Assembly: GCF_032854445.1 (NCBI RefSeq)
Contig: NC_088303.1
Coordinates: 20,777,501 to 20,841,500 of the forward strand
Direction of reading: 5' to 3'
DNA length: 64,000 bases
Source: Liolophura sinensis
Lineage: Eukaryota > Mollusca > Polyplacophora > Chitonida > Chitonidae
The notes under the pieces are model-generated. The model was given only the letters and a program-made list of their open reading frames with translations. It did not search any database and was not told the DNA's origin. Positions within the stretch are counted from its first letter, which is position 1. Every line of letters starts with the position of its first letter. Made by a program: the position numbers and the translations under genes. Below are positions 1 through 64,000 of the stretch, piece by piece.

Positions 1-299
1 ATGCATGTATTATAGCATCATTGTTGTCTACTTGGTGATTGGATTACATCATTTTGATACAATACAAATACCCTAATGTCAAGTTCAGGGTGTTGCATTG
101 AGTGTACAATCTTCTTCATTTACATTGCTTTCCTCTATTTTCTGATGTATTATGAAAGTGATAAAAGCTTTGTGCGTGTAAGTTCAGAGCAGTAGCCTTG
201 TACCAGTAAGATTGTGTGATCAAGTCAAGGTCTCTGTGTTTAATGTTCAGCTACAGTCACATATAACATCAGATCTTGGGTCTGTTTTTGTTATTACAG

Positions 300-3200
300 A
301 GTGTTGAACATTTAAGTTGGTTGGGGTTATTTAAAGACATCTCATCAGGAACATCACTGCAACCATTCTGGGACAAGAAAAACTCCATACGAAAAAGCGA
401 AGAGAAGATGAGGCGAACTTTTGATAAATTTCTTAAAATGAGGTAAGTACATGTACATCTCTGAGTCCTGTATAGCCTTTGTTAGAATTCATCATTCGCC
501 TACTGACTCAGTTTTCTGAAGATTCACTGATGTATTCATGTTTTTCGTTCCTTCTGTGTAGCCGTGTACAGGTGACAGATGAGGTTAGTGAGTATCTCAG
601 GAAACCCACCTTCGACAATTGGCAGTGGGATGACTCAGAAATGTTGATATTATTACGCCAAATGTTTATTGATTTGGACTTCATCCGTAAATTTAACATT
701 GAGGTAAGCTTTTTGCTTTTTGTAAGACTCCATGTTTGCGCTGTTTTAGCTTTGATCACCACAACCTGAAGTTGTTTGATGGTTTGTTGGGGGTGTACAC
801 ATGTCTTACACCCATAAACCTGATCATCTTCAAATTGGTGAAATATTCTTGAGTATGGCATAGAACACTGATCAGTTCTCTAGAAGTTACATTTACATGT
901 CTCTAATTAAACTTAAAATGTCTTCAAACTTTTCACATACTTGACCTTATACCTTGGGCACAGCTTCTTCCATGTGTTGAACTGAACTGCATGTGATCTG
1001 TTAGTGAAGCAAAGGACTCGAACCATTTTAACGATAATGCAAAAATGAAGTAAATATGTACTACTAATTGTGAACGTCAAGGAGAGGGTGGATTTTTGTA
1101 GCAGTGAAATTCAGATTAAGATTTTTGAAATTTCTTTATAGTTACCAGTTCTCCATCAATGGTTGTATGAGGTGTATAAGCACTACAATCAAGTTCCTTT
1201 CCACAACTTCAAACATTGCTTTATGGTTACACAAATGGTAAGTTCAGATGGATTTTACACCTTCAAATGAATTGCAATGAAAACAGTTTTGAAAGTTCTT
1301 CTAAATGGGATAAAGTGTAAAATTATCAGCTAGAAAAAGATTTTTCTTTGTTTATTTTAGATTAGAATTGATGCATGATACAATTAAGGTTAGAAACATG
1401 TTTGACTTTGAAGCTTATTGCATGACTTGACGTACATGTATAGGACATTTTAGTGCTTGTATCTGCCAGTACATATGTGTGCACTCCTTGTTTCAGATGT
1501 ATGGCTTGACATGGTTGATAAACCTGCCCAGTTACATGGAGGATATTGATATTCTCATCCTGATCGTGTCTGCTATATGTCATGACCTAGATCATCCAGG
1601 CTACAATAATGCTTACCAAGTGAGTTCTGACATTTAAACTCCACTGCTAACCAATATACCGAATTTACCATTCAGAAAACGTTGTTTTATTAAGGTCATC
1701 ATTTCTGTATTAATATTGAACCATCATGTTTGGAAAAACATATTTCTAAACATAATTTCGCATTGGCAAGGATAGGACTGCTTTCTACCTCTAGTCAAGA
1801 TGAACTAGCCCTGGGATCACAAAGCCACCTTAGACTTATGTCTAAATATTAATCCTTAAATTTGGTATGTTCCTTTCCATTATTTTAGCTGAAATTTGTT
1901 GTACAATAACTTACCCAGAATTTACTTTAGCAAACAATATTATTGCTGCCTTGTTACATTAGGAGTGACAATTCAAAAAAAGTTTGAAATTTTCACTGAA
2001 GTATAAGATCACTTAATGATTGCAAGGCCTGAGACTTTATGTATGTTCAGTGAAAGGATAAAGTTCCATAGTTATAACACTGTTGCGTGGTATTTTTCAG
2101 ATAAATGCGCGCACAGAGCTGGCTCTCAGATACAATGATATATCACCACTAGAGAACCACCACTGTTCGGTAGCGTTTGAACTCCTGGCCAAACGCGACT
2201 GTAACATATTCAGGAATGTCTCTCAGGAGCAGTACAAGAGGATTCGAGAGGGTATCATCAGGTATGATGCTGTCATTTCATGTGGGGACATCCTTTATTG
2301 ATTTTTTTTTTTTATTTGATTATTGCTTAATGCTACCACATCTTGTATGTACACCTACCTATATGTGGTGTGAGGTGCTTCCGTGGCCAACTCAGTGGGT
2401 AGCACTTTTGAGTATGGCATAGAAAAAACAACCTGTCAAATAAGTTCATATTCATGTATGTGGCGTGATCTGTAAGACTTTTTGCACTATATATGAAGCA
2501 CTGTATACTGAACAAGGGTGTGATTGCGTGCATAGATTCCTTCAAAGTTTGTAGGGACATGTATTTGACTACATTATGGCGTAATACTCCAATCAGATAA
2601 ATATATAGATATATAAATTTTTTACTGCATATTAACACATATACATGCAGTACATACATGTATGATGGCAAGACAGATGATAGATCATGATGTCTCTCTA
2701 CTGTTTCTTAGAGCATTACATAGAGCACACAACTTTACACAGCCTGAAATTATGTTTTTTTAATTTTGTGGAAAATCCGGTTTTAGGTTTTATACCCACA
2801 TGATTCATTGTGAATGTTCATGTAGATAACCATGATACTAACAATAAACTCCCATTGCAGATTGGTTATTTATTTATTTATTTGAATGGTGTTTTACGCT
2901 GTACTCAAGAATATTTCACTTATGCGACAGCGGCCAGCATTATGGTGGGCGGAAACCGGGCACAGCCTGGGAAAAAGCCACGATCATGCGCAGGTTGCTG
3001 CAGACCTTCCCACATACCCATTGCAGATTGGATTTTACTCAGAATGGCATGCGAGGGCCAACAATTTGCTGAAAACATAATGGTAGAAATCACCATCCTT
3101 ATATATAATAAATCATAATCATGATTATCTAGAAAACTTTTTGGTTTATTTTCTGGTTATGCAAAATATGATTTTCAGATGCATATTGTCCACTGACATG

Positions 3201-6200
3201 GCCAAACACACTGAAATCGTTAATGGTTTCAAAGCTATCATCCCTGCCTTTGAGTTTTCCAATAAAGAGCATAAAGCCATGGTGAGTATTTGAAATTACA
3301 TAAATATGTGTAATAATATCAAAGTGATTGTCCAGTTCTATTTGAATTATAAAACCACCATGGTACTTTTTCATTTGTGTGCTGGTTGAAGGCTGTTTAT
3401 TTCCACAGTCTGTATCTTATCGCCTAGTGTTAAGCCTAGTTCATGCTATGTACTTGTACAGTATACGTAGATACATGTAATTTAACCCATCAATTTTTCC
3501 ATGTTACACCTAATGAGTTACAAGCTCAAAGCTGAGTGTTTTCCAGACCAGGTTAGTTTTACTATTGCAATGTATACCCCAATATGTATATTAAGGGCAT
3601 GCTGATGAGATATTACCATCATGGCCTGGTCTTTATCACAGGTCATGTCTGTAAAGATCAAGATGCTAGCCTAATGGTTTGTAGGTGATCTGATTTGTGA
3701 TTTGTGATCCTATGCTCGCCCAGGTCAGGAATGACGAATCTTTGGGGTGCAAGTTAGGCAGAGAATAGAAAGAGCTATCAACTCCCCAGTTAAACTGTTG
3801 GTGCATGAATGAGCAAAAACCATAAAAGTGATTGTAGTTGCGCTATGTCAGGAGTTCTCATAAAACAAAAAGCCATTAAGTTGAAGGTTTTTGCTTTTGA
3901 TCTGTGTGATTCCCCAGAAATTGGTTGTCATAACAGTTTTAATTAACAATGTTTTTGTCAAGCTCACCATGATACTGATGAAAGTATCAGACATTTCCAA
4001 CGAAGCCCGACCAATGGATGTTGCTGAACCGTGGCTAGACTGCTTACTTCAAGAGTTTTTTAACCAGGTTTCTTCTTGCTTCCTACCGTGGCATGCAGTC
4101 TGTTATCCAGTGCTTGATTTTGTCAGACCAACCAATATACCATGTATGCTGTAGGTCTTTTCCGTTTATTGTTATAGATGGTTTATTCGGTGGCGTGGTG
4201 TTTTGTGGCATGCTATTTATTTTGATTTGTTGTACACGCACAAGAAATCTTTGAACAATGCACCCTTATTTGTGACTCTAAACTGCTGTCTGTAGCTTTT
4301 TCATTCAAAAATGTCATGATCATTGAGTATGGCGGTATATTATATATCTCCATGGTTTGAGGTATGTGATAAATATGGATCACACAATATCTCGATTAAC
4401 TTGAAAATTTGTGCAGTGTGAAATACAGAACACAGTATTGTTCCTTGTTACATCTAGATGGTGCAAATTATAGAAACATATGTGTAGAAGGGGGTGGAAT
4501 GGAAAATCCAGATATATAGTATACAGTTAAAAAGCTCATGGAAGTAGAATTCTGATATAAAGTCCATGAAGGTCACGACATTGAAATGTCATTGAAATAG
4601 GTAATACAACCTCTGAAAGGAGGATTCCAAACCTATAGAAACTCAAAGGAATATCTGCAGCGAGTTTTGTATTGTTTTACTTCTTTTTCAAGCCGTCTTT
4701 ATTTTGGCTGTGGTTAATAAAAACTGTCCAGTAATCCGAGGTTCTCTGGTTCTTGACACTGGTACTTCCTTTTAGTAGTTTCATCATTCATGCAACAAAA
4801 TTGTCATGCAACAAGATTGAATTTTAAATTCGATTCTATTTAACACGTTTTCATGACAAGAGGGTTGATATTTGTGGAATCAGGATTAAAGAAAGACTTG
4901 AATTGGTGAAATGGAAATATCTTTGACTACCTTTTTATCACATGGTCTCTTCAGTTTTCATTTCCCGTTTCAAGCGGTATGTTTGGATTCTGTTATGTGT
5001 AAAGATGTTGCTGGGGGATGTGGATTGGCTAATCAGTTCAGTGTAAAGATAATAGTACAGAACTGCTTTGTGCGTCATGTGTGTTGTAATATTGCTTTGT
5101 CCGATATTCTAGTCATTGATTATTTATGAGCTTGGTGTTGTTTGCTGCATGAATTGATAATTTGTTATGATTTGACTCCCCTAGCTAATGCTGATATTAA
5201 TCAAAGCGGCTGACATTTCCAATGAAGTGCGACCTGTTGAAGTTGCTGAACCTTGGCTTGAGTGTCTCATGGAAGAATTTTTTCGACAGGTATTGTAAAT
5301 ACATGTAACATCCTCCAGAGACACCAAAACCCTGATCTACAATGTAGATTGAGATACTTAATCGCAACTTAATTGCTCATCATTTCGCTGATGTGAGTAT
5401 GAGCGACTGACTACCGCCGGGCTAATCAAACGAAGGGAAATTCACCGTACCTTGACACATAAATAAATATAGTCATACATACATGTATATCAAAAACTTA
5501 AAGACGTACTAGAGTTATAAGTTTTTGGTGCACTTCGACACTGATGGCATCTACAGTGCCATCATTATTCTTTCTTGTTGATCGAAGACGAGTAACCAGG
5601 TATAAAGCAGCAGTCCCTCCGTAGTCATGAGAGACGAGTAATGACACGAAGAAATAAAAAAAAAATTTGGGAATCGTATCATGGGACAACATGACGACAT
5701 CATTAAATGAGGTAGAAATTACAAGTTTCTTGACATTGTTGGAGTTAACAGGGACACCTTGTTCTGAATGCTGGATCCGGTCTAGTTGAGGTACAGTCTA
5801 TGTAGGGAAAGACTTCTCTATCCTGTGTGTAGTAACTCCCACCGTACCCTTCCCACCCTCGGAACTATTTAGCCTCGTAGAAAAGAATACAAGGTCATTT
5901 TTATCCCAGAAAAAGGTATACTGCAGCAGCTTTTAGCGCCAGGTAGTGCTTTAATGCTCATTGATTATCGGGCAGTATGACGTGACGGAAGCATGCTATA
6001 CGTCTTGCCAGATAGCTTACTACTTTTTCGTTTAGGTGTTTTGTGTGTAGCGCTGGTTAGATGTTTTGATGTAAGTTGTGTACCAAATTAATGTGTTGTT
6101 ATTTTGTGTCAAAGTTTGTGTGTTTTTTTCTACTTTTCCTTAGTCATAATTGAATGAATAATAAACTATATTTCATACCACGGTGGTTTAACCTTTTTGA

Positions 6201-7075
6201 GAATTTAAGATTTGTAATCTTCGTAAGGCATAGTTTCTATACTCATGTTATGGAATATTACTACAGTGATACCAGTTAACTCTTGTGGACAGCAAATCTG
6301 TGATTGGAACCTGTTTAACAGCGCCTGGTAATTCACGGTTTTATTTGAAGAGTGACGTTGAGAAGCTGGAAGGACTCCCTGTAGCACCATTCATGGACAG
6401 GGAGAAAGTCACCAAGTCTTCGTCTCAAATTGGATTCATTAAGTTTGTCTTACTCCCTTTGTTTGAAACCCTTGGGCAGCTTTTTCCAGTGGTAGAGGTC
6501 AGTTTTAACTTTTTATAACTCTTCACGGTAATATATTGAACTAATGTGGGATAAATTTCATGAAAACAAATATAAAATAGTAATAGGTAGGGTGTGATCT
6601 ATTTATATATTTATTTATTTAATTGGTGCTTGACACTGTACTTAAGAATATTTCACTTATACGACGGCCGTCAAGATTATGGTGGGAGGAAACCGGACAG
6701 AGCCCTGAGGAAAACCATAGCCATCCGCCATAATGCTGGCTGCTGTGAAATATTCTTGAATGTGGCGTAAAACTCCAGTCAAATAAATATATAAATACTA
6801 GAGTGATGTAGCTAAATGTTAACATTATCAAGAAAGAAAGGAATTAGAACTCTTCGATCAAGTGTGGATGAACGAGCGGTATTATCAGAGTGTGGTAAGA
6901 ATGGCCAATTCTCAATTTAAGGCTCCTCTTATTATATTATTTGTAGGATCAAATTATCCAGCCTGTCAGATTTGCCCTGAAGTACTACACGGACATGCAG
7001 AAGGCGTTAGACGAGGGCAAAAGACGTAAGGGGTCAACGGGTCGACAAAACAGCAAAAATGGCTTGAAATCATGA
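300..7075 (+). CDS. PDE9A: PDE9-type cGMP 3',5'-cyclic phosphodiesterase, 3' part of gene
   Basis: Hydrolyses cGMP to GMP in the cytoplasm. Exons read from the sequence: 300-442, 562-703, 1142-1237, 1497-1619, 2101-2261, 3179-3281, then either 3963-4067 or 5185-5289, then 6351-6497 and 6947-7075 (TGA at 7073-7075). All junctions are GT-AG and in phase. The protein carries the class I PDE signatures: [10 protein letters not shown], the general-acid His and metal His in FHNFKHC, the metal pair in [34 protein letters not shown], the metal Asp in DISNE, and the SSQIGFIKF segment with the nucleotide-binding Gln and Phe. The match to the human PDE9A catalytic domain is close throughout, which separates it from other PDE families. 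The first exon opens with an acceptor at 298-299, so upstream exons lie outside the window. The C-terminus is short and basic (ends GLKS), unlike the longer vertebrate tail. Family certain; orthology to PDE9A very likely. Confidence 0.95.
839..868 (+). repeat. 3'-end fragment of the SINE-1 family
   Basis: About 30 bases match the terminal part of the main SINE (tgaaatattcttgagt then a degraded ggcgtaaaacac). It lies in a PDE9 intron. A similar scrap is at about 2406-2426. Confidence 0.45.
2866..3016 (-). mobile_element. 5'-truncated SINE-1 insertion with 15-bp target-site duplication
   Basis: In a PDE9 intron. The 15-mer CCCATTGCAGATTGG occurs at 2851-2865 and again at 3017-3031, immediately flanking the element. 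On the minus strand the element ends in the conserved tail and (AAATA)n. The tRNA-like head is missing, as expected for incomplete reverse transcription by a LINE partner. Confidence 0.88.
3963..4067 (+). CDS. PDE9 alternative catalytic exon, copy a
   Basis: A 105-nt exon encoding 35 residues, beginning [17 protein letters not shown] and ending CLLQEFFNQ. It holds the invariant Asp-x-x-Asn-Glu of the metal and purine pocket. The acceptor is TTTTTGTCAAG and the donor is the weak CAG|GTTTCT. Both ends are phase 0, so it joins 3281 and 6351 cleanly. It is 23/35 identical to the copy at 5185-5289. Use of both copies together would insert an extra 35 residues in the catalytic core, so one-or-the-other use is inferred. 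Confidence 0.85.
5185..5289 (+). CDS. PDE9 alternative catalytic exon, copy b
   Basis: A second 105-nt, phase 0/0 exon, beginning [17 protein letters not shown] and ending CLMEEFFRQ. It has a good acceptor (GACTCCCCTAG) and donor CAG|GTATTG. It resembles the single exon remembered for human PDE9A ([15 protein letters not shown]) slightly more than copy a does. Both copies carry Phe where human PDE9A has Tyr424, next to the substrate pocket. The intron separating the copies is 1,117 nt. Confidence 0.88.
6603..6797. mobile_element. Inverted (foldback) pair of SINE-1 3' halves
   Basis: The left part is a minus-strand SINE-1 copy (tail outward, starting with TTTATTTATTT). The right part, from about 6730, is a plus-strand copy ending in AATAAATATATAAATA. 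The two tails face outward, so the unit can fold into a long hairpin. It lies in the last PDE9 intron, about 150 bp before the terminal exon. Confidence 0.75.
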
Positions 7076-8194
7076 CAACGATGTTAAATAAGGCGCATGC
7101 AGGTGATTTGCAGCAGAAGCATATCAACATTTTTCTAGACTTTTGTAAACGGTTGTTATGTTTTTGTCATAGCAAACATGCCATGTTTATTGTTCTTAAT
7201 TCAGTTGTACTGATCTTTACGGTTGTCTTCGTTAGTAAGTAGTGTACATGTCTTGCAATGACAGGTGGAAACCTCTACTTGAGTACAGGTATGTTGTATA
7301 TTTATTTCACTCATGTCTTATTCGCACAGAACCGTTACTTGGTTATTGAAACTGTCTGTTGTCAAATGGCTGCTCGTGTTAGACCCTTCATCTGTGGTGC
7401 TTTGTCTAAAATGTCTCACGGCCAAATTTCATGACACTTTTTTTTTGTCAAGCAAGCAAAATTTGGTTTGGTGCTTTTGCAGTGGGGATATAACTTCTCA
7501 CTTAACCAATCAAAATGTGGTTTTGACGTACTTTTTTGTGGTTAGACCAACTAAATTGGAATACATTTTTTCTATGCCGAATGATTTGACATACACGAGT
7601 AATATTATGTCTGTATACGTACTTTAAAAAGGTCATTGTCTCATGACCAATCAGTGTGTCGTTCAATGAATTTTTATGTGGACAATACTTTTTAACATAT
7701 CAAAATTTGTTTTATTGATTTTTTCAAGACATTGCTTCCAAACCAGTCAAAACGTTGTTTTATAACTCAAAATGGATTTTGTATCAGAACTTTGATTGGG
7801 AAAATTTTAAGACCGAATATATAGATAAAAATATGTACAAAATATTGAATCTACATGCATGTAATATTAGAAAAATCTAAATAAGAGCGAATATAATATG
7901 TGACCATGTTACGTCCCTTTGGAAGAAGCTCGTCATATTATACATTCTAGATATATATATACATATATGTATATACACTGAATTTTGCTGATCATGAGCC
8001 TTTTTCTACACATACTTTTAATGCTACAAGATGAGCATTACAGTCGCTATATCACCAAAATATATGTGTTGGTTTCGTCTGAAATCGTATAGAGCGCTTA
8101 AATTGCCTTCAAGAACGGGCCGTCTAAACCGTCTCGATGCCTTCTTTGTTATATACGTCTCAAAAGCTGCTGATGACATAGAAATGTGAAAATT

Positions 8195-8570
8195 GGTGGG
8201 TTAAAACATGGTTAAACATAGTGGCGCTATAGAAGCACGAGACAAACTGATCTGTACCTTAAGCATTGGTGGGCGAAACGTATCGACGGTATAGAAGTAT
8301 GAAACAGATTGATTTGTAAGCATTGGTGGCCTAACATATTGGCGCTATAAAGTATGAGATAAATAGACTTGTATCTTAAACATTGGCTAGCTTAACGTAT
8401 TGAAGTATAAATATACCTAAAAAAAGTATGAGGCAGACTCACCTGCATCTTTAAGCCTTGGGAGGTCATAACCGTATTGACATTATTGAAATATGAATCA
8501 GATCCGCCTGTACATTAAGCACAGGTGAGCTAAACGTATTGAAGCTATGGAAGTATGAAGCAGTTGTACA
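8195..8570. repeat. Degenerate minisatellite, unit about 60-70 bp
   Basis: About five diverged units share the order: AGCATTGGTGG, a CTAAACGTATTG-like motif, a GCTATAGAAGTATGA-like motif, then CAGA..TTGTACCTTA. Unit length varies, so this is an old array. Confidence 0.65.
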
Positions 8571-10587
8571 TGAAGTAGTGGTCATGAAACCAGCCAAAGG
8601 TGTGCATAATTTAGTTTGATTGATTGCTTGTGGATATTGTACTTCCGCTAGTTTGAAATCCAGGTCTCATTACTGGTGTGATTCGGCTTTTTGTAATTGC
8701 AATATACAAGCATTACGCAGGTGAGTGTTTGTGACCTTCGGGGATTTACTCTTTGACGTCAGTTTCAAAACATAGCCAAAATATGGATGAACATAAGATA
8801 AAAGCTGATGTCTTCAAATGATCTGTTGTGTTTAATATGAAGAATTATTGTTTAAACTGTGTAAACAAAGAGAATCTCTGTTTATTTCTATATAATAAGT
8901 AGCCGTATAGTGTGTTTTTTTTAAAGCATTGAGAGCGTCCGCTAAATGAAGGAACAACAAAAACAGCTGTCCATACTAACATTATTTATAGCATTGGGCC
9001 ATAAGATAAACAAGACATTCTTAAAGCTTCTTCAATGCTTTACCGCAGAAGCAGGGTATTTACAGGCACTGTTATAACAGATCTCAAACATACGAACCTA
9101 TTCCGCTTGAAATTGTTATTGCCCATATGAAGGGTAAAGTTCACACAAGGCTATTCATACATATCAAAGTTTTCAGTTGCGAATTATGTTAATGAAAGAA
9201 ATTTAAAAGTTATTTTTCACAAAGTTTATAATCTTGATATTTCACAGGTGAAATGTAAGCACACAAATACTTGGTTATTAAAAAAACTACTTAAAGTGAA
9301 AAAGTTAAAAATATTCATGGAGTAAGGCATGAGAGAAAATCCTTACTGCATGAAACATCGAGTATTGGACGTTAATATTTGCTATTCAAACTTCATTGTG
9401 CAATAATCTGTCAGTGACTTTAGTCTGAAGATTTGTCTTATTGTTAAATTAAGTATTAGTGAATTATTACTATATGGTATGGATCCCAAGCACTCACTCA
9501 CTCCCTATATGGTATGTGTGTATAGCACACTGCGAAATATCAGTTATGTCGGAGAGAAATATCCTGTTGTTTTACTCTGTGTAAGTGAAGCTAGCATTTT
9601 TGTGGTTTTGTAGTTTACTTGTAACAGACCAATCCCATTCTGTGCACTTGTTCCAAGACGTAACACTTCGCATTTTCTGTGACGTCACAAGAGAACTTTG
9701 TATTTTTCTGAATGTTGTGGGTGCGTCCATTTTTCATAAAAATGACGTTGCGTCATTTCATTTTTAACATCACGTGACTTCGTATTTTCATGGAGCAACT
9801 GTCACTGTGGCGTTGTTCCCTGTTATTTTACCACCGCTTGGATTTACTTGTAAATCCCAATTTTCGACACAATGTATTATGTCCTCCATTCCAGTTGTGA
9901 TCTGACGGTCGGTTTGTATGTTTGCAGTCATCAAGCTTAGCACTGCACCGTGTGTGTTTAGCAGTCGAACTTGGCCTTGTATGTCACATGGTAGATGGTA
10001 TTGCGAATACAGACGGATATCCCATATAGTTTTACAACTCGTGCCCTTGTACTACTCTTTGTGACTACCTCGCCTTAATAACGACACCTTATTAATCTCA
10101 ATAGGGTAGACATGTGGGGTATATTTTTTACATTTTAACAACCAAATATTGCTTCTTTACATCCCCATTTAATTTGAACTCTACAAGAATTGTTATTAAT
10201 AAATTTACATGTTAGGTTTCTCCTAACCTTGTATGTCAAGAGTTTTTCCCGTATTTTTTTTCCCCATTTTCAAGTTGTGAGTTGTTATACACGGCCTCAC
10301 TTAACATTGGCGGCCTGAAGAAGATTGCCATGTGGTACCATGGCCCGGTAATAAAACACTGGAAGGGTTAAACCGCCTTCCAAAGATGCAACTTGTATCG
10401 ATTCGTCGAATTTGATATGTGGAATGAAAATAGAGAAAATTGGATGATTGGATGTTTCATGAGTTGTATTTAGATGATGTGATCGTTGGAATGCTATACA
10501 ACCGCATGTAATAGCTTATATCGTATTTTCATTCAGCTAGTCAAATTCGTTTTCTAGAGGCATGCGATGAGTCCTGGAAATTAAGTC

Positions 10588-10850
10588 TATCAATACTTGT
10601 CGATGTATCCCTGGGATACATGTATATCAGTACCTGTCTCTGTACATGAGATACGTGTATATCAATACTCGTCGCCCTACAGGTGTTACATGTATATCAG
10701 CACTTGTCGCTGTAGCGGGGATACATGTATACCAATACGTGGCTCTGTGTAGGAGATACATGTATATCAGTACCTGTCGTGTACCGTGATACATGCATAT
10801 CAATAACTGTCGTATACCGGGGATACATGTAGATCATTACTTGTGCCGAC
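10588..10850. repeat. Degenerate minisatellite, unit about 50 bp
   Basis: About five units each contain GATACATGTATATCA followed by a TACCTGTCGCTGTA-like stretch. The units have diverged by substitutions and small indels. Confidence 0.7.
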
Positions 10851-11589
10851 GTTGGACCAGTTTGGTCAGGCAGCGGTCTGTAATATGTGTCGCTCAACCT
10901 GAGAAGTTTAAATGGTACCCATCTGATCTAAAAAGAGTGAAATACAATATGTTTACGTAGAACCATTCTGGCTATGGAGCACGTTGCACGTTAGCGAGGA
11001 TCAATGAAAGCTCGCTTTGTTCTACTGAAAGACATGAAAGAGTTTTATTTGAAGAGAAGATTTATTAGCTTGGGTGTTAAAAATTCGACATCGATTTGTT
11101 GTCTGTTCAGTCTGTGTCCATGGTTGTCCTATCCTCCTTTAGCAGGTGAAATCGATCGTCGTATTTTTGCTACACCAGCAGGACAAGTTATTAATATCAG
11201 ACGCTACAATGTTTGTCCTCGGCAGATCAAGAGAGGAGTCCACATCTAATGCCCAGGGCCTAACAGGCCTTTTCTTAGACCCTCTTGCGAACTGAACACA
11301 AGTCATGTAATTACACAATGTATAAGCCACTGTCGTCCTGCATGTAATATAATACACGCAACTCATTGCGATAAATCGCAGAACGCGACCGATGACAGGC
11401 AAGGTAGTTTAACGGACTGCACAGTTATCACTCGAGAAGTGTCGGGCGTGAAGGATTTCCTCACTGTGTGTGTTCGCTTGCTTGCGATGGTTTAACGTCG
11501 CCTTCTACATAATGCTGGTCGTACTATTATGTCTGCTTGTAGGGATCGCCATCCGGGCCTATAGTCGACAGGTTTATTAACATGGTTGT

Positions 11590-11820
11590 TCCAGCAGAGC
11601 CCTCGCTCTCGCTGGCTACGACTGTTAACGCGCTTAGTTGCGCCACAACTGTCACCATCGAACAGTGAGGTCTCGTGTTCGAATCCTGCAGCTTTATTTC
11701 AGAGAGTGTTGTCAGATGTCCGGCGAAGAGCGATGGTTTCTTTCCACCGTAAATGTTTCCACAGCAATGCAAGTGAAAAATTCTAGAACACGCTGTCAAA
11801 CATAAATGAAATCAATAAAT
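11590..11820 (+). mobile_element. Degenerate tRNA-derived SINE
   Basis: It has a tRNA-like B box, GTGTTCGAATCCTG, about 80 bases after its start. The middle is decayed but resembles the SINE-1 core (cggaaaccg/tttccaccgtaa), and the end is tcaataaataaacaa. No duplication was found at the ends. The order head, core, A-rich tail supports the call. Confidence 0.45.
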
Positions 11821-12537
11821 AAACAATTTAAAGGTTACCATATACTAACACCGGGCAAACCACTATATGTCTGATCCCCTTATATACCTGAAAAAGATTG
11901 CTAAAGTTTATATCTTTGCACCTGGTCCTTAACCATGTGTTGGAGACAATCAAAAACCAAAACTTATAACAAAAGACAGTACCATTTAGCTCCTGTAAAA
12001 ATGTTTTTCTCAAAAGTTTGCGCGAACCGTGATTGGTAGGAAGAACCATTTGCTGTCTTAAAATACTTTTGCATTATTTGACCAATTGGTTGGTGTTGAG
12101 TGGTCAGTTAAGTATTGTACTGTAATGCTCATGTGTTACTGCAATCTTATGCCGAATACACCTGTTATGAGACGGCATTCATGAAATGGGAAAATACTGT
12201 GTCCGAGTGCTGATAGCAATATGCAGAAACCGCTAGAACAGGCTTTGAACGAAATTCAATATGCCAGGAAAATTGCGTGTTGTGTGAAACCACAAATTTT
12301 ATCTATGAATCAGTATAGAATATTTAAAACACACAGATAACTGCCTCTCCTAGGGCGCTGTTAAATGCCATCCTCACATAAATTTGAAGATTTAAGGCCC
12401 AGCCTCAGTGTTGATTTCCCTTATCAAGATAGGCAAACAGTATTCCCGCTCTGATCGTTACTGTACACATCTTTGTGAAACTCAGTGCCTCACATACTCC
12501 TTTAAACATCTCACGGCAACCGGAGGACTAAAACAAG

Positions 12538-15500
12538 ATGTGCTTATTGAAGGTCAGACGCAGTATGGTGCGAACTATTTTAAGCCAATTGGGAGGTGTA
12601 AGTGTTCGGGCCAGACGATTTTTTTTGGTTTTGTGTCTTGCTGGTGCCGTGGGTGTTTTTTGTCTCCACAACGCAATGTTTTCGGTCAAAACTTGGATGA
12701 AGAAGGATGTGTTGACATCTGGGACTATTGTACGTAACAGTCCCAGGTTGACATCTACTATATCCCGCGCATCGGACGAACCCAGTAATTCAACGATAGG
12801 TAACGGAGAGTTGTACGACAGTGACATTTTGTCAACGGTAAGTGAACGCGATAATACGAGCCCGTGTTGTTTTAGAACAACAGAATATCCATGCAGGCAG
12901 CATTGTCTTGTTTGCCACACGCTGGTGATATTTGCTCCCGCGTTTAGTGTACAGCGATATTTTTTGATATTTGGAGAAAGATGTAAAATTATTCACCTTT
13001 AGGTTTGAAGGATACGAATGCATGTAAGTGATATAGAGGTAACGTCTATATTCATCTGCTTGGCAAATACACAGTGGCGTGTACGGTATGAGATGCGATC
13101 GAAACAGTTTAGGCAATTTAAAGCAACTTATTCCTATACATGTATGACGTTGTGCGACACTCATTCATTCTACAGAAAATAAGCAACTAATCAATTTCGA
13201 ATACTATACAAGGTTGCCTAAAAATATATTGTAAAATGGACAAAGCATATCGGTTTAATGCATGTTTTTAGATGTGTAAATGTTGGACACTTACGTTTGA
13301 AGTAACCCGGTGTGGTACTGTGCTCTTGACGAAATACAAGAGTGGTATTATGTCAAGCATTTCAAGTGTCTTTCTATGATGAAACACTTCAGATAGTCTG
13401 TGAGATATCAATGATCAAGACCTTAAAGCTTTTACAAATTGAATGCAGCGCCAATAAAAAGACCAAAAAAAAAACCCCATCAAACTCCATCATCAGATCA
13501 TAATACACTGGTAAGTTGTTGTCATGGTAATTTTCAATTGGCTTTTCGTGGAATCGAGAGCGGCAAAGAATTTTCTATCAGAAAAAAGTGTCCCTTTCAT
13601 ATTTAATTGAAACTGGCTGTGATACTGCCCCTTAAGCGTTTGCTGACTTGTGGCTTCTTGCAACCAAAGGATTTCCTGAAATTGGAATATCTCGGCACCA
13701 ATACAGGTGTGTCCAAGAATTAAAATCATAATATGTGATATTCTGAAAGATAAATATAATTCGCCTTCTCAGGAAGTCTGATTTTTCTCTATCCAGTGAT
13801 CTCGTTTCAGAGCGCAGTGCCATGGACAGCGACTGTACCATTCCGATAAAATATAAAATATAAACAGCAGCTATGAACTTCCTAGTGTACGAACGTGTCC
13901 CTATCTTTAAAAGAGTCATTTATTTAGATCATCGAGAAAAATCGCTATTACACACTGTAATAAAAAAACTTATAGATGTTATGTAATTATTGTTTTTGGT
14001 GGAAAAAAAAGAAAGTTATGGTGTTTCATGTTTATCCCCTTACTAAAAATGATACTCTCATATTTTCAGCGGCCAATAAATTATTTACACAGCTTCAAAA
14101 ATCCGTGCTGGCATGAGCGTTTAAAATACGGATCAAATGTCACAGAATCTCGTGGAAACTTCCATTGCCTTCCATACTTCTTCATTGCTGGTTTTGCTAA
14201 ATGCGCATCGACCGATCTGTATTATCGGGTCATCGCGCATCCGGAAGTAGTACCACCTCGTGGGAAAGAATGTCACTGGTGGACCAGGGAGAGGTTTGGT
14301 GAGTGTCAATACCCTTTACCTCAAACCTTCTATAAAAGTTCACCCGCTTGTATTGTTCGCAGGGCCCTTGTGACAATGTCGACTGTGCTGGTGCATCCGT
14401 TTGCGCCGTCTTACCTGTCTTCCACCAATATGACATGGAAGGTTGCATACATCATTAGTGAGAAAATTCCCCAGTGACTTACAAAACGGAAAGTCGGTTT
14501 ACCCCATACATAAATTTAACTAACCCTGAGTATGACGTTAAACAAGAATCAAAGTGTGTTGATTAAATTCTGTTTAATGAATCTTTGTCTTTTGCGCTTA
14601 AGCTTCTTAAAAGCTCTGACTCAAATGTCATAGTGCTGACTCGCTGCGACAATCAGACACGTGTTCACCAATGAAGTCACGTGTTCGAATCCATATCTGA
14701 CTGTTTCTGCTGCGGTTTAAAATAGGTTTGTCAGCAGCTCCAGGTCAGCGATTTACTCCGGGCATTCTCCTTTCCTTCACCTATAAACCTGGCCAACATG
14801 AGTGAAAGTTAATGTACAAAAGTTAATAGATCATGCTCTGTCCTTGTTGGAATCCATTCACTTGGTTGCCCATGCGCGCACAGCTATTTTGTCAGTCTGT
14901 TTCACATTGGTATCAATCATGGCCTAATAGTTTTAATCAGCAATAAAGGCTTCCTTAAGTAAAATGAAACTAATGTAAAAATTGTAGCCAAAACCTATAC
15001 TGTGCGTGATATTTAGCTGCTGTAATAAAAATACCATATAAGAAAACGAAAGATAGCGGTATCGCATTATACGTTTCACTAAATATGTGGGGATGAGGAC
15101 ATTTTTTATCGTACATTTGTCATACGATATTTTGTACGTCACTATTACCGTACCATTGTTCTATATGTGCAATTATCGTACATATACGACATCTTTGTGA
15201 AAATGGGGCCACGGCTCGTAGGAGTCAGCTACACTTAAAGCGATACAGAATTGACGCTCACTGGTTGGTCAGATAGAGAGTGAGTCAAATCCAGGCTATA
15301 CCTAGTCTTAGCGACCTGAACACAGTGTCATAGCGATGGGCTCCGTTTGTTATCGGCCATGTTTATGACAATCGCTATATCACCCCTGACAAACAAAAAA
15401 ACACGCGACCAAGGGAAATTTGAATCTTCCGCATGCGCAGGTACGTCTATCAAGGTGCTGTCTAGTGATAGCGAGTTTCTCTCTCGGTGCAAAACCGTTC

Positions 15501-18500
15501 TCAGATCGTCTAATCGTGGAGAGTGACGATTTATGAAATAAAACCATAGAACTTATAATGGCTTCAGACTAGGTCGGGTACTGTCTGTGTATTGGATATG
15601 ATTGATCTTGTATCACAGATGTATGGAAGCCGGAAAATGGCCATCAACGAACCAGTGCCATCGTTCCATCGATTAAGTGAGTGCCTGGGTTGTAACACAT
15701 CGCCCGGCGATGGCACGTTGATGCGAAGCGATCGCACGATGGCACAAAGCGATGGCACAAAGTGATGACACTATGCTAGCGCCGTACCATCGCTTCGTGT
15801 TATCGTACCGTCGTGCCATCGCTTAGCATCATCCTACCATTATTTCGTGCCATCGTACCATCGCTTCGTGCCGTCCCAAGAATACTCACGTGATAAGAGC
15901 AGTGCATTGTGATCTTTATTTTCATTTTCTGCTGCTGATGCTTGTCCAAATTTTTTCATACATTTTGAGTTGGGTTTGTGTAGCGTCGAGCCTTTATCCT
16001 TAAGCGTGTTCAGACAGTTTTTTAATTATTCAAAAAACAACGGCATTCTGGATATTGTGTGGATTCAATGTGTTCAGACGTCTATCCATTTTAAACCCTG
16101 TTTCTGACACTTCCATAGTTGACATTGTTTGCACGATTTAGTATATTATAACCTTAATATATGAATTTGTATTTGGTCTCTACTCTCAAAAAATAATGTG
16201 TTATATGTATTCTGTTACTGCAGCACATTAGTCTGTTAAATATAGCACACATTCTATTAATTCAACATACCGATTCTATTAGACTAACGTGATATTTTGT
16301 TAAATATGACGTTAAAATGTGTTATAATAACAGAATACATTCTAGCATCACTCGTACAATAGACTCTGTTACATTTAACAGATGAATGTTTTGAGTGTAG
16401 TAGTAAATGGTCTTATGGCAGTATGGGTTTGCAGTTGGATGTCAGGAAATTTTGTTATAAAAAAACAATGTATTCTGTTCGCTGAGGCAGTGGTGTAGGT
16501 TGTGTTAATGTGTGGAGTTTGTTCTAACCGCATGTTGGTGCACCTCTTGTGAAACATAGTACTCTCCACGTCCATCGTCCAACATACGACTTGTTCTTTA
16601 ATAATTGACGTCACCCGAGGCAATGAGTTCTTGGTGTTGAAATCAGGCATGGACTTTAACATTATGAATTAGTAACATTATGAAAAAAGGTTTCTAAGTG
16701 CGTTTTTCTTACAATAATATAAAACCTACAACATATCAATATGTAGAGAATGTGGTGTTACTTGTCACTAACGGAATTCAATTTTGGTAGCGAGTATGAT
16801 TGATTTTACAGATAGCCGAGCATAAGCGACTGGTTAAAAGAAATAGACTATAGTAATGAAATGTATGTACCATAGTGCACCACGTGGCACGATGACACGA
16901 AGCGATGACACGATGGCACGAAGCGATGACACGATGGCACGAAGCGAGGTGCCATCGTATCATCGCTTCGCGTCATCGTGTCGTTGTATTCCATGACAGA
17001 AGTCGATAAACTGACCAATCAGTTTGATTACTGTTGAACTAACCACGCTCCGTGTCACAGTGTCGGGGATAGTACAGACGAGAGCTAAGCATATTTGATA
17101 ATAATACTTTCGCGTGGACATCCCCCGTGTTCGGGTTGTAGCCTAAACTAAATATTAGGTACGGGTATGGCACATTTCTTCAAGCGAGAGTAAGCCTGAA
17201 GGCTTTAATCCAGGAAATTGTCTGTCAGTCAGCGTCGATTCAATGTCCCTTTAAATGAACATAGCGCTTTGCTTGTAAGGCTTTACATGTCATATATTTT
17301 AGAGCCTGCATACAGAAATAGCATTCCCTGGCAGCACTAGAAAAGAATGCATTCCACTCTATGTCAACAGTAACTCGTTGAGTTAAACTCGTTGAGTTTA
17401 ATCGCCGTTTTTTTTACCTAAATGAAGGCAACTTGTGGTTTCAGTTAGGCTTTTTCCCGTTTTTCTGTACCGATAAACTATATAAATAACTCATAGCGTA
17501 TTCCAGGCTGTGAATCTGGCAGCTTTGGCAGATTTATATGTATACAAATGACAGATTTTTAATTATTCATCTACTTCCTTGGGGTACTACATGCTTATGT
17601 TGCCGCCTTATGCATAAGGCTGGCTGGTGATTTTGCCGTCTCAACGTGACAGAGAAAAATTGAGGCCTTACAGATACCCAGTGTTATGTATGTTACATTT
17701 TATTACACACATTTCATAGGAAGTGTCAGTTGATTAATCGCTTGATGTCAAGAGTTGATGAATAATTTAAATTTTGAAAGTGACAAGCTCTTATTTCCTC
17801 TTTTTTTTTAGATCCAAAGTCTTCACTTCGGTCATTTGAGGATTACTTGTCGTTTTTGCAACCAGCTACCGATCAAATATTTATCGAGTCAGAACGACAA
17901 CATAACAAGTTTAACAGACTGGTGACAGGTGGGTCCTGGGTTGTGTCACAATCAATGAGTCTATATGATCCTTCTGTTGCCTCGCTGATGTTTAAAGTAC
18001 TGACCCTTGACCGATGAAATCGCGTGTTCGTACCCAGCTTTCTATGTTTCCGCTACGACCTTGTCAGGTAGGTGTACCGGCCAAGGTCGGTAGTCCATAC
18101 TTCTGGCTCTCCCCCCGCTTACCCCCACCCACAAAACTGACAACCGTCACATAAGCTTTGTTGGTTAACGGCATAGGCTATCTATGAACGCGGGTTCCAC
18201 TGAGCCAGGGAACGTCCTGGCCTCTGAGTCTTCATATCTTTAGCATGTATGATTTACATGCAACTTGAAATTCTTACTGCTCGGAAATAAGTAACCAGTC
18301 TTTATGACCTGACATAAGTAAATCGTTCATCTGTCTGCCTTTCTTGCCGTCCATTTCTTTAATGGATTTATCAACTGACTGGTTGCTTTGATTGAACAGA
18401 AAAACGAACGTAATTTGCCAAACCCCCCAAAAAAAGGAATTTCATTTTGCGACTTCATTGGGCTTTGGCTGATCCTGTCAGCATCAACGCTTTATAGACA

Positions 18501-21500
18501 GGCCTTTTTTGCAATATTTTACATTTCTCTTGAACTCATTATTTCCCGTGTCTTCCAAATCCTAGTTGACGCCAGCGGCTCAACGTTGTGGGATAACTTC
18601 TACTGGAGAGAAATTCCAGAAAATGACGCCTCCGCGGAAGAGCCTCGCTTTCGCAACTCACACTGTCTCAAGCACATCCTTCCTAAAGCCAAATTTATTG
18701 TTTTGCTGAGAAATCCTACAGAAAGGTAAGTGAGAATTTCATTCTCAGAAGTTTCCATGAAGTAAACGATTTTTTTAAATGCCAGATTGACAAGGAACAT
18801 TCTTCTTTGGCATTTTAGATGTTTATTGATTTCTTTGGGGTATATATAGTCGTGCCGAGGATGAGGGCTGGTGAAAACTATCGTCTTAATTCGCCAGGAT
18901 CTTGACAAATTGCCTGACTTAGTATAATTAAGACATACAACAGAGAGAGAGAATACCAGAGCATTGACGACAGTGTGATTGTTGGCAAATGGTCACACGT
19001 CCCCGGTGAAATCGGGCCTCTTATCAGTTTATCTCAGTTAGGGTTTTATTCTTACGGTTCATGAAAATTTAAATAGTAGCAAATTACACGCCCCGTATAG
19101 CACCATGGCACTGGTAAAAAAATGCAGTGATGCTAATTGAAATTTATTAGATGTCACTGGGCTAGAATTACTCGATTTGCTGTGTAGTCTTCACAATAAC
19201 ATAAAAACCGCAGTGACACAAGCATAAGCTGGGTTCGACCACGAATCATCTTTGGTTAAGAGTCAATATGGTATGCGCACTTTGGCATATAATGGGCCAT
19301 GCAATGATTCTCGTTGACGTTGAAGTATACTCGATTGTAAATTAAGAAGGCGTTAATAAATCGTATTTTGTACCAGGTCTATTTCCCTTTATGAATCATT
19401 ATTAACCAATAATGGTGCAAGGATTTTAACAGGTTGAAGAGATGGATATTTTCTGAATTCGAGTCATTCCGCTAAAAAAATGACCTCCAGCTCAGGGGAG
19501 ATTGGCCACCGCAAAGCTGTTCAGCACTCACATGCACACTTACAACATTATGTTTTCGTTATCATAGGATGTGGTCTGAATATCTCTATCTATCTCCAAT
19601 GTACGGCAAAAATTTGTCCGCTGTGAACTTCCACGACAGAGCTGTGGAGTCAGTGACGACGTTTAAGTTGTGCCTACAGACTCGCAGTCTGAATGCTTGT
19701 TTGTACGACAAAGATGTCATAAATACGATGCGAGTAAGTATTTTAGAGTTTAACCTTGCGAAAAAAAAATTAACATATCTTTGTAAATCATTGGGAAACG
19801 TAATTGTATTGTGACACTTAGACTGATAATTAGGAGAGGATTTTGTTAGATAAAGGCTCCGGTCTTGGCAAATGGTATGTTATGTATTTATCTAATGACT
19901 CCCCGAAGTTGTGGTCATAGCAGTGCGTGCAACTTTGGCGCCAGCATGCTCTGCGCTATGTTTTACTTTATCTCACATTATCAATCGTTTTTCTATACAT
20001 AGCATGTATTATTATCACCGTTTCTACTGCCAGCAGCACACTTGTACTGCAGAGATACACATTATAATTGTCGGCCTTATTATGGGTTGTAGTTGAGGAT
20101 TTTTATGCACCAAGAAACAATCCTTTCGTTACATTTAGTGGTAACTGAATTTTATTCATCACATTATGTACATATAGTTACATCATTCCATATATTTCCG
20201 AATATGCGGATGGTCGTGGCTTTACCCACGGGTCCTGTTGGGTTTCGTCCCACCATAATGCTGGCCGCCGCCGTATGTGGAATATTCTTGAGTGTGGCGT
20301 AAAACACCAATCATATTTGCCTTCTTTACCCAGTTGCGCCTTCATGTGGGCTTGTATGGCCCCTACATCCGTCGATGGTTGCAAGTCTATCCGCCTGATC
20401 AGTGTCTTTTTCTACAAACCGAGGACTACTCTAAGAATCTCCGTCAGAGTCTGAAAAGGGTGTTTTCGTTCCTAGATCTAGGTATGTAAGGAACCTGTAG
20501 GCTCTTTGTTGATTATATGAGTTATGGCCTTCTTCATGACACAAGTTGATACAGATTTTTACAGGCGTGAAAGAGTGTAATATTGACTCATACCGATGGC
20601 AGAGGTCAGTATTGCTCATGAATACCTGTAAAAATCTGTATCGACCAAATCAAATGGCTTGAAAGTTTTACTGAATGACTCGATAAAATGAGCATGACAC
20701 TACAGCATGGAGAAGGAAAAAAAACTCGGATGCGTGAAACTTCTAGATGCGTGGAACATGCGGTGATCACATATTCATTGTGCTTTGCTCCGCATAAAAG
20801 TGCAAGAAAAAACAAGCGATATACGCAAAAAAGTGGATGGTGCCTCGCTGTAAAGAATACGAATGCATTTCATAGAACAAGAATGACCGTACAAGTACTG
20901 GACACCAGTAGCCTTCCACAACGTCCGTGATTTTGCATGATTGGCTATAAGTCCAGTGGAGCTCCCTTAAGTGTTTTATCAAGAACGCTGAGGTCCACAT
21001 CAAAGTGGACAGACGACGTATTTTACAGTTCACCAGCTGGGGCTCGTTCTACGGGCGTAACTTTACGAAGCCCCAGGTAACGGTCGATAACCCCAAAGAT
21101 ATTTTGAGACCGACACTGTGATTCCTTCGCCCTTATACACAGTTTCTGTCGCCCTTGTCCATAGTTTATAGGTGCGGGAATCGTGTTTTTGCCGAGACGA
21201 AACGCAATGAATGTCAGCGTAACGTTTTAGCTATCTTGCATATCTGCGCTTTACATGTGCATGGTTGAATATCTCCACCGAGATATGGACGAGAATTATC
21301 GACCGCGTGTGTTTTTAAAACCAGAATTCTGATAGGCTTGCAATGGTTCTTTTTCATCTTCGCAAATGTGGCAATTTTGTTTTCAATTTACATATCTTAT
21401 CAATAGTTCTTTGGAAATCGTAGCGTTTTTTGTTGTTGAGAAGTAGGACCTTTACAGTTTACCTTGCCCCATTGACCAGTAATGAGCCAATGTTCTAGAA

Positions 21501-21763
21501 ATGACTCAAGGAATTGGTATCTTTTTTCTTTCTGAAATGTAGAGTAATTGGGGTGCTCTTTCTTGTTTTCAGTTGATCTTTCGGATACAGAATTGGATAA
21601 CATTGTTTCCATGACAAACAGGAACCAGAGATTTCCTGAATCACAGGAAATTGGTGACATGTGGAACGTAACACACCAACTGCTGGATCAGTTTTATGAG
21701 GCCTCGAACAGAGAATTGGCTTCCATACTTCAAGACGACAGATACCTTTGGAAAAGCAATTAG
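12538..21763 (+). CDS. Carbohydrate sulfotransferase, CHST15-like, type II Golgi membrane protein
   Basis: Transfers sulfate from PAPS to a glycan hydroxyl in the Golgi lumen. The nearest family I recognise is CHST15 (GalNAc4S-6-O-sulfotransferase); the exact acceptor is unknown. Exons: 12538-12837, 14070-14298, 17812-17928, 18566-18725, 19568-19733, 20334-20481, 21573-21763; 1,311 nt, 436 aa, all phases consistent. The ATG at 12538 has A at -3; a second Met is 9 codons on. There is a single signal-anchor helix at about residues 28-48. The 5'-PAPS loop is AKCASTDL at 143-150, variant of PKCGTTDL. The 3'-phosphate site is VLLRNPTER...MWSEY, with Arg264 and Ser272. Conserved PCWHE, KECHWWTRERF, VDAS, CLYD, GLYGPYIRRWL and LDQFYEASNRELA motifs match the family. 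One N-glycosylation sequon (NVT) is near residue 123. Confidence 0.9.
14636..14830 (+). mobile_element. Possible tRNA-derived SINE in sulfotransferase intron 2
   Basis: A B-box-like CACGTGTTCGAATCCA follows a CTGACTCGCTGCGACAA stretch. The same arrangement (a ...GTGTTCG... box, then a TTTCTGCT-rich core) occurs near 17955-18200 and 22110-22300. It is decayed and has no clear ends. Confidence 0.35.
15700..15885. repeat. Palindromic minisatellite of GATGGCACGAAGC words
   Basis: The left half has forward copies (cacgatggcacaaagcgatggcac). From about 15785 the right half has the reverse complement (ccatcgcttcgtg, gccatcgcttagc). The block is therefore an inverted repeat built from short tandem words. 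Confidence 0.75.
16180..16400. mobile_element. MITE, family with ACTCAAAAAATAAT ends
   Basis: It begins CTACTCTCAAAAAATAATGTG and ends ...CTGTTACATTTAACAGATGAATGTTTTGAGTGTAG; the ends are inverted copies. The internal word ACAGAATACATTCTAGCATC is shared with the element at 45082-45340. It has no coding capacity. It sits in sulfotransferase intron 2. Confidence 0.7.
16878..16985. repeat. Second palindromic GATGGCACGAAGC minisatellite
   Basis: Three or more forward words (cacgatggcacgaagcgatga) are followed directly by the inverted form (ggtgccatcgtatcatcgcttc). This is the same building block and same inverted design as at 15700-15885, in the same intron. Confidence 0.78.
18945..19205. repeat. 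Interspersed repeat family 3, copy 1
   Basis: Shared with 22795-23010 in the same order: GAGCA..GACG.CAGTGTGAT, TTGGCAAATGGTCAC, a GTGAAATC.G.CCT stretch, CACCATGGC, and finally AATTTATTAGATGTCA with CTAGAATTAC. A partial copy is at about 22228-22300. Nature unknown; it could be the body of a SINE. Confidence 0.6.
20195..20312 (+). mobile_element. 5'-truncated SINE-1 ending 21 bp before a sulfotransferase exon
   Basis: It carries gcggatggtcgtggctt, the CCACCATAATGCTGGCCG core and the AATATTCTTGAGTGTGGCG tail. It stops near 20312, and the acceptor of exon 20334 follows (CCTTCTTTACCCAG). The insertion therefore lies where the branch point region would be. Confidence 0.8.
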
Positions 21764-21994
21764 CTTAGAGCTCTACCTCTTCATTATACTTAGAGGCTTC
21801 ATTACTGAAGACAATGAAGCCTGATGCTGTCCAATTTAAACTAATTTTTTCATCTGCCTACATTCACTGGCTGTCAGCCCAAGAAAGCCTTGCGGCATGT
21901 GTCGTCTATTTACGGAATGCATTCGATCTACACCTCGAGAGCTCTGCACCCATTGTATGAACATGGCTATACACGACTTGAAATATAAGCATAC

Positions 21995-22000
21995 AATAAA
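21995..22000 (+). terminator. Poly(A) signal AATAAA of the sulfotransferase gene
   Basis: An exact AATAAA lies 232 bases after the stop codon in an AT-rich stretch. It is the first such hexamer downstream, so a likely 3' end. The cleavage site itself is not determined. Confidence 0.5.
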
Positions 22001-22394
22001 TATTTTAAGGTTTGCTTTATAGCCATAGTACATCACCGAAGATATTACAGCAGGTAGGGGAGTATACTTTGTCCAGTTTAATGAAGTTTTTTTGTTTGTT
22101 TGTCAACCTGTCCCAACCGTCTCTGTCCAGATCACAAGCCTTTTACCAAATCAAGAGTTCGAATCTTCTCTGTTTCTTTCGTAACGTTTTCGCATTATGG
22201 AAAAGACTATAGCATATAGAGTAAAACCGGATCATCAACCACAGTATAATACTTGGCAAATGGACACATGCAACCTGTGAAATCCGCCCTCTTGTTTGTT
22301 TGTATGTAAATATGTTTGTATGCATGTATGTTTATTTGTTTGTATGTATGCATGGAAGGATGGGTGTATGCATGTATGAATGTACGTATGTATG

Positions 22395-22600
22395 GGTATT
22401 TACGTCATACTTAACAATTTTTCAGTCGTATGTCCTAATGTTATATCATTAGGTTTGTGTACATACACTGTCTCCCTGAGGCTGGGCAAGTCCACGCCGC
22501 TTCCGCGACTTAAGTATCACACCGAAGACACCAGACGTGACACCCCACCCAGTCACATTATACTGACACCTGGCCAACTAGTCCTGTTTCCTCGCAAAAT
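22395..22600 (-). mobile_element. Decayed SINE-2 copy
   Basis: It shares TTTACGTCATACTTAACAAT, TTTTTCAGTC and CACCAGACGTGACACCCCAC with the copies at 25558-25870 and 33680-33892. Read on the minus strand it would start with a tRNA-like head, which is lost here. Confidence 0.5.
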
Positions 22601-22794
22601 TAGGTAAAACAAAGCGCAGTGATTTACGATATCATATCATATCTAGAATTTCTCCAAATTCTGTGATGTCATTACATTTAATAAACAATCCCATAAAAAC
22701 AAGTGACCAGTCGGTGATGATCGTTCGTATACCCCCAGAATCTTAGTTTATGCAGGAACACAGTTAAAAAAAATACATTGCACAGAAAATAAAA

Positions 22795-23010
22795 TCAGAG
22801 CAGCGACGGCAGTGTGATGCTTGGCAAATAGTCACCCGTAACCCGCGAAATCCAACCTATAAATATATGGTCAACTTACCTTCGTTACGGCTTTGTTGTT
22901 ACTGTTACCTCCCCATCTCACCATCACCATGGCGTAGCAGAATTTGCGCCCCAAAAATGCGGTGATTTCAACTGCAATTTATTAGACGTCAGTGGTCTAG
23001 AATTACACAA
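22795..23010. repeat. Interspersed repeat family 3, copy 2
   Basis: Partner of 18945-19205, sharing GGCAGTGTGAT, TTGGCAAATAGTCACCCGT, CACCATGGCG and AATTTATTAGACGTCAGTGG. Differences are spread evenly, so both are old insertions. Confidence 0.6.
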
Positions 23011-24659
23011 AATGCTGTTTTTTTATCACATTTAATATACAACTGCATGAACAATAATGACGTCCTTGGGGAAAGAAATTGGAAAAACTGGATTTATGAA
23101 ATTTTGTGAATGTGGCATCTCTCGTTTTCTTGGCTGGGGGGGTGCATGTCGAGTGGGATACTTACCAAAGCTCAAAGGTTTCCCGCAAGGCGTGCCTGGC
23201 CAAGAGCGTGACGAAGTTTAACTGTGAGCGAGAGTGACTCTCTAACATATCAGCAATTAAGCCACTGACAGGTCTAGAAAATATACTGAACAAAGAAACT
23301 TACCCACATAGACCAAAGTGTGTTGCGAGTCGATAGATCTGGTTTATGGACGTAATAAGCTTACACTAAAACAGGATTAGACATTAAGGTGCGCTTGGTG
23401 CAACCTCCACAGTCAACTGCCACCCTCTCGCATTTACCAGCAAATTCGGCATCTAAGCTCATCCACGTGAAATTGTGGTCACAAGCGCATGATCACGTTT
23501 TCACGTGCGTACTGCATGCACTCTGCGTGGTTCATCACACTTGTAATGGTCGGATGCGGCAGGTTAGACCTGGCCATTATTTGCCCATATTAACTACCTT
23601 GTATTACCCATTTTCAATACAATTTATTTCTCAAAATGAAAAGTTTCATTTTTTGTTCAGTATAGTCAGATGGTCTCAAAAACAAGTTGACTACCTTTTC
23701 TGTGATGTAATAAAGGTGTTCAGCACTCATTTTTCACCGGCATTTGATTTGTTTTTAATGCTGTACTTAATAATTTTACCCTCCTATGCAAGCGTTCATT
23801 TTCATGCATACAGGAAATTAGAGTGCCAGAGTAAACCACCAACATAAGCCATGTACCTGACACGCCATCTCTCTTAAAAAGTCACAGCCATCCATCGAGA
23901 GGTGGATTCGATCGTGCAAACTCACACAGACAATATGAGCCAACAGGTGAAAAGCTGTGTAAAAACTCCGTTCAAAACACCTCCACATGGAGTTGTGATG
24001 TTCTGATCTCCAAGTTAGTAAAACTGAAGCATTGAAATGGGGCATATATCTAAAAAAAACTGGAATATAGCTAAACTATGGAAACAAACACTTCTTCATC
24101 CACAGAATTTCATGAAATTAACATTAAGATCAATCTCTGACGAAATAGATACTGTCACAAGTGGGAAACGATGCACAACACTATCATTCAGTGTTAGTTT
24201 GATTTAAGATTTTATTTCTGTGTCAATACAAGATCACTGTCATGATTGTACCATTTCTGTATCACACTGGATGTCTTAACTGTACCACTGTTCACCATAA
24301 CAATGAAGCGAATCCTAATAAGGATGATACCAATAACTTTGATGAAGAGTGTGATCCACGGACTTCAACTCATATACTCCAATATCTAAGTCAACCTACT
24401 GTTTTCTCTTTCTCGTTTTCCATCTCAATGTCATAGCGGCAGTTGTAAAATCTCATTTCACACACTGAGATTGTTTTCCGATTGAACACTGAGATTGTTT
24501 TTCCCGTTACAAAGTTCCACTTTCAACAAGTCTGCAAATAGTGTCTTTAATTATACTCAAGATTGCATCTTAACTGTTTATTCCGTCATGGAAGATATTT
24601 GCCCTCCAACCATCAGTACAAACATGTGCTGTCAACATATCTATCCATCTTATCTGTTC

Positions 24660-25165
24660 TCCAGACATCTGTCACCTCCACATCTGTCCTCAGGCCCCAA
24701 GTCAAACACAGACCTACACATCCAGACATCTGTCATCTCCACATCTGTCCCCGGGCCCCAAGTCAAACACAGCCCTACACATCCAGACATCTGTCATCTC
24801 CACATCTGTCCCCAAGTCAAACACAGACCTACACATCCAGATATCTGTCATCTCCACATTTGTCCTCGGGGCCCCAAGTCAAACACAGACCTACACACCC
24901 AGACATCTGTCATCTCCACATCTGTCCCCGGGCCCCAAGTCAAACACAGACCTACACATCCAGACATCTGTCATCTCCACATCTGTCCCTGGGCCCCAAG
25001 TCAAACACAGACCTATACATCCAGACATCTGTCATCTCCACATCTGTCCTCGGGGCCCCAAGTCAAACACAGACCTACACATCCAGACATCTGTCATCTC
25101 CACATTTGTCCTCGGGGCTCCAAGTCAAACACAGACCTACACATCCAGACATCTATCATTCATCG
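24660..25165. repeat. Minisatellite, unit about 61 bp, just past the NOL7 stop codon
   Basis: About eight units of CCCCAAGTCAAACACAGACC, TACACATCCAGACATCTGTC and ATCTCCACATCTGTCC plus a variable GGG run. One unit lacks about 12 bases. It begins about 50 bp beyond the NOL7 stop, so it probably lies in that gene's 3' UTR. It keeps two long spurious plus-strand frames open. Confidence 0.9.
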
Positions 25166-25212
25166 ATCATCCAAAAGTCTTTCAACCCAACAGCTGTCTT
25201 CAACCAGGGCTG

Positions 25213-28200
25213 TCACAGGAACCGAGCTTTCCTCTTTAGCTGTTTGGAAATCTTCTGTTTAGCTACCAAACAGATGTGAGAAATAAAATGTTATAACTTT
25301 ATAAAAGAAACAACTCCATGTATATACTGTACAGGCTGATACAGTTACATATTCTGTGAAGCCCTCAAGCTGGCCAAATCAGCCAATATAATTTTTTGTC
25401 TTCAAAATCAAATGAAAAAGATGCATAAATCACACCGAAAGTTGCTCTTTCATATGCAAAAGGTTTGAGGAATTAGGGTAGTCATGTACGATTACAAAAC
25501 TGCAGTTTTACATCTTAAACCCACATCTTCCACTGTACAGCCATCATGCAACGGTTACTTGAGTGAGTGAGTGAGTGAGTGCTTGGGGTTTAACGTCATA
25601 CTTATTACTTTTTCAGTCATTTGCCGACGAATGGGTCTTTAGACTGTATGTAATGTGCCTCCTTTACATGCATGAAAGATTTCCACCACTCTTTTATCTA
25701 GTACTGCTTCACTGAGACGCTTTACAGAAGACAGGCAAGCTGCACTGCCCAAGCCATTATGCTGCTATGTGTCAACCAGTCGTTGCACTATCCCCTTGAT
25801 GCTGGACTTCAAGCGAGGAAGTTCTTGGGTCAGACTGAGGCTTTCCTAGGGTCTTGCGTTTTTGGATTTCCTTTGCAGTTTTTGTTGTAGTAAGTTTCCA
25901 GAAATCAATGTAGGGTTGTGCTATTCAAATCTGAAATTACTGAGCACTTGATGTGTCTGTTGATGAATCCCTTGTATGGGGAAACAAGAGGGCCATCTAA
26001 AACAGGTCAGGGTCACCACCATAGATTTAGCCAGGGGTTTCTCAGTGTCTTTGAGAAGCTCTATTCTGAGAAAAATAATATTAGAGAGATAGGGAAAGTA
26101 AATCTATGGTCACCACCTCAATGAAGACTATGAGAAACAACCCTGTTTTAGGATGTCCTTCAGCAAGGCCAGTGAAAAAGAAAAGTAAGGTGTGGACCTT
26201 CAACAACAACTCACTAGAAGCAATACTCACTTGATTCTCGCTGTATCCTATTGCTGTATAGTGATTTTTGTCTGAATTCCTGAGCGGACTGTGCTAACGA
26301 CATCTTCTTAGAAGACGCTTGTTTTTCTGTCATCACAGCAATTCCACTGAATCTAAAACAGCAAAAAAAAACCCTCAAAAAGCAAAGAAAAACTTCTATT
26401 TAAAAAAAAAACAATAAGATATGTTAATACTGTATTAACTGCTTTAATGCACTTTTCTGCCCAGCACACCCAAATATAAAAATCAGAATGCCACTTTGGT
26501 CAAAAAGTTTGGTCAGTTAGTTCAACCACGTTATAGTACTGGCCAACAGGTAAGTACAGGTCTTCTGGATGACCTGCCCAAGGAGAAGAGTTCTATGCAG
26601 CACTAACGCCCTTAACATCAATTGTTCAGTTTTATCTGGGATTTTCCTTCGACCATTAACTCACTCAATTTACTGTATTTAAAAAGTCTGGTTTTTTGAG
26701 TCAGTTATCGTTCCCATCCCATTGTCGTCTCGACGATGAAAGATGTTCAGATATGGTACTGTGTCCTAATTATGCAGTCTACCATGTAATTTCAGTTCTG
26801 CCGTACAGATCGTTGGGAATTACAAATACTTCTTAACTTTACTGACAGAAAGGAAGCTCATATTCGGTTTACTAGTCTTACATTTAACTTTCAATCTATC
26901 GTATTGTTTACATGTGCGATCCATGAGCAAACGTTGCATTGTGAGAAGCTTGCAATGCCTCAATTGCATGTTATCTCATTGGGCGGACAGTTAAGACCAG
27001 CAACAGATTTCCACTTAAAATTCTCGTAATTTATATTTTTCAGAATATATAGCCCCTTGAGGTTTAACCAGGAATCAAATGCAACTTATTTTTGTGTTCA
27101 GCTGAACCAACTCAAAAATTCTTGGCAGATGTAAAACGATTTTGTCACAATTGTGGTATGAAATAGATGGAAAACAGATACTGACTGTGACAATACTCAA
27201 TGAACTGTAAAGGCCATGCAGCAAAAGTAAAAACAAGAAACAAGAGATACTTTTACCTGTCATATCCTAATGGAATGAAGTCTTCACTGATTTCAACTTC
27301 TTCCTCAACATCTGATCCACTTGGGCTATGACCTGTCCAATTCAGAATAAATTTCAGTACATCAGTTGTACACGCTTACAGCAGCAAGACTCCTTCCTTA
27401 TTCTACTCTACCAAAAGAAGAAATATGGACTTATTTATGTTTTCATTTGATTTGTGTTTTATGTTGTACTCCAGAATGTTTTACTCATATGCCTAGGGAA
27501 TTCAACGACCATTTGAAGGTTGCTAGCAGACTTTCCCCAGCACAACAGGAGAAGAAGCCAGACTTAAACCCGATCTCGTGCATGCGAGTCTCCTGAGTCT
27601 GTGCTGCGCTAGCACCCCAACCACTAAGCCACAATCCCCCAATCGATTTGTTGCCTTGGACACTCGACTTGTCTGTTCATGCTCTATGTGGTCAGAGTGT
27701 CTATTCTTTGCTGTCCATTTCGGGTTACTCTTCAGTTTGTAGATTTGTTTCATCTCACAAAGCAGCATCTGGTGAAAACCCCCATTACCAGACAGATTTA
27801 ATAGGCCCCAGCCAAACTGGCAGCAGAGTGAACATTATCAACTACTATCAAAATGTTGAACGTCTTTATAAAACTGGCTGATTCTGAGACATGTCTAACC
27901 TCCTCGTGAACAGTCCAGGTTTCCCAGCCTTTCCTCTCCAGACACCCTGGGTACCTTTTCTATCTTACTTGGTATTTCAGCAAGAATTTCATCAGAGAGG
28001 CGTGCCTTGGCAAGAGCATCAAGTTTTCTTCTCTGAAACAATATACAATGTATATCTACGTTGACATGATTGAGGTATATTCTATCATTTGTCACTACCC
28101 TACCACAATACATGTAATAGGGACGCCAGCAGTCTCAGGGGAGATAATTCACAATAACATGTTGCAAATCTTCAGTTGTATCGAAAACGGACTTCTTATA

Positions 28201-31200
28201 GGCCAAGAGATTGGATGATCAAACTTACATGTCAAACTTACATTACACTGTTTAATATCAAACATAAATCTTGTTTTACACAAAAACAAAACAAGAAAGA
28301 AAAAAAAATTAACTACAAACCAATCACTGCTGGCCTCTCCCCTCTCTATCACAACATATCACACTTTCTAATTACCAAAAAAAACTGACTGTCCAAGACT
28401 AACAGTGATCTTTAACTGTGATCTGAGATTGTACATAATGGCAATTTACAGGTACCTTAGATTCTATATTCTTTTGGTTTAAAAGTCTTCTTTTCTCTTT
28501 CTTGTGCCTTTCCTCATCGTTAATTTGTTTCATGGCATCTCTGATTTTCTCTAGTGCACTTTCCTTGCTCTTTGCGAATGACACAGACTGTGGTGGAGCA
28601 TCTTCATCACTGCTCTCATCGGCCACATCATCTCCCTCCTCATCACTGTGTTCATCAGCAGACAAGTCAGAGAGTTGATCATCTGTACAAACAATTATCA
28701 GTTCATTATTATGTGTACATGTATTTCAAATACTTACAAGATTCATTGAGAAATTTGTCCCTCGATCAGTGAAAAGCCATTTTTCTATCCAGAGACTACT
28801 TACCCATTGGGTTTTCTTTTTTTCTTGCCGATAAATGATCTGTTGGCTGTTGCAACTGATATGCATAGTAGATTTGCAAACTAAACAGCATAGGCAGATG
28901 AAAAGCATGTTTCACTGATCACCCTGGATTTTTATGGCTTTTATGATACATGTAGTAGCATTAATTTTTGAACACTTTTCCATAAGCTAGAATTTATAAA
29001 TACATCTACTGCAAAATCTTTTTTATCGGTAAGATGAAATAACAGCTTTTAACTTCATTGGGTTGGAAAGTTTCCACGCATATTCTAACATTGTTGTCAT
29101 TCAAGTGAAACATCACAAAGTAATAAAATCAAAATTTATTACTCGTATTCAAACTCTGTGATGTTACAATTTACTCTGTCTGCTTCTCAGTACGAGCGCC
29201 CTTTTATTGCTGAGGCTGTTCTATGTGATGTCAGGACCTACCTTTCTCTAAAATATATAGTGGCATTGCAACTTTTATACATGTAATTTGTAACTGCTTT
29301 CAAAACTTAAATTTGGTATCAACGCGAAACTTAAGCTCAATACAAAATGGAACATTTTAAAATCCATTCTAAAATGGAAGAGAGATGTGAATACACATGT
29401 ACAACAATGGAACATCAACAATGGAACATCAACAATGGAACATCAACAATGGAACATACCCACTAACCCTACCCACCTTTCGTGTTATTGTGTTTTACAT
29501 GTATGCAAAATCTGACCTCAACACATACATCCCTTTTTGATTTGAGTTCTATAAGTTATACTTGTATATACACAAGACAGTAAGTCATGAGTAATTAAAA
29601 CTTTCACTGTTAATGATTGCTGGCGCTTGGAGCTACCAGTATGACATTTGCTATGCCAGTGTACTGAGCAGGCCAGCTAGAAAGATGTAACAAAAAACAA
29701 AAAGAAAATGATGAATTTCTGAATGCTTGTAAAAGTGAGCTCAGTAAATTCACACAAGACTACAAAAGGGAAGTAACCCTCCTTTGAACTGTGCAGTTAG
29801 CAAGAGTTACAGAGGGAAAAAACATATGAATGTATGAGAATAGTGAGAAACATTCGCCCCTGCAAACATAAACCTGCACAAATATGTCTCAATTTTATTC
29901 CTTTTAGCCTCACATTTATTTCCTAGCAGCCTGCTGGCCTTTATGATCACTGACAATGACCCATGTTAAAAAAGATCACATCTGTAATCATGGTAAAGGA
30001 GGCTGTAAACACTGTTACCTCCCCTGTCTGGAAGTCCCATTTCCACCACCTCAGTATAATTCATTTCAAAGCCAAAAACTGCTGCAATCTCACTGATGGT
30101 GATGTGAACTACTGGTGAAAAATCTGGATCACCTGTGTGGTCCCAACTCACTAAGCCAGCTTTGCTAAATTTTAAACAGAACTCTGGCACCACATCAATA
30201 AAAGTAAAGGGAATTTAGTATGGATCCATCGGAGTGAGCGAAAGTGGTTAAATGTAGGTCTAGGCAAACCACAAACTCTTGTTTTATCCGGAGATTGCAG
30301 AATATATGACACAAGAGAAATATATTCTCTGAAACTTAGATTATATTTGCAGGAAGCACTGGGCAGTTAATCACACCAGCATCTACCACTCAATGCCAAT
30401 GGTGACAATGTAAAGTAAGTGCATACCCTGTTCCTGAGAGTATTTACAACGTGATTTTGTACACCACAACACATTTGCTGATGGTTGAGTCAGTCACACG
30501 GTTGAGCTTCTTTGGCAAGAGGATAATTAAACTTCAATGCCTTATTTGTTATCTCTGACAAATGCACCCACTACATGTCCAAACAGGGAAGAGCAGAATG
30601 AAAAATACAAATCGAAGACATTTACCCATTCAGCAACTGATCTAACGATGTACTAACATACCAAGCAGTAGAGAGCCACACTCAAACCTGGTAGAAATCA
30701 GACAGGATTAAGTTGCCTGTTCTTGCGTCAAAATTAAAACTTCCCCTGAGTGAGAAGACCTGTGAGGACTTGTCACGTCACATGACATTACAGGAGACTG
30801 CATGGTTATGTCGGCTTTGGCAGTGAAAACACATGGATTTACTGTATACATTGACTGAGAGCTAGAAAACGAAAACGCAGAAATGCTCACAAAGGTTTGA
30901 TCCCATCGTTGACATATAAATATACCACACCAGTGCTTGTTATCATGTATTTCTGAAGCTTTCTGGCACGAAGCAAGTTTTGCTCCTTCCAAAACCAGTG
31001 ATTTCATCTGAGAAATTGGTGAAGCTGACCTGCTCGGTACATTATTTTGTTCAATCAGATGCCAGCTTCACTAGTGGATTATGCTTTCTGAAGGATTGAA
31101 AGGGGAGATTTTATCTGTTTATGTGCCTGTAATAATTCCTGTTTATAATATTCCATAAATGTAAGCCTTTCGTCATCGATGGTCAAACAAAAACATTTAA

Positions 31201-31448
31201 AACAGCACGTCAGAGCAATCTTGGATTGAAAGTAAAAGGGGAGGTACCACACTATCTGTATCACAAACGTACACGTTGTTGTTGTTGCCAGATAGGTTTC
31301 TCGTACCTGATTCAGACACGTTCCCATTATCGTCATTTTCGTCACCGGACATTCTGTTTGACCTTACATTCCCATACTTCAGATCTGTCTGAAACTCTTC
31401 TGTCTCTGGCTCTTTCCCACTGTAACTTCTTCCACCCATCCGTGGCAT
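25213..31448 (-). CDS. NOL7: NOL7-like nucleolar protein (U3 snoRNA-associated family)
   Basis: A nucleolar protein thought to act in early small-subunit rRNA processing. Exons on the minus strand: 31448-31307, 28682-28456, 28032-27900, 27332-27257, 26352-26231, 25262-25213; 750 nt, 249 aa, against 257 remembered for human NOL7. All phases agree. Order of features: basic/polar N-terminus; acidic Ser-rich stretch (about residues 37-75, e.g. SDEEGDDVADESSDEDAPP); a charged helix with SVSFAKSKESALEKIRDAM and HKKEKRRLL matching the NOL7 signature; KARLSDEILAEIP; then LAQSAQEFRQKSLYSNRIQR, matching human AAQAFIHNSLYG; and a basic C-terminus (KQLKRKARFL). The start at 31448 follows an acceptor at 31470, so a 5' non-coding exon is expected. 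The last exon is short and rests mainly on phase and length. Confidence 0.85.
25558..25870 (-). mobile_element. SINE-2 family element
   Basis: On the plus strand it opens with GAGTGAGTGAGTGAGTGCTTGG then GTTTAACGTCATACTT...TTTTTCAGTCAT. It shares CTCTTTTATCTAGTACTGCTTCACTGAGACG and GTCGTTGCACTATCCCCTT with 49185-49500. It lies in the last NOL7 intron; its tRNA-like head is not intact here. Confidence 0.7.
27440..27640 (-). mobile_element. Old SINE-1 with tRNA-like head
   Basis: Minus strand: the head contains an A-box-like TGGCTTAGTGG and a B-box-like TCGGGTTTAAGTC. A decayed core and the GAGTACAACATAAAACACAAATC tail follow. It lies in NOL7 intron 3, between exons 27900-28032 and 27257-27332. 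Confidence 0.65.
29405..29458. repeat. Short tandem repeat, 14-bp unit
   Basis: AACAATGGAACATC is repeated almost perfectly three to four times within NOL7 intron 1. An isolated AAAATGGAACATT lies 50 bp upstream and may be the seed. Confidence 0.85.
30019..30183 (-). CDS. Candidate in-frame cassette exon in NOL7 intron 1
   Basis: An open 165-nt segment bounded by an acceptor (TATTGATGTGGTGCCAG) and a donor (GGGGAG|GTAACA). It is phase 1 at both ends, the same as the junction between 31307 and 28682, so it could be included without shifting the frame. The encoded 55 residues (FCLKFSKAGLVSWDHTGDP... HITISEIAAVFGFEMNY ...) look like a folded domain in composition. I do not recognise the sequence, and it is not part of NOL7 as I know it. 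It could be a cassette exon, an exonised repeat or chance. Confidence 0.35.
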
Positions 31449-31537
31449 TTCGTTTTTTCCACACGTGCCCTGTAATAAACCGACAGAGGAGATGTCCAGT
31501 GCAAGGGGGACAACTCTGACAGAGTTACGATTATTAC

Positions 31538-31700
31538 CTCGAGGACCACAATTTGTCGGTCTCTTTCTCCGACAAAATGGAAACCAGTAGATCGAGTGTA
31601 GCTAAACCCATGACGTTAACATTTGCCGAACCCCCCTGACGTAAAGCCGAGCCAGCAGAAGGTGGATGCGAGCATGCGACATCAGTAAGACAGGAGCCGA
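31538..31700 (-). other. Probable 5' non-coding exon and promoter region of NOL7
   Basis: On the minus strand a donor CTCGAG|GTAATA lies at 31538, and an acceptor TTTATTACAG precedes 31469. Joining them places the frame of the small ATG-started frame here out of phase with NOL7, so this exon would be 5' UTR. Local GC is higher than the surroundings. The upper limit is a guess. Confidence 0.4.
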
Positions 31701-32845
31701 TCAGCTTGAGCCTAATGGGAAAGCGTCCTATTATGGCAGATATAATGGTACGTGTACAGTACAGGCCTACATGATTGCTGCATATTAAATAATCACTCAC
31801 AACAATGTAAACGTAAATAATTTATTGATTTATTTATTTAATTGGTGTTTTACGCCGTACTCAGGAATATTTCACTTATACCACGGCGACCAGCATTACG
31901 GTGGGTTAGCGCGTTAACCAACCGAGTAAACGTAAATAAGCTTCGCTCTTAAGGCCTACATGTCAAATGGAAACATACAGCTAATATATACAGTATATAC
32001 TTAGTCTGCATTGGCATGTTTCCATCAGTGTAAGAGAAGTACATGTACGGATAAATGTAGAAGGATAAATGGACAAGGATAAATGTATGTCATAGTCACC
32101 TATTTACGGTTATCACAAACAAGTGTAAACTTTCAAATGAATTGTTACATATTGTATACATATTTCATTAAACATATACATGCAAGCAGCTGATATAGTA
32201 CCTTGTCATGTTAATACCGAGCATTCCCAGATTAACCATGCCTGGAAAACGGGCTGGTATGTAGTAACAGGCAGTGCTCTAAGTGATCAATTATCTATCT
32301 GAGAGTTTACAAATCATTCCAATTAGTAGATTTTCGATACTAATATTAATATTAGACATTAATCACTTGCGAACAGAAAGCTTCAATAAGCAACACATGC
32401 AGCTATTGTCAACCATTCATTGGCCATGGGAAGGAAACAATGTTTCAATAAAGAAAAAACTCCATGGTGTTAAAATATTGTGCTTTTAATTTGTCTATAT
32501 AATGTTGTGTGAGCTGAGACCGACACCTGTCGCATGAATTGGGGTGGAAAACGTATGTGGATATAGACTAAACGACACCAACGCCTTTCATTCCTCTAGC
32601 CCAGCTGTATATTCCGGGTCAGCTGTATATAACTAATAGGCCTATTCACAACATATACTGTCTCCTAGAACCTGCATCCGCATTTGATGGTGTACTATTT
32701 GGCAGACGTGAATACACTTGTCGAATAGTTCTAGTTACCAAACTAGGAAACTTGTTCAACAGGTCATGATCGCTGCACTACTGACAGGTCACAACCGCTT
32801 TAGAAGTTTAGCTTTTGTACGTACAGTCACCATTAGCTTGATTAT
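31701..32845. other. Intergenic region between NOL7 and cyclase A
   Basis: It holds a SINE-1 at 31821-31925 and, on the left, the upstream region of NOL7. The right part contains the start of the cyclase A 3' UTR. I see no coding exon. A 68-codon frame at 32283-32489 is unsupported. Confidence 0.55.
31821..31925 (-). mobile_element. Internally deleted SINE-1 with 14-bp target-site duplication
   Basis: GTAAACGTAAATAA flanks it at 31807-31820 and 31926-31939. Minus strand: the tRNA-like head start (CTCGGTTGGTTAACGCGCTAA) is joined directly to the 3' core (CCCACCGTAATGCTGG) and tail. The whole centre including the B box is missing, yet the duplication shows the deleted form itself was inserted or lost its centre later. 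Confidence 0.88.
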
Positions 32846-34561
32846 TTAATTTACGCCCATGCACGTAATTAAGCCTTGCGTAAATATGAAAAAGCAGATA
32901 GACACAGCGACTGACAAACAACGTTTGTCGGGTAGAAACTGGCTTCCAGCTGATATGTCTGCACTTGCGCTGTGACAGTATCTCAGGTCGGTGGTCAAAT
33001 GAAAATGATCTCGCTGTTTCTCGCGATGCTCGTGTAAAATGGCGAAAATTCGAAGCGGAGCGCCACTTCCACCTTCGATTTTCATCGGAATGGCTAAAAT
33101 CTTGCAGCCACTAGGAGGCAGCTGATCTAAGTTAGCCACGTTCTGAAACACGGGCACGCCGGCTTTGGCAAAAATTCGATGAACCGAGTAGTTTTTATTT
33201 TGACCAAAGTCAACAGAAGGCGTGTCTACCGCTATGGCAACCACTTGGGGTCTGTTTTCGACCAACCAACTGGCAGCATTTGGATGGACCCCGGGATAAT
33301 GGAAAGCGGACGGATCGCTGTGGTTGGGCGTTCCTAGGATACGCGTCGCATTGGGCCAGTATCGACCCCAGCCTGTGTTAACCGCCAGAATGGAGTTATC
33401 CTGGATTTGTCCGTTCCAGGCCTCCCAGCCTGTGATATCTGGGATTTGCAGTTGTGTGTCTGGGTCCAAATGAGCCGACAGGGACAGGTCAATGACCACA
33501 GCGGTGCCCATCAGTCGTTCTAAAGACACCTGGTCGACTGTCTTACCGCCTGGGTCGACGTGAGAGGGAGCGTCCATGTGAGTGCCACCATGCTCGGACA
33601 CCCACAGCATCTTTTTTGATGACCTACAAATAAACAAATAAACTATGACTTTGTTTTGTGCTAAATTAAGTAATGAATGAATAAATGCTTGGAGTTTTAT
33701 GACACCAGACATGACACCCCACCAAGTTACATTATATTGACAATGGGCCAACCAGTCCTGTTTTGTGGTTCTAACCTCTCAGTTCTGAGCGTCAAGCGAG
33801 GCAGCAACAAGTACCATTTTTAAAGTCTTTGGTATGACTCCACTTGTGTTTGATCGAGGTGACGCTCTAACCATTGGGCCACAAAAGCGGTGCTAAATTA
33901 AATTGGATGTTTCGTAATCGTACAGAATGGAATGATTTATGGATGACAGCCTATAACTGGAACATATCACATGTGCATATCGCGCCTTTGTGCTTTGTTT
34001 TCAAAGAAAACCCTACATACTTATATTGTTCTCGTATTCCAATGCGTTTAGGGTTGAAAGCGAAGGAGGCAGATAACATGAGGAAAAACATAGATATTAT
34101 AAGTTTTTGGTGAGGGTTGTATCAGAATACACTCCGTAATTGGTTACAAATTAATAAACAGACTCTACCTGATTATCCTTTAGGTTCCTGACATAACCAA
34201 GGATCCTATAAAATTATGCATTGGAAATTTTACTCGGTTAGAAAAATTCTAAATGCGACCATTGACCTCATTCAAACTTTTTGGCCGGGTAATTGCTGTG
34301 CTAATCACACGTATGTACCTTACTTTGGCACAGAAACAACATTAATGCTGAAGACAAGACAGGGATATTTACAAACCATATTCTACCAGCATTATGTCCC
34401 ATTCTTTTCACTAACCTGGTTATTTGGCCTACAGTGTCATCTGGCGGCTTGTACTGGTTTTCCGATTGGATTGTATGAGTGAGGTCGACCACATGACGAC
34501 CATGCGCAAGAGTTGATGGAAGGGCAATAAGTAGCCATAGAGATAAGATTGAACATTCCAT
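32846..34561 (-). CDS. Cyclase A: secreted cyclase/kynurenine formamidase-like metal hydrolase
   Basis: Member of the metal-dependent cyclase family (kynurenine formamidase KynB, isatin hydrolase), which hydrolyses amide or lactam bonds; substrate unknown. Exons 34561-34416 and 33623-32846; 924 nt, 307 aa. Signal peptide at about residues 1-20 (MECSILSLWLLIALPSTLA), then VDLTH. The metal motif is complete: His60, His64, Asp66 and His70 in HGGTHMDAPSH. Downstream are NTGWGRYWPN, FHYPGVHP, VAIAVDTPSVDFG and the PMKIEGGSGAPLRIFA end motif. A hydrophobic tail (CLSVAVSICFFIFTQGLI) suggests membrane or GPI attachment (inference). The segment between DLTH and HGGTH is nine residues shorter than in cyclase B and lacks the YWPG that the family usually has. 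Tandem paralogue of 40639-44595. Confidence 0.9.
33680..33892 (-). mobile_element. SINE-2 copy in the cyclase A intron
   Basis: Minus strand: the tRNA-like head TTTTGTGGCCCAATGGTTAGAGCG contains an A-box-like TGGCCCAATGG. The body shares CACCAGACATGACACCCCACC and GGCCAACCAGTCCTGTTTT with 22395-22600. It ends near AATAAATGCTTGGAGTTT. Confidence 0.7.
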
Positions 34562-35834
34562 CTGAAAAATATATTTGCTGTATAAGTAACTAAAATAAAT
34601 AAATATACCGCTCATAGGAGATTATGGCATATTTTATGTATAAGAGTGAATATAGTGCTACTACGTGTTGACCACAAGAGATTAGATGATCTTCCGATTA
34701 GTAAAGGCTGCAACTGCTGTATATAGGTCTAAAATGTTTACAAATTCGATCTCCCAGAAACGGTACAGTTTGTTCCACATAAATTATTGTCATTAGAAGC
34801 GCTTACTGTGTTTCTTTCGCAAAAGAGAAGAAAGACTTCCTACGGGAAGTTTCTTTTAGCTGTGCGATTTATGCTGTTATCATACTTGTGATGGGTGGAG
34901 CATTTCCCGCCTATATATCCACAGGTCTTCTCTTCATTGTAAATCTACATCGCGTTTCTCTCTAGGGTGCGTAAATATTCGTAAAAGGACTGTGAAGTCA
35001 AATTGGGAAACATTCTCGGAAGTTTTAAACTGTGGTTTAACAACTCGGTCAGGACATCTGTAACATAACTTTGCTCATGCTTCAAATTTTAATCATCTCG
35101 GTGAAAACTTAACGTATATGGCATTTCAAAAGTTTTGATGATCTGTAACATTCTCAATGACCATGGGCCTACCCATACACGTATATAACTAGGTTTTAAC
35201 AATGACAAGTTACCCTTATAAAAAAGAAACCTCGTTTCTGCGGGTGATCGCTAACACGATTAGTTAAATCTCCCGCCAAGACCCGAGCGAAGAGACCGGT
35301 TAAGCAGTAGACAACAGTTTTCGTCACGTGCGAACCACCATAATCACACTATGAATCTCGTTTGTCGTGAGACAGTGAAACTAACGCTTCCTAGATTAAG
35401 ATACTTTCGCTGTTCTTTCATGTTGGGTTGTGGTACGATAAACACTGCCTAGTCACGCGTATTCGTCTTGTATTATGGAGACGTACATCATTCAATATAA
35501 GCTCATTCCTTGTGCGCATTTAGTTCTTGAATGAATAATGTATTCAAGTAGGTCATATATTCCAGCATTACACGTAAATAAAACATGACTGACAGAAGTA
35601 AATTTACCTTTACAGAATGGATGTGTATACCAAATTACCAAACAGTAGATAACCTTATTTTTCACCGTGTATATAGTAGAATTGCCCAAATTTGGTTTTA
35701 ATAGTGATCCTATTTGTTTGACTAAGGTAACTGCTGCCAGGCTGACCAGGTAGGGGTCACAGAAACCACAGGTACAACCAAGGCTTGTATAACAGAAAGC
35801 CTCCGTAACGAACCGGAAAGACTAAATAATACAG

Positions 35835-36372
35835 AAAGGGTCTGCGACAGAAAGTAATGTGTGACAGCACCGACTACAGGAAACGCCTATGACAGAAAGT
35901 AATGTGTGAGAGCACCCACTACAGGAAACGCCTATGACAGAAAGTAATGTGTGACAGAACCGATTATAGGAAACGCCAATGACAGAAAGTAATGTGTGAG
36001 AGCACCGACTACAGGAAACGTCTGTGACAGAAAGTAATGTGTGCGAGCACCCACTACAGGAAACGCCTATGACAGAAAGTAATGTGTGAGAGCACCGACT
36101 ACGCGAAACGCCTATGACAGAAAGTAATGTGTGACAGAACCGATTATAGGAAACGTCTGTGACAGAAAGTAATGTGTGCGAGCACCGACTACAGGAAACG
36201 CCTATGACAGAAAGTAATGTGTGAAAGCACCGACTACAGGAAACGCCTATGACAGAAAGTAATGTGTGAGAGCACCGACTACAGGAAACGCCTGTGACAG
36301 AAAGTAATGTGTGAGAGCACCGACTACAGGAAACGCCTATGACAGAGAGTAATGTGTGAAAGCACCGAAAAC
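35835..36372. repeat. 45-bp minisatellite, about 12 units
   Basis: Each unit contains ATGACAGAAAGTAATGTGTG, then AGAGCACCGACTACAGG and AAACGCC. Variants alternate between CTATGAC and CTGTGAC and between GAGAGC and GACAGAAC. Units are 85-98% alike by eye, so the array is fairly young. Confidence 0.93.
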
Positions 36373-36544
36373 AGGTCGATTATATCGAATAATCTTATGT
36401 TACTAAAGCAAGGTTGGGTGAGGATGCGTGGGAAAATCTTATGATACAGAGCCTTAGAATGATTATGGCAGGGAAAATGACTCTATTGGTAAATCTTATG
36501 TTCCAGAGGAGAGTCTGAGCTGCATGCTTTTATATAACAGAAAG

Positions 36545-37700
36545 TTATTATATCGACAGATTTTTATGTTAAAGAAGCAATCTTAAGCCTTAGGATGCTT
36601 ATATAACAGAAAAAAATTATATCTGTAAATCCTAAGTCACCGCGGCGAGCCTAGGATGCTTATATAACACAAAACTATTATATCTGTAGATCCTATGTCA
36701 CAGCGGCGAGCCTAGAATGCTTATATAACAGAAAGCTATTATATCTGTAAATCCTATGTCACAGCGGCGAGCCTAGGATGCTTATATAACAGAAAGCTAT
36801 TATATCTGTAAATCCTATGTCACAGCGGCGAGCCTTGGATGCTTATATAACAGAAAGCTATTATATCTGTAAATCCTATGTCACAGCGGCGAGCTTTGGA
36901 TGCTTATATAGCAGAAAGCTATTATATCTGTAAATCCTATGTCACAAAGGCGAGCCTAGGATGCTTATAGAACAGAAAACTATTATATCTGTAAATCCTA
37001 TGTTACAGCGGCGAGCCTGGGATGCTTATATAAAATAAAGCTATTATATTTGTAAATCCTATGTCACAGCGGCGAGCCTTGGATGCTTATATAACAGAAA
37101 GCTATTATATTTGTAAATCCTATGTCACAGCGGCGAGCCTTGGATGCTTATATAACAGAAAACTATTATATCTGTAAATCCTATGTCACAGCGGCGAGCC
37201 TGGGATGCTTATATAACAGAAAGCTATTATATCTGTAAATCCTATGTCACAGCGGTGAGTCTAGGATGCTTATATATCAGAAAGCTATTATATCTGTAAA
37301 TCCTATGTCACAGCGGCGAGCCTTGGATGCTTATATAACAGAAAGCTATTACATCCGTGAATCCTATGTCACAGCGGCGAGCCTTGGATGCTTATATATC
37401 AGAAAACTATTATATCTGTAAATCCTGTGTAACAGCGGCGAGCCTAGGATGCTTATATATCAGAAAGCTATTATATCTGTAAATCCTATGTCACAGCGGC
37501 GAGCTTTGGATGCTTATATAACAGAAAGCTATTATATCTGTAAATCCTATGTCACAGCGGCGAGCCTTGGATGGTTATACAACAGAAAGCTATTATATCT
37601 GTAAATCCTATGTCACAGCGGCGAGCCTTGGATGCTTATATAACAGAAAGCTATTATATCTGTAAATCCTATGTCACAGCGGCGAGTCCGGGATGCTTAC
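36545..37700. repeat. 61-bp minisatellite, about 18 units
   Basis: Each unit is GGATGCTTATATAACAGAAA, GCTATTATATCTGTAAATCC, TATGTCACAGCGGCGAGCCT plus one base. The left edge decays gradually from about 36400. The right edge is interrupted by a palindromic insertion at 37703-37828, after which one more degraded unit follows. Confidence 0.95.
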
Positions 37701-37702
37701 AT

Positions 37703-37828
37703 ACAAAAAACACTTGTGTTGTATAAACACAAACTTGTGTCCTTTACGCCAAAAAATAAAACACATTTCTGTGTTAAAAGTAAACAAAACAAGTTGTGTT
37801 ACATTTCAACACAGGTGTTTTTATGTGT
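37703..37828. mobile_element. Small palindromic MITE inserted in the 61-bp array
   Basis: It starts AAAAAACACTTGTGTTGTA and ends TTTCAACACAGGTGTTTTTA, so the ends are inverted repeats. Internal ACACAAACTTGTGT words are also palindromic. Array-derived sequence lies on both sides. Related palindromic words are at 39215-39540. Confidence 0.65.
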
Positions 37829-38994
37829 ATATAAAAGAAATCTATTTTATTGGTAAATCCTATGTTACAGGGGCTGGCCTAAAATGCTTATATGTTTATG
37901 TATATTGATAGTAAACTGTTATAACGACAAAGCTTACATTACAGAAGTGAATTTAGATATGCTTATATAACAGAAAGAGTAAGTCAGTAAATCTTATATC
38001 AACGGAAGGTTTATATGCATGACAGGAAACAACCTTAAGCGGCAGATGGATATTTGCAAGGTTAGGACGTCTTAACGACTGTGCCAGGAAGTTTAAATGA
38101 CATATATTTATATAATATTCATATTATATAAGATACTGCTAATTTTTCATGCTCAAACCGTTCTCTTTCTCCTAAACCTTTATAGATGTACATCACCTCC
38201 GACATATACAAAAATTAAAACTATTTAGCACGTAAATGAGAGGTATGGATTACATAATATATAAGTATACTGAAAATGCATAACCGCACATATAGGATTA
38301 TGCACTGCATGTCTGTTTTTGATTTAAATGCTAATAGGGCTGACACTTAACTGACATTCAAGCGTGATATGAAAACGCTGTTAAGAGAATGTATCGTATT
38401 GGGTTGTCAAACGTTCTAGAGACAAAGGCGTTCTGATTTGGGTGAGATAAACTTTGATGTACGCCGTCATAGAGATCAGGAAATGTCACTTTTTACATTA
38501 CGATACACCGGTGCACGGGACCTTTGTTGCAACACGGGCTGTTGTTATACTTCCCTTAAATTTACGTTTTTAAACATATTCGTCTGCACATTTTGAATTA
38601 GCATCTACGTATTACCATCAGAGAAACCTTTAAAGGTCACTCTACATGTATTTTCTATCAGGAAAGACTGACATTTATGTATTAAAAGTTTCACATACCT
38701 TGACGTTTCGTTCTGGACAAACCGTAACAGGTGACTTATCTAAAGAGTCAGCGATTCAGGTGTCTAATAGATCTATGCATGTCTTATTAGGTGGGGCTAT
38801 AACAGGTGATGTTCCACACATTACATAACTATAGTGGTCTCACTGTTGTTAAATGCTACTTCCTCTACCCGTTGTCTCTCTCATCGCATTTAAGCTGCTG
38901 TAGTTTCTTCTCATCATGAACGGCCGATCATATATATATATGTATGTAAAAACATCTACATTTCAAAATGAGTATAATGACAACCCATCATTGG

Positions 38995-39080
38995 CTGAGT
39001 GAGTGAGAGCCTGTGACTTAACGCCGTACTTAACAATTTTTCAGTCATATGACGGCGACCCATCATTGGGTATCAGTTTA
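38995..39080 (-). mobile_element. SINE-2 3'-end fragment
   Basis: GGCTGAGTGAGTGAGAGCCTG, then TTAACGCCGTACTTAACAAT and TTTTCAGTCATATGACGGCG, match the terminal part of SINE-2. The rest is absent. Confidence 0.6.
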
Positions 39081-39214
39081 CTGCAGCGTTACGCATCATT
39101 TATTTTAAATACAGAATTTTTGTATATATTCAGTCTAGTCGCACGAGTTTGAACTGGTATACATGCCATACGTGTAAAATATTAAACGACTCATCAAACA
39201 AAGCGATTTATAAC

Positions 39215-39540
39215 GCAAAACTAGACGTACACATAAGACACTTGTGTTGTATACACACAAACTTGTGTTCTTTGCAGCGAAGGTCTTGTCATATTTGAAC
39301 AACTCAATCTTCTGTTGCATTAACAGAACGTCTCGTTTTGAAAGAATTGGACATAAAATGTGTTGGATGTTCTACACAATACTTGTTACAAAATACAACA
39401 GTTTTTGTTTCATTGCATAAATAAATTTGTGTTTTATTACTTAGTAACACAAACATGTACTTCACATTTATTTAACACGTTTGTGTTGGGGAACACATTT
39501 CTGTGTTGAATGAAAACAACAGCTGTCGAAACAAATTTTT
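39215..39540. repeat. AT-rich element with ACACAAACTTGTGT-type inverted words
   Basis: It starts with ACACTTGTGTTGTATACACA and ends with GAACACATTTCTGTGTTGAA, like the small MITE at 37703-37828 but longer. Probably a fuller member of the same family. Confidence 0.5.
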
Positions 39541-39733
39541 GGTGGGTAGAGCCCTGACTGGGGACACTAAGCTAGTGTGTTCATCGATGCCGTCATTTCC
39601 GAATATTTCAGACCATTGATGAAAAGTATCCATAAAGTAGAGGGGTTATTAGGAAATATAAAATATGCCTAAAAAAAAATAAAGATCTCATTGTTTGTGG
39701 CGTATCTTTCTTCAAGGTCCTTATAACCATACT

Positions 39734-39894
39734 GTGGGAAGGTCTAACAGCAACTTACCGATGGTCGTGGCTTCCCCCCGGGCTCTGTCCGGTTTCCTCC
39801 CACCATAATGCTGGCCGCCGTCGTATAAGTGAAACATTCTTGAGTGCGACGTAAAACACCAATCACCAACCAATCAAATAAATAAATAAATAAA
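39734..39894 (+). mobile_element. 5'-truncated SINE-1 with 12-bp target-site duplication
   Basis: TATAACCATACT flanks it at 39722-39733 and 39895-39906. The element starts inside the core (GTGGGAAGGTCTAACAGCAA). It carries GGTTTCCTCCCACCATAATG, the GAAACATTCTTGAGTGCGACG tail and a (AAAT)n end. Confidence 0.9.
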
Positions 39895-40033
39895 TATAAC
39901 CATACTCCTCGTTTTTTGTACCTCTTCGTGTATCCTTTAATTCTATTTGTGTATTTTAGTTCTGTCTTCATGCTATATCGATTCATTTAACCCGGCTACA
40001 GAATATCCCGAAGTTTATGTTGAGTTGTGCAAT

Positions 40034-40290
40034 TACTTACTACAGTCATAATATGAAGTTACTACAGTCATAATATGATGTTACTACAGTCATAATATGA
40101 TGTTACTACAGACATAATATGAAGTTACTACAGTCATAATATGATGTTACTACAGTCATAATATGAAGTTACTACAGTCATAATATGATGTTACTACAGT
40201 CATAATATGATGTTACTACAGACATAATATGAAGTTACTACAGTCATAATATGATGTTACTACAGTCATAATATGAAGTTACTACACTCA
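40034..40290. repeat. 22-bp array with a five-unit higher-order repeat
   Basis: Twelve units of TTACTACAGTCATAATATGA plus two bases. The variants (T or A after CAG; GATG or GAAG at the end) run in the same five-unit order twice, giving a 110-bp higher-order period repeated two times. Confidence 0.92.
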
Positions 40291-40638
40291 TATTATGAGA
40301 GAAAAACATCGTAATAGTACAATTAAGATTGATAATGCATTGTATAATTGCAGCTTCATACATGTAACTTCAGTAAATATTACATAGACATGATAAACTG
40401 ATAGTTGGTGATCGATAAACTGGCAGTTATTTTGGAAGTTTCAGATAAAATTTTAGCTCACAGAAAAGCATTGCATTAAGTGGGAAAAGTTCAGTCATTG
40501 AGCGTGATTTCTGTCTTCTGATATCGACATTGATTTATGAGATTCATCTCAGTGACGATCGAGAAACTCATTATACAAATGAACACAGCAGCAATATATT
40601 GTTCTGGTTAACTCTAGAGAGGACGATGAAGGCAGTAT

Positions 40639-43600
40639 TTAGATAAGCAAAATACTGATAAAAGTGACCATCATGCACAAAATTTCGGGGTGGTTAATTC
40701 CAGCACGATTTACATCATTTATCATGGCAAATATCCTTAAAGGACCGCCACTTCCGTCTCTGATTTTGACAGGGATCGCGAACACTGTGGCTCCGGTCAC
40801 AGGAACTCTGCTCAAATTTGCCACGTTCTCAAGACCTACGATGTTGGCACCGAAAACCGTCACATGGGTTTGGAAGTCCCGAGACTGTCCGAAATCTATA
40901 GAAGGGGTGTCAACGCCGATGGCGTTGATGTACTTCCGGTTGGCAATAATCCACCTGGCGGTGCGTGGGCTGAAACCCGGAAAGTGGAACGTAGAAGAGT
41001 TGTTGGGTGTGCTTGATCCGAAAACAGCGGTTTTATTCGGCCAGTATTTGTCCCAACCTGAGTTCATAAGAACGATTGCACCCTCTGGTATTTTACCATG
41101 CTTCTCTTCCCATTGAAACAGGTCTGCGATCTCCACCTGAGTATCCGGGTCCTTTTCGGCGCGAGCCGATATATCTATGACAACACCTGGACCAATCAGA
41201 TTGTTCAACGGTATTTCATGGAGCCGCCATTGATTCTTGGAGAAATGGGACGGCGAGTCGATGTGCGTACCACCATGTTCAGCCGTGGAAAAATTGTTAC
41301 TCTCGTACCTGAAACAACATTAAAATGTACGACCTAATGTAATAATTACACTCTAAGAATTTGTAGACTTGGAAAAGTAAGAATGTTGGTATATCTATCC
41401 TCAATTATACTTAACAGTCAATTTCCTTAAGGTTATAGACTGCAAGTGCATCTGCACCAATAGCTTTAGGACCAAAGAACGGATTAAAGAAGGCATATAA
41501 TGCATATTTAGGTTGAAAGAGTGCCATGTAAACTAAAGGTTTTATTGTATCTGTAATACACATAGGTGTATGCACAAATGTACAGCTGCAAGTAATAAGA
41601 CAGACCTTTATACTTTAATATTTGAATGATGAAGAAATGTTCCGGCCGACATGCCGCATTAACTTTCAAAATTTCTTGCGACTACAAGCAGCCAGAAGAC
41701 AGAAGTTGCAGATCTTGGCACTTGCTTCCTGTACCTCCCAGTGGGGAGGTCCTTTACAACTTGACAATTCATTCAATCTGTCATTGTAAGTGATAAAAAA
41801 TGACATTATACTTTCTGGTCGTTTGCAAACTCCCAGTTAAGAGTATACTATAGTGTGCATTTGGTGCATAATATGCGGGTCAGATTTGGACTGTTGTAGA
41901 AATTAGAGCTCAGATTAAAGCGCAGATTATATATAATCCGATTTACTTCTGAGAAGTGAAGGAGGTAATAGAGTCCTACTGTTAGCATACGGATTTACAC
42001 ATTATCCCCTCCCCCCCCCCCCCCCCCCAACACACACATACACCAGTCAGAATAGTAGCCTCGTTTGTTCCCTCCTGGGAGTGAAAATTCACAGACACAG
42101 GAGGCGAGCTTCACAAGAGGCGACCTCATCGTTCCTGTTAGTCAGTTAAACTTTTTGCATGTTTTGTACACATAGGCTACATGATTATTTAAATAGGGGT
42201 ACCCCATTTGTTCTAAAATTTGGGACACGTGGTCTGCTCATTTTAGCCAATATATATGTAATTCTTGCACGAATAATGAGGGGTTTTTTCTCACATGGTT
42301 TGACCATCTAATCTAACATACTTATATCTTTACTTTTCCCAAAGGCTGGTGAAGAAATGTAATATTCTACTTTCAACTACTGATATCTGTCCCAAATTTT
42401 AGAAGAATTAGGGTACATCACGTGACCTCATATAAATGACGTAGTATTGCAAGATCCTTGAAATACATACGTGTATGTACGTTTACCTATACATCTAGGT
42501 AAATCAATACCATGAATCAATACACTGGAATTTAACAAATTGAGGTTTGCTTTGCTATTCGAAGGTTATTTATTTATTTATCTATTTGATTTGTGTTTTA
42601 CACCATACTCAAGGATATATTACTTCTACGACGGCGGTCAGCGGCGGTGGGGGGAAAGCGGGCAAGCCCGAGGCAAAGCCCGGGGCAAAACCCACGACCA
42701 ACAGCAAGTTGATGGAAGGCCTTCCCACGTGCGGCCAGAGAGGAAGCCAGCATGAACTGGATTTGAACTCACTGTGACCGCATTGGCTCTTGGGTCATTG
42801 CGCCGTGCTGGCGTGTAAACACCTCGGCCACGGAGGCCCCCTATTCGAAGGTTATGGAATATACTAGTGAATATACTTAATGTAATAGTGGTGAACAGAA
42901 AATAAAACCAATCTGGAAAAGGCAGGTAATTTTCAAGTCGTATAGCAATGTCGATTGCGGATGTCCTGTTCGATCAGAGCATTCAGGTAATTTATATATA
43001 GGTCTATATTCTGAAATTCCTGGTACGAGTGTTCAACTTTTTCAGGCATGAATAGAAAATCTGTCAAGTAAGTTAGATGCTGGGTTGACTGACTGATTGA
43101 TTGACTTGGCTTTGACGTTGGTATCGGCATTATTTTCGATGATATCACCAAGCAGGACGGCCACAATCTAGACAATTTTGATGATATTATCAAGGAGATT
43201 TCTACTTCAGCAGGACGGCCACAATCTTGACAATTTTGATGATATCAAAAAGGAAATTTCAACTTCAGCAGGACGGCCACAATCTTGACAATTTTGAGTT
43301 AACTACCCTCCAACCAGTATAGCTATTCTAGCATAGGGTCATCCCGCATATAGATGTATGCATAAAATATGCTCATTGGAAAATAATTTTTCACTGTTTA
43401 ATTCTAAGTGATCCAACCATTTATCATAGTTTTTACCTGCCATCCACACCGTTCCTCACGGCTACTTTAGGTACAAATTTCTTACATGTTTTCACACTCA
43501 AAAAATAATTTTAATAGAAAGTCCATTGTCTAAGAGACGCATGGAGTGTATTCTATTATAGCATAATACATCGTTTCATTCAGCTTATAAATAAAATCTA

Positions 43601-44595
43601 TATCTTGAGTTTTAGAATGTGTGTGTTATATTCAACAGAATGATCTACCATAATCAAACAACAAACTTTGTGCTAAATTTAACAGATTCATTGTTGATAG
43701 TACCTATTGGTGTATAGCTGGCTAACGAATGCGTGTCCATATATGTATACGTGTCCATATATGTATACGCGTCCACACCGGTGGCTAATCCATGCTTAGA
43801 TATGCGTATATGCGCCTCCGAACAGCATCCGGTAAAAATCGCTCCGGATATGGTACGAAACGGATGAGAAAACGTTGCGAAAAAATCCTTTTTCTGCATG
43901 TATTTCCTAACGCCACATCACGGTGCGGATTCACGTGTACACAAATTTATAGAGCTTGCTAAACTTGAATTTGATTTGTTTTATATACATGAATTTTAAA
44001 AACCAGTGTAAAAACCTTTTATTTATATATATATCTTCAATTACGGCCTGGAAAAGCTTTATTATTCTTTTACAGGGCTTCACAGGCGTCACAAGCACTG
44101 GCTTCGAAAATAATACATATACAGGTATAAATAGCGCGTGTTGTTAAAGTTAGGTCAGTTCTCTCCGCCATGCATCTGGATGTACGAGAGGCAAAGGAAG
44201 AGAAAAACGGATGAAGTTGGCGTACATATGGATGTATGTAAACGCATAATCTGCATAGACAGGCATAGTACACACAGATAAGTATACACATACATACACG
44301 CTTTGGGCACCCGGATTTAGTGGTAACGGGCCAACGTCACTTGACGACTGGTAAGAAGTTCGCTGGATAATATTTCTGGAAAGCTGATGCAGGTGCTGAA
44401 TTACAGTACTATAGGAATAATAAAAACTCACCAGAACGAGTCTTGTTGTTGACGGCTTAAAATGTTGAATTTAAAGGAGGGACTGCCTGGCCAGTAGACG
44501 GTATTAGTGTCCAGTGCGTGTGTTAAGTCAACAAATCTGCCCTGTGCCGCTACCGTGGAAACAGCCAGCGTCTGTAGGAAGAAAAGCAGAGCCAT
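40639..44595 (-). CDS. Cyclase B: secreted cyclase/kynurenine formamidase-like metal hydrolase
   Basis: Exons 44595-44432 and 41308-40639, joined in phase 2; 834 nt, 277 aa. Signal peptide MALLFFLQTLAVSTVAAQG, then FVDLTHALDTNTVYWPGSP, which keeps the family's Trp-Pro segment. The metal-binding motif is HGGTHIDSPSH (His66, His70, Asp72, His76). Later family motifs are NSGWDKYWPN, FHFPGFSP, AIGVDTPSIDFG and PVKIRDGSGGPLRIFAM. The C-terminus ends in a short hydrophobic stretch (MMVTFISILLI). The start is the only ATG that yields a signal peptide. It shares exon boundary and phase with cyclase A, so the two arose by tandem duplication. The substrate is not predictable from sequence; the 3.1-kb intron carries a SINE-1 and minisatellites. 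Confidence 0.92.
42009..42031. repeat. Poly(C) tract followed by CA repeat
   Basis: About 20 consecutive C residues, then AACACACACATACAC, inside the cyclase B intron. Exact length may be unreliable because homopolymers are error-prone. Confidence 0.8.
42570..42840 (-). mobile_element. Full-length tRNA-derived SINE-1 with 15-bp target-site duplication
   Basis: CTATTCGAAGGTTAT occurs at 42555-42569 and 42841-42855. Read on the minus strand the element has a tRNA-like head (GGGGGCCTCCGTGGCCGAGG, an A box; then a B-box-like GAGTTCAAATCCAG). The core follows (CATGCTGGCTTCC, GTGGGAAGGCC, GGTCGTGGGTTTTGCC), then the tail GAGTATGGTGTAAAACACAAATC and (AAATA)n. This is the reference copy for the SINE-1 fragments elsewhere in the window. 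Confidence 0.93.
43160..43300. repeat. 58-bp tandem repeat, 2.5 units
   Basis: AGCAGGACGGCCACAATCT, GACAATTTTGATGATAT and AAGGA.ATTTC.ACTTC are repeated. It lies in the cyclase B intron. Confidence 0.85.
43494..43700. mobile_element. MITE related to 45082-45340
   Basis: It begins CACACTCAAAAAATAATTTTAATAGAAAGTC and ends near GCTAAATTTAACAGATTCATTG. It shares the GTGTGTTATATTCAACAGAATGATCT internal stretch with the other member. The right end is poorly defined. Confidence 0.55.
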
Positions 44596-45081
44596 GGTCT
44601 GTCCTCTCTCGTCCGGGGCCAGGCTGGTGTCTGAAGAAAGCACAGGGAGCTACGGAACATGGGAACGGCAAGGGCTATATAGATATAGTCAGTCGGAGAG
44701 ATAGAGATATAGGGAAAGAAAAAAAATAGTCAGACAGTTTGTGGTTTACTCTGTTTCCTGTTCGGAAAACAATGTGCCTTGTCATTCCCTAATTAACAAC
44801 AAAGCACGAGAGATTATCGCCTAACTGCAGGTAACAGTGTAGTGTAGTTATGTCAGAAGAGGTTCCAGTAAATAAGCTTATAAGAAATGTATTTCTGTGA
44901 AAATATTTTGAAAGTATCCTTCTGCGTATTGTCAAAAGAACCGTTATAAATCAAACGTAGATTAGGAAGTATGTATGTCTCAAGTCTTATTTGGTAGCGT
45001 TGATTCAGCGTCACAGTTTATCACGGAATGAACTGTGCTGTGTCATGCGTCGACATCACCATACACTAACAAACCTATTGT
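44596..45081. other. Upstream region of cyclase B
   Basis: It is the likely promoter side of cyclase B. I see no TATA box that stands out from the AT-rich background, and no exon. Confidence 0.4.
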
Positions 45082-45340
45082 GTACGCTAAAAAAATAATC
45101 TGTTAATTTTAACAGAAAGTCTGTTGTCTGAGTCTTGCTTGAATGTATTCTGTTGTCATAAAATAAGAGTGTGTCATATTCAACATGATATCCGGTTAGT
45201 TTAATAGAATCTTTATGTTGAATAAATAGAATATGTGTGTTATATTTAACAGGATAATCTGCTGCAATAACAGAATACATTCTAGCATCACTCATACAAC
45301 AGACTTTTGGTTAAACTTAACAGATTAATTTTTAGTGTAC
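45082..45340. mobile_element. MITE with about 40-bp terminal inverted repeats
   Basis: The left end GTACGCTAAAAAAATAATCTG... and the inverted right end GTACACTAAAAATTAATCTG... match over about 40 bases, including TTAACAGA and AGTCTGTTGT. It has no open frame of its own. The internal word ACAGAATACATTCTAGCATC is shared with 16180-16400. Confidence 0.85.
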
Positions 45341-45764
45341 TGGTCTTGAATGTCCCATGGGTGTTTGTCAGTATGGAAACCGGAGACGACCATTGTCTCT
45401 CCAATACATTTGACCTATAAGTTTGGGCCACCAATATTGGAATGACACTGCAAGATTTCGTCGAGATTAGTGTAGCGTTTGCAGAGAAGTATTGTGTGTA
45501 TATATCATCGATTGCATCATTCATACTTGATGATCTTAACAAGTCCATCACGTGATTTAATTGCTTGTATTGTACTTGTCGGAAGTGGTCCATAAATGCC
45601 TGAATTACATGTATGGTCCATCGTCCATCCTTAACATCGGCTGCCAGTAGGCGATGTTCAACAACCACGCAATGATCTGCGTCAATCCAACAACGTTCAC
45701 TCGAGAATGTCTTCATTTTCTGATCAAATTTCGTCTGAATACGACCAAATATTTTACAGTGCAT
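45288..45764 (-). pseudogene. Unrecognised 158-codon open frame, 3' end formed by a MITE
   Basis: An ATG-started frame without introns. I do not recognise the product. It contains ERCWIDADHCVVVEHRLLAA and a helical stretch HVIQAFMDHFRQVQYKQL. The last 17 or so codons fall inside the inverted repeat of the MITE at 45082-45340, so any original C-terminus has been cut off. It could be a gene fragment, an old retroelement piece or chance. Confidence 0.3.
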
Positions 45765-47302
45765 TGATTCTCGGTCATAATCACTAGACTATCGTCTGTT
45801 TTCTTGTTGTCGTCAGAATGTTTGGTTTTCCACGAAATAAGCACCTTTATACTACAGCTTCAGCATCAGAAATGGCGACAACCAATGGAAGCCTGATGTG
45901 GTCCTATTCTCTGTCACATATATTTGGCCCTATAGCCATGCAGTAGAAGCGATATTACAGCGACATTTAGTCGAGATTTGTCAGCCGAGATTAAAACGAT
46001 AACGCGACATTTTGCTTACAGGTCTCCGATTTCTCATCCTGCTCTTGAGCCACCGTGCTTGCAGGACGAACCTGATATAAAAATCGGACATGACTTACAC
46101 CAAAGCCTATATCATTCACAGGTTGGCCTGACAAAACCCTTGTCTGTAACCAGGTGATGTGTTTGAGCTGGGGTGGTGAAGACGTACCTGTCACCCAAGC
46201 CCTTCTTCTCACCCTTACTCCTTAATAGCGCATTCTGACATAATTCTTCAGTAGCTGAATGTTGCATGAATAGTTCGTGCAGGATCTGATTTCTGTGTGT
46301 CGTTTACATGTAACTGGGTCAAACAGTGGTGCGCACTTAATCAGGCAGAGTGAGAAGTATCGTAAACGGCTTGACCTTTATACGATCTATGCTTTTTACA
46401 AGGCCTGAAGGACCTGGTATGGTAAGGCCGGGAATCGGCTACAGTGTAGGAATCTGTGAGTGACAGTTGATGACACACTTGTAAGGCTACTTCTTTTTTC
46501 ATTCTGTAACTTTCTGAAAAAGTACTTGAGCACGCAGTTATGCACCAATCAATTAAATAAATACATAACAAATGTAACTTGTAGCCTTATACTTCCTCTT
46601 CACATAACGTAAACAATAGCTAATGGACCACGTGTGCTCTCAACCAGGATTCACGTATGATGTCGCTATAATTGCCAAATGGTACGTAATACCATAGCTT
46701 ATCCATTCTAATTCATGATAACACTTATTTAATGCAACACTGACTTTACCTTTACTTAAACAAAAGTATGTTTCCAAAGATAAAGAAAAAAAAAAGATCC
46801 ACAAAGATTCGAACTGTTGCCCGACATGCAATCTTTTCTCCGCAGCGACTTCGCTAGTCCACTTCACCATGAAGGATGCCTAATACATCATGGCAAAAAT
46901 ACAGATTTTAAACTTGCTAAAATATGACAAAACTTATCACACTATAAAGCTTATGTTTTACATATGAAGGTAAACGTTAATCAAAACGAAACTTTGACAG
47001 CATGTAGAAATACACTCATGGAGGTTTCAGCAAAGATATTTATGCCCGGGTATACAACGATGACTGGTCAGAGACGAGCTAGGTTTGCACAATGTTAACG
47101 AAAAGGTGACAATAACTCAGAACAGTTGAGGTTTATGTCATTTATTATAAATGACGAATATTTTGCTGATAACGAAAATTAGGGTATGATTAGAAATATA
47201 CAGGTACACAATACAACACACTTGTACAAAGTGGATTTTGCCAACGTCATGCCTCACAATTTAAATTTCAAATTTCTTAAATAAATTGTAGAATTTACCC
47301 TG
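45765..47302. other. Intergenic region with no recognised gene
   Basis: A SINE-1 tail fragment is at about 46530-46565 (GCACCAATCAATTAAATAAATA). Short frames at 45991-46212 and 46341-46571 show no family signature. Nothing else can be assigned. Confidence 0.5.
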
Positions 47303-49722
47303 GCCCAGATTGTGGGACGAGGTTACTGCATACACAGGGGTTAAAGTGCATATATTGCCGGACAAGGGAGAGCACACCATTTATGAAAAAGGGCCTTGTA
47401 TCCTGCCCAGCGAATGGTCGTGTTGTAGGTTTGTGGTAACAATAGCTTGATGATCCTTTGTCGAACGATGGTTGCCTTTTGTGTCCTTTATTACTGAAAG
47501 AGAACCCCTGACACCTATGTGAAACCCAAATGAGAAGCCATCGATAAAATACTGTTTCAGATCAGCAGGATACTGTGTAAGAAGATGAGTTAGCTGATCT
47601 ACCTTAACGGGTGTTGGAAGTTGAGCCTGAGGAATCGGGGCTGACTTACAAGATGTCGTGCTGTGCTTTTTGTGACGTTTTGTGCATTCGCGTTTGCGTC
47701 TGCAGTTTGCGGTGTTACACACGCCCGATCTACAAAAAGACCAACAGTTTCCAGGGGGAAAAGGTGTTTGTTTGGTGCGAAAAATGGTTTTGAGTGTGAG
47801 AAGCAGTTGTTTGTGCAGTTTTTGAAGAGCAAAGCCTTCATAGCTCATCATGAATTTCGGCCCAGCCAGTAGACTGAACAGCACGAAGCTTACGGGAGTT
47901 CTCATCATAGAATTTAGCTGCTCGGGAGCCGTACTGTTGGTTCAGAATTCTAATTGTGTTACCATGTTTCACATGCCCCAGTGACTGCTCTGGAAACTTT
48001 GTTGCGTATATACTGTGAAATATGTCAAACGCCTGGGGACCGCTGGATCATATTAAATATTGCATACCTGCGGTTTTGGGAAGAGATGTTCACATCAGTG
48101 CCACTTTATGATAGTTTAATGTAGTTGTCTTCGTGTTCGGCTTTAAAAGCTGACCAAAATCAACGTACTCATTCGCTCTAAGATTTTAGAACGCATTTTG
48201 CTGTTTAAATTGAAGCCTGAAGGCAGAGAGGAGGAAACCAGCTGTAAGCTGATGGAGTTCTCAGTAATGGCTGAAGAATGAGAGGTAAAATCAGCTGGCT
48301 GCTTACCGGTACTGAACAAGAGTCAGCATGTCCCCGGCTTAAGTCAAAGGATACCTGCAGAGGGTCAGCTGAGATTACTTCTGCTACTGCTGGCCGAAAT
48401 ATATCCACATCACCAGCGAAAAGCAGGTTTATGGATGATGGTAAACGCATTTACGCCATGGCTGATATCGGACACGATATCACAGCGGGGGAAAAAAACC
48501 CATGACAGAAGATAATAGTATATACAGTGGACACACGAGAAAAATCTCTGCAATAATCAAGAGTTGTATGACTCGCAGCAGAAAATGGAACATGGCCAAT
48601 TACAGTACAACAGCTGGAGTACACAAAAAAAACACCCTTCTGCAGAGGTACAAAAACCCACAACATGTCAGGGTACACCCATAGAGCCCATTAATGAGGT
48701 ACTGAAAAAAGAAAATAAACCGCACAGCTATTTCCAGGTAATTAGCACGAACACCTGTCGTATGGGTGACAGCAGGCCTGTGACACATGAAAACTCAAGA
48801 GGTGCCACAAAAGAAGCAACTTCTGTATATCAAGATCATTGTGCCGGCAGAACTCAACGTCCCGTGTAAAGTTATACAATAACATACATGTAGTTACCGT
48901 ATCATGAGGTATAAATCCATTTCTATTAGGATTGTTACGGAGAGATGAAAGAGCAAGTAGTGAAGCAAACACGCAAAATTTGCTATATATAGGATTAGAC
49001 CAGACAGTTTACATTACCTGGATTAAACTAAATGACATCTTTTAAAGAAAACCTTCCCTCTTAAAGTGACCTAGAGCTGTCCTGATGATCTTTGCATATT
49101 GTGCCACCCCATTCTAAGATTTTTGAAACTTTAGTATATATAAGGAACCCAATCGTAGCATGTAGACACATGTGAATCAAATTAACAACTTTTCAGTAAT
49201 ATGACGACGAAGGAGTCCTTAGAGTGCATATAATGTGCCTTCTTGTTGTTACCGCTCTTTTATCTAGTGCTGCTTCACTGAGACGACTTACCGAAGGCAA
49301 GTAAGCTGCCCCGCCCGAGCCATTTTACTTATACGGGTCAACCAGTCGTTGCACTATCCCCTTCAAGCTGAACGCCTGGCGAGGAAGCTGCAACTTCCTC
49401 TTTTAAAGTCTTAGGTGTGACTCGACCAAGGCTTGACCGTGGATCTACCGCTCCCGAAGAGGACGCTCTAACAACTGTTGTAACGGGGCCGGTACACACA
49501 CATGGGATGTTACAAGGCAAGTGATCAGTAAAAACGCGCTTGGTGAACCAGAATGCGTGCGTTACTATAGCTACACGAGGGGTAATAGTGAGGCATGAGT
49601 GAAATTACCGCGTTACCATTACCGCATAGCAGGACCCAGATGATGGGACGAGGTTACTGCATGCACAGGAGTTAAAGTGCATACATTGCAGGACAAGAGA
49701 GAGCACCCCATTTATGATAAAA
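47303..49722 (-). mobile_element. Decayed DIRS-like (tyrosine recombinase) retroelement, internally deleted
   Basis: An imperfect direct repeat of about 88 bp (GGGACGAGGTTACTGCAT, GTTAAAGTGCATA, GACAAG.GAGAGCAC.CC, ATTTATGA) lies at 47303-47390 and 49633-49722. On the minus strand the 175-codon frame 47908-47381 abuts the left copy. It encodes a zinc-knuckle-like stretch (CWSFCRSGVC..., spaced Cys/His) followed by VDQLTHLLTQYPADLKQYF and IDGFSFGFHIGVRG, which resemble the conserved pre-reverse-transcriptase segment of DIRS/Ngaro elements as I remember it. No reverse transcriptase or recombinase is visible, so the element is a non-autonomous remnant. A SINE-2 is nested near its right end. Confidence 0.5.
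49185..49500 (-). mobile_element. SINE-2 copy nested in the retroelement remnant
   Basis: Minus strand: a tRNA-like head (GTTAGAGCGTCCTC ... B-box-like GGTCGAGTCACACC), then a body sharing GGGGATAGTGCAACGACTGG and CGTCTCAGTGAAGCAGCACT with 25558-25870. The end is TACTGAAAAGTTGTTAAT. The terminal GAGT run is missing. Confidence 0.72.
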
Positions 49723-52700
49723 ATTAGTTGTCTCCCTTACATAAAGCACATTACAATAATTTGATATTGCAATTCATTTTTTTCTGGTTAACGTTGATCT
49801 TCATACTGTAAATTAATTACTAAGCAGCCATCTCTTTTATGGCATTATAACTTTCATGAGTGCTTCAACCAAGTTTCAGACTTTTGATTTTTAAATTTAC
49901 AGAATTGTGCTGGGATTTTGAAATTTGTATTTTCTTATCGTGCCTCTCTGGGGCCGATTCTCTGCTTTACCGTACCTGGTCCTTTGTCGCAGGTTTGTGG
50001 AGTAAATTCAACGCTTTCAGCCTTGTAGTTTAAGGTAGATAGGTGCATGTTGACAGATATTATTGCAAGTTGATCGCTTGTGTTTTGATGTTAACAACGA
50101 TTGTGTTACGTCCGCTTTCAATATATTTTATACTCTCAACTGATTGAGGTGCGATCTGTAAACCCCCGTGCCACATATCTTTCTACCGAAGCATGAAGAG
50201 AGAATGGCTGTTATACCGAAAACAAAATATATGCCCGTGTTCTAATTTATGCTGATCAACACGATCACTGGACAGATACAATCTCCATGTAATGGCGCAC
50301 AAGATTTGCAAAGACATTTGTTTCTAGCTGTTTATCTAAGAGTAATGGTTTTGCAAGATATTACACCGGGTTGTTGAGAGCATGCTTTTTTTTCCCTCTC
50401 CAGCATATCATCCACCTATTAACTTCCGGAAACTATCTCGCGGCCCGTCTTAGTAGGCCCCTATCAGCCAATTGCATAGTGGCTTGCTTTCAAAGAGAAC
50501 ACTCAAACAAACACAAGCGACCTGACTATTTGTGGAACTATCTCGTACCGTGACATAGCTATCAACAACTCCGACATAATCAACCAGTCAGTACCCGTTT
50601 TAGATTCAACTTTCCAGCCAAAGCCCTACTTCATCAAACATTTCCTTATCGCTGGTCTGCAATATGTCGGATCAGCCTTTTTTTTCTTTTCTTTTCTCGG
50701 AATGAGTGAAAATGGGTTTGTGCATGTGCATTTTATTGCTCCGTATTTAACGTCACGTTGGTGTGTGTAAACAAACCCAAGTTGCCTGTAATCAACAGAG
50801 GCTGATATGGCTGTACGTGGTCCAAAAAAAAAATAAAGTGATTGATGGCAACTTCTACAGGTGATTCAACGGTGGTGTTCACACTGCGCTCACCTGTCTG
50901 CAATAGTACAATTGATATATACTCCAGATGTTAGACAGTATAATTATGTTATTTTTGTTTTAATTACCGTGCTGATTGAGCATTCGTAACTTGCCGGAAT
51001 AATATGAAACATTTCTCGATGTGTCACCACAGCAAATGCTACCTGTCCATGTCCTGTCCACTTTCATCTGTTTCTGTTCAGTTAAATGGTCTTAATTCAG
51101 TTACGTGTAACAGAGTGATCACATCGCCTTACATGTATACTGTATATTCCTGTAGATTTGAAATCTGTACCTTTGAGTTGTAAATACAAGGCTGATGCCT
51201 TTTTTGGCCGCTGACCCACTTCTCTGACAGGCGATTTTCTTCAATGAATCGACGTCACTCTACCTCGTTACAGCAACCTCGTCTTTACATCATCCGTTTC
51301 ATTCTTCTCCGCTTAGGTTTCAACAATATAGATCTGTATTCCTCCATTCACTATTAATTGGAACTGGATCTGTGTTGTCCTCAACATGTCAAAAACCGTA
51401 CGCTGCAAAAACATGTCTATTTAATCCTGTACAGTAATTCTGACTTCATATCAACTAGCTATTTTTAGACCATAACGTCACAATTAACAAAAATGTATCC
51501 GTCGCATCAAAATCAAGTCAAACTTCGCCAACGAACATTTTCGATACGAGCCCACCGCACTCGACACTGTAACCAAGACAATTACACCACTGGAATGGCG
51601 ATTAACAAATTGTTTGGGAGTCTTAACAATATTGAACACAGAAACCAGCAGCTATTGTAAAAAAGAAAAAAGATGATCTTAAGCCTAGAAAGAGTCCAAG
51701 TGGGTGTGTCGGCTATATTTGTGTTAATTGCGATGATATGGCCTTTATTAATCCCCTATACTGAGATGATATGAATTCATAATTACTTCAGAATTCAGAA
51801 GATCGCGGGAAGCATTTAAATACAGTGCAGATGACAGGACCGAATAAGTTGCAGTTCTGTGAATGTAAAAAGTTAGGGCGGGTTATATGGAAGCCAAGCC
51901 GAGAATATGGCCAACCGCGACTGCTATACTATTCTTCACCATTAATTTTTGAACAACGGCGTAGTATGTATTTATATGATTGTTGTTTAACACTACACTC
52001 AAGCGTGGAGGAAACCAGAGTGCTCGGCGTAAACCACCGATCTTTGGCAAGTTACGGACGAGCTTTTCCCACGAGTGACATACACGTATGCACACCATAT
52101 ACACAGTGCATAAGAGCGGGGAGATGCACAATTCCATGTCCAAGGCCGGTATTGAACCATTATCTCTTGTGTCCATGCCACTGACACGACCCATTCCCAA
52201 AGTGCGCAATATGACGCCCAGTCGGGAACCTAATGGTCAGTTCAGCTTGAACCAGAAAAGCCACAGCGCACTAAAGGGTGCCACATTTTTGTATGTTAGT
52301 AGTTCATTACCCTGAGATCATTTCAATTATGCGCGCGCCAGATGAAACCATTTTACATACATGCACATCAACAAATAACACACATGCACGTGACACAAAT
52401 ATTCTGACGTCAAGCTGCCACCTCAGAGCGCTTTAGACTCCTTTGATCAGAGAAAGCACATATATACGCACAATTAGTGAGCAATATTCGATAACACATA
52501 CGCACGCGCACACGCTTATACACCACGAACTTTAACTTTAATGTCGCACATGAAGAGTATAGCATAAAAGTGAAACATGTAAACAGATTGTCACGTATTA
52601 CTACATACGATCAAATGGAGTTTTTAAAATAACCATTACACACAGGCTGACTCATCTAAAGCATTACATTTACCAGTTTATAACTTTTATGCTCGCCATG

Positions 52701-53001
52701 AAGTATACACGTATCTATAATAAACAAATACTTAATTATAGATACGTATCTACAAAAAAAAATAAATAAATAAATAATACACGTATCTATAATAAAACAA
52801 ATATATACAAATGCCACGCCTTCCTTTTTTTGTCAAGCCTGCCACACAAGTAATGAGTGAAACTCATGAGATGGGTCTCATACGTTAGAGCGGTAACCAT
52901 GGAGAACACCCATCGAACAAGTCCGTATACCTGTACCTAATGCAGTCTTGGACCACCGGGTCGTACTTACATCAAAGCGTCTTCAATTACATATTAGTAA
53001 A
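49723..53001. other. Intergenic region before the otopetrin 3' end
   Basis: No gene was found. It holds a decayed SINE-1-like element (51964-52215) and, at about 52705-52810, two copies of ACACGTATCTATAATAAA flanking an (AAAT)n run. The otopetrin 3' UTR occupies the right end. The remainder is unremarkable AT-rich DNA. Confidence 0.5.
51964..52215 (-). mobile_element. Decayed tRNA-SINE, SINE-1-like
   Basis: On the plus strand TTTAACACTACACTCAAGCGTGGAGG gives the inverted SINE-1 tail and core. The other end, read on the minus strand, has a B-box-like TGGTTCAATACCGGC. The centre differs from SINE-1, so it may be a sub-family. Confidence 0.5.
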
Positions 53002-56000
53002 TCACCGAGTCTTTCGTTTTTCATAAGCTTCTTTCCAAATATCTGACAGAAGTACGGTGGAATGAAAGCGATAAAATATCATCATGGGGGTGAGAGTAAA
53101 CGAGATGAGTGCCCAAGGGAGGTAACCGTAGAACTCGATGTACAGTGGCACCATCGTGGCTTTCTTCGCTTCAAATGTGACCAGAAGCCACATGCTCAAA
53201 TTGCCCAGCAAAACAAAACCGATACAGGCTCGTCCAGGCTTTTCTGATTCCTGTTTCTCGTTTTCTGAGCAAAGACGGCACGTGAACAAAATAAAAACAG
53301 TCTGAAAAGACAACTCTATCAAGGAAAGGATGCCCGCTGTTAGTGAGAACACTGGCGATGACTGATCTGACGTCACGCCACCGACTGAAGCAATTACTCT
53401 GCTGACGTCATATAAAATTTGACCCACGACGGCGACAATTAAAAGGTTTTCATCCAATGACCCTGTAGGGTGTGGAACGAAACAAAGGCTTCTCATGCAT
53501 ACAAAGCCAACAACAACACTGGTTGTAAGAATAAGTAACAACAAAATTTCTGTTCCGTGAAACACTAACTGTGCGGATTCTGTGTCATCAAGAAAATCTG
53601 AATAATTGAAGAACAGTCCGACCGCTACTAGCGTTGTTACGAAAAGAAAGCAGCCGACGTGCAAAGTACGGAAAACTCTTAGTATCTTGCGATGGCGACC
53701 TTCAGGGGAGGTAACGGACTGTTCTTCCCCTTTAGTGTCGGCTGGCTGACTATCAACATGAGAAAGCATTTGATATAAGACGGCGATAGCGAAGAGGGCA
53801 AATTCGATTCGGCACGGTGTTAGATATGGTGCTGCAAGGGTCCTCAGCTCTCGACTAGCATAACAGCTCGTGGTTGTGTTTAGATCAGCTAGTCCTGTAC
53901 GGAAAAACAAAAAGAAGTTTCCAGATTAATTCTGAATAAATGCCCTTTGGCCTAGTTAACAATTTGTGCAATCTCAACTTTTACAAGTACTTTTTTCGTT
54001 AATTTAGGTATCATACATGTAATTCCTTGATAAAAAAAATGACTGCAGGTACCCATAATCGATTGTTAAATCAGTGACCCAAAGCAACTTATCAAGATTT
54101 TAGATCATGAGTAACACGTTGGTGTAAACTATGAGCTTAACCGTTTATTTAACGTTGGAGAAGGACCTTCACTGCTCAGAAAACTAAGCCATAATTAGTT
54201 GTTACAACCTTCATATTTACTCAGCGGTGAGTATTATCAAAAAAGACGACCAATTAAGCCTGAACAACGTTTCCGTCGACAAAAAATGCTCATATAAGCG
54301 ACTCTAACACAAAACATCATTAGCGCAAACCAAAAGAAAAAGGTTTCAGATATTTAGTCAGCTGAGTTTCTGGTCTCGCGTGGATGCAGAAGAGACCTAC
54401 CTTCCTTTCGCTTCCGGTCTTCTTCATCATGGCGGAAGTCCTCGGCCGCTTCGTTTACAGAACAATTTATCCACAAGCATATGTTTGTGGCTATCACATG
54501 AACAAACAGGAACCTGACACCGAGAGTGTCTTTTGTAATGACGACCTTGAAAATGATAAACAATGAAAATGAATAAATGAAATTAAAATCTGAGACTTAC
54601 GGTTAGGAGTAAGTAGAACATTTCTGAGCAAATGATATGGCTGTTACCTTCATAGAATTAACTGAGCGATCTTAGTAGCGAGATTTCCATGATGAATGGT
54701 TTTAAAAATAAACTGTCGATAACAGTCCAAATATTTATTATATGCTTTGTTAATCCCCTTGATTCTGTCTTGTAAACCATGAATCCAGACTCTCATTTAT
54801 TTGTTCATTTCTTATTTCTCTCAGTCGGGATGTTATCAATTATTGCAATATGTTTTAATGAAAAGCATATCCACCGCGCACTGGAACATCAACACTATGT
54901 TACGACGGAGAATGCGACATACCCCGTGGTGAAGGGTGATAAAAACAATTAGGATCCCCATAAAGAGCATCCGCGTGACTGATGTCACAATGTCCGCTGG
55001 GTGGAGGCAGGATTTGTCTCCATGAAGGCTGAAGTCAACTATGAAAAACACATCATGGAGAATGGCGCCTATTGCGAACGCTGCAACAGAGTTTGTATTC
55101 GGTTATTTACAATGGCATTTAATGCAATTCACTGGTGCTTATGCTGCATTTGGGGTTATCTTGCACACAGACAAACCCCAGACATTCGGCACGGACGTTG
55201 TACAGGAAGTTTAGGAGAAAGATAGCCACGTGAAATAATGCCATACATACTTTAAATTTACCAAGGTTATTTTATCAAATGGACAGATTCAGTACATCAG
55301 GGTTTCTTCTGCTTGGACGACTCATCATTATGATTCAGAATGCGCTACCAGTAAACTAAAAGCCAGCCCATTTACTTCATTCGTGACTGAATACAGTGAT
55401 TTTGATACACTTAAAACCCAGAATGCTCACCTATTCCACCAATCAGGAAGTAAAAATTGACTCCTTTCTTTCTGTTGTGTTTGTGCTTTTTATGGTATTT
55501 TTCAACCTCCTCTTTTTCCGTCATCTCGTATTCTATACCATGTGATCCACCAGAAGCAACGTCATTTGTGTAGTTGTGAGGTCGCACAACCTTCCCCGAT
55601 ATGACAGCAAACTCGAGCCACAACAAAGCACCGATTGACGACATGTACAGAAGAATCGAAAAGATCTAAAATAGACGAAGAATTCAACCATATACGACGC
55701 AGAATCAAAATCCGCGTTTAAACAGAAACCGAAGATTAACAAACATACAAAATAATGAGGTACCTTTGCCTGTTAACTCGGGCGCAGGCTGAATGATATA
55801 TTGTTTTACAGGAGTATTACGTCACCAGTTTGCCCCAAGACGTCACCGTAAAGGACGAAAACAACAAAGGACTACACATATTATGTTAGGATTACTTCAG
55901 GCGGGAAAGGTGATCCATAGACGATATTCAGGATGACTTACAAGAACCCACCATTCGAGGTTAAAGAGGTTATCAGGTAAGAGAAAAACGGAAAGACATA

Positions 56001-59000
56001 TCTGAAAACACTTATATTTAATGCCTAAGATGCTGTTTTCGTTGAATTATACGCAATCAAATGAATCAACTCTATGGTGGGTTTTACTGTGGACAGTGAA
56101 GCCACATAAGCGCTGGATAAAAGAATTATTAAAAAATTAATCAGCTTTATTCTCAAGCACACAAAATCAAGATCCTGATGATACAAACAAAGACGTGATA
56201 CTGATATCTGTCAATCACCAGGATCTGGTTAGCGTATAGCGAAGGAGGAAAGCAAAACAAAGCTAAATGTTAGAAATACATGCACAACATACACTGACGG
56301 GCCATGCAAAAAGTTTAGGTGTACATGTATCGGGGCTCGGGGGTATTGGGGTGTAATGGCACAGAGTCAGCCAATCGCAAGTGCAGTGCAAACTAGGCAA
56401 CCAAGAGAACATTGTATTACACTATATAGCATGCCGTACCAAATGGGATAAACCTGCCTTTGGACATTATTTGAAGCGTGCATGTCATATGTTTTTTGAC
56501 ACAGATGAAGAAAAATAAGACCGGATTCGTGATCAGGGCGTCAAACTACGTCAGGTAACATGTTAAGAATCTTCAAATTTAAGTTTTTGATTTTCAGATG
56601 ACGTCACAATCTTACAGGGAACCCTTGTTATGTGTGTTAAATTTTTGACAATCGGACATTGGGTTTTGGAGAAAATGTAAAATATTTTCACTGCAACACA
56701 GAATGGTCGCCAGATCACGTGACTCATGTCACACAACGTTTTACTCATCAAAGTTTATCTCAGAGTCTAACACATACGTAAGTTTCACTCATTTCTGCTG
56801 GGCCTTTTTTATCCGTGCAAGTTTTTCAATTTGGAAACATGAAAAAATGCCAATTTTGTTTTTTGCATGTACTACCTCCGGTTTGGGGACATCATCTGTG
56901 GAAGTGTAGAAATTATTAGCAAAAATGGATTTGATGGTTACATTGCATTTTCACCCAGTACCGAGCTTGTACAATTTTCAACGGGGGAAAGTATGCCTTC
57001 ACACCCTGAATGTACCTACGCTTTGTGCAACTGCGGATAAAATTTCAGCTCTTTCGCATCATCCGTTCTGGAGAAGAAGGTTTGGCACAAAACCCAACAT
57101 GGCCGCCAAGTCACGTGACCAAATGTTTCCAAAACATAAACAAACACAATTTCAGATCCTTTCCTAAAACATACTGAAGTTTCAGTTGTGTATCATTTGT
57201 CGTTTCCTCATAAAATGTATCACAAAATAGTCGAGAATAATAATAATAATCCCAACAGATACAATAGGGATTCGAACTTGAGGCTTGAACCCCTAATAAC
57301 AAATCAATTTTCATCAAAGATTACTTACATTGGTCTAATTGAGCATTTATAGCATTGAGGGATAATGGCATACATTTAAGGAAACCATATGCTGTTAATT
57401 AGTTTTGATTGTAGGTAGAGATACATTGTGTTGATATACTGACCGATGTGAATAGCATGCCAGCCCGGCACAGTGACCCAGAAGCCTTTCACAAAGCCTT
57501 TGTCGTCACCACGAGTTCAAAACCTGCTCATGCTGGCTTCCTCCCCAGTCGCACGTGGAGGGTCGTGTGTTTCCTCCGTACTTTGCCCGGATGCCTCCGA
57601 CCATAAGGCTGGTCGCGGTCGTATAAGTGAAATATTCTCGAGAACGGCGTAAAACAGAAATCAAATAAAAGCATACATATATCGATATATTGTAGTGCTG
57701 TTTTGTCTGCGGGAAAGTATATTTCCACTACCTTGAAAGTCAATAATGGTTATACAGTCCCTGTACTGCAATGACTCTGGAGGGCCAAGGTTATTTACAT
57801 GTAGTCCCCACAACGAATCCTTTGATTATTGTATGCTTATGATTTGTGTAAATACTGTTAAATATAGATACTCGTTGTCGCATGACACACAGATTATAAT
57901 GTACAATTCAGTCTTAGATCGGCGGGGTTTATTGTCAAAATGTTAGGTATATTTGTGAAGTATGCAGTTCATTATCTGAAACACGGTTTTTAAAAATAAG
58001 ATTTTTCTGTGACGTATCATATTCCTACGGGTATACTGATGTTATCTTACCTCAGTGCTGAATGCATGTGCAAAGACACCATATATCATTAGTTTTAAAG
58101 TTCGGTACGTATATATTCATTATTGAGGGTTTGTTTTCATTTCTTCCTCATTTTTTCAGCGTTTTTAAATGATGTATGGACTGTTACAACTGAAAAAAAA
58201 TTATTACTATTAACCAAAATTAATCCCCCTTTCTACTTCTGCTTTTACACTTACCTCGGAGTAAAACGTTAAATGTCCCTCTTGTTTTGTGAGGGCGTTT
58301 GCTGTCGTGAAGACAAACCCCACCCCCACGATTATGAGAAGGTAAACGGGCAGGGAGAGTCGGAGAATCTGGCCTAACCTGAAAATGGTAACACACAGCG
58401 TTATATATCAGTACGTCGTTATGAAGATAATAACTAAAGGTTGATTTGGCGCTATGTTCTTATGTTCGAAATACGGATTTATCAGTTAATCTTATAATCA
58501 GGGACATTTTATTCATATAAAATTTGTAATGCAATTTTAATGCGCCATTATAAGATTCAAACTTAACCAGTCTCCAGTTCAAACTCTTTTATCGCTAAAG
58601 GTAAAAAAAAGTCCTGCTGTACCTTGCGACCTCTGCAATGTTAGGCAACTGTATTTGTTTGCATTTAACATAACATGAAAAGACCACAAACAGTTATTTG
58701 GAGTGGGCGAAAGACTGATAACATTGGAGCTGAACGCATTTGTATCAATAGGTATTTATATAGGTTTAATCTGCGTGTCCATTTCTTTCTTTGATTTCAC
58801 TTACTATAAAGGTCAGTTGTGTATTCTGTGTACCTGCATATGCATGTGCCGATATAGAAGCACATATTATATCTATATATCTGTAATAATGAAATTCTAT
58901 TGAACAAATATACATGCAAATACATTATTTACACAACTCAAAGGAAATATTCCTATTGTTGGAATTTTACCCCCAAATCTGCGATTCATCACCAGAATTA

Positions 59001-59208
59001 CTATACAAAAAAAAGTGTAATGTTTCTGAACTGACCATTCGGTATTTCCAATACGGCTGTTTACACCAGATGTATCATAATCACCATGGGATTTGGGATC
59101 TGAAGTCTGTACGGATCTGCCAGGATCGAGCATTGGTGATTCAACACCTGCCAATGTCGGTTCCAACTGATAAGACGACATATACGCCTCTGTACAACCA
59201 GATTCCAT
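53002..59208 (-). CDS. Otopetrin-family proton channel
   Basis: A multi-pass proton-selective channel of the plasma membrane or vesicles. Exons: 59208-59036, 58378-58255, 55665-55431, 55080-54923, 54545-54401, 53894-53002; 1,728 nt, 575 aa, all junction phases consistent. A polar N-terminal tail precedes TM1 (LPVYLLIIVGVGFVF). Next come IFSILLYMSSIGALLWLEFAV, a charged Lys/His loop, FAIGAILHDVFFIVDF, MLFMGILIVFITL, FVHVIATNICLWI and, in the last exon, PYLTPCRIEFALFAIAVLYQM. The family's C-terminal signature PLYIEFYGYLPWALISF...IFYRFHSTVLLSDIW is present. Length suits OTOP proteins (about 560-610). The first exon is the least certain; it is supported by its ATG, by a phase-2 donor TG|GTCAGT and by an acceptor before 59210 implying a 5' UTR intron. 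A SINE-1 lies in intron 2. Confidence 0.93.
56585..57125. repeat. Two related segments around a GCCGCCAAGTCACGTGACC word
   Basis: ATGGTCGCCAGATCACGTGAC at 56703 and ATGGCCGCCAAGTCACGTGAC at 57100 are each preceded by a TTTTGGAGAA or TTCTGGAGAA stretch 30-60 bases upstream. This looks like two decayed copies of one interspersed repeat in otopetrin intron 2. Confidence 0.35.
57444..57668 (+). mobile_element. SINE-1 copy in otopetrin intron 2
   Basis: It has a decayed tRNA-like head with B-box-like CGAGTTCAAAACC, then CTCATGCTGGCTTCCTCCCC, the GACCATAAGGCTGG core, GTGAAATATTCTCGAGAACG and an AATCAAATAAAAG tail. A possible 9-bp duplication (GATATACTG/GATATATTG) lies at the ends. Confidence 0.75.
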
Positions 59209-59489
59209 TTCTAAAACTGACCTGGTCTGGATGCAAGAAGGCCCGTTGTTTTTACATGTATATGCTCCAGCCTGCCCACGGAACACTGTTGAGCTATCAG
59301 CGGAGGTCTAGAGTGTGGAGGAAATCCTTTTTACTTGTTATAACAGCACAAGCCCTCAGATGCATGTATAGGCGTTAAAACCAGCTATAATCTTTGTATT
59401 AAAGCAAATCTCCACAGGATGCCTTTAGATGGTGCTCCATGCTGTTATAGTATTTTTACCTATTTTTAGGTAATTATTACGTCACCGGA

Positions 59490-59700
59490 GGCTTCACAGG
59501 CAGGCTGACGTACCCCCGCTGATATTGTGCGCGTACTGAAGACTTCACAGGCCTGCTGAGGTACGCCCGCTGATATTGTGAGCGTACTGGAGACTTCACA
59601 GGCCTGCTGAGGTACGCCCGCTGATATTGTGAGCGTACTGGAGACTTCATAGGCCTGCTGAGGTACGCCCACTGATATTATGAACGTACTGGAGACTAGG
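59490..59700. repeat. 51-bp tandem repeat, four units
   Basis: Units of GAGGTACGCCCGCTGATATT, GTGAGCGTACTGGAGACTTC and ACAGGCCTGCT. The outer units carry more changes than the two central ones. It sits just upstream of the otopetrin gene. Confidence 0.92.
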
Positions 59701-60639
59701 ATTCTTCATCTCTAAAGCAAGTGCATAGAGTCAAGCATTATGAGAATTACACGCATTCTAACTCCATTTTAAATAGTATTTGCAATAATATGGACGCCCA
59801 AGACATATGGATGTATAGAGCTAATACTGAGTTATTTTCCAGATAGCTGAGTGCACCTCCCCCCCTCCCCGCCCACCACTCAAAAAATAAACCCGTCTAC
59901 AGATTACACATTTAGGATGATTGAAAATTACTCAGTATACAGTATGCGTTCTGCAGGATTTAATTCAGACAATGTCGGAATTAAACTTGTCGTTAGGTAG
60001 CCCTCTCGTTATTTACTTAATGGACAAATTATGAATATTCTGCCATGAAAGATATTTCTTTGCCGGCTTACTTAGTAATTTGGTTAGTTATTACCGGGGT
60101 ACTGCTATTAGCACCCCCAGTAACCAGTTTTAAATGTAGTACTGTCTGGAGGTAGGCTTAATGTAACTTAGTTGTATACCCACAGTGACCACTTAAATGC
60201 CGGTATTTATAATATGGTCGTTTGATATCTATGAAAACAGGACTGCTCCCCTCCGAATAGCGAACCGCAAACAGCCTTCATATGGACATATACACTCTCC
60301 CCCCAAAAATTACGCTCAGGTGGCACATGGGGATGACACCAGATGTAGTAAGTGATGAAAGTTCAGTAGTCATCTACTGTCATCGCCAGCTGAATGAGCT
60401 CCTTTTTTGAATACTGACGTTCTGACATTTCCACTGTGTAACTTTGGCTGAAAAAGACGGCGCATTGAATACTTTGGCCGAAACTAGATTTATTTTCTGA
60501 AAACCTACATATGCGTTTCCAAGTTTTTAGGACCGTATACTTGGTTTGATCGAAACACCTGGTCACCCTACATGACCTCACCATGGGAGCCAGTGAAAAA
60601 GTCTATTATTTATGAAAATAGTTTTATGGGTCCAAGTAG
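59701..60639. other. Upstream flank of otopetrin
   Basis: No gene or family-level repeat is recognised. There is a CT-rich run near 59850. Promoter elements cannot be placed. Confidence 0.4.
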
Positions 60640-60739
60640 CAAATATACTGGGCAGTAGACGTAGTGGACAGCGGACAAACTGTACAGCAGACATGCTAGG
60701 CACCACACTTACATGTATTGGACAGCAGATACAGTGGAC

Positions 60740-63700
60740 ACCAGATATGGTGGACAGCAGATTGACACAAGACATGATACCAGAGATCAATATATATGTA
60801 CTAGAGACCAGACATACCAGCTAGTGTACAGACACATTGAATACAACACATATAAATAAGCGAACATACACGCTATACAGCAAAAGGATACAGAGAACGT
60901 ATTGAGCCTATCCATTGACGCTTATCTATTATAAACAGACTTGCCAAACGTCAAGAGTTTAATGACAGATTCCCATCAGTTTATGCCAACAAACCTTCGC
61001 CCGATGGAATTAGACGTAATATGGTTCTATCAATTTCCATGGAAACGGATAAAATGCAATCGTTGTTGCGATTTCATCCCCAGTGTTCACTGTGTACCTC
61101 ATTTTATTATAAACAATTCTATAAATCAGTTCGCTAAATTATATGTAGGTCTGTTTTAAAAATGTGAATTTGGTTTTCGAATTTTATCCCCATGGCATTT
61201 GTACTATTTTAGCTGATTTTAAATATTTTGTTTCGTTTCGAATGTTCTCATTATCGCATCGAAAACCATTTACTGTCTTCTGACATAAAAGATGACTGCA
61301 ATATTGGCTGAGTGGAGCCAAAATCATCCATTCATTCATTCAATTTAAATAACAAAAAGATAAGCAACATGAAGGTGGTTAAAATCCGATACTTACATAT
61401 CTGAGACAGAGAAACTAGCGCTCGTTCAAGTGATTTAAAACTCTAAACTGTGGGCCGGTAATTCTGAAAGATAATACAAACATTTATCATTGATTCAAGT
61501 GACCGGTTAATTGTTTCAGGGATTCATATTTTTTTCAGTAGATTTCTTAATTGTTGTCTTCCCTTTCATTTATTATACTTGTTCATTTTCATCACAGCTT
61601 CCTTGTGATCTGCTCTTTATTTGTTCAAACAATTATTGGAATGATTCCATGATTGGTTTTTTCATTCATGAGATTCAGTGATTGATGTTAAGGGTGACAG
61701 ATTCCGCGACTATCGACATATCAGTCTATCAGCAATTTTTGTTGGCATCGGTATATACACTGAACAAAAGAAAACTTCACATTTGGAAAAATGAATTATA
61801 ATGCAAATGGGTAGTGCAAGGTAATTAATATGGGCGAATATATGCCAGAATGGTCACGTCAATCCTGCCGAATTCCACCATAGCAATTGTGGTGAACAAC
61901 GCGGGGTACTGTGGTTGTGGTCATGAGATGCAGTGGACTAACAACTCACAACCTGAAGACACATCTGCATCGGACTTGTACCACATCTGATCGCCCCAGG
62001 TCAGAATGTTCAAGACCTGGGCGCCATGTTGGTAAGGTAATGGTGCAGGTTGCCCAGTGCTGTGTCCATGGATGAGATTCAGTCAATGAGACAACGTCGC
62101 CATGCTGTTGTGAATGTGAGAAGGGGACAAACGCGATACTGAGCAAACATGGCCAGTCCCTGTGACCTCTTCATACTACTGTACACTGTGTGTGTGTGGA
62201 GGGGTGGGGGGGGGGACAAATTGACTGTAATTCCCAATCGTATTTTAGTGTACGCACCGGACATGGTGGACAGCAGATGGAGACAATACATGATACCAAA
62301 GGTCAATATATATGTACTAGAGACCAGACATACCAGCTAGTGTACAGACACACTGAATACAACACATATAAATAAGCGAACATGCACGCTATATAGCAAA
62401 ATGATACAGAGAACGTATTGAGCCTATCCATTGACGCTTGTCTATTATAAACAGACTTGCCAAACGTCAAGAATTTAATGACAGATTCCCATCAGTTTAT
62501 GCCAACAAACCTTCGCCCGATGGAATTAGACATGATATGGTTCTATCAATTTCCATGGAAACGGATAAAACGCAATCGTTGTTGCCAGTGAGACTGCAAG
62601 TCTATCGTGGATTTCATCCCCAGTGTTCACTGTGTACCTCATTTTATTATAAACAATTCTATAAATCAGTTCGCTAAATTATATACAGGTCTGTTTTAAA
62701 AATGTGAATTTGGTTTTCGAATTTTATCCCCATGGCATTTGTACTATATTAGCTGATTTTAAATATTTTGTTTCGTTTCGAATGTTCTCATTATCGCATC
62801 GAAAACCATTTACTGTCTTCTGACATAAAATATGACTGCAATATTGACGGAGTGGCGTCAAAATCATCCGTACATTCATTCATTCATTCATTTTAAATAA
62901 CGAAAAGAAGATAAGCAACATGAAGGTGGTTAAAATCCGATACTTACATATCTGAGACAGAGAAACTAGCGCTCGTTCAAGTGATTTAAAACTCTAAACT
63001 GTGGGCCGGTAATTCTGAAAGATAATACAAACATTTATCATTGGTTCAAGTGACCGGTTAATTGTTTCAGGGATTCATTTTTTTTTCATAAGTAGATTTC
63101 TTAATTGTTGTCTTCCTTTTCATTTATTACACTTGTTCATTTTCATCACAGCTCCCTTGTGATCTGCTCTTTGTTTGTTTAAACAATTATTGGAATGATT
63201 CCATGATTGGTTTTTTCATTCATGAGATTCAGTGATTGATGTTAAGGGTGATAGATTCCGCGACTATCGACATATCAGTCTATCAGCAATTTTTGTTGGC
63301 ATCGGTATATACACTGAACAAAAAAAAAGAATTTTAATGCAAATGGGTAGTGCAAGGTAATTAATATGGGCGAATATATGCTAGAATGGTCACGTCAATC
63401 CTGCCGAATTCCACCATAGCAATTGTGGTGAACAACGCGGGGTACTGTGGTTGTGGTCATGAGATGCAGTGGACTAACAACTCACAACCTGAAGACACAT
63501 GTGCATCGGACTTGTACCACATCTGATCGCCCCAGGTCAGAATGTTCAAGACCTGGGCGCCATGTTGGTAATGTAATGGTGCAGGTTGCCCAGTGCTGTG
63601 TCCATGGATGAGATTCAGTCAATGAGACAACGTCGCCATGCTGTTGTGAATGTGAGAAGGGGACAAACGCGATACTGAGCAAACATGGCCAGTCCCTGTG

Positions 63701-64000
63701 ACCTCTTCATACTACTGTACACTGTGTGTGTGTGGAGGGGGGAGGGGGGACAAATTGACTGTATATTCCCAATCGTATTTTAGTGTACGCACCGGACATG
63801 GTGGACAGCAGATGGAGACAATACATGATACCAAAGATCAATATATATGTACTAGAGACCAGACATACCAGCTAGTGTACAGACACATTGAATACAACAC
63901 ATAAATAAGCGAACATGCACGCTATATAGCAAAATGATACAGAGAACGTATTGAACGTATTGAACGTCAAGAATTTAATGACAGATTCCCATCAGTTTAT
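60740..64000. repeat. Tandem array of about 1.5-kb units, more than two copies, runs off the window
   Basis: ATGGTGGACAGCAGAT recurs near 60749, 62264 and 63799, giving periods of about 1,515 and 1,535 bp. Units one and two match almost throughout. Unit 2 has about 25 extra bases (near 62588) absent from unit 1; unit 1 has a stretch after GAACAAAAG that is shortened in unit 2; and unit 3 lacks about 40 bases after GAACGTATTGA. No convincing gene is inside. A plus-strand reading near 61980 gives SDRPRSE, faintly like a Tc1-type transposase, too little to name. Confidence 0.9.

Follow-up and report, generated by a model that had tools for sequence, protein, structure and literature searches.

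Old twin exons in the catalytic core of a PDE9-like gene from a chiton, Liolophura sinensis, and a candidate RBFOX switch between them

The closest described systems are pairs of homologous exons whose choice depends on UGCAUG. In FGFR2, UGCAUG in intron 8, between the twin exons, represses exon 9, and the upstream exon is chosen; the downstream exon is described as the one used by default, and an imbalance between the 3' splice sites as essential (PMC2880598). Exon 5B of C. elegans egl-15 is repressed by RBFOX proteins, which act via UGCAUG in the intron before it (PMC3585155). Sequence criteria that have been published for mutually exclusive exons are similar length, frame, splice sites and homology (PMC3228551). 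Here we describe two tandem exons in the catalytic core of a phosphodiesterase (PDE) gene of Liolophura sinensis. The gene is likely, although well short of certain, to be a diverged PDE9-like gene with old exon twins that are used one at a time, the choice being made most likely by RBFOX.

The window, by which we mean the whole stretch of 64,000 nucleotides analyzed (forward strand of NC_088303.1, positions 20,777,501 to 20,841,500), carries the gene on its plus strand. The 5' part of the gene precedes the window, and the first exon within it was placed at 300..442 from its reading frame and splice sites. Catalytic exons at 562..703 and 1142..1237 (the latter with FHNFKHCF) were identified by splice sites and alignment to human PDE9A. 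For the exons at 1497..1619 (CHDLDHPG metal ligands), 2101..2261 (PLENHH) and 6351..6497 (invariant glutamine) an exon profile was also available, and the exon at 3179..3281 (ILSTDMA) was placed by its donor at 3282, an exon profile and the PDE9A alignment. Between the last two lie the twins, exon A at 3963..4067 and exon B at 5185..5289, both supported by translation, splice sites and Pfam model PF00233, and separated by a GT...AG intron of 1117 nt (4068..5184) that holds the proposed switch elements. The last coding exon, at 6947..7075, ends in a TGA stop and was placed by sequence, frame and acceptor. By eye, a pair of dispersed repeats that resemble each other and share one orientation was noted in introns of the gene, at ~2876-3030 and ~6600-6790 of the window. 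Elsewhere in the window minisatellites were observed at 24660-25159 (period ~61 bases), 35846-36375 (~45), 36586-37703 (~61), 40037-40298 (~22) and 59487-59697 (~51), as was a direct duplication with a spacing of ~1.5 kb, seen as paired ORF matches at ~61335-62423 and ~62883-63974.

Exons A and B are each 105 nt long and in phase 0/0, with AG before and GT after both. Their peptides share 23 of 35 residues and their DNA 74 of 105 positions, with 16/35 third but 31/35 second codon positions identical. Both align with residues 393-427 of human PDE9A (each 24/34 identical), both contain D402, N405 and E406 (human numbering), and both match PF00233 (A with 30.7 bits, above the cut-off; B with 35 bits). 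The best solved structures for exon B were those of human PDE9A, and a tblastn search with A against the window and the stretches L001-L010 (144 kb together) recovered B at E 1.9e-14, a similarity far above chance. The twins thus agree in length and phase, have compatible splice sites and encode homologous versions of one segment of the fold, as expected of tandem-duplicated mutually exclusive exons. A preliminary description of this DNA had given the positions of both exons, the upstream donor and the acceptor before 6351, all of which were correct when the sequence was read again. Its figures of 105 nt, phase 0/0 and 23/35 identity were reproduced from translation and alignment, its three clusters of differences (KVS/KAA, NEARPMD/NEVRPVE and LLQEFFNQ/LMEEFFRQ) had been quoted correctly, and its statement that both copies retain the invariant residues and splice sites agrees with D402, N405, E406 and AG/GT in each.

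Joined to its neighboring exons, the exon-B form aligned with human PDE9A over 289 residues with 417 bits, compared to 199 bits for the best solved structure other than PDE9A among the best 60 of 141 matches. This wider ranking refers to the B form, the A form being compared with human PDE9A only, and in that comparison each form was identical at 176/289 residues. The metal-binding His/Asp residues, D402 and the invariant Gln453 (SQIGF) were all kept in the alignment (names of metal ligands and pocket residues as in PMC10587872). A search of the 609-Mb assembly (632 contigs) with A and B found a third related exon on contig C1, 69% identical to A and 66% to B; after this exon the remaining matches genome-wide had E values of 0.0078 or worse. 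The gene on C1 has a single copy of this Asp402-type exon in the 10 kb examined, and that copy is identical to human PDE9A at 32/35 residues. In the four segments compared (e4, e5, D402 and e9) the C1 gene was closer to human PDE9A than to the window gene. The C1 gene is therefore the more canonical one, which makes the window gene a diverged PDE9-like paralogue. The name PDE9 given in the preliminary description thus stands for the family (417 vs 199 bits) but not for canonical PDE9, which lies on C1.

The same label follows from residue 424. Tyr424 is reported to be confined to PDE8/PDE9 and to matter for inhibitor selectivity (PMC7011943); we treat it as a typical and not as a defining residue of PDE9. 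Both twins have Phe424 and also Leu417, whereas human PDE9A and canonical chiton PDE9 have Tyr and Val at these positions. Phe424 would separate the window gene from canonical PDE9, and not A from B. That A and B have Leu417/Phe424 in common suggests that the exon was doubled after the two genes had parted; this order rests on the shared residues, 35 residues being too few for a firm tree. High-affinity cGMP hydrolysis is a putative activity of the product of the window gene.

For A against B, NG86 gave a dN of 0.22 and a dS of 1.72; since the ML estimate of dS was 22 and unusable, we describe dS only as near saturation. In a neutral simulation (five divergence levels bracketing the observed third-position identity, 2000 runs per level), protein identity never exceeded 19/35, compared to the 23/35 observed. 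When A received 20 neutral substitutions, only 1.8% of 4000 runs were left with eight or fewer changes and no stop. Identity to canonical chiton PDE9 was 24/35 for A and 23/35 for B. Neither twin has drifted further, and neither therefore looks like a long-dead copy. The earlier opinion that neither copy looks dead holds well with saturated synonymous sites in a constrained protein, the lack of stops and intact splice sites. The pattern indicates that both exons are under long selective constraint.

Some features of A nevertheless would fit a relic that has gone out of use. Its donor is the weaker one (U1 pairing of -5.6 vs -7.2 for B, with seven other scored donors ranging from -5.2 to -10.2) and its acceptor is AAG, while that of B is TAG. 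Dead copies also occur in this genome: locus L004 (G000:C8:3026001-3033000, minus strand; 2919-2818 and 2544-2473) has a second partial copy of the Asp402-type exon (24 residues) that differs only by a stop codon and is apparently a recent dead copy amid repeats. However, the AAG acceptor is found at exon 6351 as well, and the window twins are equally conserved and free of stops, with intact splice sites. We consider it highly improbable that one of them is a relic.

Comparison of the plus-strand flanks of A with those of B gave only matches of 10-11 bases, which is chance level (E 0.84 and 0.19). An allelic, assembly-derived or recent duplicate was rejected because of the synonymous divergence and the unrelated flanks. 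For the pair in the window, an old tandem duplication offers the best explanation of the sequences.

Because 105 is a multiple of three, inclusion of both exons would not shift the reading frame, and frame-dependent decay cannot enforce exclusion; exclusion via frameshift and nonsense-mediated decay was ruled out for this reason. Both exons being frame-neutral, the reading frame would equally forbid nothing if A and B were included together or if one of them were a cassette exon, adding 35 residues to the core. Such inclusion would, however, put a second Asp402 segment into a core that aligns with PDE9A over its 289 residues with B alone, and features such as those of the twins are reported to be rare in constitutive or differentially included exons (90/16180, Drosophila X; PMC3228551). 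We therefore give joint or cassette inclusion very little probability, and mutually exclusive use of A and B is probably the best reading of the locus.

Exon twins were found in other PDE genes of the same genome. A Pfam search gave at least 45 exon matches, which were grouped by position into at least 13 PDE loci including the window. Profiles for five exon types were seeded with sequences of these same loci and used to scan 6-10 kb of each of the 12 other loci and the first 9 kb of the window. They detected an Asp402-type exon in 13/13 loci (in L012 only at E 0.003), and for the five exon types covered, intact tandem-duplicated catalytic exons were present in at least three of the 13, making four pairs. 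In canonical PDE9 (L002; G000:C1:69440001-69450000, minus strand) it is the ILATDMA exon, directly ahead of the Asp402-type exon, that is doubled. The twins, of 117 and 114 nt, lie at 4782-4898 and 5555-5668 of the reverse complement, both in phase 0/0 and bounded by GT-AG; they are identical to each other at 22/38 residues and to human PDE9A at 27/38 and 23/38. A PDE10-like gene (L009 and L015; G000:C7:156001-166000), for which PDE10A was the best solved match when four of its exons were joined, has two consecutive pairs. Its Asp402-type exon is doubled (112 and 112 nt; 3401-3512 and 4311-4422 in joined coordinates), and so is the next exon (81 and 81 nt; 5155-5235 and 6435-6515). One of the 81-nt twins ends in Gln at the invariant purine-binding glutamine, while the last twin ends in Glu. 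Tandem exon duplications are present in about 10% of animal genes according to a 2002 figure quoted in PMC9013439. Compared to this, 3/13 is not a significant enrichment (P ~0.13), and what we report for PDE loci is recurrence and not a proven enrichment.

The intron between A and B has a candidate RBFOX site close to each end. On the plus strand, GCATG at 4091..4095 begins 24 nt downstream of exon A, and TGCATG at 5146..5151 starts 39 nt before exon B. Only 0.4% of dinucleotide shuffles of this intron carried GCATG no more than 60 nt from each of its ends, and the eight other modelled introns of the window gene all lack GCATG in the 60 nt next to either end. At the inner intron ends of all four pairs (eight flanks of 60 nt) we found four TGCATG, with 0.24 expected, and six GCATG, with 0.54 expected, the expectations being derived from the motif density in 104 kb of PDE loci. 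The eight outer flanks held no TGCATG and one GCATG (0.54 expected). In every one of the four pairs TGCATG was located 60 nt or less from one of the inner splice sites; GCATG was present at both inner ends in two pairs and at one end only in the other two. With the window pair excluded, the remaining three pairs gave P ~8e-4 for either motif. The motif idea arose from the window, where 15 patterns were scanned in the introns, and L002 and L009/L015 were scanned for (T)GCATG only. As the limit of 60 nt and the division into inner and outer flanks were set after the motif positions had been seen, this is not a preregistered test; with its limits set post hoc, the motif pattern can be taken as good evidence.

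As a control, TGCATG was found within 70 nt on either side of 5/64 profile-matched exons, and three of these five were twins; the PDE10-like exon e9a scored below the profile cut and is outside the 64. The other two are exons of L005 and L007, and a twin was not found for either. In L007 TGCATG lies 33 nt before the profile match of the D402 exon (reverse complement 4230-4334). In L005 it lies 48 nt after the profile match of the e6 exon (3378-3431). At ~5505 of the L002 reverse complement, 50 nt before the second twin of canonical PDE9, we found GCATGGTGTGTG, which we take to resemble the joint RBFOX/SUP-12 site of egl-15.

An RBFOX protein is likely to exist in this chiton. An RBFOX-like RRM was found at C1:8470970-8474147 in two pieces, 77% and 83% identical to an RBFOX RRM used as the query; the pieces are at C1:8470970 and C1:8474040, the second reaching only E 0.004. 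The Pfam Fox-1_C model had no match in the genome, nor in any control genome, and is hence uninformative.

The twins could also be exclusive under a different switch, such as RNA structures that compete with each other, a branch point at a distance or a factor other than RBFOX. Competing structures (PMC5740500) and branch-point proximity (PMC7969005) are both established modes of exclusion. In the present gene, however, 16, 15 and 20 of 25 shuffles equalled or surpassed the best duplexes among the three introns, and competing intronic RNA structure was rejected because duplex energies between introns were no better than those of shuffles. Steric exclusion fits poorly with an intron of 1117 nt, which is far above the short distances at which it acts, and with donors that are ordinary GT. 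We consider a switch other than RBFOX unlikely.

With choice by RBFOX as the preferred reading, the locus would work as follows. The duplicated exon, corresponding to residues 393-427 in human PDE9A numbering, would bring the Asp402 metal ligand and the Asn405/Glu406 pair, and one twin per transcript would give two enzymes of the same chemistry that differ in the second shell of residues about Asp402 and on the outward side of the helix that follows. An RBFOX-family protein may bind (T)GCATG in the intron that separates the twins, close behind A and close ahead of B. Exon B would be the default because of its better donor and TAG acceptor compared to the weaker donor and AAG of A. By blocking the default exon B, RBFOX would favor A where it is active, as in FGFR2. 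From the sequence we infer that both twins are spliced, that they are mutually exclusive, that RBFOX acts on them and that the resulting enzymes differ.

How far the two enzymes would differ can be judged from the 12/35 positions that vary between A and B. The preliminary description had placed the changes by the substrate pocket and the following helix and suggested that the two forms might differ in cGMP affinity or inhibitor response. Of the listed pocket contacts within the exon (Ile403, Val417, Leu420, Leu421 and Tyr424; PMC10587872) only 421 varies, between Leu and Met. Residue 421 is a listed hydrophobic contact, and residues 400-401, which vary, adjoin Asp402 in sequence; the variable positions other than 421 are outside the listed contacts. 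A material difference in cGMP affinity or inhibitor response, for which these positions would speak, nevertheless appears doubtful. Asp402, Ile403, Asn405, Glu406 and positions 417, 420 and 424 are identical in A and B, and positions 418, 422 and 426, spaced i, i+4, i+8, should face away from 417, 420 and 424. In human PDE9A the E406A substitution costs no more than about a factor of two in apparent cGMP affinity and in activity (PMC3069055), and human tandem-exon pairs are reported to keep ligand residues more, with changes that are mostly conservative (PMC9741552). A change in affinity or inhibitor response between A and B could thus be drawn from the sequence only as a weak inference. We therefore expect fine tuning by the swap, acting on stability, on contacts with a partner or in a dimer or, to a modest extent, on kinetics, and not a change of substrate or inhibitor class.

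Alternative active-site segments in three PDE genes, with a shared candidate switch, would mean that cyclic-nucleotide signaling is tuned at the enzyme core by splicing. We raise tentatively, and consider possible but on balance not probable, that the PDE9-like, canonical PDE9 and PDE10-like cores are swapped together, with independently arisen twins all keyed to RBFOX. If this were true, cells with RBFOX would rely on a different, second set of active sites for the hydrolysis of cGMP/cAMP, and the PDE10-like swap would replace the invariant glutamine that clamps the purine by glutamate. The pairs of variants that nature provides at the invariant glutamine and in the surroundings of Asp402 would also offer a test of what sets PDE affinity. 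RNA-seq data from five tissues of Liolophura sinensis (digestive gland, foot, gill, gonad and heart; SAMN35319765-69, BioProject PRJNA973839) are public (PMC11068029), and reference-quality genomes exist for other chitons (PMC12005716).

Systems of this kind are known; what we did not find in print is their repeated occurrence, within a single genome, in the catalytic cores of PDEs. No PDEs with duplicated catalytic exons were found in titles and the openings of abstracts, mostly of papers outside subscription, and the word phosphodiesterase is absent from the main text of the surveys of tandem and mutually exclusive exons in PMC9741552 and PMC5740500. Human PDE9A belongs to the same enzyme family and likewise has many splice forms, but its variants are reported to differ at the 5' end and to share one fixed combination of exons in the catalytic half (PMC1647287). 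This agrees with the remark in the preliminary description that no such splicing was known for vertebrate PDE9A. The nearest case from a mollusc enzyme is exon 10 of the alternative oxidase of the oyster Crassostrea virginica, also a tandem exon with alternatively spliced twins, one of which has changes around functional sites (PMC5589949). It differs in being a terminal exon of another enzyme with measured expression, and the abstract names no RBFOX element (PMC5589949). In FGFR2 (exons 8/9) and in egl-15 and unc-32 of C. elegans, as proposed for the chiton gene, homologous exons are used one per transcript and UGCAUG is located in a flanking intron (PMC2880598; PMC3585155). The layout of unc-32, with UGCAUG in intron 7b and an UNC-75 site in intron 7a, differs from that of the chiton gene. 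The layout of FGFR2 is alike in that UGCAUG lies between the twins and near the second exon, the one it represses (PMC2880598). Reporters were used to test these three systems, which concern receptors and a proton-pump subunit, whereas the chiton case concerns an enzyme core in a mollusc and is built on sequence evidence.
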